DNA of 33,627 nt from a virus: the IMG/VR virus record IMGVR_UViG_3300022752_000228, positions 1-33,627 of that record; one strand, given 5' to 3'. The notes under the pieces are model-generated. The model saw only the letters and a list, made by a program, of their open reading frames with translations. It had not been told where the DNA came from and searched no databases. Within the stretch, counting starts at the first letter, position 1, and every line of letters begins with the position of its first letter. Shown here in pieces: positions 1 through 33,627 of the stretch. The position numbers and the translations under genes are program-made.

Positions 1-142
1 GTACGAAGTAGAGATTTGGTACGTCGATAACACGATGCACCGCAGAGAGCGGTTCGTTATGAACTACGCTCTACTGGCAGCGCAGTCACATGATGCAGTC
101 GAGCCCCGATTAAAACCGCATGAAGGGTGGAATCTGGATTGA
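1..142 (+). CDS. 3' fragment of the junction-spanning gene (second copy of its end)
   Basis: The frame opens at position 2 with Y-E-V-E-I-W and runs to the TGA at 140-142. It is the same C-terminal 46 residues or so that end the full gene at 33335-33619. It is an artefact of the terminal overlap and not a second gene. On the closed molecule this stop is followed by the structured noncoding region at 158-345. Confidence 0.9.
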   Translation, partial: YEVEIWYVDNTMHRRERFVMNYALLAAQSHDAVEPRLKPHEGWNLD

Positions 143-150
143 TTGTAGAG
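1..150. repeat. Terminal direct repeat, left copy
   Basis: Bases 1-150 match bases 33478-33627 at a fixed offset of 33477, apart from two differences: position 127 is G where 33604 is A, and position 149 is A where 33626 is G. The first difference is synonymous (GGG versus GGA, Gly) in the gene running through the repeat; the second lies in the noncoding tail. This is what an assembly produces from a circular or circularly permuted genome. A true short terminal repeat is the alternative and cannot be excluded from sequence alone. Confidence 0.95.
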
Positions 151-157
151 GTCTAAT

Positions 158-207
158 GGGGTACAAAGGTTACAGATACTAACTTTTGTCGGTTGTATCC
201 CCTTAGT
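158..207 (+). ncRNA. Stem-loop in the 3' region of the rightward HTH operon; possible structured RNA
   Basis: ACAAAGGTTA (163-172) pairs with TAACTTTTGT (180-189) over 10 bp with one G-U pair and a 7-nt loop. Flanking GGGG (158-161) and CCCC (199-202) can close it further. No T-run follows, so it is not an intrinsic terminator itself. It sits 16 nt after the stop of the upstream gene and directly before the first terminator. It could be a 3'-UTR stabilising element or part of a small RNA ending at 243 or 345. A weak promoter-like pair (TTGATT 139-144, 17-nt gap, TACAAA 162-167) overlaps the stop codon. A transcript started there would cut into the stem, so a separate small RNA is only a possibility. 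Confidence 0.4.
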
Positions 208-211
208 TGAG

Positions 212-243
212 CGGCGTTAGGTGAAAACCTAGCGCCGTTTTTT
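212..243 (+). terminator. Intrinsic terminator 1 of the rightward HTH operon
   Basis: An 11-bp stem, CGGCGTTAGGT (212-222) with ACCTAGCGCCG (227-237), contains one G-U pair. It is capped by a GAAA tetraloop and followed by six T (238-243). The T-run is on the plus strand only, so it stops the rightward transcript of the genes at 33130-33619. Confidence 0.88.
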
Positions 244-286
244 ATTGCTCAAGGATTGGTGGCTGGCATTGTTGTGAGAACTACTG

Positions 287-305
287 ACAGTGCCCACATC
301 ACTGT
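287..305. repeat. Short inverted repeat between the two terminators
   Basis: ACAGTG (287-292) and CACTGT (300-305) are perfect inverted copies separated by 7 nt. No open reading frame with a ribosome-binding site was seen between the two terminators (244-310). The repeat may be a protein site or a minor hairpin; no function can be assigned. Confidence 0.3.
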
Positions 306-310
306 TCCCC

Positions 311-345
311 GCCCCGTAACGCCGCAACACGTTACGGGGCTTTTT
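311..345 (+). terminator. Intrinsic terminator 2, just before the tRNA
   Basis: GCCCCGTAACG (311-321) pairs perfectly with CGTTACGGGGC (330-340). The stem is 11 bp with an 8-nt loop, followed by TTTTT (341-345). It acts on plus-strand transcription and would keep rightward transcripts from running antisense into the tRNA and block A. The minus strand has no T-run after the stem, so it should not stop the leftward block A transcript. Confidence 0.88.
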
Positions 346-347
346 AA

Positions 348-422
348 TGGCTGGAATGGTAGGAGTCGAACCTACAACCACCGGCTTAACAGGCTGGGGC
401 TCTGCCATTGAGCTACATTCCA
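348..422 (-). tRNA. tRNA-Asn (anticodon GTT), CCA encoded
   Basis: The 75-nt minus-strand sequence folds as a cloverleaf. It has a perfect 7-bp acceptor stem (TGGAATG/CATTCCA), D-stem GCTC/GAGC with GG in the loop, anticodon loop CTGTTAA with GTT, a 5-nt variable loop, T-stem GTAGG/CCTAC with loop TTCGACT, discriminator G, and genomically encoded CCA (348-350). The anticodon stem CCAGC/GCCGG has one A-C mismatch. The tRNA starts 6 nt after the stop of the last block A gene, so it is probably processed from the leftward transcript. With no integrase in the genome there is no reason to treat it as an attachment site. Confidence 0.93.
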
Positions 423-428
423 GTGTAT

Positions 429-698
429 TTAGTCTCTACCAAACAGCGCATTAAGCGCATCTAGTGTCCAAAGCATACCATCGACTTGTCCCTTCTCAAA
501 CTCATTAGAGCTATCGAAAGGCATGACGGCGTTTACCCTTGCGGCAAACTGCTCTAGATACTGTAGCACCTGGCGAGCACCTGCCGCATACGCCTCGGCA
601 TAGTCGGCAGCGTTTTGCGTTTGATACTCGTTAGGTACAAACGCCTCCGCAAATGTCACGGCATCCTCTGCTATTTGTCCCAACGTCTTAATCGTCAT
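429..698 (-). CDS. Hypothetical protein, 89 aa, last gene of block A
   Basis: The start is placed at the ATG ending at 698 (M-T-I-K-T-L-G-Q) because GGAGG lies about 8 nt upstream, inside the end of the preceding gene; the longer frame up to 728 has no such site. The protein is acidic and helical, rich in Ala, Glu and Tyr in its first half (for example A-A-D-Y-A-E-A-Y-A-A-G-A). It ends with a run resembling a small phage accessory protein with no recognised motif. It overlaps the ribbon-helix-helix gene by 11 nt, so translation is probably coupled. Its stop codon lies 6 nt from the tRNA. Function unknown. Confidence 0.75.
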   Translation of the reverse strand: MTIKTLGQIAEDAVTFAEAFVPNEYQTQNAADYAEAYAAGARQVLQYLEQFAARVNAVMPFDSSNEFEKGQVDGMLWTLDALNALFGRD

Positions 699-870
699 TT
701 GCCACCCTCCGCTCGATAGCTTCCTCAATCAACTGCTTGATGGTAATGCCTTCCTTCGCCGCTACACGGCGCACCTTATCCAACAACTTAACGTGAATGA
801 ATATGGTGTGTCGCTTGTAGCCTTTCGGCGCAGCGTCATAGCTTGCTCGTTTTGGAATTGGCCTACTCAT
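688..870 (-). CDS. Small ribbon-helix-helix-like DNA-binding protein (60 aa)
   Basis: The chosen start (M-S-R-P-I-P-K-R) has GAGG 7 nt upstream and overlaps the RecT stop by 8 nt; an in-frame ATG at 882 is less well placed. The second half has the shape of an Arc/CopG/MetJ-type ribbon-helix-helix fold: a short strand (H-T-I-F-I-H-V), a helix (L-L-D-K-V-R-R-V-A-A-K-E-G) and a second helix (T-I-K-Q-L-I-E-E-A-I-E-R-R-V). The N-terminal tail is basic. Proteins of this kind bind DNA as dimers and often repress their own operon. Placement after RecT suggests an early regulator or an accessory factor, but that is inference. Confidence 0.7.
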   Translation of the reverse strand: MSRPIPKRASYDAAPKGYKRHTIFIHVKLLDKVRRVAAKEGITIKQLIEEAIERRVANDD

Positions 871-1717
871 TGTATGCCTCATCGATGCAGGTAGTTAGTT
901 TCTCGAGGCGAATCGGCGACTTCCAGTGCGTCTCTGTAAGGCGCTTGGCGTTGTTTGCTACGAGGTACGTCTCAGCTACCTTGAGCTTATCGCCTTCCAG
1001 CGTCTCAAGGTTGTAGTAGGTTGTGGTAGCTCGTGACTTCTTAGCCTTTGGCTTTACGTCCTCCACTACTTCAGCGACGGTATTCCAATCAGGCAGGTTA
1101 TCTTCCTCTGGTCGTACAACTGCTTCCTTCTTAACTACACCCAATACTTCGCCCGTCTTTTGGCTAACTATTAATTCCTCGTCGGCCTTAACCTCGATAG
1201 CTGGCGCAGCCTTAGCGTGGTGGTGTCCGTACTCGCTCGGCATCTCTTCAGCCGTGTATAAACCGCCTAACTCTTGAATAAACGCCTCACGGATTGCTAG
1301 CGACTTAGCACACTTTGACAGCATCACTGACGGCATCTGCTTCCAGATTGGAGTTGGTTTGCTGTACTCAGCCATATACGCCGTAGCTACGGACGGGAAC
1401 CGGCGATCCTTGCGGTAGACTTTTGCCGTTGCCGATACCAACGATTTACCGTCCCATTCGTATTCTACCTCCATGCCGTCATAAGCAGGGTGCGAATTAG
1501 CGATACGCAAGAATCCGTTGATCCCTGTCATAAGTTGCAATCTTCCACCTGCCTTGATTGCCCACACCTCTTTGGTCACAGGGTTTAGGCCGGTGCTTTT
1601 TACTATTTCAGCAAACAGTGCAAACTCGGCATCAGTTAGCCCTGGTGCTACCGTGTTACGGAGTGCGGCCAGCATCTCGACGGGGTTGTTGTTGGTTGTT
1701 GTTAATTCCTTAGTCAT
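863..1717 (-). CDS. bet: RecT/Bet-family single-strand annealing protein
   Basis: The 284-aa product resembles the lambda Bet/RecT annealases over roughly residues 15-180. The signature stretch around K-E-V-W-A-I-K-A-G-G-R-L-Q-L-M-T-G-I-N-G-F is followed by a beta-rich segment (Y-E-W-D-G-K-S-L-V-S-A-T-A-K-V-Y) and the helix M-P-S-V-M-L-S-K-C-A-K-S-L-A-I-R-E-A-F typical of the family. The C-terminal 100 residues are variable and charged. Such proteins anneal complementary single strands during recombination-dependent replication, usually with a 5'-3' exonuclease partner. No such exonuclease is recognisable nearby, although two PD-(D/E)XK-type proteins are encoded in block B. The ATG has AGGAT upstream. 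Assignment is from family pattern, not a search. Confidence 0.9.
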   Translation of the reverse strand: MTKELTTTNNNPVEMLAALRNTVAPGLTDAEFALFAEIVKSTGLNPVTKEVWAIKAGGRLQLMTGINGFLRIANSHPAYDGMEVEYEWDGKSLVSATAKVYRKDRRFPSVATAYMAEYSKPTPIWKQMPSVMLSKCAKSLAIREAFIQELGGLYTAEEMPSEYGHHHAKAAPAIEVKADEELIVSQKTGEVLGVVKKEAVVRPEEDNLPDWNTVAEVVEDVKPKAKKSRATTTYYNLETLEGDKLKVAETYLVANNAKRLTETHWKSPIRLEKLTTCIDEAYNE

Positions 1718-1753
1718 ATAATCCTACTGATAAAAATACACATTTACTTTGTC

Positions 1754-2245
1754 TTACATCACACGAGATAGCGCAATTACCTTGCTTGCATATTTTTCAC
1801 CCTCCTTACATTTAACTCTTCCGCAGTTGTAGACCGTCAGCGCCTTCTTCAAGTCACCGTGTTGATCCAACTCTTCCGCTAGGATGCGAGCCCCGCACCG
1901 CACGTTATGCACCGCATCCCAAAGCTTTTGGTCATGAGATAGACCGCACCGCTTAGCATTAAACGGCATAATCTGAGCGACGCCCCTAGCGCCTACAGGC
2001 GATAGTGCGTTTGGTCGGTAACTACTTTCGACTTGCACTAGAGCCCGTAGGACGCTCCTAGACACGTTCCAGGCATCAGCCGCCTTGTCTACCTCACTCT
2101 CGATTATCGTTCGTGTAGGCGTGACGTACAGGCCGAAAAACCGTTGTACATGAAAGCGCAGGTTATTAGCCGGTGGCGCAAACAGCGCCGCCGCCAATAG
2201 CAGGACGACGATACCGCCGCCGCCCTGCTTTTGACCCTGGCTCAT
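1754..2245 (-). CDS. Membrane-anchored lytic transglycosylase (SLT/VirB1-like)
   Basis: The 163-aa protein has a Gly/Lys N-terminus, one hydrophobic segment (residues 11-24) and a C-terminal SLT domain from about residue 50. The catalytic glutamate is probably E73 in the motif V-Q-V-E-S-S-Y, followed by the family pattern G-A-R-G-V-A-Q-I-M-P, C-G-A-R-I-L and A-L-T-V-Y-N-C-G. The family cleaves the MurNAc-GlcNAc bond in peptidoglycan, here probably from the periplasmic side of the inner membrane. Four extra cysteines could form disulfides. The ATG overlaps the preceding stop as ATGA. It lies in the leftward block next to a lipoprotein and a small membrane protein and not with the late lysis genes, which is unusual. 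Confidence 0.88.
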   Translation of the reverse strand: MSQGQKQGGGGIVVLLLAAALFAPPANNLRFHVQRFFGLYVTPTRTIIESEVDKAADAWNVSRSVLRALVQVESSYRPNALSPVGARGVAQIMPFNAKRCGLSHDQKLWDAVHNVRCGARILAEELDQHGDLKKALTVYNCGRVKCKEGEKYASKVIALSRVM

Positions 2246-2409
2246 TTACGCCGCCCTAGTTGTTGTACCTGTTCAATCGGGTCGTTACCAAACACTTGCG
2301 TCTGAATACCGATCCAACAGGTCACGCACCCCACGAAAAACGCAACGTGAAGCAAGGACACAATGATACCCGTTGGTGTGAATAGTAGTTGTTTGATGTT
2401 CTCAATCAT
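2242..2409 (-). CDS. Small single-pass membrane protein, 55 aa
   Basis: The start is the ATG of M-I-E-N-I-K-Q-L-L, with AGGTGA upstream. A longer frame from 2454 would overlap the lipoprotein gene and lacks a site. A single hydrophobic span (about residues 13-33, G-I-I-V-S-L-L-H-V-A-F-F-V-G-C-V) is followed by a short polar tail ending Q-L-G-R-R-K. It sits 8 nt after the lipoprotein gene and overlaps the transglycosylase start by 4 nt. The trio lipoprotein, membrane protein and transglycosylase reads as one envelope unit. A holin or inner-membrane spanin role is conceivable, but no family is recognised. Confidence 0.72.
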   Translation of the reverse strand: MIENIKQLLFTPTGIIVSLLHVAFFVGCVTCWIGIQTQVFGNDPIEQVQQLGRRK

Positions 2410-2417
2410 GTCGTCAC

Positions 2418-2630
2418 CTATTTCAGTTCTGTAGTCTGCGGTTGTGAGTAGCAATCAACAAAGTAGCATTTGAGCGGTACCTTGTTCTCTACGTTTGTCC
2501 GGCTGGAATCTTGACGCTCATCCACACGATACACGCCCAATTTGCCGCCGACCTCGATCCCTGTACAGGCTGAACAGCACAGCACGATGAGGCCAACCAA
2601 AAACTTAAATACGTTACTTATTAGTTTCAT
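2418..2630 (-). CDS. Small predicted lipoprotein, 70 aa
   Basis: The N-terminus has a lysine, a hydrophobic core (F-K-F-L-V-G-L-I-V-L) and a plausible lipobox, C-C-S-A-C, at about residues 18-22; signal peptidase II cleavage before one of these cysteines would give a short lipoprotein. The mature part is polar, with two further cysteines (L-K-C-Y-F-V-D-C) and a glutamine/threonine-rich end. AAGGAG stands about 8 nt upstream of the ATG. Position beside a small inner-membrane protein and a transglycosylase is compatible with an outer-membrane spanin subunit or an exclusion lipoprotein. Neither can be decided from sequence. Confidence 0.72.
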   Translation of the reverse strand: MKLISNVFKFLVGLIVLCCSACTGIEVGGKLGVYRVDERQDSSRTNVENKVPLKCYFVDCYSQPQTTELK

Positions 2631-2709
2631 TGTCTTTTATCTCCTTAGCTTAAACTGAGCCTTCAACTAGCACCCACGCCGCCGCCTATTTAAGACGGTA
2701 GCGAAGGGA

Positions 2710-3045
2710 CTATTCTAGGCCATACGGGTTAATGGGATTACCCAACGCATCGTTCGGCACCACTTTCTGGATCGTTTGTTGCCGTGTTGCGTTCCAGTCT
2801 CCTAGTAATTGCCGCCCAACGTCAGGCCGTTCCCGTGTCTCTGTAATTATGCTGTAGCCGGTCCCCCACGGACCACGGTCACGTGGTACCGGTAACACCG
2901 GCTGAACGGCTATACCGTAGGGTGACGGGTAATAAGGGGACTCTAGGCTATTGGCTGGACCCGTTGGGGCCTCTAGTTCGCCTATAAGGCCTTGAGCCGT
3001 TGCCACGGCTGGCATAAGTGCAAGGGTAAAGATTAGTGTTTTCAT
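2710..3045 (-). CDS. Secreted protein of unknown function, 111 aa
   Basis: It begins with a classic type I signal peptide (M-K-T-L-I-F-T-L-A-L-M-P-A-V-A-T-A-Q-G), with probable cleavage after A-T-A. The mature chain is rich in Pro, Gly and Tyr (L-E-S-P-Y-Y-P-S-P-Y-G-I-A-V-Q-P) and has no cysteine or recognisable enzyme motif. AAGGGA precedes the ATG at a good distance, overlapping the end of the upstream gene's stop region. It is the first member of the envelope group in transcription order. A periplasmic role during the early stage of infection is likely, with no further assignment. Confidence 0.75.
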   Translation of the reverse strand: MKTLIFTLALMPAVATAQGLIGELEAPTGPANSLESPYYPSPYGIAVQPVLPVPRDRGPWGTGYSIITETRERPDVGRQLLGDWNATRQQTIQKVVPNDALGNPINPYGLE

Positions 3046-3053
3046 GTTGTCCC

Positions 3054-3476
3054 TTATTGCTTTATAGACTCAACCACGTTGAGTTTGGCGATATACCGTA
3101 AATTAGCGTCCACAGTGCCGGCATCCCAATTGCCAGGACCTTGAAGCAATACAAACAGCGCCTCAATTACAGCCGCCACGCCGTTGCCCAAAACAGGATC
3201 TTTACCAATGGCAGAATTAAACCGGCCTCGAAACCCGTTACAATAGAGTTCTAAGCCGTTGATCATTTGCTTCATGCCTTTATCAAGATCCGTTGATTCC
3301 GCCATGAAAGCTTTGTGTTTTTCGTTAGCTACAGATTGCGGCGCTTCCAACTGTAGTATTTTCGACCATCTTTCAAGACTCAAGGCATTAGTTTTGTGGG
3401 TTAGAATCTTATCCCGTAACTCTTGCATGGTGATAAATGAGGAATGATCTCGCATTGGTTGGTGTCGTGTTTTCAT
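3054..3476 (-). CDS. Unknown protein, paralogue of the next upstream gene (140 aa)
   Basis: Residues 70-140 align with the whole C-terminal part of the 93-aa product at 3548-3829. Both share M-I-(N/D)-G-x-E-x-Y-C, then G-(K/E)-D-x-V-L-G, then L-L-x-G-P-G-x-(W/F)-D-x-G-T-(V/I)-D and I-A. The N-terminal 60 residues are extra and predicted helical. The conserved GPG-D-GT-D core looks like a small folded domain, but I do not recognise it as a known family. The start at the first ATG has AAGGG about 8 nt upstream. A weak GC-rich hairpin-like stretch lies in the 71-nt gap to the upstream paralogue. Confidence 0.7.
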   Translation of the reverse strand: MKTRHQPMRDHSSFITMQELRDKILTHKTNALSLERWSKILQLEAPQSVANEKHKAFMAESTDLDKGMKQMINGLELYCNGFRGRFNSAIGKDPVLGNGVAAVIEALFVLLQGPGNWDAGTVDANLRYIAKLNVVESIKQ

Positions 3477-3547
3477 AAAATACCCTTAATTAATCGGTAG
3501 CTTTATGCATACCAGGGACCGCCACCACGGACGGCCCCCGCTAGGCA

Positions 3548-3829
3548 CTATTCAAAACCTTTAATTTTATATTCATTCGCAATATTACCGATGGCTTTAT
3601 CAATGGTGCCACCATCGAAACGCCCTGGGCCGTTAAGCAGTCCAGCCAAGCCGCTCAAAATCGATTCCATTTCAGCGCCCAAAACATAATCTTCACCGAT
3701 AATCCAATCGTTTTGATCTTTTATTGCTTTGCAATACATTTCAGCGCCATCGATCATGGCTTTCAATGCCTGTTCAATAGGTGTAATGCCTACCAGTAAC
3801 ACCCCCGTAGGGGGTGCCCTGCTAGTCAC
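3548..3829 (-). CDS. Unknown protein, shorter paralogue (93 aa), GTG start with early hairpin
   Basis: This is the shorter copy of the domain in the 3054-3476 product, here with G-E-D-Y-V-L-G and L-L-N-G-P-G-R-F-D-G-G-T-I-D. The frame opens at a GTG whose G is the last base of the upstream stop (TAGTG overlap), which suggests coupled translation. Codons 5-10 carry a perfect 7-bp inverted repeat, CACCCCC/GGGGGTG (3800-3816, 3-nt loop). This could slow initiation, or it may mean the true start lies further in, for example at the GTG of V-L-L-V-G-I-T or the ATG of M-I-D-G. Function unknown. Confidence 0.65.
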   Translation of the reverse strand: MTSRAPPTGVLLVGITPIEQALKAMIDGAEMYCKAIKDQNDWIIGEDYVLGAEMESILSGLAGLLNGPGRFDGGTIDKAIGNIANEYKIKGFE

Positions 3830-4005
3830 TAGGCTATTTGGTTGATAGCGTTAATCCAGTACCGTGCATGGTTGCAGTCAAATTTTGCTAGTTCATTGAG
3901 AAGTTTCGTCCGGCTGCCTTTGTAATAAAAACAGTAATTAGCAGCTCGCTTAATTAACCGTTCCGGAGTGATACAAGGGATGTTGATTAAGTCTAATGCG
4001 TTCAT
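3829..4005 (-). CDS. Small basic protein, 58 aa, first gene after the operator-promoter
   Basis: This short frame begins M-N-A-L-D-L-I-N-I-P-C and ends A-I-N-Q-I-A, with AGGAG 5-8 nt upstream of the ATG. It is rich in Asn, Tyr and basic residues (K-R-A-A-N-Y-C-F-Y-Y-K-G-S-R) and has three cysteines. It is the first open frame downstream of the leftward promoter at 4049-4077 and its stop overlaps the GTG of the next gene by one base. Such leading short genes in phage early operons often act on host proteins, but nothing here shows a target. Confidence 0.65.
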   Translation of the reverse strand: MNALDLINIPCITPERLIKRAANYCFYYKGSRTKLLNELAKFDCNHARYWINAINQIA

Positions 4006-4021
4006 GTTTTCTCCTAAGTTG

Positions 4022-4039
4022 GGGGTATAACGTTACCCC
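4022..4039. promoter_or_regulatory. Inverted repeat in the leader of block A
   Basis: GGGGTA (4022-4027) and TACCCC (4034-4039) are perfect inverted copies around TAACGT. The whole is a GGGGTAACGTTACCCC palindrome with TA inserted. It lies a few bases downstream of the transcription start predicted for the leftward promoter and about 17 nt before the first ATG. It may be a second operator or a leader hairpin. Confidence 0.4.
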
Positions 4040-4043
4040 ATAG

Positions 4044-4077
4044 CATACATAGTATATGATATGACTATGTATGACAA
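4044..4077 (-). promoter_or_regulatory. Leftward sigma70-like promoter overlaid by a 10-bp inverted repeat (operator)
   Basis: On the minus strand, TTGTCA (4072-4077) and TACTAT (4049-4054) are separated by 17 nt, close to the sigma70 consensus, in an AT-rich stretch. CATACATAGT (4044-4053) and ACTATGTATG (4064-4073) form a perfect 10-bp inverted repeat with a 10-bp centre. It covers the -10 box and spacer and touches the -35 box. A repressor bound there would block the block A promoter. The HTH protein encoded at 4412-4684 and the one at 33130-33372 are the candidate binders. Confidence 0.65.
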
Positions 4078-4197
4078 GTAAAAGATTCATAAAATATATA
4101 AACTTTTATTTTTATTAATTTCAGGCAGTTAGGTAACATTCAGAAGAAAGATGCAAAAAAGTGAAAAAACCTTTGAATAAAATCGGGGTCTACTTCG

Positions 4198-4368
4198 TCA
4201 ACTAGCGTAAGCTTGGGTCGCAGAGGCGGCGATCTTCTGTAGCATGTCGCATAGCGTAGGTGCACAAACGCATAGCGACATCGCAAACGACGATCCTAAA
4301 GATATATATTCATTTTCTGGGTGCACCTCACGCACAGGCGACATAAGCACTAGGGTATTGTTCACCAT
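4198..4368 (-). CDS. Small protein, 56 aa, divergent from the HTH gene
   Basis: A short minus-strand frame starting M-V-N-N-T-L-V-L-M-S-P and ending A-T-Q-A-Y-A-S. AGAGG lies 6 nt before the ATG, which is the main support. It has three cysteines in the middle (M-S-L-C-V-C-A-P-T-L-C) and no strong membrane segment. Its 3' half contains the direct repeat CGCATAGCG twice within 35 bp (about 4234-4275). It lies upstream of the leftward promoter, so it needs its own promoter, not identified. Function unknown. Confidence 0.5.
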   Translation of the reverse strand: MVNNTLVLMSPVREVHPENEYISLGSSFAMSLCVCAPTLCDMLQKIAASATQAYAS

Positions 4369-4411
4369 TGGTACCTCTTGTACTCTGTAATCATACTGAG
4401 CATGTAAAATA

Positions 4412-4684
4412 ATGAGTATAGCAGAGAAGACGGCACAAAAGTGGTTTATAGGCTCCTATCGCCACCTACAGCCTTATCCTAGGGGTAACCTATACTATGC
4501 GGTACGTTCATATATGGGACTCTCGCAGAGCCGTATAGCGTCTTTATTCGGCGTATCACTTCGGGCATGGCAGTATCGAGAAAGGTACAAGCGCCTATAC
4601 CACTGTGCAGAAGTAGCAGCGTTGCAGGAGGTATCCGGCCTCGACTCACATGACTTTATGGAATTACTTAAGAGTGTCGCATAG
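4412..4684 (+). CDS. HTH regulator candidate, first gene of the rightward block (90 aa)
   Basis: Residues 37-60 (G-L-S-Q-S-R-I-A-S-L-F-G-V-S-L-R-A-W) fit a helix-turn-helix: a Ser/Gln-capped first helix, a turn at F-G-V, and a recognition helix followed by a basic stretch (Y-R-E-R-Y-K-R-L). The N-terminus is basic and aromatic. An in-frame stop lies at 4397 and no good Shine-Dalgarno site is seen. A possible promoter (TTGGTA 4368-4373, 18-nt gap, CATACT 4392-4397) would give a leader of about 8 nt, so translation may be nearly leaderless. It stands between the leftward block and terS and may control the early/late choice. Confidence 0.7.
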   Translation: MSIAEKTAQKWFIGSYRHLQPYPRGNLYYAVRSYMGLSQSRIASLFGVSLRAWQYRERYKRLYHCAEVAALQEVSGLDSHDFMELLKSVA

Positions 4685-4897
4685 TTATAGCCATGGTGAC
4701 TGATAACAATACTTATCGGTCATTTCTAAAACCTGTGGAAAACCTACCTAACATGCTGATATCTGTACGCACAGTTTTCAAAATCCAAAAGAATTTGAAA
4801 ACTCGTCGGGTACCGGTACCTGTATATCCAACCTCCCACATAAAATTCCGGTCCCATATTCTCAAACACTTTTTTATTATTGGAGCTTAGTTTTTGT
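4685..4897. promoter_or_regulatory. Intergenic region before terS, rich in inverted repeats
   Basis: Three symmetric elements are seen: TGACTGATAA (4697-4706) with TTATCGGTCA (4713-4722); AGTTTTCAAA (4773-4782) with TTTGAAAACT (4794-4803), perfect over 10 bp; and the perfect 12-bp palindrome GGTACCGGTACC (4809-4820). The first could be a weak terminator for the HTH gene. The others sit where a late promoter and its operators, or a packaging-start site near terS, would be expected. No convincing -35/-10 pair at normal spacing was found. A 65-aa frame (4693-4890) runs through but has no ribosome-binding site. Confidence 0.45.
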
Positions 4898-5365
4898 ATG
4901 GCAGATGAAATTAAAGAGGGGGGTGCTTTGCCTGAAAGTGAGAAGGATAAAAATTCTGAGGTAGAGGTGTTACCGCCTGTGCTGACGGAGAAGGCTGTGA
5001 CGAGGCATCATGTGAGGGATGAGCGGTTGGCTAGTCAGATTAGGGACCTTGGTAGGCTAGGGTTGTCGAAAGGTAATGTGGCGATAGCGGCTAGGATTGG
5101 TGAAGTAGTGTTTAGGAAGTACTACTTAGAGGATTACTTGCAGGGTCAGACTGAGATGCAAAAGGGTTTGGCGACGGTAGCTGTGGAGCAAGCGATGGGT
5201 GGTAATACGCCTGTGTTGATACACCTATTAAAGACTAAGTTGGGATGGAATGAGACGCAGGTGATTGAGCATACGGGTGAAGTTAGGAGTGTAGTTAGTG
5301 CTAAGCCGATGACGAAGGAAGAGTTTGTTCAGCGGTATTTGACGAAGGATGAGGATGAAGGTTAA
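4898..5365 (+). CDS. terS: Terminase small subunit
   Basis: The 155-aa product (start M-A-D-E-I-K-E-G-G) has an acidic disordered N-terminus of about 35 residues. A helix-turn-helix follows at about residues 45-80 (L-G-R-L-G-L-S-K-G-N-V-A-I-A-A-R-I-G), and then the segment A-V-E-Q-A-M-G-G-N-T-P-V-L-I-H-L-L-K-T-K-L-G-W-N-E common in small terminases of tailed phages. TerS recognises phage DNA and loads the large subunit. The ATG is preferred over a TTG at 4880; TGGAG lies about 12 nt upstream, a long spacing. It is separated from terL by nine small genes, whereas the two are usually adjacent. Confidence 0.82.
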   Translation: MADEIKEGGALPESEKDKNSEVEVLPPVLTEKAVTRHHVRDERLASQIRDLGRLGLSKGNVAIAARIGEVVFRKYYLEDYLQGQTEMQKGLATVAVEQAMGGNTPVLIHLLKTKLGWNETQVIEHTGEVRSVVSAKPMTKEEFVQRYLTKDEDEG

Positions 5366-5567
5366 GTATCGTAAGAGGATTAAGAGAGTATCAGGGAGTC
5401 TAACGGAAAAGGTCTGGTACTTTAGGTGTCCAAACTGTACTATGCCGAAAGTAGTTGTGACTAAGTTGTTGCATGCGGAATGTGGTGGTCGTTATTGCAG
5501 AGGGAGGGTGTACCTACCGAAGCATAAGATTACTGAGAGTCAGTATAGGGAGTCAGTTTGTGAGTGA
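5355..5567 (+). CDS. Small basic protein with zinc-ribbon-like cysteines, 70 aa
   Basis: Start M-K-V-K-Y-R-K-R is chosen because AAGGA lies 5 nt before it; an ATG 6 nt earlier would be too close. The N-terminus is strongly basic. Residues about 26-50 contain C-P-N-C and then H-A-E-C-G-G-R-Y-C, a spacing that could bind one zinc ion. It overlaps the terS stop by 11 nt, so its translation is probably coupled to terS. First gene of the small-gene cassette between the terminase subunits. Function unknown. Confidence 0.62.
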   Translation: MKVKYRKRIKRVSGSLTEKVWYFRCPNCTMPKVVVTKLLHAECGGRYCRGRVYLPKHKITESQYRESVCE

Positions 5568-5718
5568 TGAGGTGGTAAAGCCGTTAAAGGTCCCTTTGAG
5601 TGAGTTGTTGCGACTTGCTCAAGAGACTGCGGAGGATGACATCCGGCAGGAAGATAGGGACAAGTTGATTGAGCGGGTAATGGAAGCGGTTAAGAAGGTA
5701 GAGGCAAATGACGTATAG
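5560..5718 (+). CDS. Small acidic helical protein, 52 aa, GTG start
   Basis: The frame is open from further upstream, but the GTG at 5560 (M-S-D-E-V-V-K-P-L) has AGGGAG about 6-8 nt before it and gives the usual short overlap (8 nt) with the preceding stop. The product is almost entirely helical and charged (L-R-L-A-Q-E-T-A-E-D-D-I-R-Q-E-D-R-D-K-L) and looks like a coiled coil. No family recognised. Confidence 0.6.
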   Translation: MSDEVVKPLKVPLSELLRLAQETAEDDIRQEDRDKLIERVMEAVKKVEANDV

Positions 5719-6259
5719 TTTAGTTGGAGAATTATCACGGCATATCTACTGCTATGTCGATAGCAGTTACACGCATACTGAATGCCAAGGCTTTTTGCCG
5801 TGTGTTTGGTTTGGCTTAGTGTCGTATCCAGGCAGAACGTGGGGTTGTACGGTGATGTTAGAGTGTGGAGCGATTTACCGTAACGTTCCGGCTCATGCGA
5901 TAGCGTTTGATAAGGACCCACAAAATCCCTGGTTCGCAGATGAGGCTCAGAGTTATGACTGTTACGGAGAACGATTTACGACACTAGAATATACCTACCT
6001 TTCTGGCTTGGATTGTAAAGCTAAGTGCAAGGATATCCCGTATGAAGGTAAATATTTATTTACCGTTGCTCCGGTAGGTGACGGCTATAGTGCGTATCCA
6101 GAGCAAGCTAAGGAGTTTTGTTTTATTCAGCTTGATAACGGACGTCTGACCATCCAGCCTACCAACCATGTAGTGTTTAGAGAGCGTAGTTTTACCGACA
6201 ATAAGCTGGAGTTTCCTAGCGGATTACGACGGCAAACAGATATATGGAGTGCGGAATGA
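5708..6259 (+). CDS. Hypothetical protein, 183 aa
   Basis: The product starts M-T-Y-S-L-V-G-E-L-S-R and overlaps the preceding gene by 11 nt. It is rich in Tyr, Phe, Trp and Cys (at least nine cysteines, for example C-Y-V-D, T-E-C-Q-G, L-P-C-V-W, D-C-K-A-K-C-K) and looks like a globular, mostly beta protein without a signal peptide or membrane segment. The cysteine pattern is irregular and not a clear zinc site. No family recognised. It lies in the cassette between terS and terL and overlaps the next gene as ATGA. Confidence 0.7.
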   Translation: MTYSLVGELSRHIYCYVDSSYTHTECQGFLPCVWFGLVSYPGRTWGCTVMLECGAIYRNVPAHAIAFDKDPQNPWFADEAQSYDCYGERFTTLEYTYLSGLDCKAKCKDIPYEGKYLFTVAPVGDGYSAYPEQAKEFCFIQLDNGRLTIQPTNHVVFRERSFTDNKLEFPSGLRRQTDIWSAE

Positions 6260-6576
6260 AAACACCTGAAGAGTTGGCAGAAGAGTACAACAAGCAATTA
6301 GAGCAAGTGCCTATCATGTACTATTTGCCGACAGAGCCATGCCGCAAAGCCTTCCTTGCTGGCTACCAAGCCGCAGTGCCGCAGTGGGTCAGTGTGCAGG
6401 ACCGTTGGCCTAAAGATGGTGAAGCTGTATTGATTACTGAAGGTATCAATGTCGGGATTTGTAAAGCTGTAGTTGTTCAGTTTGAAGGTCATGCCAGATT
6501 GGGGTGGGAGAAGCGATTTGATACTGGGGACACAAGCCACTGGATGCCGCTACCTAAGTTACCGGAGGACAAATGA
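6256..6576 (+). CDS. DUF551-like protein, paralogue 1 (106 aa)
   Basis: Start M-K-T-P-E-E-L-A-E-E-Y is chosen (GGAG 6 nt upstream) over an ATG 12 nt earlier. Two parts are visible. The first is a helical N-terminal segment with K-T-P-E-E-L-A and F-L-A-G-Y-Q-A-A. The second is a C-terminal domain of the DUF551 type, W-V-S-V-Q-D-R-W-P to H-W-M-P-L-P. DUF551 proteins are common small phage proteins of unknown biochemical role. The same two parts recur at 6773-7138, and the N-terminal part alone at 6573-6776. Two stretches of 18 and 22 nt are identical between this gene and the 6773 gene. Confidence 0.8.
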   Translation: MKTPEELAEEYNKQLEQVPIMYYLPTEPCRKAFLAGYQAAVPQWVSVQDRWPKDGEAVLITEGINVGICKAVVVQFEGHARLGWEKRFDTGDTSHWMPLPKLPEDK

Positions 6577-6776
6577 AAACACCTAAAGAATTGGCGGAGG
6601 AATACGTTCATGCATGGTGGGGACCAAGAGAAGATAACATGACTCTTGCGACACGGCAGGCGTTTCTCGCTGGCTACAAAGCTGGATACGAAAGCCTATG
6701 CGATCAGATACAATTCCTAGAGTCGCAGCTACGACAAGCTAATGGCATGGTGATGAAATTGGAGGCAGAGAGATGA
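6573..6776 (+). CDS. Paralogue 2: N-terminal KTPEE module only, no DUF551 (67 aa)
   Basis: It has GGAGG before the ATG and overlaps the previous gene as ATGA. It repeats the N-terminal module (M-K-T-P-K-E-L-A-E-E-Y and F-L-A-G-Y-K-A-G-Y) but ends in a short amphipathic coiled-coil tail (Q-F-L-E-S-Q-L-R-Q-A-N) where its neighbours carry DUF551. It may therefore be a truncated duplicate that gained a dimerising tail, or the ancestral single-domain form. Function unknown. Confidence 0.75.
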   Translation: MKTPKELAEEYVHAWWGPREDNMTLATRQAFLAGYKAGYESLCDQIQFLESQLRQANGMVMKLEAER

Positions 6777-7138
6777 GTAAGACACCTGAAGAGATGGCGC
6801 ATTATTATGCTGACAGGTTGCATGAACGCATAGCTCACACCGGTGTCTTTGTTGAGGGTTTTGTCGCTGGCTACCAAGCCGCAAAGGAGTCGAACTCTCT
6901 GGAAAAGCCGGATGGTTCCAACTCTTCGAATAATTCGAACGGTTGGATTTCGGTTAAGGATCGGTTGCCGGAATTTTGCGAAGATGTTCTTGTTCGTGGT
7001 GAATGTGGAATTATAGATCAAGGTCTTAGAATAAAACGGAGCCATAGTGATGAATGGGTATGGAGCGCACTCAATTACTCAGGTTGTGCCGAAGAAGTCA
7101 CCCACTGGATGCCGCTACCTAAGTCGCCGGACGAATAA
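6773..7138 (+). CDS. DUF551-like protein, paralogue 3 (121 aa)
   Basis: N-terminal module S-K-T-P-E-E-M-A-H-Y-Y ... F-V-A-G-Y-Q-A-A is followed by a Ser/Asn linker (G-S-N-S-S-N-N-S-N-G) and a DUF551-type domain (W-I-S-V-K-D-R-L-P, then V-T-H-W-M-P-L-P). GGAGG lies 8 nt before the ATG. The linker is absent from paralogue 1, so the two domains are physically separable. All three paralogues are translationally coupled in tandem by ATGA overlaps. Confidence 0.8.
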   Translation: MSKTPEEMAHYYADRLHERIAHTGVFVEGFVAGYQAAKESNSLEKPDGSNSSNNSNGWISVKDRLPEFCEDVLVRGECGIIDQGLRIKRSHSDEWVWSALNYSGCAEEVTHWMPLPKSPDE

Positions 7139-7440
7139 TGGATAACCAATCAGTACAAAATAGGTTGTATTCTTACATTGTTTTAAACACTAGTGGCGAT
7201 CAACAGCCTGAAGAGATTTGGATTAACAGCGATGATTTTAAAGAGTTGTACGCAGAGTTAAAGGAAATACAACGTTACGATTCATTTGCTATACAAGCTC
7301 CATACGACAAACTATTGGCTGGTTTTAGAGCGGTATTATTTAGCGGTGCGGCAATTATCATAAATCCAAAAGCGCCACCTTTGCCAAAAACCTGCGAAGA
7401 AATGAAAGATTGGGTTAATGTTCCTTTTAAGGAGGAATAA
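7138..7440 (+). CDS. Hypothetical protein, 100 aa
   Basis: Begins M-D-N-Q-S-V-Q-N-R-L-Y-S-Y and directly follows the previous stop (TAATG), so translation is probably coupled; there is no strong ribosome-binding site. The product is soluble, mixed alpha/beta, with a hydrophobic stretch near the C-terminus (F-R-A-V-L-F-S-G-A-A-I-I-I) too short and central to call a membrane span with confidence. No family recognised. Confidence 0.65.
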   Translation: MDNQSVQNRLYSYIVLNTSGDQQPEEIWINSDDFKELYAELKEIQRYDSFAIQAPYDKLLAGFRAVLFSGAAIIINPKAPPLPKTCEEMKDWVNVPFKEE

Positions 7441-7646
7441 TGGGAATTGAGCATAGGATGAAGGATGAAGAACCGCAGTCAAGGCGATGCCCCTGTTGTC
7501 TTTATCTAAGCACGCTGTCAACCAAAGATGGGCATGATTACTACTTTTACTGCCAGAATCCTAACTGCTCGGCAGAGCGCATTTATGGTAGTAATGCAGT
7601 GATGATGTCTGGTCACAACGTGGTAAAAAGCGATGACGACACCTAG
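7440..7646 (+). CDS. Small zinc-ribbon-like protein, 68 aa
   Basis: AAGGAGG lies just upstream of the ATG. Residues about 17-43 carry C-P-C-C and C-Q-N-P-N-C around a beta-hairpin-like stretch (D-Y-Y-F-Y), the arrangement of a treble-clef or zinc-ribbon finger of the kind seen in many small phage restriction-alleviation or Lar-like proteins. The latter link is only a resemblance. It overlaps the next gene by 14 nt. Confidence 0.65.
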   Translation: MGIEHRMKDEEPQSRRCPCCLYLSTLSTKDGHDYYFYCQNPNCSAERIYGSNAVMMSGHNVVKSDDDT

Positions 7647-7812
7647 ATATTGGCAGTGTCCTCACTGCGACGAGGTCTATATGGTAGATGAAGGGTTTTT
7701 ACCTGATCTGACTCAGTGTGAAGAATGCGAAGAGGACGTGTCGCCGAAAGAGTGCGAGATGGATGAGCTAGACTTTTGGGCATACTGCAACGACCTTAAA
7801 AACGAGTATTAG
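7633..7812 (+). CDS. Second small zinc-ribbon-like protein, 59 aa, coupled to terL
   Basis: A short frame beginning M-T-T-P-R-Y-W-Q-C-P-H-C and ending D-L-K-N-E-Y. The pair C-P-H-C and C-E-E-C (about residues 9-12 and 30-33) with an acidic middle and C-terminus fits a rubredoxin-like or zinc-ribbon knuckle. The stop TAG overlaps the GTG of terL by one base, so it may help recruit ribosomes to terL, which has no good site of its own. Confidence 0.65.
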   Translation: MTTPRYWQCPHCDEVYMVDEGFLPDLTQCEECEEDVSPKECEMDELDFWAYCNDLKNEY

Positions 7813-9230
7813 TGGACGAATACAAAGCAGACATTGACGAGCATATTGTATGGGCACCACAAACCGGCCCTCAAGAGGCTTTAATCCATTGTCCTATAAC
7901 GCTTATAGGCTACGGCGGCGCACGAGGTGGCGGTAAAACAGACGGTGTTTTAGGTAAATTTGCCGTAAAGCAGGAGCAACTAGGCAGTGACTTCAATGCG
8001 ATATTTTTTAGAAAAGAACTCCCTCAAGCGGATGACCTTATCGAACGGGCAAAGCAGATTTATCTGCCTTTACAAGCTCATTGGCAGGATCAAAAAAAGC
8101 AGTTTACTTTCAAAAGTGGTGGGCGGCTTCGCTTCCGTCCTTTGGCAAATGATGCAGACGCTGAAAAGTATCAGGGACAAAATCTTTCGGATTGCGCCAT
8201 AGAAGAAGCTGGAAACTACTCCGACCCAAGCTGTATTTGGAAGCTCTTTGGAGCGCTACGAGGTAGAGGTGGTGGGCAAATCCTTTTGACCTTTAACCCA
8301 GGCGGTGTAGGCCACGGATGGCTTAAAGAGTTGTTTATTAAGCCAGCGCCAAAGGGCATGAAGGTTTTACGCAAAGACCTCCCAAACGGAGCGTACTTTG
8401 AATACATCTACATTCCGAGCAGGGTACACGATAACCAGATTCTTTTGGCTCGTGACCCTGAATACATTAACCGCCTCCACATGGTTGGCAGTCCTGAGCT
8501 TGTCCGAGCATGGTTAGAGGGAGACTTTGAAATCCATGAAGGCTCTTATTTTCCTGAATTTTCTTCACGCCATATTGTTGCACCTTTTAACGTACCTAAG
8601 CATTGGCCTCGTTACCTTGGGTACGATTGGGGCTATCGTTCTCCTTTCGCCGCTGTATGGGGCGCTGTATCTAGTGGGCGGGATGATAGAGGCAATGAAG
8701 TACCGTACCCTAAAGGCTCAATTATCATATATCGAGAAATGTGGGGTAAAGGAGTTGATAATGTTGAGCAAGCTAATCGAATTGCAGCGGCCTCCGTCGG
8801 AGAAAATCCAGTAGCCGTAGCCGACCCGTCTATTTTTAGCCACGAGGGCGGACCAAGCATTAACGACCAATTTACGGCGGTTTTTGCCAAGTACAAGCAC
8901 CCATCCTTTCGAGGCGCAGACAACGACCGGATTTCTGGCTGGTCTCAGATACGGCAGCGGCTCATAGCTAAGCCTTCGCTTCTATACATCTTTACGAGTT
9001 GCCCATACTTGCTAGAAACTCTACCATCCATGTCAATAGACAAACGCAACCCAGAGGACATGGATACGTCGGGTAATGACCACGCCGTAGATGCCTTGCG
9101 ATACCTCTGCAAAGCTAGGTTAATAGACTCTAAGTGGGAACAACGTGCGGAAGTCTTTAACAAAGGTTTGATTAAGCTACAGGCGTATATCTCGCAGATG
9201 AGACAGCAACAGGGACGAGCCAAAATATGA
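7812..9230 (+). CDS. terL: Terminase large subunit (packaging ATPase/nuclease)
   Basis: The 472-aa protein has an ATPase domain with a Walker A at residues 33-43 (G-Y-G-G-A-R-G-G-G-K-T) and a Walker B region at I-E-E-A-G-N. A C-terminal RNase H-like nuclease follows, with acidic residues in G-Y-D-W-G-Y, V-A-D-P-S and H-A-V-D-A-L-R-Y-L. It cuts and pumps DNA into the procapsid through the portal. The start is a GTG overlapping the preceding stop; no other start gives the full N-terminus. The length is normal for the family. Confidence 0.97.
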   Translation: MDEYKADIDEHIVWAPQTGPQEALIHCPITLIGYGGARGGGKTDGVLGKFAVKQEQLGSDFNAIFFRKELPQADDLIERAKQIYLPLQAHWQDQKKQFTFKSGGRLRFRPLANDADAEKYQGQNLSDCAIEEAGNYSDPSCIWKLFGALRGRGGGQILLTFNPGGVGHGWLKELFIKPAPKGMKVLRKDLPNGAYFEYIYIPSRVHDNQILLARDPEYINRLHMVGSPELVRAWLEGDFEIHEGSYFPEFSSRHIVAPFNVPKHWPRYLGYDWGYRSPFAAVWGAVSSGRDDRGNEVPYPKGSIIIYREMWGKGVDNVEQANRIAAASVGENPVAVADPSIFSHEGGPSINDQFTAVFAKYKHPSFRGADNDRISGWSQIRQRLIAKPSLLYIFTSCPYLLETLPSMSIDKRNPEDMDTSGNDHAVDALRYLCKARLIDSKWEQRAEVFNKGLIKLQAYISQMRQQQGRAKI

Positions 9231-11728
9231 AATTGCAGCCTAAACCTCTCGTTGAAAAGTATTCCGCTCGTTGGTGGAAGTCTCAACTCACTCAAGCCGA
9301 GGAGCGCCGAAAAAAGTTTATACAAGCCGCTGAAGAATCCATCCGAGTGTATAACGCTCAAAAACAGGTGGGAATTCTTAACGATGCAGAAAGACGACTT
9401 AATGTTTGGTGGTATTGTATCAATACCCTTTTACCTGCTTACTATTCTTCCACCCCAAGAGCGGAAGTAAACCTTCGTAAGCACTCAGGCAGTATGCCAT
9501 ATCAGCTTGGGTCGGTCGTTATCGAGCGAAACACTCAGTATGCCATGGACTGCCACTTTGACTTTGACAAGGTAGGCTACCAAAGCGCCTTGCTATTCCT
9601 TGCAGTCGGCGAATCCGTTCTTTGGGCTCGGTATATACCGAAGTTTGAAAAGGTAATGGAGGAATTTGCTGTTATTCGTGACCCTTCGGGACAACTTATT
9701 GACGGCAAAGGTCAACCCTTCGACGGTGACGAGTCAGAGCTTACAGAAGCTGAAGGCGGTATTCTCATTGGTACGGCAGAAGTTGAAAAGAAGGTATCTG
9801 AAAAGGCTATTCTTGAGGTTATTCAGTATACCGACTATTTCTGCTCAGATGCTCGAAACGAGCAAGAGATAGAATGGCAGGGTCGCCGTGCGTTCATGGA
9901 CCGAGCGCAAGCCGAAAGTGTGTTTGGTAAAGAGATAGCTAAAGAGCTTTCTTACGACAGTTTCCCAGAGGTGTTGAAAAAAGACATCGCTCGCAAAGAC
10001 GATAAGTTTGAAGGCAAAGCCGAAATTTTCGAAATTTGGTGCGAAGCTACCAACAAGGTTTATTGGCTTCAAAAGGGTGGCGAAAAGACCATCATTGAAG
10101 AGTCAGAGCCGCCTATTAAGTTTGAAAAGTTTTACCCATGCGTGGTTATTCGTCAGTCAGTAGATCCTGACAGCGTAATTCCTGTTTCAGACTACAGCCA
10201 CGTTAAAGACCAAATCCTCGAAGTCGAGCGGCTTACAACCCGTATCCACGCAGTTACTCAGGCCATTCGTACGAACAGCCTTTACGATGCGACTTTGGGG
10301 AACCAAGTTGAAATGCTTATGTCTGGCGACCTAAAGCTTATTCCGGTCACTAATTGGCCGTCGTATAAGCAGCGTGGCGGCCTTGCTGCTGGCATTGAGG
10401 CGATGAACATTGAGCCATATATTAACGCTCTCAACATCCTTCAGACCGCACGGCAGACAGCTTTAGAGCAGCTTTACGAAACGCTTAAAGTATCTGACTT
10501 GCTTCGTGGAACAAGCGAACAATATAAGTCAGCTACGGCTAATCGACTAGAAAATCAATGGTCGTCGCTTGGTCTGATTGTACGACAAAACATGTTCTCT
10601 AAGTTTGTGTCGGACGCTATCAGCAATCTGGCAGTAATCATCTGCGAGCAGTTTGACGACCAGACTATTATGGAGGTAGCCGATGCCGACTCTCTCATTG
10701 AACCAACGCTGCCGCCTCCGCCGCCGATGCCAGAACCGATGCAAGAACCAATGCCACAGGATGATACAGGTATGGCACCGCCACCTCCACCGGCACCTAT
10801 GGCACCGCCTTATGATCCTCTTGCAGAAATCGACAAAGTTAAGCAGCAGATTATGCAAATTCTTCGGGACGATAAGAAACGAAGTTACCGCATCCAAATT
10901 GCTTCGGATTCTATGGTTGCAATCGACCAAGCGCAGCAACAGCAAGAAGCGACCGCATTAATGCAAACTGCCGGTCAATTCTTTGACCAGATGCGAGGCT
11001 TAGTAGACCAGTACCCACCTTTGTTGCAGTTCTCAATCGCACTCTTTCAGAACATGATTAAGCGTTACAAGGGAGGCAAAGAAGTTGATGGCTTATTTAC
11101 TTCAGCCCTTATGCAAATTGGTGAAATTGCTAAAGCGAAGGAGGAAGCAGCTAAGCAACCGCCGCCGCCGGATCCAGTTATGCAAGAGGTCCAAGGCCGG
11201 TTGCAAATAGCGCAAATTGAATCGCAAGCCAGACTGCAAGCTACGCAAATGGACATGCAGGATAAGGCAGCTAAGAACCAACTTAGCTACCAAGACCAGC
11301 AGCTCAAGATGCAGCGTGATCAACTGGAAACGCAGCTTCTTATGCAGAAGCAGCAATTTGAGGAATACGTTAAGCAACAAGAGCTTGCGCTTTCACAACA
11401 AGAGCTTCAGATTAAGCAATCAGCAGTGCAAGTTGATGTACTTAAAGTACAAGCTATGTCTGAGTCTGACGCTAACAAGCAAGCCATTACCCAGGAAACA
11501 AACCGCATGGCGCAAATGCTTGATCTTCAAAAGCTGGAGCTTGAGCAGATGCGTATCAAAGTCTCTGAGACCGAAAAGCTCATGGAAGAGAGACGGTTGG
11601 CGTCTGATAGCGAGCTTGAGCGAATCCGACTTAGCATGGATGCCATTCAGAAAAAAAGAAAGGCAACTATAATTAACGACACTCAAGGTAACCCGATTGG
11701 AATAGACATTCAGGATGTTATTGAATGA
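9227..11728 (+). CDS. Portal protein with long Gln-rich C-terminal extension
   Basis: The 833-aa product follows terL with an ATGA overlap. It has the core of a podovirus-type portal: a helical N-terminus and wing (W-W-Y-C-I-N-T-L-L-P-A-Y-Y-S), then a stem and crown up to about residue 485. A proline-rich linker follows at about residues 490-530 (P-P-P-P-P-M-P-E-P and A-P-P-P-P-P). The last 200 residues are a glutamine- and methionine-rich coiled coil (repeats such as Q-L-K-M-Q-R-D-Q-L-E-T-Q). The extension makes it longer than most portals and may reach into the capsid or hold scaffold. Twelve copies form the packaging vertex in known phages. Confidence 0.92.
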   Translation: MKLQPKPLVEKYSARWWKSQLTQAEERRKKFIQAAEESIRVYNAQKQVGILNDAERRLNVWWYCINTLLPAYYSSTPRAEVNLRKHSGSMPYQLGSVVIERNTQYAMDCHFDFDKVGYQSALLFLAVGESVLWARYIPKFEKVMEEFAVIRDPSGQLIDGKGQPFDGDESELTEAEGGILIGTAEVEKKVSEKAILEVIQYTDYFCSDARNEQEIEWQGRRAFMDRAQAESVFGKEIAKELSYDSFPEVLKKDIARKDDKFEGKAEIFEIWCEATNKVYWLQKGGEKTIIEESEPPIKFEKFYPCVVIRQSVDPDSVIPVSDYSHVKDQILEVERLTTRIHAVTQAIRTNSLYDATLGNQVEMLMSGDLKLIPVTNWPSYKQRGGLAAGIEAMNIEPYINALNILQTARQTALEQLYETLKVSDLLRGTSEQYKSATANRLENQWSSLGLIVRQNMFSKFVSDAISNLAVIICEQFDDQTIMEVADADSLIEPTLPPPPPMPEPMQEPMPQDDTGMAPPPPPAPMAPPYDPLAEIDKVKQQIMQILRDDKKRSYRIQIASDSMVAIDQAQQQQEATALMQTAGQFFDQMRGLVDQYPPLLQFSIALFQNMIKRYKGGKEVDGLFTSALMQIGEIAKAKEEAAKQPPPPDPVMQEVQGRLQIAQIESQARLQATQMDMQDKAAKNQLSYQDQQLKMQRDQLETQLLMQKQQFEEYVKQQELALSQQELQIKQSAVQVDVLKVQAMSESDANKQAITQETNRMAQMLDLQKLELEQMRIKVSETEKLMEERRLASDSELERIRLSMDAIQKKRKATIINDTQGNPIGIDIQDVIE

Positions 11729-11973
11729 GTACGGTAGTATCCAATTCAGCAGGTGCGGTTAATCCTGATATTCCTGTTGCTACCGTTGTTCGTAACGGCA
11801 GTGTGTATCAAGAAATTGTTGCTGGCATAGCAAACCAGCCGCACGATGAGATTGCGTTGTCGTACACAGGAACAAATCTAACTGGCGTTGTATATAAATT
11901 GGCTGGTGTAACTGTTGCGACTCTTACACTTGGTTATACAGGCTCAAATCTTACTAGCGTAGTGAGGAGTTAA
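11725..11973 (+). CDS. Small protein with internal YTG-NLT repeat, 82 aa
   Basis: Overlaps the portal stop as ATGA. The C-terminal half contains a short duplication, Y-T-G-T-N-L-T-G-V-V and Y-T-G-S-N-L-T-S-V-V, about 25 residues apart, and is beta-rich. It sits between the portal and the fibre gene and overlaps the fibre ATG by one base. It may be a virion-associated cap or fibre-connecting protein, but there is no recognised family. Confidence 0.65.
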   Translation: MSTVVSNSAGAVNPDIPVATVVRNGSVYQEIVAGIANQPHDEIALSYTGTNLTGVVYKLAGVTVATLTLGYTGSNLTSVVRS

Positions 11974-13940
11974 TGCCTTACGTTTTTAATCCGTTCACAG
12001 GAACCTTAGACTATACTGAGTCTTCAGTAGCTGATGGCGACAAAGGCGACATCACAGTTAGCAGCTCAGGTGCCACGTGGACCGTCGACAATAACGCAAT
12101 TACCTACGCAAAAGTTCAAAACGTAACGGCAACAGATAAAATTCTGGGACGTCAATCTGTTGGCGCTGGAGTTGTTGAGGAAATATCTTGTACCGCCGCC
12201 GGAAGAGCTTTGCTTGACGATGCGGATGCTTCTGCGCAGCGAACGACATTAGGGTTAGGAACTCTTGCGACTCAAAGTGGTACCTTCTCCGGAACATCCA
12301 GCGGTACTAATACCGGAGATCAGACCATCACTCTGACTGGACCTATAACTGGTTCTGGAACAGGTAGTTTTGCAACAACCATAACAAACCAAGCCGTTAC
12401 ATATTCAAAAATACAAAACGTAACAGCAACAGATAGGTTGCTTGGGAGAAGCACTGCGGGTGCTGGAGTAGTTGAAGAGATTACCTGTACCTCAGCAGGA
12501 AGAGCATTAATTGATGATGCTGATGCCGCAGCGCAACGAACTACTCTCGGTCTTGGAACATTAGCGACGCAAAGTGGAACTTTTTCTGGTACCTCTAGCG
12601 GAACGAACACAGGCGATCAGAACCTGTTTTCAACCATTGCGGTAGCAGGTCAAAGCAATGTAGTCGCCGATACGACATCTGATACTCTGACTCTAGTAGC
12701 AGGAACAAACGTTACAATTACAACTAACGCTACTACAGACACTGTAACGATTAATTCAACTGCCGCAGGAGTATCCGACGGAGATAAAGGCGACATAACT
12801 GTAAGTGGTTCTGGTGCTACTTGGACAATCGACAATAATGCCGTTACTAACGCCAAAATTAACGATGTGGCGTGGAGCAAAGTAACAAGCAGACCTACCA
12901 CGCTTGCAGGCTACGGAATTACAGACGCTATTGATGGCACTGGATCAACCAATTCAGTGGCGTATTTTTCGGATTCAAACACATTAACAAACAACACAGG
13001 TTTTTTTTATGATGGATATGATCTTTATGTAAAGGATCTTGTTTATCAGGCTTCAATAGGTGTTGACGGTCTCCAATACCTCAACGACATAGGAACTTAT
13101 TTTGCTGTCAACTCAAGCGCTGTGTTCATAGGCGACGGATATCCTAATCCTATGGACTTGATAGTAAGCAGCTATTTAAGCGGCAATCCAGATGCGCTTA
13201 CTGTAAAAGCAGCTTTTTCTCGGGTAGGTATTAGAAATAGTTCTCCCAATCAACCGCTTGACGTCGTTGGTACTGTTAGAATTGGTTTTAACACTACAAA
13301 TCATTTAGAGATATCCTCCTCCTCGACAGGCTTAATTACATATAACGCTACTGGTACTGGCTCTGCTCACTACTTTGCTGATGCAATTCGAGCGACAAAT
13401 CACATAAATTTTGACGCTACTATTGGCGATAGCGGTTATGGATTCCGCTCTAATAGTGGAACAATGCAATTTAAAAATAGCGGTGGCAGTTGGCAGGATA
13501 TTGCAAAAGGTTCGGAAACTCTTACAGCTAATTTTCAAACGACAAACACAACAGCAACTAATACAAATCTTAGTTTTCCTATTGCAGCTAACGAAACGTT
13601 TAAGGTCCGAGTAACTGGTACAGCATCGAAAGCTACTAGCGCAACTGGATTAAAACTTGCAATTGCAGCTCCGACTGGTTGCACCATAAAAGGCGTTCAA
13701 TACGGAGGCGGAGCGACGTTAGCAGCTCCTTTAGTGCCGTCATTAATACCTGGAATAAACACACTAGGAACTACGTTTGCTACAGGTATCAGCATTGAAG
13801 TGGGGTTCGTACTTGAGTTTGTGGTGACAAATAGCTCAACGGCTGGAAACATTACTTTGCAAGCTGCCACCGTAACGTCAAATCAACTGACAATTTACGC
13901 AGGAACTACAATGCAATATGAGCTATGTGTAGGAGTATAA
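11973..13940 (+). CDS. Tail- or head-fibre protein with 71-aa tandem repeat
   Basis: The 655-aa product begins P-Y-V-F-N-P-F-T-G-T-L-D-Y, an N-terminus common in phage fibres. It then shows G-D-K-G-D-I-T-V twice (about residues 22 and 270). Two copies of a 71-residue block (residues 47-117 and 146-216) are identical at about 61 positions. The middle is beta-rich and low in charge, fitting a trimeric fibre shaft. The C-terminus (about 510-655) is probably a globular knob. No intramolecular chaperone domain is visible. The position between portal and scaffold, far from the other fibre at 28458, is unusual. GAGG precedes the ATG. Confidence 0.82.
   Translation: MPYVFNPFTGTLDYTESSVADGDKGDITVSSSGATWTVDNNAITYAKVQNVTATDKILGRQSVGAGVVEEISCTAAGRALLDDADASAQRTTLGLGTLATQSGTFSGTSSGTNTGDQTITLTGPITGSGTGSFATTITNQAVTYSKIQNVTATDRLLGRSTAGAGVVEEITCTSAGRALIDDADAAAQRTTLGLGTLATQSGTFSGTSSGTNTGDQNLFSTIAVAGQSNVVADTTSDTLTLVAGTNVTITTNATTDTVTINSTAAGVSDGDKGDITVSGSGATWTIDNNAVTNAKINDVAWSKVTSRPTTLAGYGITDAIDGTGSTNSVAYFSDSNTLTNNTGFFYDGYDLYVKDLVYQASIGVDGLQYLNDIGTYFAVNSSAVFIGDGYPNPMDLIVSSYLSGNPDALTVKAAFSRVGIRNSSPNQPLDVVGTVRIGFNTTNHLEISSSSTGLITYNATGTGSAHYFADAIRATNHINFDATIGDSGYGFRSNSGTMQFKNSGGSWQDIAKGSETLTANFQTTNTTATNTNLSFPIAANETFKVRVTGTASKATSATGLKLAIAAPTGCTIKGVQYGGGATLAAPLVPSLIPGINTLGTTFATGISIEVGFVLEFVVTNSSTAGNITLQAATVTSNQLTIYAGTTMQYELCVGV
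12111..12620. repeat. Coding duplication in the fibre gene (71-residue repeat)
   Basis: Copy 1 is 12111-12323 and copy 2 is 12408-12620. The encoded blocks start K-(V/I)-Q-N-V-T-A-T-D and end G-T-N-T-G-D-Q. About 61 of 71 residues match while many third codon positions differ (for example GGA-ACT-CTT-GCG versus GGA-ACA-TTA-GCG), so the copies are old or are kept apart at the DNA level. A 28-residue spacer separates them. Confidence 0.85.
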
Positions 13941-13941
13941 A

Positions 13942-14271
13942 ATGGCACGAAAGATAATTAACATTCGATATGAAGGCGAAGAGTCCGACATTGCGGCAGC
14001 GATTGATGCCTTGGCTTTCTATGGTCAATATAACCCAACTGGAACCGCAACAAAGGAAGAGGTAGCGCAAGAATACTTGACTGCGTTTATCCGTTCTCGT
14101 GTAAAAACGTTTGTTCCAATGATTGCAACTCAAGCAGATCGTAATGCTCTTCAAGATAAGGAGATTGCGGCAGCGGCGGCAGCACAGGCGGCATTAGACA
14201 ACATTGTGAAACTCCCGATTGAAATAACAGACGCAGCCACTACTGCGGAGATAGTAGATGGGTCAGTTTAA
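13942..14271 (+). CDS. Hypothetical protein, 109 aa, alanine-rich
   Basis: AGGAG precedes the ATG. The N-terminal part is mixed (M-A-R-K-I-I-N-I-R-Y-E-G-E-E-S), and the C-terminal half is an alanine-rich helix (K-E-I-A-A-A-A-A-A-Q-A-A-L-D). It overlaps the next gene by 14 nt. Placement between the fibre and the nuclease-like gene suggests a fibre-assembly factor or small virion protein, without direct evidence. Confidence 0.65.
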   Translation: MARKIINIRYEGEESDIAAAIDALAFYGQYNPTGTATKEEVAQEYLTAFIRSRVKTFVPMIATQADRNALQDKEIAAAAAAQAALDNIVKLPIEITDAATTAEIVDGSV

Positions 14272-14773
14272 TCAGCCACGAGCGCAATTACCCACTTTAC
14301 CTGACCGTCCTATTACGTTCGCCAGTTATGCGGAGTATGCGACGGGAATGTTGTTGGAGCGTTACATTGGCGATTATGAATTGAAAATGGGACACACGTT
14401 CCAAGTTCCTATAGGTCACAACAAGCACTGCGATTTTTTAGTTAATGGCGTTTTTGTGGAGTTTCATCCTATCAATCTTCGTCACGAATTCTCCGACCGA
14501 CAAGCGGCGAGGCAGTTTGGCGAAGCTATGCGGCATGTCGCTCATCCGTTTCGAGAACGAATAGTAAATGCTGTTAAGAATGAGCTTGCGGAAAAATACT
14601 ATGAACGACGTAAGTTTTTAGTGTCGATGCACGGAGGTAAAGACTCTGAACTAATCGTTTGCAAGGATCATATTGATCTATACCAGTCAGTTATTAAACG
14701 GTTTGGGGTTGGGTATCCGAAGCAAGCAAATTTTATAAATGAGTTTGATGCCTTAGCTCGGCAAAGGTTTTAG
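14258..14773 (+). CDS. PD-(D/E)XK-like nuclease candidate in the head module (171 aa)
   Basis: Residues 54-70 read H-N-K-H-C-D-F-L-V-N-G-V-F-V-E-F-H: an aspartate (D59) and, eight residues on, E68-x-H70. This resembles the D...ExK core of PD-(D/E)XK nucleases with His in place of Lys. E26 and E34 lie in the preceding helix. A second half (about 100-171) is helical and basic. Some phages keep such proteins near packaging genes, but the altered third residue leaves activity uncertain. GGAG precedes the ATG. Homing or packaging-linked roles are possible. Confidence 0.5.
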   Translation: MGQFNQPRAQLPTLPDRPITFASYAEYATGMLLERYIGDYELKMGHTFQVPIGHNKHCDFLVNGVFVEFHPINLRHEFSDRQAARQFGEAMRHVAHPFRERIVNAVKNELAEKYYERRKFLVSMHGGKDSELIVCKDHIDLYQSVIKRFGVGYPKQANFINEFDALARQRF

Positions 14774-14776
14774 GGT

Positions 14777-15139
14777 ATGTTTTTAATCTTTAAACCACCT
14801 CAGAGTTTTTTGCAGGTACAACTGCTCGACCCTGACGGGTTTAAAAAGCGGTATAATGCTTTTGAAGAAGCATACGCCGCTCAAATTATTAAAGAGAGAC
14901 AACGTAAAACTAAAAGGAAGAAGAAAAAGCCTTCTGTGGAATTTAAGTTGCTTGTTGAAAAGCAACTTCAGGCAGGGTTTACCGAGCAAGAACTTATTCA
15001 GCCTATTGATTTAGACACATTGCGAGCAGACGTATCTGCCATTATTGCGGAATATCAAGCTCGTATTGAAACTGAAAAGCGTAGAAAGAAAGCCAAGCGA
15101 ATTAAGGTTTTGTTTCTTTTAGCAACGATGGAGGATTAA
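14777..15139 (+). CDS. Hypothetical basic protein, 120 aa
   Basis: After a short hydrophobic start (M-F-L-I-F-K-P-P-Q-S-F-L) the chain is strongly basic and helical, with Lys/Arg clusters at about residues 40-53 (R-Q-R-K-T-K-R-K-K-K-K-P) and 100-108 (E-K-R-R-K-K-A-K-R). It may bind nucleic acid. It overlaps the next ATG by one base. No family recognised. Confidence 0.65.
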   Translation: MFLIFKPPQSFLQVQLLDPDGFKKRYNAFEEAYAAQIIKERQRKTKRKKKKPSVEFKLLVEKQLQAGFTEQELIQPIDLDTLRADVSAIIAEYQARIETEKRRKKAKRIKVLFLLATMED

Positions 15140-15462
15140 TGAGCAAGTACAAACTATTCCAATGGTGCCCGGTCAAAAAGAAGGTTGTGCCAATAGAACA
15201 AGTAGACCGACGGGCACAATCCAATGCTCGTGACCTGTTTATTCAGGATGAGATGGAGCCGACTAGAAACCCTCTCAATCCAAAAGAAATTTATACAAGC
15301 AAAAGTAAATTACGGGCTGCTTATCGAGCGGCGGGGGCAATAGAAGTAGGGGATGCGTATGACCGTGGCTATCAGACTGACAATGAGTCTGGAGCATCGG
15401 AACGCAAGCTGGCTAAAGACCTAACGGCTAGAATGATAGAAAGGTATAAAAATGGAAGATAA
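15139..15462 (+). CDS. Hypothetical protein, 107 aa, upstream of scaffold
   Basis: GGAGG precedes the ATG. The sequence (starting M-S-K-Y-K-L-F-Q-W-C-P-V) has a middle part with T-R-N-P-L-N-P-K-E-I-Y-T-S-K-S and a C-terminal helix (L-A-K-D-L-T-A-R-M-I-E-R-Y-K). Small proteins of this shape commonly lie just before the scaffold in podovirus-like head modules, but their role is not established. It overlaps the scaffold start by 11 nt. Confidence 0.65.
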   Translation: MSKYKLFQWCPVKKKVVPIEQVDRRAQSNARDLFIQDEMEPTRNPLNPKEIYTSKSKLRAAYRAAGAIEVGDAYDRGYQTDNESGASERKLAKDLTARMIERYKNGR

Positions 15463-16492
15463 CGTACAAGATGTAGAATCTACCGAAGTAGTTGCAGATC
15501 GTGAACCGGCTGAGTTGTCGATTCGTGAGACCCTAAGTAAGCAGTTTAATGGTGATGTAGAAGAGAATCGTAGCCAAGCATCCGCTGATAAAACTGAAGA
15601 AAAACACGAAACTTCTCAGGTTGTTAGCAACGAAGTCAGTAACCAAGAACGGATGGTCTTCGCACCTCCGGCTGACATGAACAAGATTGAGAAGGAAGCG
15701 TTCCTTAATCCTACGGCTGAAAATGCTCATATTCTGCAATCCTATCTTAATCGTCGAGCCTATGAGACTCGCAACCAATACGACCGTAAAGCTCAGGAGC
15801 TTAACACGCTTATCGAGCGCAATTCGTCGGTGTATAACACCATAAAAGATTACGAGCAGGAATACGCTAAGGAAGGCATAGCTATTACTGATGTCGCTCG
15901 TCGCTCAATAGCTTGGGACCGAGCTATGAAACAGGCTCCGTACGAAACGGCTATGGAATGGCTTGAGGCTTACGGCATTTCCCCGCAGGAGCTTATTGAA
16001 CGGCAGCAAATGACCGGCAATGACCAGCCGGACTACTCCCAGTACATGACAAGGGATGAAGCCGAAAAGTTTGCTACGGAACGCTGGACGACCTTACAGC
16101 AGGAGCAGGAAAAAAAGGCAGTTGAGTACATGAACCAAATGGTCGTAGAATCATTCATGAACCGTAAGCCTTTGTTCCGTGACCCAGAAACAGCCTCGCA
16201 GCTAGAGTCTGAAATGGCCCCCGTGGTACAGGCTTTGACACAAACAGGTCGTTACAGCTCTGCCGAAGAGGTCCTAGAGACGGCTTATAATTATGTGGTC
16301 AACGGTAATCCGGTGTTTTCTGGCTTGGTACAAAAACTAAACACAGCGCCGGTAATACAGCAGCAAAAGCAAGTCGTCCAAAGGGCGAAGCAAGCTGCCA
16401 AGTCAATATCTGGCTCCGCAGGAAGCGGAACCCCCAGGGTACAAACGAAAGATATTCGGGATAACCTGCGGCGGCGACTTGGCGGTGATTAG
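15452..16492 (+). CDS. Scaffolding protein
   Basis: The 346-aa protein lies directly upstream of the major capsid gene. It has the usual composition of a phage scaffold: an acidic, disordered N-terminus (to about residue 60), a long charged helical middle rich in Glu and Gln (around M-T-R-D-E-A-E-K-F-A-T-E-R-W and the following 60 residues), and a short basic C-terminal end (D-N-L-R-R-R-L-G-G-D) of the kind that contacts the coat protein. Assignment rests on position and composition. Confidence 0.78.
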   Translation: MEDNVQDVESTEVVADREPAELSIRETLSKQFNGDVEENRSQASADKTEEKHETSQVVSNEVSNQERMVFAPPADMNKIEKEAFLNPTAENAHILQSYLNRRAYETRNQYDRKAQELNTLIERNSSVYNTIKDYEQEYAKEGIAITDVARRSIAWDRAMKQAPYETAMEWLEAYGISPQELIERQQMTGNDQPDYSQYMTRDEAEKFATERWTTLQQEQEKKAVEYMNQMVVESFMNRKPLFRDPETASQLESEMAPVVQALTQTGRYSSAEEVLETAYNYVVNGNPVFSGLVQKLNTAPVIQQQKQVVQRAKQAAKSISGSAGSGTPRVQTKDIRDNLRRRLGGD

Positions 16493-16551
16493 CTAATTTA
16501 GCCATTCGGTTATCCCATAAACTTAAAGGATAACTAAAATGGCTAATTTAG
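16493..16551 (+). promoter_or_regulatory. Nested hairpin enclosing the ribosome-binding site and start codon of the capsid gene
   Basis: The outer stem CTAATTTAGCC (16493-16503) pairs with GGCTAATTTAG (16541-16551), 10 of 11 positions. The inner stem GTTATCC (16509-16515) pairs perfectly with GGATAAC (16528-16534). The Shine-Dalgarno AAGGA (16526-16530) is partly in the inner stem. The ATG is at 16539-16541, its G being the first base of the outer stem. It starts one base after the scaffold stop codon, so ribosomes ending scaffold translation would open it. Confidence 0.6.
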
Positions 16552-17495
16552 AAGAGGCAATCGTAGCGACCCTTTTCGACCAGTCTGATGCTATTGCTGA
16601 TGAGGTGCTTCACCACAATCCGCTTTTGGCTTCGCTGGACGAGCAGGGTCTCATTCGTAAATTTTCCGGTGGATATGAACTCCGTAAGCCCATCATGTAC
16701 AATGATGCGGCTGTAGGTGGTTTCTACTCTGGATTCTCGTCTTTCAATCTTGATTCAATCGACGATGCAACTGCATTCCGATTTGCTATCAAACAGGTAT
16801 ATGAACCTGTAGCAATCGCTGGCCGTGATCGTCGTGCAAACCGTGATGAGGCACAGCTTCTCGACCTTGCAGAGATGAAGATGAAGGCTGCTATCAGCCG
16901 TCTCAAGAACACCGTTTCTACCTCGCTTCGTGGCGATGGAACAGGAAGCGCAGGTCTTGAGTTCGACGGTATCAAGAAGGCAGTTTCGACTTCGCCATCT
17001 TCCGGTACCTACGGAACCATCGACCGAGGAACAAACCTTTGGGCTCGTAACCTTGCTGTCAACGTAACCCTTTCAGCTTCTAATGTTCAGGAGCAAATCA
17101 CCGACGCTATCTCGCAGGTAACTCGTGGTGATGAGCAGCCAGACCTTGGACTGATGGATCGTACAGCTTGGAAGTACCTCCACAGCTCATTGACCGCTAT
17201 TCAGCGTATTCAGCTTCCTGCAAAGAAGGCTGTAGCTGGATTCCGTGTTCTTAGCTACGACGGATGCGATTTCGTATTCGACGGTGGATATGGTTCCGCA
17301 GTGCTTGAGACTAACTCATGCCGACTTCTCAATACTAAGTATTGGACATTCGACATGGTTCGTGGCGCAGATTTCAAACCGCTTGCTCCAGAGATGGCTC
17401 GACCGGTTGACCAGGATGCTTTCTTCACGGTTATTATCGTTGAAGGAAACCTCTGTTGTTCTGCACCTGCACTTCAGGCTGTTATTTACGCTTAA
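16539..17495 (+). CDS. Major capsid protein
   Basis: The 318-aa product follows the scaffold gene and fits a HK97-fold capsid protein in length and pattern: a helical N-terminal arm (A-N-L-E-E-A-I-V-A-T-L-F-D-Q), a long alpha helix in the middle (L-L-D-L-A-E-M-K-M-K-A-A-I-S-R), a P-domain-like region, and a beta-rich end with Y-W-T-F-D-M-V-R-G-A-D-F. It has the steadiest codon choice in the window (many GCT, CGT, CTT, TTC), as expected for the most abundant protein. Its initiation site lies in the hairpin at 16493-16551. Confidence 0.9.
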   Translation: MANLEEAIVATLFDQSDAIADEVLHHNPLLASLDEQGLIRKFSGGYELRKPIMYNDAAVGGFYSGFSSFNLDSIDDATAFRFAIKQVYEPVAIAGRDRRANRDEAQLLDLAEMKMKAAISRLKNTVSTSLRGDGTGSAGLEFDGIKKAVSTSPSSGTYGTIDRGTNLWARNLAVNVTLSASNVQEQITDAISQVTRGDEQPDLGLMDRTAWKYLHSSLTAIQRIQLPAKKAVAGFRVLSYDGCDFVFDGGYGSAVLETNSCRLLNTKYWTFDMVRGADFKPLAPEMARPVDQDAFFTVIIVEGNLCCSAPALQAVIYA

Positions 17496-17513
17496 TTAAG
17501 GAGGTAACAGAAT

Positions 17514-18002
17514 ATGTCATTTTCAGGATCGTTTGGAATTAATTCAAATCGAACATGGGATGGAACAACAATTCCACTCCCTGCAAAAGTATTAGATATT
17601 GGTTCTGACAAACGTGGCAAATTCATGTTTGTTAAAGCTACTACTACTACTACTCAGTATCAGGCTGGAATCGTAGACAAGGATGGTGGGTTCACGCCTA
17701 TTACTACAACTAACGCAAGCACAACTCCAAAGGGAGTTGGAATTGCTCAGGTTGCTGCTGCTACCAACGAATACCTTTGGGTATTTGTTGGAGAAGGTGG
17801 AGGAACAGGTTCTGGTATTAAGGTTAAGGTTGCAGCGTCGTATGCCGCTGGAACTAAGCTTTACACCACAGCTACTGCTGGCGTTCTTGACGATGCTTCA
17901 ACTGCTGGAGTTATCACCGGCCTTGTTGGTCTTACGACTGACTCTGGTTCAGGATCTTCGGTAGAAGTTCAGTCGTTCGCTGGAATCTACAGCAATATCT
18001 AA
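17514..18002 (+). CDS. Capsid decoration-type protein, 162 aa
   Basis: AAGGAGG precedes the ATG. The product is a small, beta-rich protein with Gly/Thr/Ala/Val composition (for example G-V-G-I-A-Q-V-A-A-A-T-N-E-Y-L-W-V-F) and the G-K-F-M-F-V-K-A and Y-L-W-V-F-V-G elements seen in phage head-decoration proteins. Codons match the capsid gene. It is the last gene before terminator 18009-18038, so it shares a strong transcript with the capsid gene. Confidence 0.68.
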   Translation: MSFSGSFGINSNRTWDGTTIPLPAKVLDIGSDKRGKFMFVKATTTTTQYQAGIVDKDGGFTPITTTNASTTPKGVGIAQVAAATNEYLWVFVGEGGGTGSGIKVKVAASYAAGTKLYTTATAGVLDDASTAGVITGLVGLTTDSGSGSSVEVQSFAGIYSNI

Positions 18003-18008
18003 CCAAAT

Positions 18009-18038
18009 GAGGGAGGCTTGTTTAGCTCCCTCTTTTTT
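18009..18038 (+). terminator. Intrinsic terminator after the capsid/decoration pair
   Basis: GAGGGAG (18009-18015) pairs with CTCCCTC (18026-18032) and six T follow (18033-18038). It lies between the decoration gene and the next gene of the same strand. It probably lets only part of the capsid transcript through, setting protein ratios. Confidence 0.85.
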
Positions 18039-18048
18039 AGGAGAATTT

Positions 18049-18372
18049 ATGGCGAGCGCACAAACCCTTATGGGACTCGGTATGCCAGCGGAGCTTGCAG
18101 CTTCCGTTACCGATGGTGTTTTTCCAGGAACTGTTACCCCTGCCGGTCAGGTAGTGGCTACGGCTGCTGGTTTAAGAACTAAACAGGCAATCAACAATGT
18201 CGGCGACACTACGCCAACAGCGGCTGAGCTTACGACTTCGTTCGGAACTCCTGCCTCTGTAGGAAGTGGATTCGTTGGTGTTGTGAAAGATGCTGATGCT
18301 GATACTAACTGCTTTGTAGTGGTATCAAACGGCACTTCATACTTTTATTTGAAGTTTACCAAGGCTTCGTAA
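18049..18372 (+). CDS. Small virion protein between two terminators, 107 aa
   Basis: Start M-A-S-A-Q-T-L-M-G-L-G-M, with AGGAG 5 nt upstream and inside the tail of the preceding terminator; a frame from 18007 would translate the terminator stem and is rejected. The C-terminus C-F-V-V-V-S-N-G-T-S-Y-F-Y-L-K-F-T-K-A matches a motif often found in phage head-fibre and decoration proteins. Alone between two terminators, it is likely made at a controlled level. Confidence 0.68.
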   Translation: MASAQTLMGLGMPAELAASVTDGVFPGTVTPAGQVVATAAGLRTKQAINNVGDTTPTAAELTTSFGTPASVGSGFVGVVKDADADTNCFVVVSNGTSYFYLKFTKAS

Positions 18373-18378
18373 ACTGAC

Positions 18379-18405
18379 GGGGGGATTCAATCCCCCCACT
18401 TTTTT
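18379..18405 (+). terminator. Second intrinsic terminator in the head module
   Basis: GGGGGG (18379-18384) and CCCCCC (18392-18397), extended by ATT/AAT, give a 9-bp stem with almost no loop at full extension, or a 4-7 nt loop otherwise. A T-run follows at 18400-18405. AGGTGA for the next gene starts directly after it. Confidence 0.82.
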
Positions 18406-18414
18406 AGGTGATTT

Positions 18415-18732
18415 ATGACAGCTTATACCGGGAATACCACAACTACCACTCCAACTATTGCAACGGCTACTAGCACGACAGTTCTTGCAGCTAATCCGTT
18501 CAGAAAGTTCCTTCTTATTCAAAATCACTCTGCAGCAGCTATTGGAATAGGCTTAGAGGGTCAAACCCTTACGGGAATAAACCCTTCAGCTACCAATAAG
18601 TGTTTTAATTTAGACAACTCCGGTACCGCCAACAGATTGATATTTTCGAATGGATTTATCCCTGGTGGACCTATTACGGTTTATCAAACTAGCGGAGCTT
18701 CGATTAACACTGTTACGGTCATTGAAGGTTAG
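18415..18732 (+). CDS. Small virion protein, Thr/Ala-rich, 105 aa
   Basis: AGGTGA lies 5 nt before the ATG. The chain starts with a Thr-rich segment (N-T-T-T-T-T-P-T-I-A-T-A) and continues as a small beta protein (F-L-L-I-Q-N-H-S-A-A-A-I-G-I-G-L-E-G). R-K-F-L-L-I-Q-N is a motif common in phage virion proteins that sit beside decoration or head-tail proteins. No enzyme motif is present. It lies between terminator 2 and the hairpin at 18742. Confidence 0.65.
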   Translation: MTAYTGNTTTTTPTIATATSTTVLAANPFRKFLLIQNHSAAAIGIGLEGQTLTGINPSATNKCFNLDNSGTANRLIFSNGFIPGGPITVYQTSGASINTVTVIEG

Positions 18733-18741
18733 TGCTATAAG

Positions 18742-18768
18742 ATAGCTACACAGTTTATGTGTATCTAT
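18742..18768 (+). promoter_or_regulatory. Hairpin upstream of the 18779 gene
   Basis: ATAGCTACACA (18742-18752) pairs with TGTGTATCTAT (18758-18768), one A-C mismatch, with loop GTTTA. It ends just before AGGAG of the next gene. There is no T-run, so it is not a terminator. It may be a processing site or mRNA end protector where the transcript changes level. Confidence 0.5.
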
Positions 18769-18778
18769 AGGAGATTAA

Positions 18779-19471
18779 ATGGCACAGATTGATTGGCAGT
18801 CTATAATGTCAGGGAACTCGCAACCGAAGAAGCGGTATTCGGGTGCTAATATCAAGTTCTTTTACGCTTATAACGAGAACGCAGAAAAAACCCGTCAGGA
18901 AGGTCGTCCCATCTTTGATGAGATTCCTTCTATTTCCATTCAGTGGCCTGGAATGGATGAAACGGTTCGTCGTATTGAACCGCAGGACATGCAGGATTAC
19001 CCAGAATTGTATGCTCGTTTTAAGGCTAACAGCGAGCCTGTTACGGAGGGAACTCCGCTTACTGAGTGGCCGATGATGACCGGCAGCGCAATGCGAGAGC
19101 TTAACTACCTTGGCTTTAAGACGGTAGAGCAACTTGCAGTGGCGGCAGAAGAAGTAAAACGTAAACTTGGACCATTGTCTAAGTTTGTCAAATTAGCGCA
19201 AGATTGGTTAGCTGCCGCTAAGTCTGACCAGAATGAGGTTGTAAAGCTGAAGCAGTTGCTTGATGGCGAAACAGCTCGTCGCAAGGCTCTGGAACATAAG
19301 GTTGAGTTGTTACTTCAACGAGTAGAAGCTAACGAAGGAATCGACCTTCGTGACCGTCGAAAGGAGGTGATCCCAGCATCCGAGGCCCTTGAAGAGGGCA
19401 TCATAGAAGCTCAAGAGGAGCGTCTAGAGGATCAAGAAGTAAGGCGACGAGGGAGGCCACGTAAAGCATGA
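18779..19471 (+). CDS. Hypothetical virion protein with basic C-terminal tail, 230 aa
   Basis: AGGAG precedes the ATG. A mixed N-terminal domain with I-S-I-Q-W-P-G-M-D-E and G-T-P-L-T-E-W-P is followed by L-G-F-K-T-V-E-Q-L-A, a helix-hairpin-like piece. A coiled coil follows (about 130-185), then an acidic stretch and the basic end R-R-R-G-R-P-R-K-A, which holds an AT-hook-like G-R-P core. Such proteins are common in podovirus-like head-tail modules; their job is not known. Overlaps the next gene as ATGA. Confidence 0.68.
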   Translation: MAQIDWQSIMSGNSQPKKRYSGANIKFFYAYNENAEKTRQEGRPIFDEIPSISIQWPGMDETVRRIEPQDMQDYPELYARFKANSEPVTEGTPLTEWPMMTGSAMRELNYLGFKTVEQLAVAAEEVKRKLGPLSKFVKLAQDWLAAAKSDQNEVVKLKQLLDGETARRKALEHKVELLLQRVEANEGIDLRDRRKEVIPASEALEEGIIEAQEERLEDQEVRRRGRPRKA

Positions 19472-20331
19472 GTATAGCCACGGTTATTCAAAATGTAGCG
19501 GATGAAGCTGGCTATACAGTCGAAACTAACGTGGTTGCATCCACTGAAGTTACGACTAAACAGCTTCTTGCAATCGCCAACAGAATTAACCGTGACATAT
19601 TTGAAGCGTATCCTTGGCCCAAATGTTACGCATCGGGTTCAATTACGCTGGTGACTGGTCAGGCATCGTATCAGTTGCCAGCGTCTTTTTCTTACTATCA
19701 CTACGACACGTTCTGGAATCAAAACACTCGATGGCGGGTGCTTGGTCCAATGACCGAGCAAGAGTATGCAGAGTTTCTTGGCTTTGGTCTGAATACGACC
19801 GTATACCAACGGTTCCAGATTCGAGGCATTACTAACAGTGAATTGTTGATTAGTCCTACGCCTGGAACACAGTACAACAACAACACCATTATCTTTGAAT
19901 ACATCGCAGACAGAAGCGTTAGGCCGGTTACTTGGACTACCGCTACTGCCTTCGCTGCTAACTCCTACTGCTTCTATAACGGCAACTACTATCAGACTAC
20001 AGCCGGTGGCACTACAGGAGCCACACCGCCAACGCACACGAGCGGAAGCGTATCTGATGGTGGTGTCACATGGGCTTACTACAACGGGGCTTACAATCAA
20101 TTCTTGGCCAATACAGACGTAAGTATTTTCCAAGAAAAGTTATTGGAGCAGGGTGTTTTAGAGCGGTTTGCTGAAATTCATGGCCTAGACAGTATTCGGC
20201 CTCGATTTGAACAGCAGCTTAATGAAGAGTTTAGTCGTGACCGGAACGGCAAAGTGCTTTATGCAGGAGGTCACATGCGTGACCCAATGTTTGCTCGAAA
20301 CGGTGTAGCAGTATTTGGTACTTGGATTTGA
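19468..20331 (+). CDS. Head-tail adaptor/tail-tubular-type protein with a carbohydrate-binding-like insert
   Basis: The 287-aa product has a mostly helical N-terminal region (L-A-I-A-N-R-I-N-R-D-I-F-E-A-Y-P-W-P) and a beta part typical of the connector proteins that extend the portal in short-tailed phages. Residues about 155-210 (C-F-Y-N-G-N-Y-Y-Q-T-T-A-G-G-T-T-G, P-P-T-H-T-S-G-S, G-V-T-W-A-Y-Y-N) form a small aromatic domain seen as an insert in many phage structural proteins and suspected of binding sugars. The C-terminus is helical. Confidence 0.72.
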   Translation: MSIATVIQNVADEAGYTVETNVVASTEVTTKQLLAIANRINRDIFEAYPWPKCYASGSITLVTGQASYQLPASFSYYHYDTFWNQNTRWRVLGPMTEQEYAEFLGFGLNTTVYQRFQIRGITNSELLISPTPGTQYNNNTIIFEYIADRSVRPVTWTTATAFAANSYCFYNGNYYQTTAGGTTGATPPTHTSGSVSDGGVTWAYYNGAYNQFLANTDVSIFQEKLLEQGVLERFAEIHGLDSIRPRFEQQLNEEFSRDRNGKVLYAGGHMRDPMFARNGVAVFGTWI

Positions 20332-20332
20332 T

Positions 20333-21472
20333 ATGGCCTACGAACCAGCAGCAGCAAAAGACAGTCCCCGAGCTTATTACTTGTTTCTACGTTCGCAAGG
20401 CATACCGCCTTTGCAAGCTGTTCAGAAAGTAGAAGAACGATTTGGTCCTCCTAAGACGGATAAGGAAAAGGCTAAAGACTCTCAAATGAATTCGCTTATG
20501 CAGATGGGAGGCAACATTGGTGGCCTTCTTCTTACAAGTGAAATTATGCGAGGGTTTCCAAACCTTGGCGGTTTATTTGGTTCTGGTGGCGCTGCTGCCG
20601 GAACTGCTACTGCTGGAACTGCTGCGGCTGGAACCGCTGGTGCAGGAAGCACTGTAGCTACTCCAACATTGCTTGGCGCTAAAGTAGTTCCAGGTGCTGC
20701 TGCTGAAGGATCCACACTTGCAAGTATGGGATCGGTAGCATTGCCCGCCTTAGCAGTCATTGCTGGACTTTCTGAAACTTGGGAGGGTGGAGCAAAAGAC
20801 ATTTTAAGAGGTAGAGGCAATAAGCAAGACTGGAGCAACATGGGAATCAATGCTGTTACAGGTGTTGGACCAAACTTAGTTCTTCGTTGGCTTGGCAAAC
20901 CATCGTTGGGCCGCATGATGACTTCCGGCAAATCGGACGCTCAACTTAATCGAGATGATTTCCGTGGCTTCTTGAAAGAAAGCGGAGTGGCTGACGACAA
21001 ATATGAAATTACTTTGGCCGATGGTTCTAAATTCAACGTCGGACTAGATGGGAAAACAAAGTATACAAATACAGACGGTAAAACCACACGCAATGCTTGG
21101 GATGTAGACTTTTCTAATCCTTTAGCAAAATTTGCTACAGACCAAATCGACCCAATAATTCGTCAAATGTACGCCAACCCTCCAAAGGGCGTAAATCCAG
21201 AGCAGTACACTGGGATGTTGGTAAATGCGGTTACGTCTAATGCTAAAACTCAAGCAGACGTAAAAGCTAATCTGGCTAGAATTATCAAGGATGGTAAAAT
21301 ACAAGCAGGTTCTACACCTCCAACGACCACGCCACCGGCTACTACGACTGCACCTGCGCCACAGCCAAATCAGGTAAAAGGACCGGCTCCAATTAGTCAG
21401 TCACCGACAACAATTGCTCCGAAAGGCAAACTGTCAATTAGAGACTTACTTGATTTAAACTTGAGGAAATAA
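20333..21472 (+). CDS. Ejection/internal virion protein candidate, 379 aa
   Basis: Start M-A-Y-E-P-A-A-A-K-D is chosen because it follows the previous stop by one base; a frame 18 nt longer overlaps it. It has a Gly/Ala-rich low-complexity run (about residues 75-115, G-T-A-T-A-G-T-A-A-A-G-T), a hydrophobic stretch (A-L-P-A-L-A-V-I-A-G-L) and a Pro/Thr linker before a short basic end (L-S-I-R-D-L-L-D-L-N-L-R-K). This composition is usual for proteins released into the cell envelope with the DNA. No catalytic motif visible. Confidence 0.6.
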   Translation: MAYEPAAAKDSPRAYYLFLRSQGIPPLQAVQKVEERFGPPKTDKEKAKDSQMNSLMQMGGNIGGLLLTSEIMRGFPNLGGLFGSGGAAAGTATAGTAAAGTAGAGSTVATPTLLGAKVVPGAAAEGSTLASMGSVALPALAVIAGLSETWEGGAKDILRGRGNKQDWSNMGINAVTGVGPNLVLRWLGKPSLGRMMTSGKSDAQLNRDDFRGFLKESGVADDKYEITLADGSKFNVGLDGKTKYTNTDGKTTRNAWDVDFSNPLAKFATDQIDPIIRQMYANPPKGVNPEQYTGMLVNAVTSNAKTQADVKANLARIIKDGKIQAGSTPPTTTPPATTTAPAPQPNQVKGPAPISQSPTTIAPKGKLSIRDLLDLNLRK

Positions 21473-21474
21473 CT

Positions 21475-22080
21475 ATGGCTCGTCGCTCTGCAATGCAAAT
21501 AGATCCACGGACTATGACTGGTGCGCCACGGGGTGGAGGCATTGCACGGTCACTTGCTCCACGACCTCAGATGGGACCTCCTATGGGGGGCGGTAGACAA
21601 ATGTTGGCTCAGCCATTAGACATGGCACAACAAAATCAAATGATGAACAACGCAGCCATGGATGCTGGTATTGAGAACGCTCAAAATCAGCAAAATGCTA
21701 TGGACAATCAGTTCAATGATATGATGCAGCGAGTTAATAACTATCAAGAGCCGCCAGCATTAAATCTTATGTCGCCTCCAGGATTTGGACCAAAGCCAGG
21801 GCGCATGGATTCTAGGATGCAAGGTCAAATGCAGGACATGATGGGACGGTTGCAACAGCCACGTCAAAATCGTCCACCTGCGCCAATGCCTCAATACAAT
21901 ATGCCTGGACCCTCACAGCAGTATGACTTTGCTGACAGAAGGCCGTCTACGCAGATTGGCAATGGCTTTGGACAATTCCAAGGCAATCAGATGCAACCAG
22001 CTCCACAACCGATGCCACAAGCTATGCAACAACCAAACTCAATGTCTAATTTCTTGAACCGCAATCGGTTTGGTCGCTAG
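21475..22080 (+). CDS. Met/Gln/Pro-rich virion protein, 201 aa
   Basis: GAGG precedes the ATG. Nearly the whole chain is low complexity (Q-N-Q-M-M-N-N-A-A-M-D-A-G-I-E-N; P-G-F-G-P-K-P-G-R-M; Q-P-M-P-Q-A-M-Q-Q-P) and is predicted disordered. The N-terminus is basic (M-A-R-R-S-A-M-Q-I). Position among the ejection-type genes suggests it is packed in the virion or helps load it. No family recognised. Confidence 0.6.
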   Translation: MARRSAMQIDPRTMTGAPRGGGIARSLAPRPQMGPPMGGGRQMLAQPLDMAQQNQMMNNAAMDAGIENAQNQQNAMDNQFNDMMQRVNNYQEPPALNLMSPPGFGPKPGRMDSRMQGQMQDMMGRLQQPRQNRPPAPMPQYNMPGPSQQYDFADRRPSTQIGNGFGQFQGNQMQPAPQPMPQAMQQPNSMSNFLNRNRFGR

Positions 22081-22087
22081 GAGTTAA

Positions 22088-23623
22088 ATGGCGTTCCAAG
22101 GTTTTACAACATCGCCACCGTATGGGGGATTAGACTTAGTAAGTCCAATCGACAATATGGAGCCGCAGTATGCCTTGGAGCTTGTTAATGTATTTCCTGG
22201 CAACAATGCTCCTACAGTACGACTTGGCTATCAGCAATTTGCAACCATAGGTATTACAGACGCTATTAGGTTCATGGCTCCGCTGTTTAAAGCAGATGGA
22301 ACTAGTGTGTTGGTTGTGGCCACTACAACTAAACTTTATTCGGTAACTTCTGGCGGTGTTGTTACAGACCGGACCGGAACTACAACACCTACAAGCGGTG
22401 AATGGCAATCGGTCATTTACAACAACCGCATATACTTATGTAATGGAGTGGATAACGCTCAAGTATGGGACGGTAGCGCCGCTACATTTTCAGATATAAC
22501 TTTTACAGGCGTTTCGCCAGCATTGCTAATTAACGTCCACGCTCACAAAGAGCGATTATACTTCGTTGAAGAAAACAGTTGTAAGTTTTGGTACGGCGGC
22601 CTTCAGGTTACTGGAACAGGTGGAACTCCAGCTTTGACCGCTTTTGATTTGAGCTATGTTTTTACCCGTGGCGGCTCTTTATTAGCGGTTGGCAGTTTTA
22701 GTAATACCACTAGCACTACAAGCCAAGAATACTTTTGGGGAATTAGCAGCGAAGGCGAAATAGTCTTCTACAACGGTACCTATGCTGGCGATGCGACTTC
22801 GTGGGGTCTTGTAGCTCGATACATAATTGGTAGGCCTCTTGGCTATAGGTCTTATGTTCGAGTCAACAACGACGTTTGGTTTATTACAGAACAGGGTATC
22901 GTACCGCTCTCTAGCTTGTTTCAATCCGACCCTGAGCAAGCTCTCAACTCTGTAGGGTATCGCATAAACCCGCTTGTCTCTGAAACATCAGCTTTATTTC
23001 CATTTGATCATCAATGGACTGGGTTCTTTTGGCCGCAAGGACGAAGAGTTTACATCCACCTACCAACGTCTGGAAGCGGAGGCAAATATCTTGTCTATGC
23101 CATCGACACTAAAGGTTGGACCACGTTTCAGTTAGCAAGCGATCAACACGCATTGTCTGGCTGTGTGTTTAACAAGCTGCCTTTTTATGGGTCTAGTACC
23201 GGCATTGTTTGGCAGGGAGAAACGGGACAAGCCGACGCTGTTGCGGGGGGTGCTGGTCAAGCGATTGTATTCTCGGGACGCAGTGCCTTCAGCTTCTTTG
23301 GGTCTCGCTCTAATTACAAGGCGTTTAAGGACATTAGGCCGCTGCTTAAAACTCGTCGTGGCGTGGCCTTAAACATCGGTCTTGATACCGACTTTAAGCA
23401 AGGAACAGCCGTCACCTCTACAACGTCCCCAGTAGGGCAATTTACGCCTTGGGGCTCGCCGTGGGGCTCGCCGTGGTCCTCTGGGGTGGAGTACACATAC
23501 GACCGGTTTGCCACCAAGGGACAAGGCCACTCGGCCTCTATACGTTTTGGTGGTTCACTAAAAGACTCGACCATGCAAATACTAGGATTTGAAATACGTT
23601 ACGATATGGGTGGACAAGTATAG
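22088..23623 (+). CDS. Tail protein, beta-propeller-like (tail-tube/nozzle class), 511 aa
   Basis: AGGAG precedes the ATG. The protein starts with the conserved segment P-P-Y-G-G-L-D-L-V-S-P-I-D-N-M. Repeating beta-strand blades follow (G-E-W-Q-S-V-I-Y-N-N-R-I-Y-L-C-N-G and E-R-L-Y-F-V-E-E-N-S), as in the tail-nozzle proteins of short-tailed phages. A 12-bp tandem duplication near the C-terminus gives P-W-G-S-P-W-G-S-P-W. It probably forms the distal tail with the 19468 product above it. Confidence 0.75.
   Translation: MAFQGFTTSPPYGGLDLVSPIDNMEPQYALELVNVFPGNNAPTVRLGYQQFATIGITDAIRFMAPLFKADGTSVLVVATTTKLYSVTSGGVVTDRTGTTTPTSGEWQSVIYNNRIYLCNGVDNAQVWDGSAATFSDITFTGVSPALLINVHAHKERLYFVEENSCKFWYGGLQVTGTGGTPALTAFDLSYVFTRGGSLLAVGSFSNTTSTTSQEYFWGISSEGEIVFYNGTYAGDATSWGLVARYIIGRPLGYRSYVRVNNDVWFITEQGIVPLSSLFQSDPEQALNSVGYRINPLVSETSALFPFDHQWTGFFWPQGRRVYIHLPTSGSGGKYLVYAIDTKGWTTFQLASDQHALSGCVFNKLPFYGSSTGIVWQGETGQADAVAGGAGQAIVFSGRSAFSFFGSRSNYKAFKDIRPLLKTRRGVALNIGLDTDFKQGTAVTSTTSPVGQFTPWGSPWGSPWSSGVEYTYDRFATKGQGHSASIRFGGSLKDSTMQILGFEIRYDMGGQV
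23451..23474 (+). repeat. 12-bp perfect tandem duplication (Gly-Ser-Pro-Trp unit)
   Basis: GGGGCTCGCCGT occurs twice in a row (23451-23462 and 23463-23474) in the tail protein gene, keeping frame and giving two G-S-P-W units. Identity at every base suggests a recent slip event. Confidence 0.9.
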
Positions 23624-23625
23624 CT

Positions 23626-24531
23626 ATGGCAAAGAATAAAGATAAAAAAGGCGCAATGGCTAAAGACCCATCTCTTCCTCAAACCTCAAAGCGAGGTAAC
23701 TGGAAGCATAAGAACAAATGGGTAAACCCTGAAGGATTTCTTGTAGACAACTACGGCAAAGTCATTCCTGGGCAAAAACAGCCATTTGTTGCGCCAAAGG
23801 AAAACCCGTTTAAAAAAGAAACAAAGCCAACGGGACCCACTAAACCACCTAAGCCAACTACGCCTGGGCAAAAGGCACCTCCTACACCAGAAGAAATTAC
23901 TAACAGAGCAGTTCAGCAAGGTGGCGATGCATATACAAACATAACAAACAGGTTTCAAAACTTTGATCCGAATACCGTGCAAAGCGAATACAATCCTGAG
24001 TATAACGCACAGATGGATCGTGTTCGTAATTCGTACATGGATCAGTTTAACCGTCGTAATGAGCAAGCGTTTGCTAACGAAAGAACCGACATTCAACAGC
24101 AAATTGCAGAGCGAGGCTTAGACCCAAGTTCTCCAGCAGCCCAAGCAATGGTTCGTGACATGAACGACCGACAAGACAGGGCTCGTCAGGAAGCTATGGC
24201 TACAGCAGAACAGCTTACAGACCAGCGGCAACAACAATTTTATAATCAAGCAACTGGACTAGCTCAGATGCCGTTTGAAATGTTTCCTGCCATTTCAGGT
24301 CCATTGCAAGCTGGCATGCAAAATCAATATGCTGGACAACAGCTTGGCATGCAAAATCAATTTCAAACACAGCAAGGTCAACAACAGTTTGGTTACAATA
24401 AGCAGCTAGCGGAGCAAAACTTTCAAAATCAATTAAGACTGCAGAGAGAGCAACGCAGAGGTCGTGGCGGTCCCAGCACAAATCCAGCGGAAGAGGCGGC
24501 GGCGCAAGACCAAATCAATAGGTATAATTAA
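23626..24531 (+). CDS. Ejection-type virion protein, Gln/Asn-rich coiled coil, 301 aa
   Basis: A basic N-terminus (K-N-K-D-K-K-G-A-M-A-K) is followed by R-G-N-W-K-H-K-N-K-W-V-N-P and a Pro/Lys-rich linker (P-T-G-P-T-K-P-P-K-P). The rest is a long Gln/Asn-rich helix with short repeats (M-Q-N-Q-Y-A-G-Q-Q-L-G-M-Q-N-Q-F). It lies two bases after the tail protein. Composition matches internal ejection proteins. No enzyme motif seen. Confidence 0.62.
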   Translation: MAKNKDKKGAMAKDPSLPQTSKRGNWKHKNKWVNPEGFLVDNYGKVIPGQKQPFVAPKENPFKKETKPTGPTKPPKPTTPGQKAPPTPEEITNRAVQQGGDAYTNITNRFQNFDPNTVQSEYNPEYNAQMDRVRNSYMDQFNRRNEQAFANERTDIQQQIAERGLDPSSPAAQAMVRDMNDRQDRARQEAMATAEQLTDQRQQQFYNQATGLAQMPFEMFPAISGPLQAGMQNQYAGQQLGMQNQFQTQQGQQQFGYNKQLAEQNFQNQLRLQREQRRGRGGPSTNPAEEAAAQDQINRYN

Positions 24532-24539
24532 GAGGTATT

Positions 24540-25541
24540 ATGGCAGGTGAAGATTTATATTCAGCACTATCGGGACTGAATTATTCACCGATGGAAAACA
24601 ACTGGGCGCTTGGTTCTCAAGTAATTGGCGCTGGTATGCCGTCGCTCTACAACCAGTATCAAGGTCCTGGCACTACGTTTGGTATAGCTCTTGGTGGCGC
24701 ATTGCTTCAGGGATTGCTTGGCTATCAAGCACGACGACAAGCCGCTGAAGATTCTATAGCAGCCAACCAGCTTGGTCTAAAATTACTGCAAGCGACAACG
24801 CCAGAAGCACGCTTGCAAATTGCGGCATCAGCGCCGGATGTGGAAATGCAGTCTCGGTTGTTAGGACTAAATACTCAACTTCAAACGCAATCTCAATTAA
24901 CGGATCAACTGATTAATCAGGAAATACTTAAACGTAAAGCTCTTGCGGATATAGGCTTGGCCGAAGAGCGAAACAAAATGAATCAACTGGCTGAGTTTGA
25001 ACTCAGTGATTTGGGTCGAAAACAAGCGCAGCGAAAACTAGAAGATTTAATAGCTCTTGAGCAAGCAAAGCGAATACCAACTAGTGGGATTGATCCAGAT
25101 GTTAAAAAACAGGATCAGCAAATAGCACGATATGCTCAAATGGCTGGAAACATAGCCGACAGAGTTGAGGCGCTTAACATGAGTGCGCCAGAGTTTGAAA
25201 TACAGCGCCGTATACCTGGCTCAGAGGCAGAGTTAGTTTATTCGCTCATCCAAGGCAATGTAGCTAACTTTGCTCGACTAGGTGGCAACCAATCTCAAAT
25301 AAGTGACGTAGATAGAAATGACCAATTTAACTCCCTCTTTGGTCCAGATGTGCCAGGACTTGGGCGTGTGACCGGTACGACTGCAATAGCAAACCGTATT
25401 CGTGAGAAGATTAAGATGGCTCCTATATCTTCCAACTTTGGAGCAATTACAGCACCTGGCGAATCAGATGCTCAAAGACGAAATCGAGAGCTTAAAGAGC
25501 GATTGGCTAAACTTGAAGCATTAGCGGCACAGAGAAAGTAA
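24540..25541 (+). CDS. Ejection-type virion protein, 333 aa
   Basis: The N-terminal third has a glycine-rich hydrophobic patch (T-F-G-I-A-L-G-G-A-L-L-Q-G-L-L-G) that could insert in a membrane. The middle is a long helical coiled coil (Q-S-Q-L-T-D-Q-L-I-N-Q-E-I-L-K-R-K), and the C-terminus another short coiled coil (R-E-L-K-E-R-L-A-K-L-E-A-L-A). Such a pattern fits a protein that lines the DNA channel across the inner membrane. It overlaps the next start by one base. Confidence 0.62.
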   Translation: MAGEDLYSALSGLNYSPMENNWALGSQVIGAGMPSLYNQYQGPGTTFGIALGGALLQGLLGYQARRQAAEDSIAANQLGLKLLQATTPEARLQIAASAPDVEMQSRLLGLNTQLQTQSQLTDQLINQEILKRKALADIGLAEERNKMNQLAEFELSDLGRKQAQRKLEDLIALEQAKRIPTSGIDPDVKKQDQQIARYAQMAGNIADRVEALNMSAPEFEIQRRIPGSEAELVYSLIQGNVANFARLGGNQSQISDVDRNDQFNSLFGPDVPGLGRVTGTTAIANRIREKIKMAPISSNFGAITAPGESDAQRRNRELKERLAKLEALAAQRK

Positions 25542-28447
25542 TGGATCCACTTGACCAAGAGAACGCACTACTGGAACAACGCATAGCGCAACTTGAAGCG
25601 TCTCTTGGTTCTTCACAGCCACAGCCAGAGCCAGCGCAACCAAGTGGCTATGGGCTAGGGCAATTAGCGTTTGATGTTCCTGTGGGAATAACTCGTGGAG
25701 TCGCTGGACTAGCTGACGTTCTCTCGTATCCGTTTGTAAAAGGCTTAGAATACGCTGGCGCTCCAGTAGAAACCTTTGGAGCAACAAAAGCTCTTGACGC
25801 TTTGATTGCTGGTTCTCCTGCGTTGGAAGGGCCTGGAGCCGCAGAGATACTTGGCGTAAGACCTCAGACCGAAGTTCAACGAGCGGTTGAATTTATGACT
25901 CCTGGTCCTGGAGGTAAAGGCAAATTGCTTAACGAAGCTGGTCTTGGATTAGCCAGCTACCTTGGAACTAGAGCCGGAGAAACTATAGCGCCAGAGTCGC
26001 AGTACAGCGGGTTAGTTGGTGCGCTACTTGCTCCGACAGCAGTACAGTCAACCGTTAGTGGCGTTAGGGGTTTGGCATCAGCATTGACGCCAACAGCCAA
26101 GATTGTGTTGGGTAACGAGGATGCGTTACGCACCGCAGCCAATGCAAACGTAGTTGCAGCACTTGGCGAAGAGGGCGCACAGCGTTTAGCAGTAGCACAG
26201 CAAATACCAGAGCTTGGAATTGGCGCTGGTGGCGTACCGCTGACAGCAGCAGAAATAGCTCAGACACCAAGTGCGGCTAAGTACCAACAGAGCTTCCTTA
26301 ACACACCAGAGGGCGGCAACATATTGCAGCCAGCATTGGACGCTCGCAAGTCAGAGCTTACAGCAGCATTAGAGCGTTTTGGCATTACACCACAGCAGGG
26401 TGAAATGTCGCTTATGATGCGTGATGCAGCAGAGACAGCAGCAACTCAAAAAGCATTGCAAGATAACGCTATTGCCTCTGCTTTGGGAACAACCGCAACA
26501 GGCGAGGGATTAACTAAAGGCGAAAAGAGCAAATTGTTACAATCTAATTTGCTAGAGCGAGAAAATGAAGCGTATTCGCCAGTAAGCGAAATTTGGGAAC
26601 AAGTAAATAAGAAAGCTAAAATGGACATAGTTCCACAGCTTATTGATACAATAAACGAATTTAAGCAATTTGGTCCTCTAACTAAAAAACGAATTAGTTC
26701 CGTAGCTAAAGACGCAATTAAAACCGCTCGTAAGATTGTTTACAAAAAAGATGGATTAATTACAGTTGGGCAATATCAAGACCTGCGAGCCACTGCCAAT
26801 GCTGCGCTAAGAAACGCAGATAAAACCACTGATGCCGCCGAAATTTCTTTAATGCGCAAACTAAAGAATGGGTTAGATAGCATTGATGAATCCGCAATTA
26901 TAAGCAGAGGCGGCGAAGAAGAACTTGGAAATTTAATTGATGCTATAAAAGCAACCAAGCAATTTAAACAAACCTACGCTCAGGGCGTTGTCGGCGAAAT
27001 ACTTGGCAAACGTGGTGGAGAATTAAAAGTAAAAGCGAGCCAAGCGATTGATCGAGCTTTGAAAGCTCCAGAAAATATCACCGAAATTTTTGGTAAATTT
27101 GGCAAAGAATCGGACGAAGCTGTTGTTATCCGAGATGAGTTGCTAGCAAGACTAACTCAAGCTAAAAATCCAACTGAATACCTTGGTAAAAACAAAGATT
27201 TATTTAAGTCAGCTTTCGAAAGTGATTATGCAAATGTTGTTAATTTTGCACAAAAAAGAGGTCAAGGCGCTCCACTAGAAGAATTTAGTAAAATTACAGA
27301 CTCTACAATTCCTAACAGGATATTTGCCAACGAGCGCAGCGCAGAAAAGTTTGCACGGCAGTTTGCTGATTCACCAGTGTTGCAGATGGGACGAGCTAAG
27401 TTCATTAGTGAAAAGCTGATGAAAAAAGGCGCACCGCTTGAGAATCTTACAAACAACAAAGCCATTGCTAAGAAGTTGTTCAAAGATGACCTACCAGAAC
27501 TTGAGAAGGTACTTAAAGACCTTGAGGTTTCCAAGAGTCCAGCGGCGCTAGAGAAGCAAGCAGCATCAGGGAACTCTATTACAAGTATCAGGCAAACTGC
27601 ATTAGGCGCTCTTACTGGCGCTCGTGGCGTAATTAATGCAATGCGTAAAGGAACATTAGCTGGAACACTTGCTGGCTCTGGCACTATGACAGGAGCCTTG
27701 GTTGGTTACAGCGTCGGTAATTGGGTCAAGCAAATTGGCGAAGCTCGCAACTTTGCCATGAACGCTTTTGAGGCAGAACTATTAGCTAATCCAAAGTTGA
27801 TTAAGCTGGCATCTGCGCCACCAACCAAAGCAAACATTGATGCGCTTATGCAGTTTGGCGTACAGCTTGGTTACTTCAGCGGCAAAAGCCAAACAGAGAA
27901 TGTTGTTGATACACCAGAGATGACAGGGTCAGTTGCAGCTACTGCGCCGCAGCAAGACTTTGAGTCTGAAAACATGCTTCTTGAGCAGCGCATCTTAGAG
28001 CTAGAAAAGACGCTTAATCCTGCAAGCCAAGTAAAGGTTGGCAAACAAAACGTAAGCCTTCCGCAGGGAGACGAGTACGCTCCAACGAGCTTGGTCAAAG
28101 CGGTCATACAAGTAGAGTCTGCTGGCAACAAAGATGCAGTTAGCAGCAAGGGCGCTCGTGGCCTTATGCAACTTATGGCTGGCACAGCTAAAGACCTTGG
28201 CGTGGATGCCACAGACCCTGAACAAAACGTAGAGGGAGGTAGCCGTTATCTTCGTCAGCAGCTTGATACGTTCGGCGATGAGCGGTTGGCATTGGCAGCG
28301 TACAACTGGGGTCCGGCTAACATTAAGAGCGCTATAGCTAAAGTTAAGGCTGAAGGCAAAACGCCAAGTTGGGACAACATTAAGCAGTTTGTTAAGATCC
28401 CAAAAGAGACTAGAGAATACGTCGATAAAGTTTTGAGATTAGTATAG
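25541..28447 (+). CDS. Internal virion protein with C-terminal lytic transglycosylase domain (968 aa)
   Basis: This is the largest gene. The C-terminal 130 residues form an SLT domain with probable catalytic E859 in V-I-Q-V-E-S-A-G, then G-A-R-G-L-M-Q-L-M and A-L-A-A-Y-N-W-G. It would cut peptidoglycan as the DNA enters. Residues 7-22 and 810-825 share a coiled-coil motif, E-N-x-L-L-E-Q-R-I-x-x-L-E, with 11 of 16 identical. Between them is a helical body with Ala/Gly-rich hydrophobic segments, for example around residues 700-730 (G-A-L-T-G-A-R-G-V-I-N-A-M and L-A-G-S-G-T). In T7-like phages the transglycosylase is at the N-terminus of gp16; here it is C-terminal. Confidence 0.85.
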   Translation: MDPLDQENALLEQRIAQLEASLGSSQPQPEPAQPSGYGLGQLAFDVPVGITRGVAGLADVLSYPFVKGLEYAGAPVETFGATKALDALIAGSPALEGPGAAEILGVRPQTEVQRAVEFMTPGPGGKGKLLNEAGLGLASYLGTRAGETIAPESQYSGLVGALLAPTAVQSTVSGVRGLASALTPTAKIVLGNEDALRTAANANVVAALGEEGAQRLAVAQQIPELGIGAGGVPLTAAEIAQTPSAAKYQQSFLNTPEGGNILQPALDARKSELTAALERFGITPQQGEMSLMMRDAAETAATQKALQDNAIASALGTTATGEGLTKGEKSKLLQSNLLERENEAYSPVSEIWEQVNKKAKMDIVPQLIDTINEFKQFGPLTKKRISSVAKDAIKTARKIVYKKDGLITVGQYQDLRATANAALRNADKTTDAAEISLMRKLKNGLDSIDESAIISRGGEEELGNLIDAIKATKQFKQTYAQGVVGEILGKRGGELKVKASQAIDRALKAPENITEIFGKFGKESDEAVVIRDELLARLTQAKNPTEYLGKNKDLFKSAFESDYANVVNFAQKRGQGAPLEEFSKITDSTIPNRIFANERSAEKFARQFADSPVLQMGRAKFISEKLMKKGAPLENLTNNKAIAKKLFKDDLPELEKVLKDLEVSKSPAALEKQAASGNSITSIRQTALGALTGARGVINAMRKGTLAGTLAGSGTMTGALVGYSVGNWVKQIGEARNFAMNAFEAELLANPKLIKLASAPPTKANIDALMQFGVQLGYFSGKSQTENVVDTPEMTGSVAATAPQQDFESENMLLEQRILELEKTLNPASQVKVGKQNVSLPQGDEYAPTSLVKAVIQVESAGNKDAVSSKGARGLMQLMAGTAKDLGVDATDPEQNVEGGSRYLRQQLDTFGDERLALAAYNWGPANIKSAIAKVKAEGKTPSWDNIKQFVKIPKETREYVDKVLRLV

Positions 28448-28457
28448 GGAGATTTGT

Positions 28458-29618
28458 ATGCCTTGGTCCGGTGGAAATTATACAAAAGGTAACTCAGCGA
28501 CTGGTGGTTGGACTGGCGATCAATCGCTTGGCATCGGTATTGAAGCTGGACGGCACGACACGCAAGATAACGACTTTGCCACTGGCATTAACCAGTGCCT
28601 TAACAAAGACGGTAGCAACGCTGCTACTGGCAATCTGAACTTTGGAAACTTTCGCCCCACAAACATCAACGCTGGAACGGCAGCGGCACCAGCTATCTGT
28701 GCTGGCAATGATGTTAATACCGGAGTATTTGGACCTGCCGCTGACACCTGGGCGGTTGCTACTAACGGCAGCGAGCGTGTGCGAATTGATAGTACTGGAC
28801 GAGTGGGGATTGGTACTTCAGCGCCAACATCCGCACTACAAGTAACGGGACAAATAGACGGAATTCCCGATGCTGTTGGTGTTCATGTTGGAATGGTTGG
28901 AACCTCCTATGCTTGCATTGAACTAACCGGTTCGACTGGTGGAATAATTGATTTTACGGATGCGGGGGTCGATAACAAAGGCCGAATTCTTTATACCAAT
29001 AGTGATAATTCGATGGCGTTTAACACTAACGGTGCAGAAAAGTTGCGTATTACTAGCGCAGGTAGAATTGGAATCAATCAAAACAATCCTCAATCAATAG
29101 TTTCAATTTTTAACAATGAAAGTGCATCAGTTTCTACAGGACTTTTTCAAAGCAATGTTACTGGTGATTTAACAATCCACGCTTTAGTAGTTGGAAAATT
29201 TGATAATAATACAACTACTAGCCAGCGGTTTATTGGGTTTACGCATAATGCAGGTGCCAATGGTAACGGGCAAATAAACGCTAACGGAAGCGGTCAGGTT
29301 GCATTTGGAACTTTTTCAGATGAACGGCTTAAAGAAAATATTGTTAATTTGCCCACACAGCTTGCAAACATCATGGCAATGCGTCCCGTTGAGTTTGATT
29401 ATAAAGATGGAAGCGGGCATCAAATTGGATTCATCGCACAAGAAATACAGCAGATATATCCTGATTTGATTGCAGATCAGGGCGACGGCTTTTTGACTCT
29501 TTCTGGTCTTGGAAAAAACGAAGCTCGGATGATTAAGGCTTTTCAAGAATTTGCAGAATTAACTCAGGCAACAATTACGGCACTTGAAGCACGAGTAGCA
29601 GCACTAGAGGGAGCATGA
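28458..29618 (+). CDS. Tail fibre with C-terminal S74 self-cleaving chaperone domain
   Basis: The 386-aa product has a beta-rich fibre body (R-V-R-I-D-S-T-G-R-V-G-I-G-T and K-L-R-I-T-S-A-G-R-I-G-I, a typical fibre repeat) and a C-terminal S74 domain. The domain starts at F-S-D-E-R-L-K-E-N-I, with S287 and K292 as the catalytic pair; M-R-P-V-E-F-D-Y and I-G-F-I-A-Q-E-I follow, and a coiled coil ends the chain. In this family the domain drives trimer folding and then cuts itself off. GGGAG precedes the ATG. It is the likely receptor-binding protein. Confidence 0.92.
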   Translation: MPWSGGNYTKGNSATGGWTGDQSLGIGIEAGRHDTQDNDFATGINQCLNKDGSNAATGNLNFGNFRPTNINAGTAAAPAICAGNDVNTGVFGPAADTWAVATNGSERVRIDSTGRVGIGTSAPTSALQVTGQIDGIPDAVGVHVGMVGTSYACIELTGSTGGIIDFTDAGVDNKGRILYTNSDNSMAFNTNGAEKLRITSAGRIGINQNNPQSIVSIFNNESASVSTGLFQSNVTGDLTIHALVVGKFDNNTTTSQRFIGFTHNAGANGNGQINANGSGQVAFGTFSDERLKENIVNLPTQLANIMAMRPVEFDYKDGSGHQIGFIAQEIQQIYPDLIADQGDGFLTLSGLGKNEARMIKAFQEFAELTQATITALEARVAALEGA

Positions 29619-30034
29619 AGCAGCTCAGGCTTGTCAGAGTTACAGAGTTTAACAACGCCACACTTGGCGTACTCTGTATTGATGACTCGCCTGAGATGGT
29701 TACGCTGGAAGACGCATGGAGGGATAACGAGCGGCGCATCTCCTGCATCCCAGTTGGTCGATACACTATTAAGCTACATCGGTCGCCTAAGTTTGGCTTA
29801 ACGTATCAAGTTATAAACGTGCCTGAACGTGACCAGATTCTTTTTCACGCAGGGAACACACATAAGGACACGCACGGTTGCATCCTGCTTGGATTGCAGT
29901 ACGGACGGCTCGATAAGGAGACGGCCATACTTGCAAGCAGGTCGGCGTTTCAGAAGTTTATGGAGCTGATGGGCGGCGCTACAGAAGCACAACTAGTTGT
30001 TATAGATGCTTATGGTGGAGGCCGTGTACATTGA
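29615..30034 (+). CDS. DUF5675-like protein with L,D-transpeptidase-type HGC motif (139 aa), lysis region
   Basis: Residues 76-92 contain F-H-A-G-N-T-H-K-D-T-H-G-C-I-L-L-G. H78 and the T-H-G-C at 86-89 match the active-site pattern (S/T-H-G-C) of YkuD-fold L,D-transpeptidases. DUF5675 proteins occur next to holin genes in many phages and are suspected cell-wall enzymes. It overlaps the S74 fibre stop as ATGA with GAGGGAG upstream. In this genome it is the best candidate for the main endolysin, as no classical lysozyme or amidase is found. Confidence 0.72.
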   Translation: MKQLRLVRVTEFNNATLGVLCIDDSPEMVTLEDAWRDNERRISCIPVGRYTIKLHRSPKFGLTYQVINVPERDQILFHAGNTHKDTHGCILLGLQYGRLDKETAILASRSAFQKFMELMGGATEAQLVVIDAYGGGRVH

Positions 30035-30273
30035 CCGACGGAGATTTCACTCAAATACGCTATTGGCTCGACATTGCTGTAAAGGCTTTGATTGGCATTG
30101 TCATATCCATTGTTGGCATGGACTATCGTTCAGTTAAAAACTCACTGCACGAACTAGAAGAAAGTAAGTATCGTGTAACGATGGAAGTGCAAGTCATTCA
30201 AGCAGAACTTAGCCACATTAAGCAGCGACTAGAGCGCATTGAACAGAAACTTGACAGGGTATTGGACAAATGA
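30031..30273 (+). CDS. Single-span membrane protein with coiled-coil tail, holin/spanin-like (80 aa), TTG start
   Basis: Read from TTG (30031) because GGTGGAGG lies about 9 nt upstream and the overlap with the previous stop is 4 nt; no ATG gives the full membrane span. One hydrophobic helix at about residues 12-31 (I-A-V-K-A-L-I-G-I-V-I-S-I-V-G) is followed by an 18-residue connector and a coiled coil (Q-A-E-L-S-H-I-K-Q-R-L-E-R-I-E-Q-K-L-D-R-V-L). This matches small phage membrane proteins next to lysis genes, often annotated as holin-like. Confidence 0.7.
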   Translation: MTDGDFTQIRYWLDIAVKALIGIVISIVGMDYRSVKNSLHELEESKYRVTMEVQVIQAELSHIKQRLERIEQKLDRVLDK

Positions 30274-31103
30274 TGCGCGTGCTTATAACGATACTTTTTG
30301 TATCTTTATACGCACCGATAGCAAACGCAGCGCCTAGTTATTTGGCAATGTGCCACAAAGATTGGAACTGTAAAGCGACGTTGCAAACGCTTGCAGCGCA
30401 AGATGCCGTCGTTACTGGCTGGATCGAAAACACCTTTAACGCTCAATGTCCATGCGGCGATAAGCTTTTGGCGTTGCCAAACCCTAAAGTTATTCGGGTA
30501 CACCTTATCAATTCGCCGTGTATGCGTAACCGACGATGCGGTCGATACGAAGTCCTATACGGCTATTCTAAGGCTTCTGCCAGTCGAGCGGTCCACATGC
30601 AAGGGTCACGGCTCAATCGACGATTTAATGCTGTATTAGAGCGGTTTAAAAAACGATTGGCAAAAGCACAGAGTCCAGTTCAGTGCTACGTCAGTCCTTG
30701 TTTGGAGTGTGACTTAGATGGACCAGCACGAAGAGCTTTACTCAATCGGGTATCTGTTGCTTTGCCTAGCTGTATTCTTGTGGACAATCCACACCGGCAA
30801 CGTTGTCTCAGGGGGTTCGTTTGTGAGCGGCACGGAAACAGTGTGCCAGAGTCTAAGCCGTGTATAACGGATATGGATGGGCTGGACGGCGCTACCGTGT
30901 CTGTAAAAAGATGGGTCGCTAATTCCAGACATTGTGCTATTAGGTACTATTGGGAACCGTGGATGAATTGTAACACTAGCATTGGTGGTACGTTTGTTGA
31001 CCCTCGAAAAAGAGAGTGCGGTTTTCGTTTGAAAAACTTTGATAGAACAACGGGTATTTTATGCCGATACTTTTATCCATCGTCCGACATTTGCTCACGT
31101 TAG
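30270..31103 (+). CDS. Secreted cysteine-rich protein of unknown function (277 aa, 18 Cys)
   Basis: A clear signal peptide (R-V-L-I-T-I-L-F-V-S-L-Y-A-P-I-A-N-A-A) is followed by a mature chain with 18 cysteines spread over the full length (for example M-C-H-K-D-W-N-C, A-Q-C-P-C-G-D-K, S-P-C-M-R-N-R-R-C, S-P-C-L-E-C-D, M-N-C-N-T-S). It is basic overall, with several R-x-R motifs. It should be oxidised in the periplasm. It lies between two membrane proteins of the lysis region. No homologous family can be named; roles in lysis, outer-membrane disruption or exclusion are all guesses. Confidence 0.7.
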   Translation: MMRVLITILFVSLYAPIANAAPSYLAMCHKDWNCKATLQTLAAQDAVVTGWIENTFNAQCPCGDKLLALPNPKVIRVHLINSPCMRNRRCGRYEVLYGYSKASASRAVHMQGSRLNRRFNAVLERFKKRLAKAQSPVQCYVSPCLECDLDGPARRALLNRVSVALPSCILVDNPHRQRCLRGFVCERHGNSVPESKPCITDMDGLDGATVSVKRWVANSRHCAIRYYWEPWMNCNTSIGGTFVDPRKRECGFRLKNFDRTTGILCRYFYPSSDICSR

Positions 31104-31246
31104 CCGCCGGTGGCTTGCTTACGATTGGCGTTGAAGCTGATGACGCTCAAAACCTTGTACATGCCGCAGAGCCGGTTGTAGCTGGCGCTGTGTTGTATGG
31201 TGTGTCTCAAGCTTGGTCTGTAATCGACAAGAAGAAGAAGCGTTAG
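31061..31246 (+). CDS. Small holin-like membrane protein, 61 aa
   Basis: Two hydrophobic segments, about residues 2-20 (P-I-L-L-S-I-V-R-H-L-L-T-L-A-A-G-G-L-L) and 36-50 (V-V-A-G-A-V-L-Y-G-V-S), are separated by an acidic loop (E-A-D-D-A-Q) and followed by a lysine-rich end (D-K-K-K-K-R). This is the layout of small class II-type phage holins such as the Pam3 gp28 group. It overlaps the end of the cysteine-rich gene by 43 nt and its stop overlaps the convergent gene by 4 nt. Confidence 0.75.
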   Translation: MPILLSIVRHLLTLAAGGLLTIGVEADDAQNLVHAAEPVVAGAVLYGVSQAWSVIDKKKKR

Positions 31247-31590
31247 TAGTATTTGCTTTTGACTCGCAAGCTGTATCGCTTGCGTTTGTAATCGTCAATC
31301 TCTTGCTGAGGTAGGTAGCCTTTTGCCAAAGCCACGGCACGTTTGCGAATGTTTTTGACTACATCTATATCGTTGAATAACTGTTCACAGATATAGACTA
31401 GGTTGTTTGGAACTGACTCATCCTCAAACAGAAACCAGTCCAACGACCGGCGATGTTTAGCGTGAAGGGTGTCGTAAAACTTGATGTAATCTACGAGGGC
31501 TCTGTCGATAACTGCTAACCATAGTAACTGCTCAGGTGTAGCCTGATGGCCGACATGCTCAGTTAGAAAGGTTAAGTCCCTATCTTTCAT
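31243..31590 (-). CDS. Hypothetical protein, 115 aa, last gene of block B
   Basis: Helical, with W-L-A-V-I-D-R-A-L-V-D-Y-I-K and R-R-S-L-D-W-F-L-F followed by L-V-Y-I-C-E-Q-L-F and a basic end (Y-K-R-K-R-Y-S-L-R-V-K-S-K). The arrangement of a helix, R-R-x-x-x-W and a C-terminal I-C-E-x-L resembles a small family common in phage early or late-control regions, sometimes annotated only as hypothetical. It ends 4 nt inside the convergent holin gene, with no terminator seen between. Confidence 0.65.
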   Translation of the reverse strand: MKDRDLTFLTEHVGHQATPEQLLWLAVIDRALVDYIKFYDTLHAKHRRSLDWFLFEDESVPNNLVYICEQLFNDIDVVKNIRKRAVALAKGYLPQQEIDDYKRKRYSLRVKSKYY

Positions 31591-31897
31591 CTTTTACTAG
31601 CTGTAGCCAGTCCTCAAGGTACATCGTGACTAGCCACGGTTTATGATTGCGCCGGTGACATACAATGGGCATTTTGTCTTTGCAATCTCTAAGCGCCTGA
31701 TCCATAGCTTTATCCACGTTCAGCTTCTCCACACGCTTACATTCGATGTGATAGTCGGCTAATTCGGTGCAAACTACATCAGAGTCACCGGCGGCTCCGC
31801 AAAACTGCTGTGTGCGCCGTGCGGTGTAGCCGTATTCTCTTAGCTTGGCAGCTAACTCTCGTTCTCCGGCGCTACCTTTCTGTTTTCCGTTGACCAT
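31580..31897 (-). CDS. Holliday-junction-resolvase-type PD-(D/E)XK nuclease (105 aa)
   Basis: The active-site pattern is visible: E12 (G-S-A-G-E-R-E), D40 (A-G-D-S-D-V-V) and E52-x-K54 (I-E-C-K-R-V-E). These are the order and spacing of archaeal-type Hjc resolvases and related phage nucleases. It would cut branched DNA made during RecT-type recombination or before packaging. AAGGA precedes the ATG. The length is near the family minimum. Confidence 0.82.
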   Translation of the reverse strand: MVNGKQKGSAGERELAAKLREYGYTARRTQQFCGAAGDSDVVCTELADYHIECKRVEKLNVDKAMDQALRDCKDKMPIVCHRRNHKPWLVTMYLEDWLQLVKDER

Positions 31898-32051
31898 TTT
31901 TATCCTTCACCATCATGAGCGATATTGTTACGGCTTCTCGATGCTTGTCGTAATTCTTCTTCACCTGCTCACATTGCTTTGCTTTGTGTGCCGCTTGAAG
32001 CTCCCTCCACATCTGTTCTCTGAACAACTCACTTGCTGGCTTAACGGTCAT
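31872..32051 (-). CDS. Small charged helical protein, 59 aa
   Basis: A short frame from M-T-V-K-P-A-S-E-L-F-R to K-N-G-Q-R-K-T-E-R. It is predicted to be almost all helix with many Lys, Arg and Gln. It overlaps the stop of the upstream gene by 11 nt and runs 26 nt into the resolvase gene, so it fills the only otherwise empty stretch of block B. GGAG lies further upstream of the ATG than usual. No family recognised. Confidence 0.55.
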   Translation of the reverse strand: MTVKPASELFREQMWRELQAAHKAKQCEQVKKNYDKHREAVTISLMMVKDKNGQRKTER

Positions 32052-32295
32052 TTTCTACACGCTCCATATACAAGCCTTGACCGCATAGCAAGTGGACCTC
32101 TACGGCCTCACAGTGAAGCACAGAATCTAATAATATCTTAGCCAATACTTCTGGCGACTCATCGTAGTTTGTTTCAACCAGCGCCCGTATATCCGGCCTG
32201 GGCTCAAACTCAAACTCATAGGACGGGTTGCGGCGTATCGACAGCTTAATCTGCCATTTCCCGTCATTAACCGTGTGCAGTGTGTAAAGTTTCAT
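32041..32295 (-). CDS. Hypothetical protein, 84 aa
   Basis: Starts M-K-L-Y-T-L-H-T-V-N-D-G-K with GGAG 5 nt upstream, inside the end of the preceding gene (29-nt overlap). Beta-strand-rich first half (W-Q-I-K-L-S-I-R-R and Y-E-F-E-F-E-P) and a helical second half (E-V-L-A-K-I-L-L-D-S-V-L-H-C). No motif recognised. Confidence 0.65.
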   Translation of the reverse strand: MKLYTLHTVNDGKWQIKLSIRRNPSYEFEFEPRPDIRALVETNYDESPEVLAKILLDSVLHCEAVEVHLLCGQGLYMERVENDR

Positions 32296-32740
32296 AAGGC
32301 TCCAATGCTGTCTGGGGTATTTTGTAACAGGGTTGTTTGGTTTCTTCCGTCCAGTAGTCGGGGTGTTTGCCGTATCGACCGTAAATCCAGCCTACAACTT
32401 GATAGTCTGGATATTTGCCGGTAACAAGAATGTATGGCGCCTCGTCTTTATCAAAGGGATACAACAGCAAATGACCTTGAGCGTACTGGGTATAGCGCAC
32501 CTCGTACGGTCCTACATCGTTCTGGTCTTTAAATGACCAAGTAGCACCAGGCCAATAGCTGTTAGTGGCTTTAGACACCACCAGTTCAGCGATTGCCCCC
32601 TCGATGTGGCTACGCCACCCGTCCGACAGCGCAAGGCCATCGAACGGGCTTTTGTAGCCGTTGGTCATCACTCGGAACATTCGCATGTAGCCAGCCATTC
32701 CCGCATGAAAAGCTTCGGCAGAATCAAGCGTAATTCGCAT
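32267..32740 (-). CDS. PD-(D/E)XK-like nuclease, phage type (157 aa)
   Basis: Start M-R-I-T-L-D-S-A-E is chosen (GAGG 6 nt upstream) over a GTG 12 nt earlier. Residues E52 (I-A-E-L-V-V-S-K), D75 (N-D-V-G-P) and E80-V-R82 form a PD-(D/E)XK-like core with Arg in place of Lys. They are followed by P-Y-I-L-V-T-G and V-V-G-W-I-Y-G-R-Y, a signature I associate with a widespread family of putative phage endonucleases of unknown substrate. It may be the exonuclease partner of the RecT protein. Confidence 0.68.
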   Translation of the reverse strand: MRITLDSAEAFHAGMAGYMRMFRVMTNGYKSPFDGLALSDGWRSHIEGAIAELVVSKATNSYWPGATWSFKDQNDVGPYEVRYTQYAQGHLLLYPFDKDEAPYILVTGKYPDYQVVGWIYGRYGKHPDYWTEETKQPCYKIPQTALEPYETLHTAHG

Positions 32741-32755
32741 GATGGACCTCACACA

Positions 32756-33058
32756 CTAAAAGGGTACGTCGTCGTCTACGTCGGCGCTTTTAGTGATAAA
32801 GCTAGGCGAAGAAGACGCTATAGCGGCGTATTCATGCTCCGTCCTATCTGCCAACGTCTCGTTCCATGTCAGCACTTCCGTAATCAGGTCACGAAGGTCT
32901 TTTAGGTCGTTAGCAAACAAGTACTTAGTCTCTTTGTATTCGCCTGTTTCTTTGTTTTTGTAGGTCTTGCGAAAGGTAAAGCTCACGCCGCCTCGGTCGT
33001 TTTCCCAAGCAGCTATGTCGATTCCCTTATTACGAAATGCCTTTTTTGGTTTGCCCAT
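32756..33058 (-). CDS. Putative ssDNA-binding protein with SSB-type acidic tip (100 aa)
   Basis: First gene of block B, AAGGAG before the ATG. The N-terminal 60 residues form a strand-rich DNA-binding-like domain (I-A-A-W-E-N-D-R-G-G-V-S-F-T-F-R-K-T-Y). After a linker the chain ends D-V-D-D-D-V-P-F, the acidic tip by which bacterial SSB recruits repair proteins. It is small for an SSB and lacks a clear full OB fold, so it may belong to a PC4-like or other compact ssDNA-binding group. It would work with RecT and the two nucleases. Confidence 0.68.
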   Translation of the reverse strand: MGKPKKAFRNKGIDIAAWENDRGGVSFTFRKTYKNKETGEYKETKYLFANDLKDLRDLITEVLTWNETLADRTEHEYAAIASSSPSFITKSADVDDDVPF

Positions 33059-33070
33059 TGTATCTCCTTG

Positions 33071-33123
33071 TTGTCAATTAGACACCTGTGATGTAGCATG
33101 AGGTCGATCATGTCGCAAGGTGT
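33071..33123 (+). promoter_or_regulatory. Divergent control region between block B and the HTH operon
   Basis: Rightward: TTGTCA (33071-33076), 17 nt, TAGCAT (33094-33099), a fair sigma70-like promoter for 33130. Leftward: a weaker pair, TTGCGA (33113-33118) and TACATC (33090-33095), also 17 nt apart, for block B. CATGA (33097-33101) and TCATG (33108-33112) form an inverted repeat across both. ACACCT (33082-33087) and AGGTGT (33118-33123) form a second. The HTH protein encoded just downstream may bind here. Confidence 0.5.
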
Positions 33124-33129
33124 TTTTAT

Positions 33130-33372
33130 ATGAACGAAACGAAAAACGAAGGATACGTTAGCAGCACAGTAATTAAGAATTACTTTTCCATTCCAAAAAG
33201 CAGTTTTGAATTGCTGGTAAAACAAGGGATGCCACACATTCGCATCGGCGCTGTACGTCGATTCCGGTTGTTGGAAGTTGAGTCATGGTTAATTGCACGA
33301 GGCGACGAAATGAAAAAACTAAAGGATGATCGACATGCAGCAAAAACATTACAAGGGATTATCCCTGACTGA
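33130..33372 (+). CDS. Excisionase/MerR-like helix-turn-helix protein (80 aa)
   Basis: Residues about 8-56 have the winged-helix pattern of excisionase-family proteins: V-S-S-T-V-I-K-N-Y-F-S-I-P-K-S-S-F-E-L-L-V-K-Q-G, then I-R-I-G-A-V-R-R-F-R and V-E-S-W-L. The C-terminus is basic. Without an integrase in the genome a recombination-directionality role is unlikely, so a regulator of the divergent promoters is the better guess. AAGGTG lies about 9 nt before the ATG. Confidence 0.78.
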   Translation: MNETKNEGYVSSTVIKNYFSIPKSSFELLVKQGMPHIRIGAVRRFRLLEVESWLIARGDEMKKLKDDRHAAKTLQGIIPD

Positions 33373-33619
33373 CTTACACAAGCGACTCTACGCAATAATG
33401 CCTGAGTTGCCACCTATCAGCACCCATAAGACAGGAACGCATGGCACCTACAAGGCTATCGACCACGAAGGAAACGTGTACGAAGTAGAGATTTGGTACG
33501 TCGATAACACGATGCACCGCAGAGAGCGGTTCGTTATGAACTACGCTCTACTGGCAGCGCAGTCACATGATGCAGTCGAGCCCCGATTAAAACCGCATGA
33601 AGGATGGAATCTGGATTGA
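33335..33619 (+). CDS. Hypothetical protein, 94 aa, crosses the assembly junction
   Basis: Start M-Q-Q-K-H-Y-K-G-L-S-L is chosen because AAGGA stands 8 nt upstream; an ATG 9 nt earlier is too close to that site. It overlaps the HTH gene by 38 nt. Mixed alpha/beta (G-T-Y-K-A-I-D-H-E-G-N-V-Y-E-V-E-I-W-Y-V), no motif recognised. The last 46 residues or so are repeated at the window start. Its transcript would run into the terminators at 212 and 311. Confidence 0.7.
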   Translation: MQQKHYKGLSLTDLHKRLYAIMPELPPISTHKTGTHGTYKAIDHEGNVYEVEIWYVDNTMHRRERFVMNYALLAAQSHDAVEPRLKPHEGWNLD

Positions 33620-33627
33620 TTGTAGGG
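33478..33627. repeat. Terminal direct repeat, right copy
   Basis: Matches bases 1-150 except at 33604 (A, versus G127) and 33626 (G, versus A149). See the left copy for interpretation. Confidence 0.95.

Follow-up and report, generated by a model that had tools for sequence, protein, structure and literature searches.

A linked lipoprotein, membrane protein and lytic transglycosylase gene module in three phage backgrounds, with superinfection exclusion as its leading but unproven reading

Introduction

The SieA protein of phage P22 and the Imm protein of phage T4 block DNA entry at the inner membrane, and both are proteins other than those reported here. T4 Imm is 83 aa long and has two hydrophobic spans. 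As far as the excerpts of the literature available to us go, early small lipoproteins and inner-membrane proteins (PMC9586334, PMC12685063, PMC10883804), and T4 Imm and Sp in particular (PMC11436027), are known exclusion factors, and the podovirus P22 has ejection proteins (PMC10883804). The proteins T5 Llp, Cor and Rtp45 act on one receptor, and these excerpts name no partner or enzyme for them.

Here we analyzed the viral record IMGVR_UViG_3300022752_000228, whose whole length of 33,627 bases is called the window below. It carries a cluster of small genes encoding a secreted protein (SEC), a lipoprotein (LIP), a membrane protein (TM) and a membrane-anchored lytic transglycosylase (SLT). The cluster resembles T4 Imm in containing a putatively early phage membrane protein and, in some carriers, in its place within the gp43-uvsX interval, but neither T4 Imm nor Sp is known to have a lipoprotein or transglycosylase partner. 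P22 SieA, compared by description, differs in being a single, prophage-expressed protein without a lipoprotein or an SLT. T5 Llp, Cor and Rtp45 have no sequence match to LIP beyond the signal peptide. No exclusion system with a lytic transglycosylase is described in the excerpts surveyed, and we found no description of this module in them, those on Cor/FhuA lipoproteins included.

Results

The first and last 150 bases of the record (1-150 and 33478-33627) match each other at all but two positions, which makes it probable that the contig represents a nearly complete circular map. The leftward (early) strand carries the module, RecT and an Arc-like protein, and the rightward strand carries the capsid, portal and terminase genes, a virion SLT and the late region. 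The first-pass annotation had placed four leftward genes for exported or membrane products, one of them a membrane-anchored SLT, just upstream of RecT, and we confirmed these four open reading frames at 1754-3045. SEC (2710..3045, minus strand) is a proline-rich accessory member of 111 aa with a predicted signal peptide. LIP (2418..2630, minus strand) is a small lipoprotein of 70 aa with the lipobox cysteine at residue 22 and about 49 residues in its mature form. TM (2242..2409, minus strand) has 55 aa from its ATG and is predicted to be a single-span inner-membrane protein; a 70-aa reading from a TTG start was rejected, as it is not the conserved one. SLT (1754..2245, minus strand) is a membrane-anchored lytic transglycosylase of 163 aa (PF01464, 3.7e-21) that overlaps TM by 4 bases. 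The start of the RecT-type single-strand annealing protein (863..1717, minus strand; PF03837, 1e-27; phrog_252, 4.1e-40) lies 36 bases past the SLT stop. Export of SEC and lipidation of LIP are predicted. Padloc gave no match for six early proteins. Upstream of SEC, the genes at 3054-3476 and 3548-3829 (both minus strand) are paralogues of each other (38% over 69 aa, E 8e-16). Elsewhere, a 183-aa protein encoded at 5708-6259 (plus strand) matched PHROG 3704, annotated as ferredoxin (1.9e-20).

Comparison with the related contig L057 gave dN/dS values of 0.07 for SEC, 0.14 for LIP, 0.02 for TM, 0.08 for SLT and 0.05 for RecT, a clear sign that the module genes are under purifying selection. Values against L059 were less certain (SEC 0.38); in LIP and TM, substitutions at synonymous sites had reached saturation.

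An early-type promoter had also been proposed for the leftward operon. We found one candidate, a sigma-70-like site (TTGTCA-17-TACTAT, 4049..4077, minus strand) upstream of the module, and both of its hexamers are present at the corresponding position in L056 and L059; none of the other 76 contigs had a BLAST match that covers the site, leaving these 2 for comparison. The number of sigma-70-like sites in the region was not above chance, however, with 3 found against 6.2 expected from shuffles. The strand, the neighboring RecT or replication genes and this weak promoter match together suggest that the module is expressed early.

To see how the genes are distributed, we fetched 44 viral contigs with an SLT query alone, and the addition of SEC, LIP and TM queries brought the number to 76 distinct contigs. 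Loci were found by short-pattern scans and merged into contigs by hand-entered contig names; the counts below are lower bounds, and the contigs are related to one another. Loci L198-L221, L223, L224, L226-L237 and L241 are outside the tally, as their contigs were already counted. L062 and L013 are the same contig, and L087 and L088, which encode identical LIP and TM proteins, are probably one virus.

The order of whatever members occur was colinear in all 76 contigs, and the contrary outcome named in the first-pass annotation, that these genes are never kept together, does not hold. SEC, LIP, TM, SLT and RecT were all present in 56 contigs. The incomplete sets were TM-SLT-RecT, LIP-TM-SLT-RecT and LIP-TM-SLT (4 contigs each), SEC-LIP-TM-SLT and LIP-TM (3 each), and SEC-LIP-TM and LIP only (1 each), with the gaps falling at contig edges except in L062 and in the T4-like and Sak4-type carriers described below. 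Among the 44 contigs fetched by SLT, TM adjoined SLT in every one. LIP was found in 41, the remaining three beginning at a contig edge, and SEC in 38, being absent from three contigs at edges, from two T4-like contigs (L012 and L046) and from L013. TM and SLT overlapped by 4 bases in 62 of 71 cases and by 1 base in four T4-like copies; the five odd overlaps arose because open reading frame starts were taken as the longest reading. The gap between SLT and RecT ranged from 12 to 854 bases among relatives, so RecT is a neighbor, and it is the block itself, rather than its connection with RecT, that forms the unit. The module was on the RecT strand, opposite to the virion SLT, in every relative in which both were seen.

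The carriers belong to three phage backgrounds. The first comprises RecT podovirus-type phages like the window, and SEC was found only here. The second consists of the T4-like contigs L012, L046, L087 and L088, plus L069 at an edge, in which genes for gp44, a split gp43, UvsX and gp41 are present. Their LIP-TM-SLT genes, without SEC and without RecT, are flanked by gp43 (DNA polymerase) on one side and by a SAM-hydroxide adenosyltransferase-like gene and UvsX on the other. The third comprises the Sak4-type relatives L238, L239 and L240 (phrog_124, 8.9e-16 for L240), which keep LIP-TM and have no early SLT and no SEC, with one virion SLT each. An initial profile search (A3) had made these genomes appear to have no SLT at all; this was rejected, as PF01464 matches the virion SLT in all three and only the early SLT is missing. 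Because LIP-TM persists without the early SLT in these three contigs, the enzyme is not part of the core. Thus the proposed four-gene unit held as to linkage and was too large as a minimum, since SEC and SLT are sometimes absent while LIP-TM stays. The true unit is LIP-TM, usually with SLT. Taken together, the linkage, coupling and conservation of these genes indicate that LIP, TM and SLT probably work together.

In a concatenated tree with midpoint rooting, the T4-like copies formed one clade (support 0.89) beside the podovirus copies; single-gene trees of LIP and of TM left the relation between the two groups unresolved. The clade would fit the module having been transferred as one unit. For three of the T4-like contigs (L012, L087 and L088, out of five), the source metagenome had also yielded a podovirus carrier.

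We then examined the individual proteins. In LIP, residues Cys22, Gly24, Glu26, Gly28, Asp37, Ser42, Thr45, Pro52-Cys55 and Cys60 were invariant in 30 of 30 sequences, and position +2 was Thr or Ser. The invariant lipobox Cys22 places LIP among predicted bacterial lipoproteins, with an atypical Cys at position -3 in the window. Mature LIP shows high sequence conservation across unrelated phages. Among the residues invariant in all 20 TM sequences were Lys6, His21, Gly27, Thr30 and Pro44; about 20 residues follow the single span, with a short conserved V.G.DP tail, and the charge pattern suggests an N-in/C-out topology. The conserved core of SEC includes QPV.PVP..G.WGTGYS and a C-terminal Q..VPN..G.P. 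The idea that LIP and TM form a spanin-like pair was not borne out, as TM extends only about 20 residues past its span and AlphaFold2 does not fold the part of LIP beyond the signal helix with confidence (mean pLDDT 62.5). We rejected a spanin pair on the length of TM and on the lack of a coiled-coil partner in the module.

SEC, LIP and TM had no PHROG assignment at a convincing E-value, and none of 18 SEC members matched a PHROG. Four of 30 LIP members matched the PHROG of Cor (phrog_1119; best E 0.006), and in the three members inspected the match covered residues 1-21 or fewer, that is, the signal peptide; homology of LIP to Cor/Llp was therefore rejected. LIP had no relative in PLSDB plasmids or INPHARED phages beyond one match in INPHARED MT839931 (E 0.3), taken as chance since no listed open reading frame of at least 45 aa lies in that frame, and no relative of SEC was found in INPHARED. 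A scan of GTDB genomes gave 24 pattern matches to LIP, none of which was confirmed. The nearest bacterial SLTs were remote (best E 2e-13, 34% identity), and none of 63 bacterial SLT loci had a LIP, TM or SEC match. A bacterial origin of the module was rejected on these three grounds. The nearest isolate terminase, that of Pseudanabaena phage Pam5, was 41.7% identical, and judging from this distance and the searches with LIP and SEC, there is no cultured model close to this virus.

The early SLT scored 75.3 bits against PF01464 (cut-off 21.3) and belongs to this family. Its Glu73, to which we assign the catalytic role from the family, was present in 72 of 72 sequences, as were Arg35, which is membrane-proximal just past the anchor, and Cys100, Cys117 and Cys141; Cys146 was present in 71. 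These cysteines point to a periplasmic, disulfide-stabilised enzyme. The positive-inside rule gave no clear preference for a periplasmic orientation of the anchor. EtgA, Slt70 and MltC share the SLT domain and the catalytic Glu with it, but the module SLT differs from them in being signal-anchored, in having four near-invariant Cys and in being always coupled to TM in podovirus and T4-like carriers. A second SLT had been noted in the virion, and we indeed found a C-terminal SLT domain in a 968-aa protein on the plus strand (25541..28447). In contrast to the early SLT, to which it is 39% identical over 84 aa, it has no Cys within its last 130 residues.

The window has a separate late region on the plus strand (29615..31246). 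It encodes a DUF5675 protein (29615-30034; 1.5e-34), a protein with a TM segment plus a coiled coil (30031-30273), a secreted Cys-rich protein of 277 aa with no Pfam or PHROG match (30270-31103) and a holin-like protein of 61 aa (31061-31246). All 14 podovirus relatives examined retain DUF5675 in their late region, and its H...THGCI stretch is reminiscent of YkuD-type enzymes. The 277-aa protein was found in 13 of the 14, with a distant match in the remaining one. This relative, G005 (L084, 13618-14601, plus strand), has no such gene at the expected position; its one homologue is distant and lies on the early strand. The AlphaFold2 model of the 277-aa protein showed a GH5-like TIM barrel (pLDDT 84) with a Z score of 15.8 to 3wh9, a GH5 mannanase, and an invariant Glu146 directly after the fourth strand; the Foldseek E-values against PDB were above 0.001. 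We regard it as a candidate late glycosidase.

Discussion

Superinfection exclusion is the leading reading of this module, and it is unproven. An early envelope-exclusion complex is, in our judgement, the best explanation of the data, held tentatively and at somewhat less than an even chance. Its core would consist of an outer-membrane LIP and an inner-membrane TM. They would be joined by SLT, usually present, membrane-anchored and disulfide-stabilised, and in the podovirus group by SEC as a secreted partner. We infer that SLT would trim peptidoglycan locally, allowing LIP and TM to meet across the wall, and that the LIP-TM complex would then block the DNA entry of further phages. The genomic setting of the T4-like copies is suggestive of such a role. 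The T4 imm gene lies in the same gp43-uvsX interval as the module does in its T4-like carriers, and Serratia phage SP1 has a gene annotated 'immunity to superinfection membrane protein' there. The interval is a variable slot, with an annotated immunity gene in 2 of 8 T4-like isolates sampled and none annotated in the other six. By hhalign, TM and T4 Imm are not similar (E 0.14, with 1 aligned column), and no homology to the Imm family was found.

The module could instead be an auxiliary lysis or wall-weakening set, in which SLT would be a SAR-like endolysin that stays inactive while anchored in the inner membrane, TM would serve as a small holin or regulator, and LIP would help to disrupt the outer membrane. 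The N-terminal segment of the window SLT is close to the signal anchor of P1 Lyz both in hydropathy (1.97 and 2.21) and in Gly/Ala/Ser/Thr fraction (0.44 and 0.50), and the catalytic Glu is intact throughout. No Pfam endolysin turned up among the three late proteins tested, and G005 keeps the early SLT but has nothing closely similar to the late 277-aa protein. However, P1 Lyz belongs to another enzyme family, the module SLT lies on the RecT strand, and the anchors of the T4-like copies are strongly hydrophobic and Gly/Ala-poor (0.06 and 0.17). The module shares the RecT operon in podoviruses and lies in the replication-gene region in T4-like phages, and LIP-TM does without the early enzyme in the Sak4-type contigs. 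A lysis set, one of the roles suggested earlier, is made less likely as the main function by the separate late region of the podovirus relatives and by the Phage_lysozyme genes that the two T4-like carriers checked (L088 and L069) each have of their own. We therefore disfavor lysis as the primary role and think even an auxiliary one rather unlikely.

We give a slightly lower probability, and consider it unlikely, that the module remodels peptidoglycan or the envelope for the benefit of the phage itself, by anchoring a membrane complex or easing a second DNA-entry step, with no exclusion involved. The dedicated transglycosylases of trans-envelope machines are anchored enzymes with inner- and outer-membrane partners, a layout that speaks for this explanation, as do the PDB profile matches of SLT, which include a tape measure protein and the type III secretion enzyme EtgA. 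Against it, the module encodes no further conduit component, and LIP-TM persists without SLT. It is quite improbable that LIP alone plugs a receptor in the manner of T5 Llp, Cor and Rtp45, with TM, SLT and SEC as unrelated passengers. The size and lipid anchor of LIP do fit the exclusion lipoproteins as described in the excerpts available (PMC9586334, PMC12685063), but LIP and TM are strictly linked in all three phage backgrounds, and the high conservation of mature LIP between unrelated phages is unlike that of a single-receptor factor.

Returning to the exclusion complex, both podoviruses and T4-like phages carry the module, in three cases in contigs of the same metagenome, which suggests that it would act on an envelope target common to them and not on a single receptor. 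In its strongest form, which we put forward as a doubtful possibility, the module would be a minimal, phage-encoded trans-envelope machine in which LIP and TM meet through the wall by way of a docked SLT, expressed early, mobile between unrelated phages of the same host and acting as a general gate for DNA entry. If this is true, an exclusion or gating device would exist as a linked, transferable set that includes a wall-cutting enzyme. The excerpts of the exclusion papers surveyed describe no such arrangement, and the LIP-TM core is small enough for direct testing.
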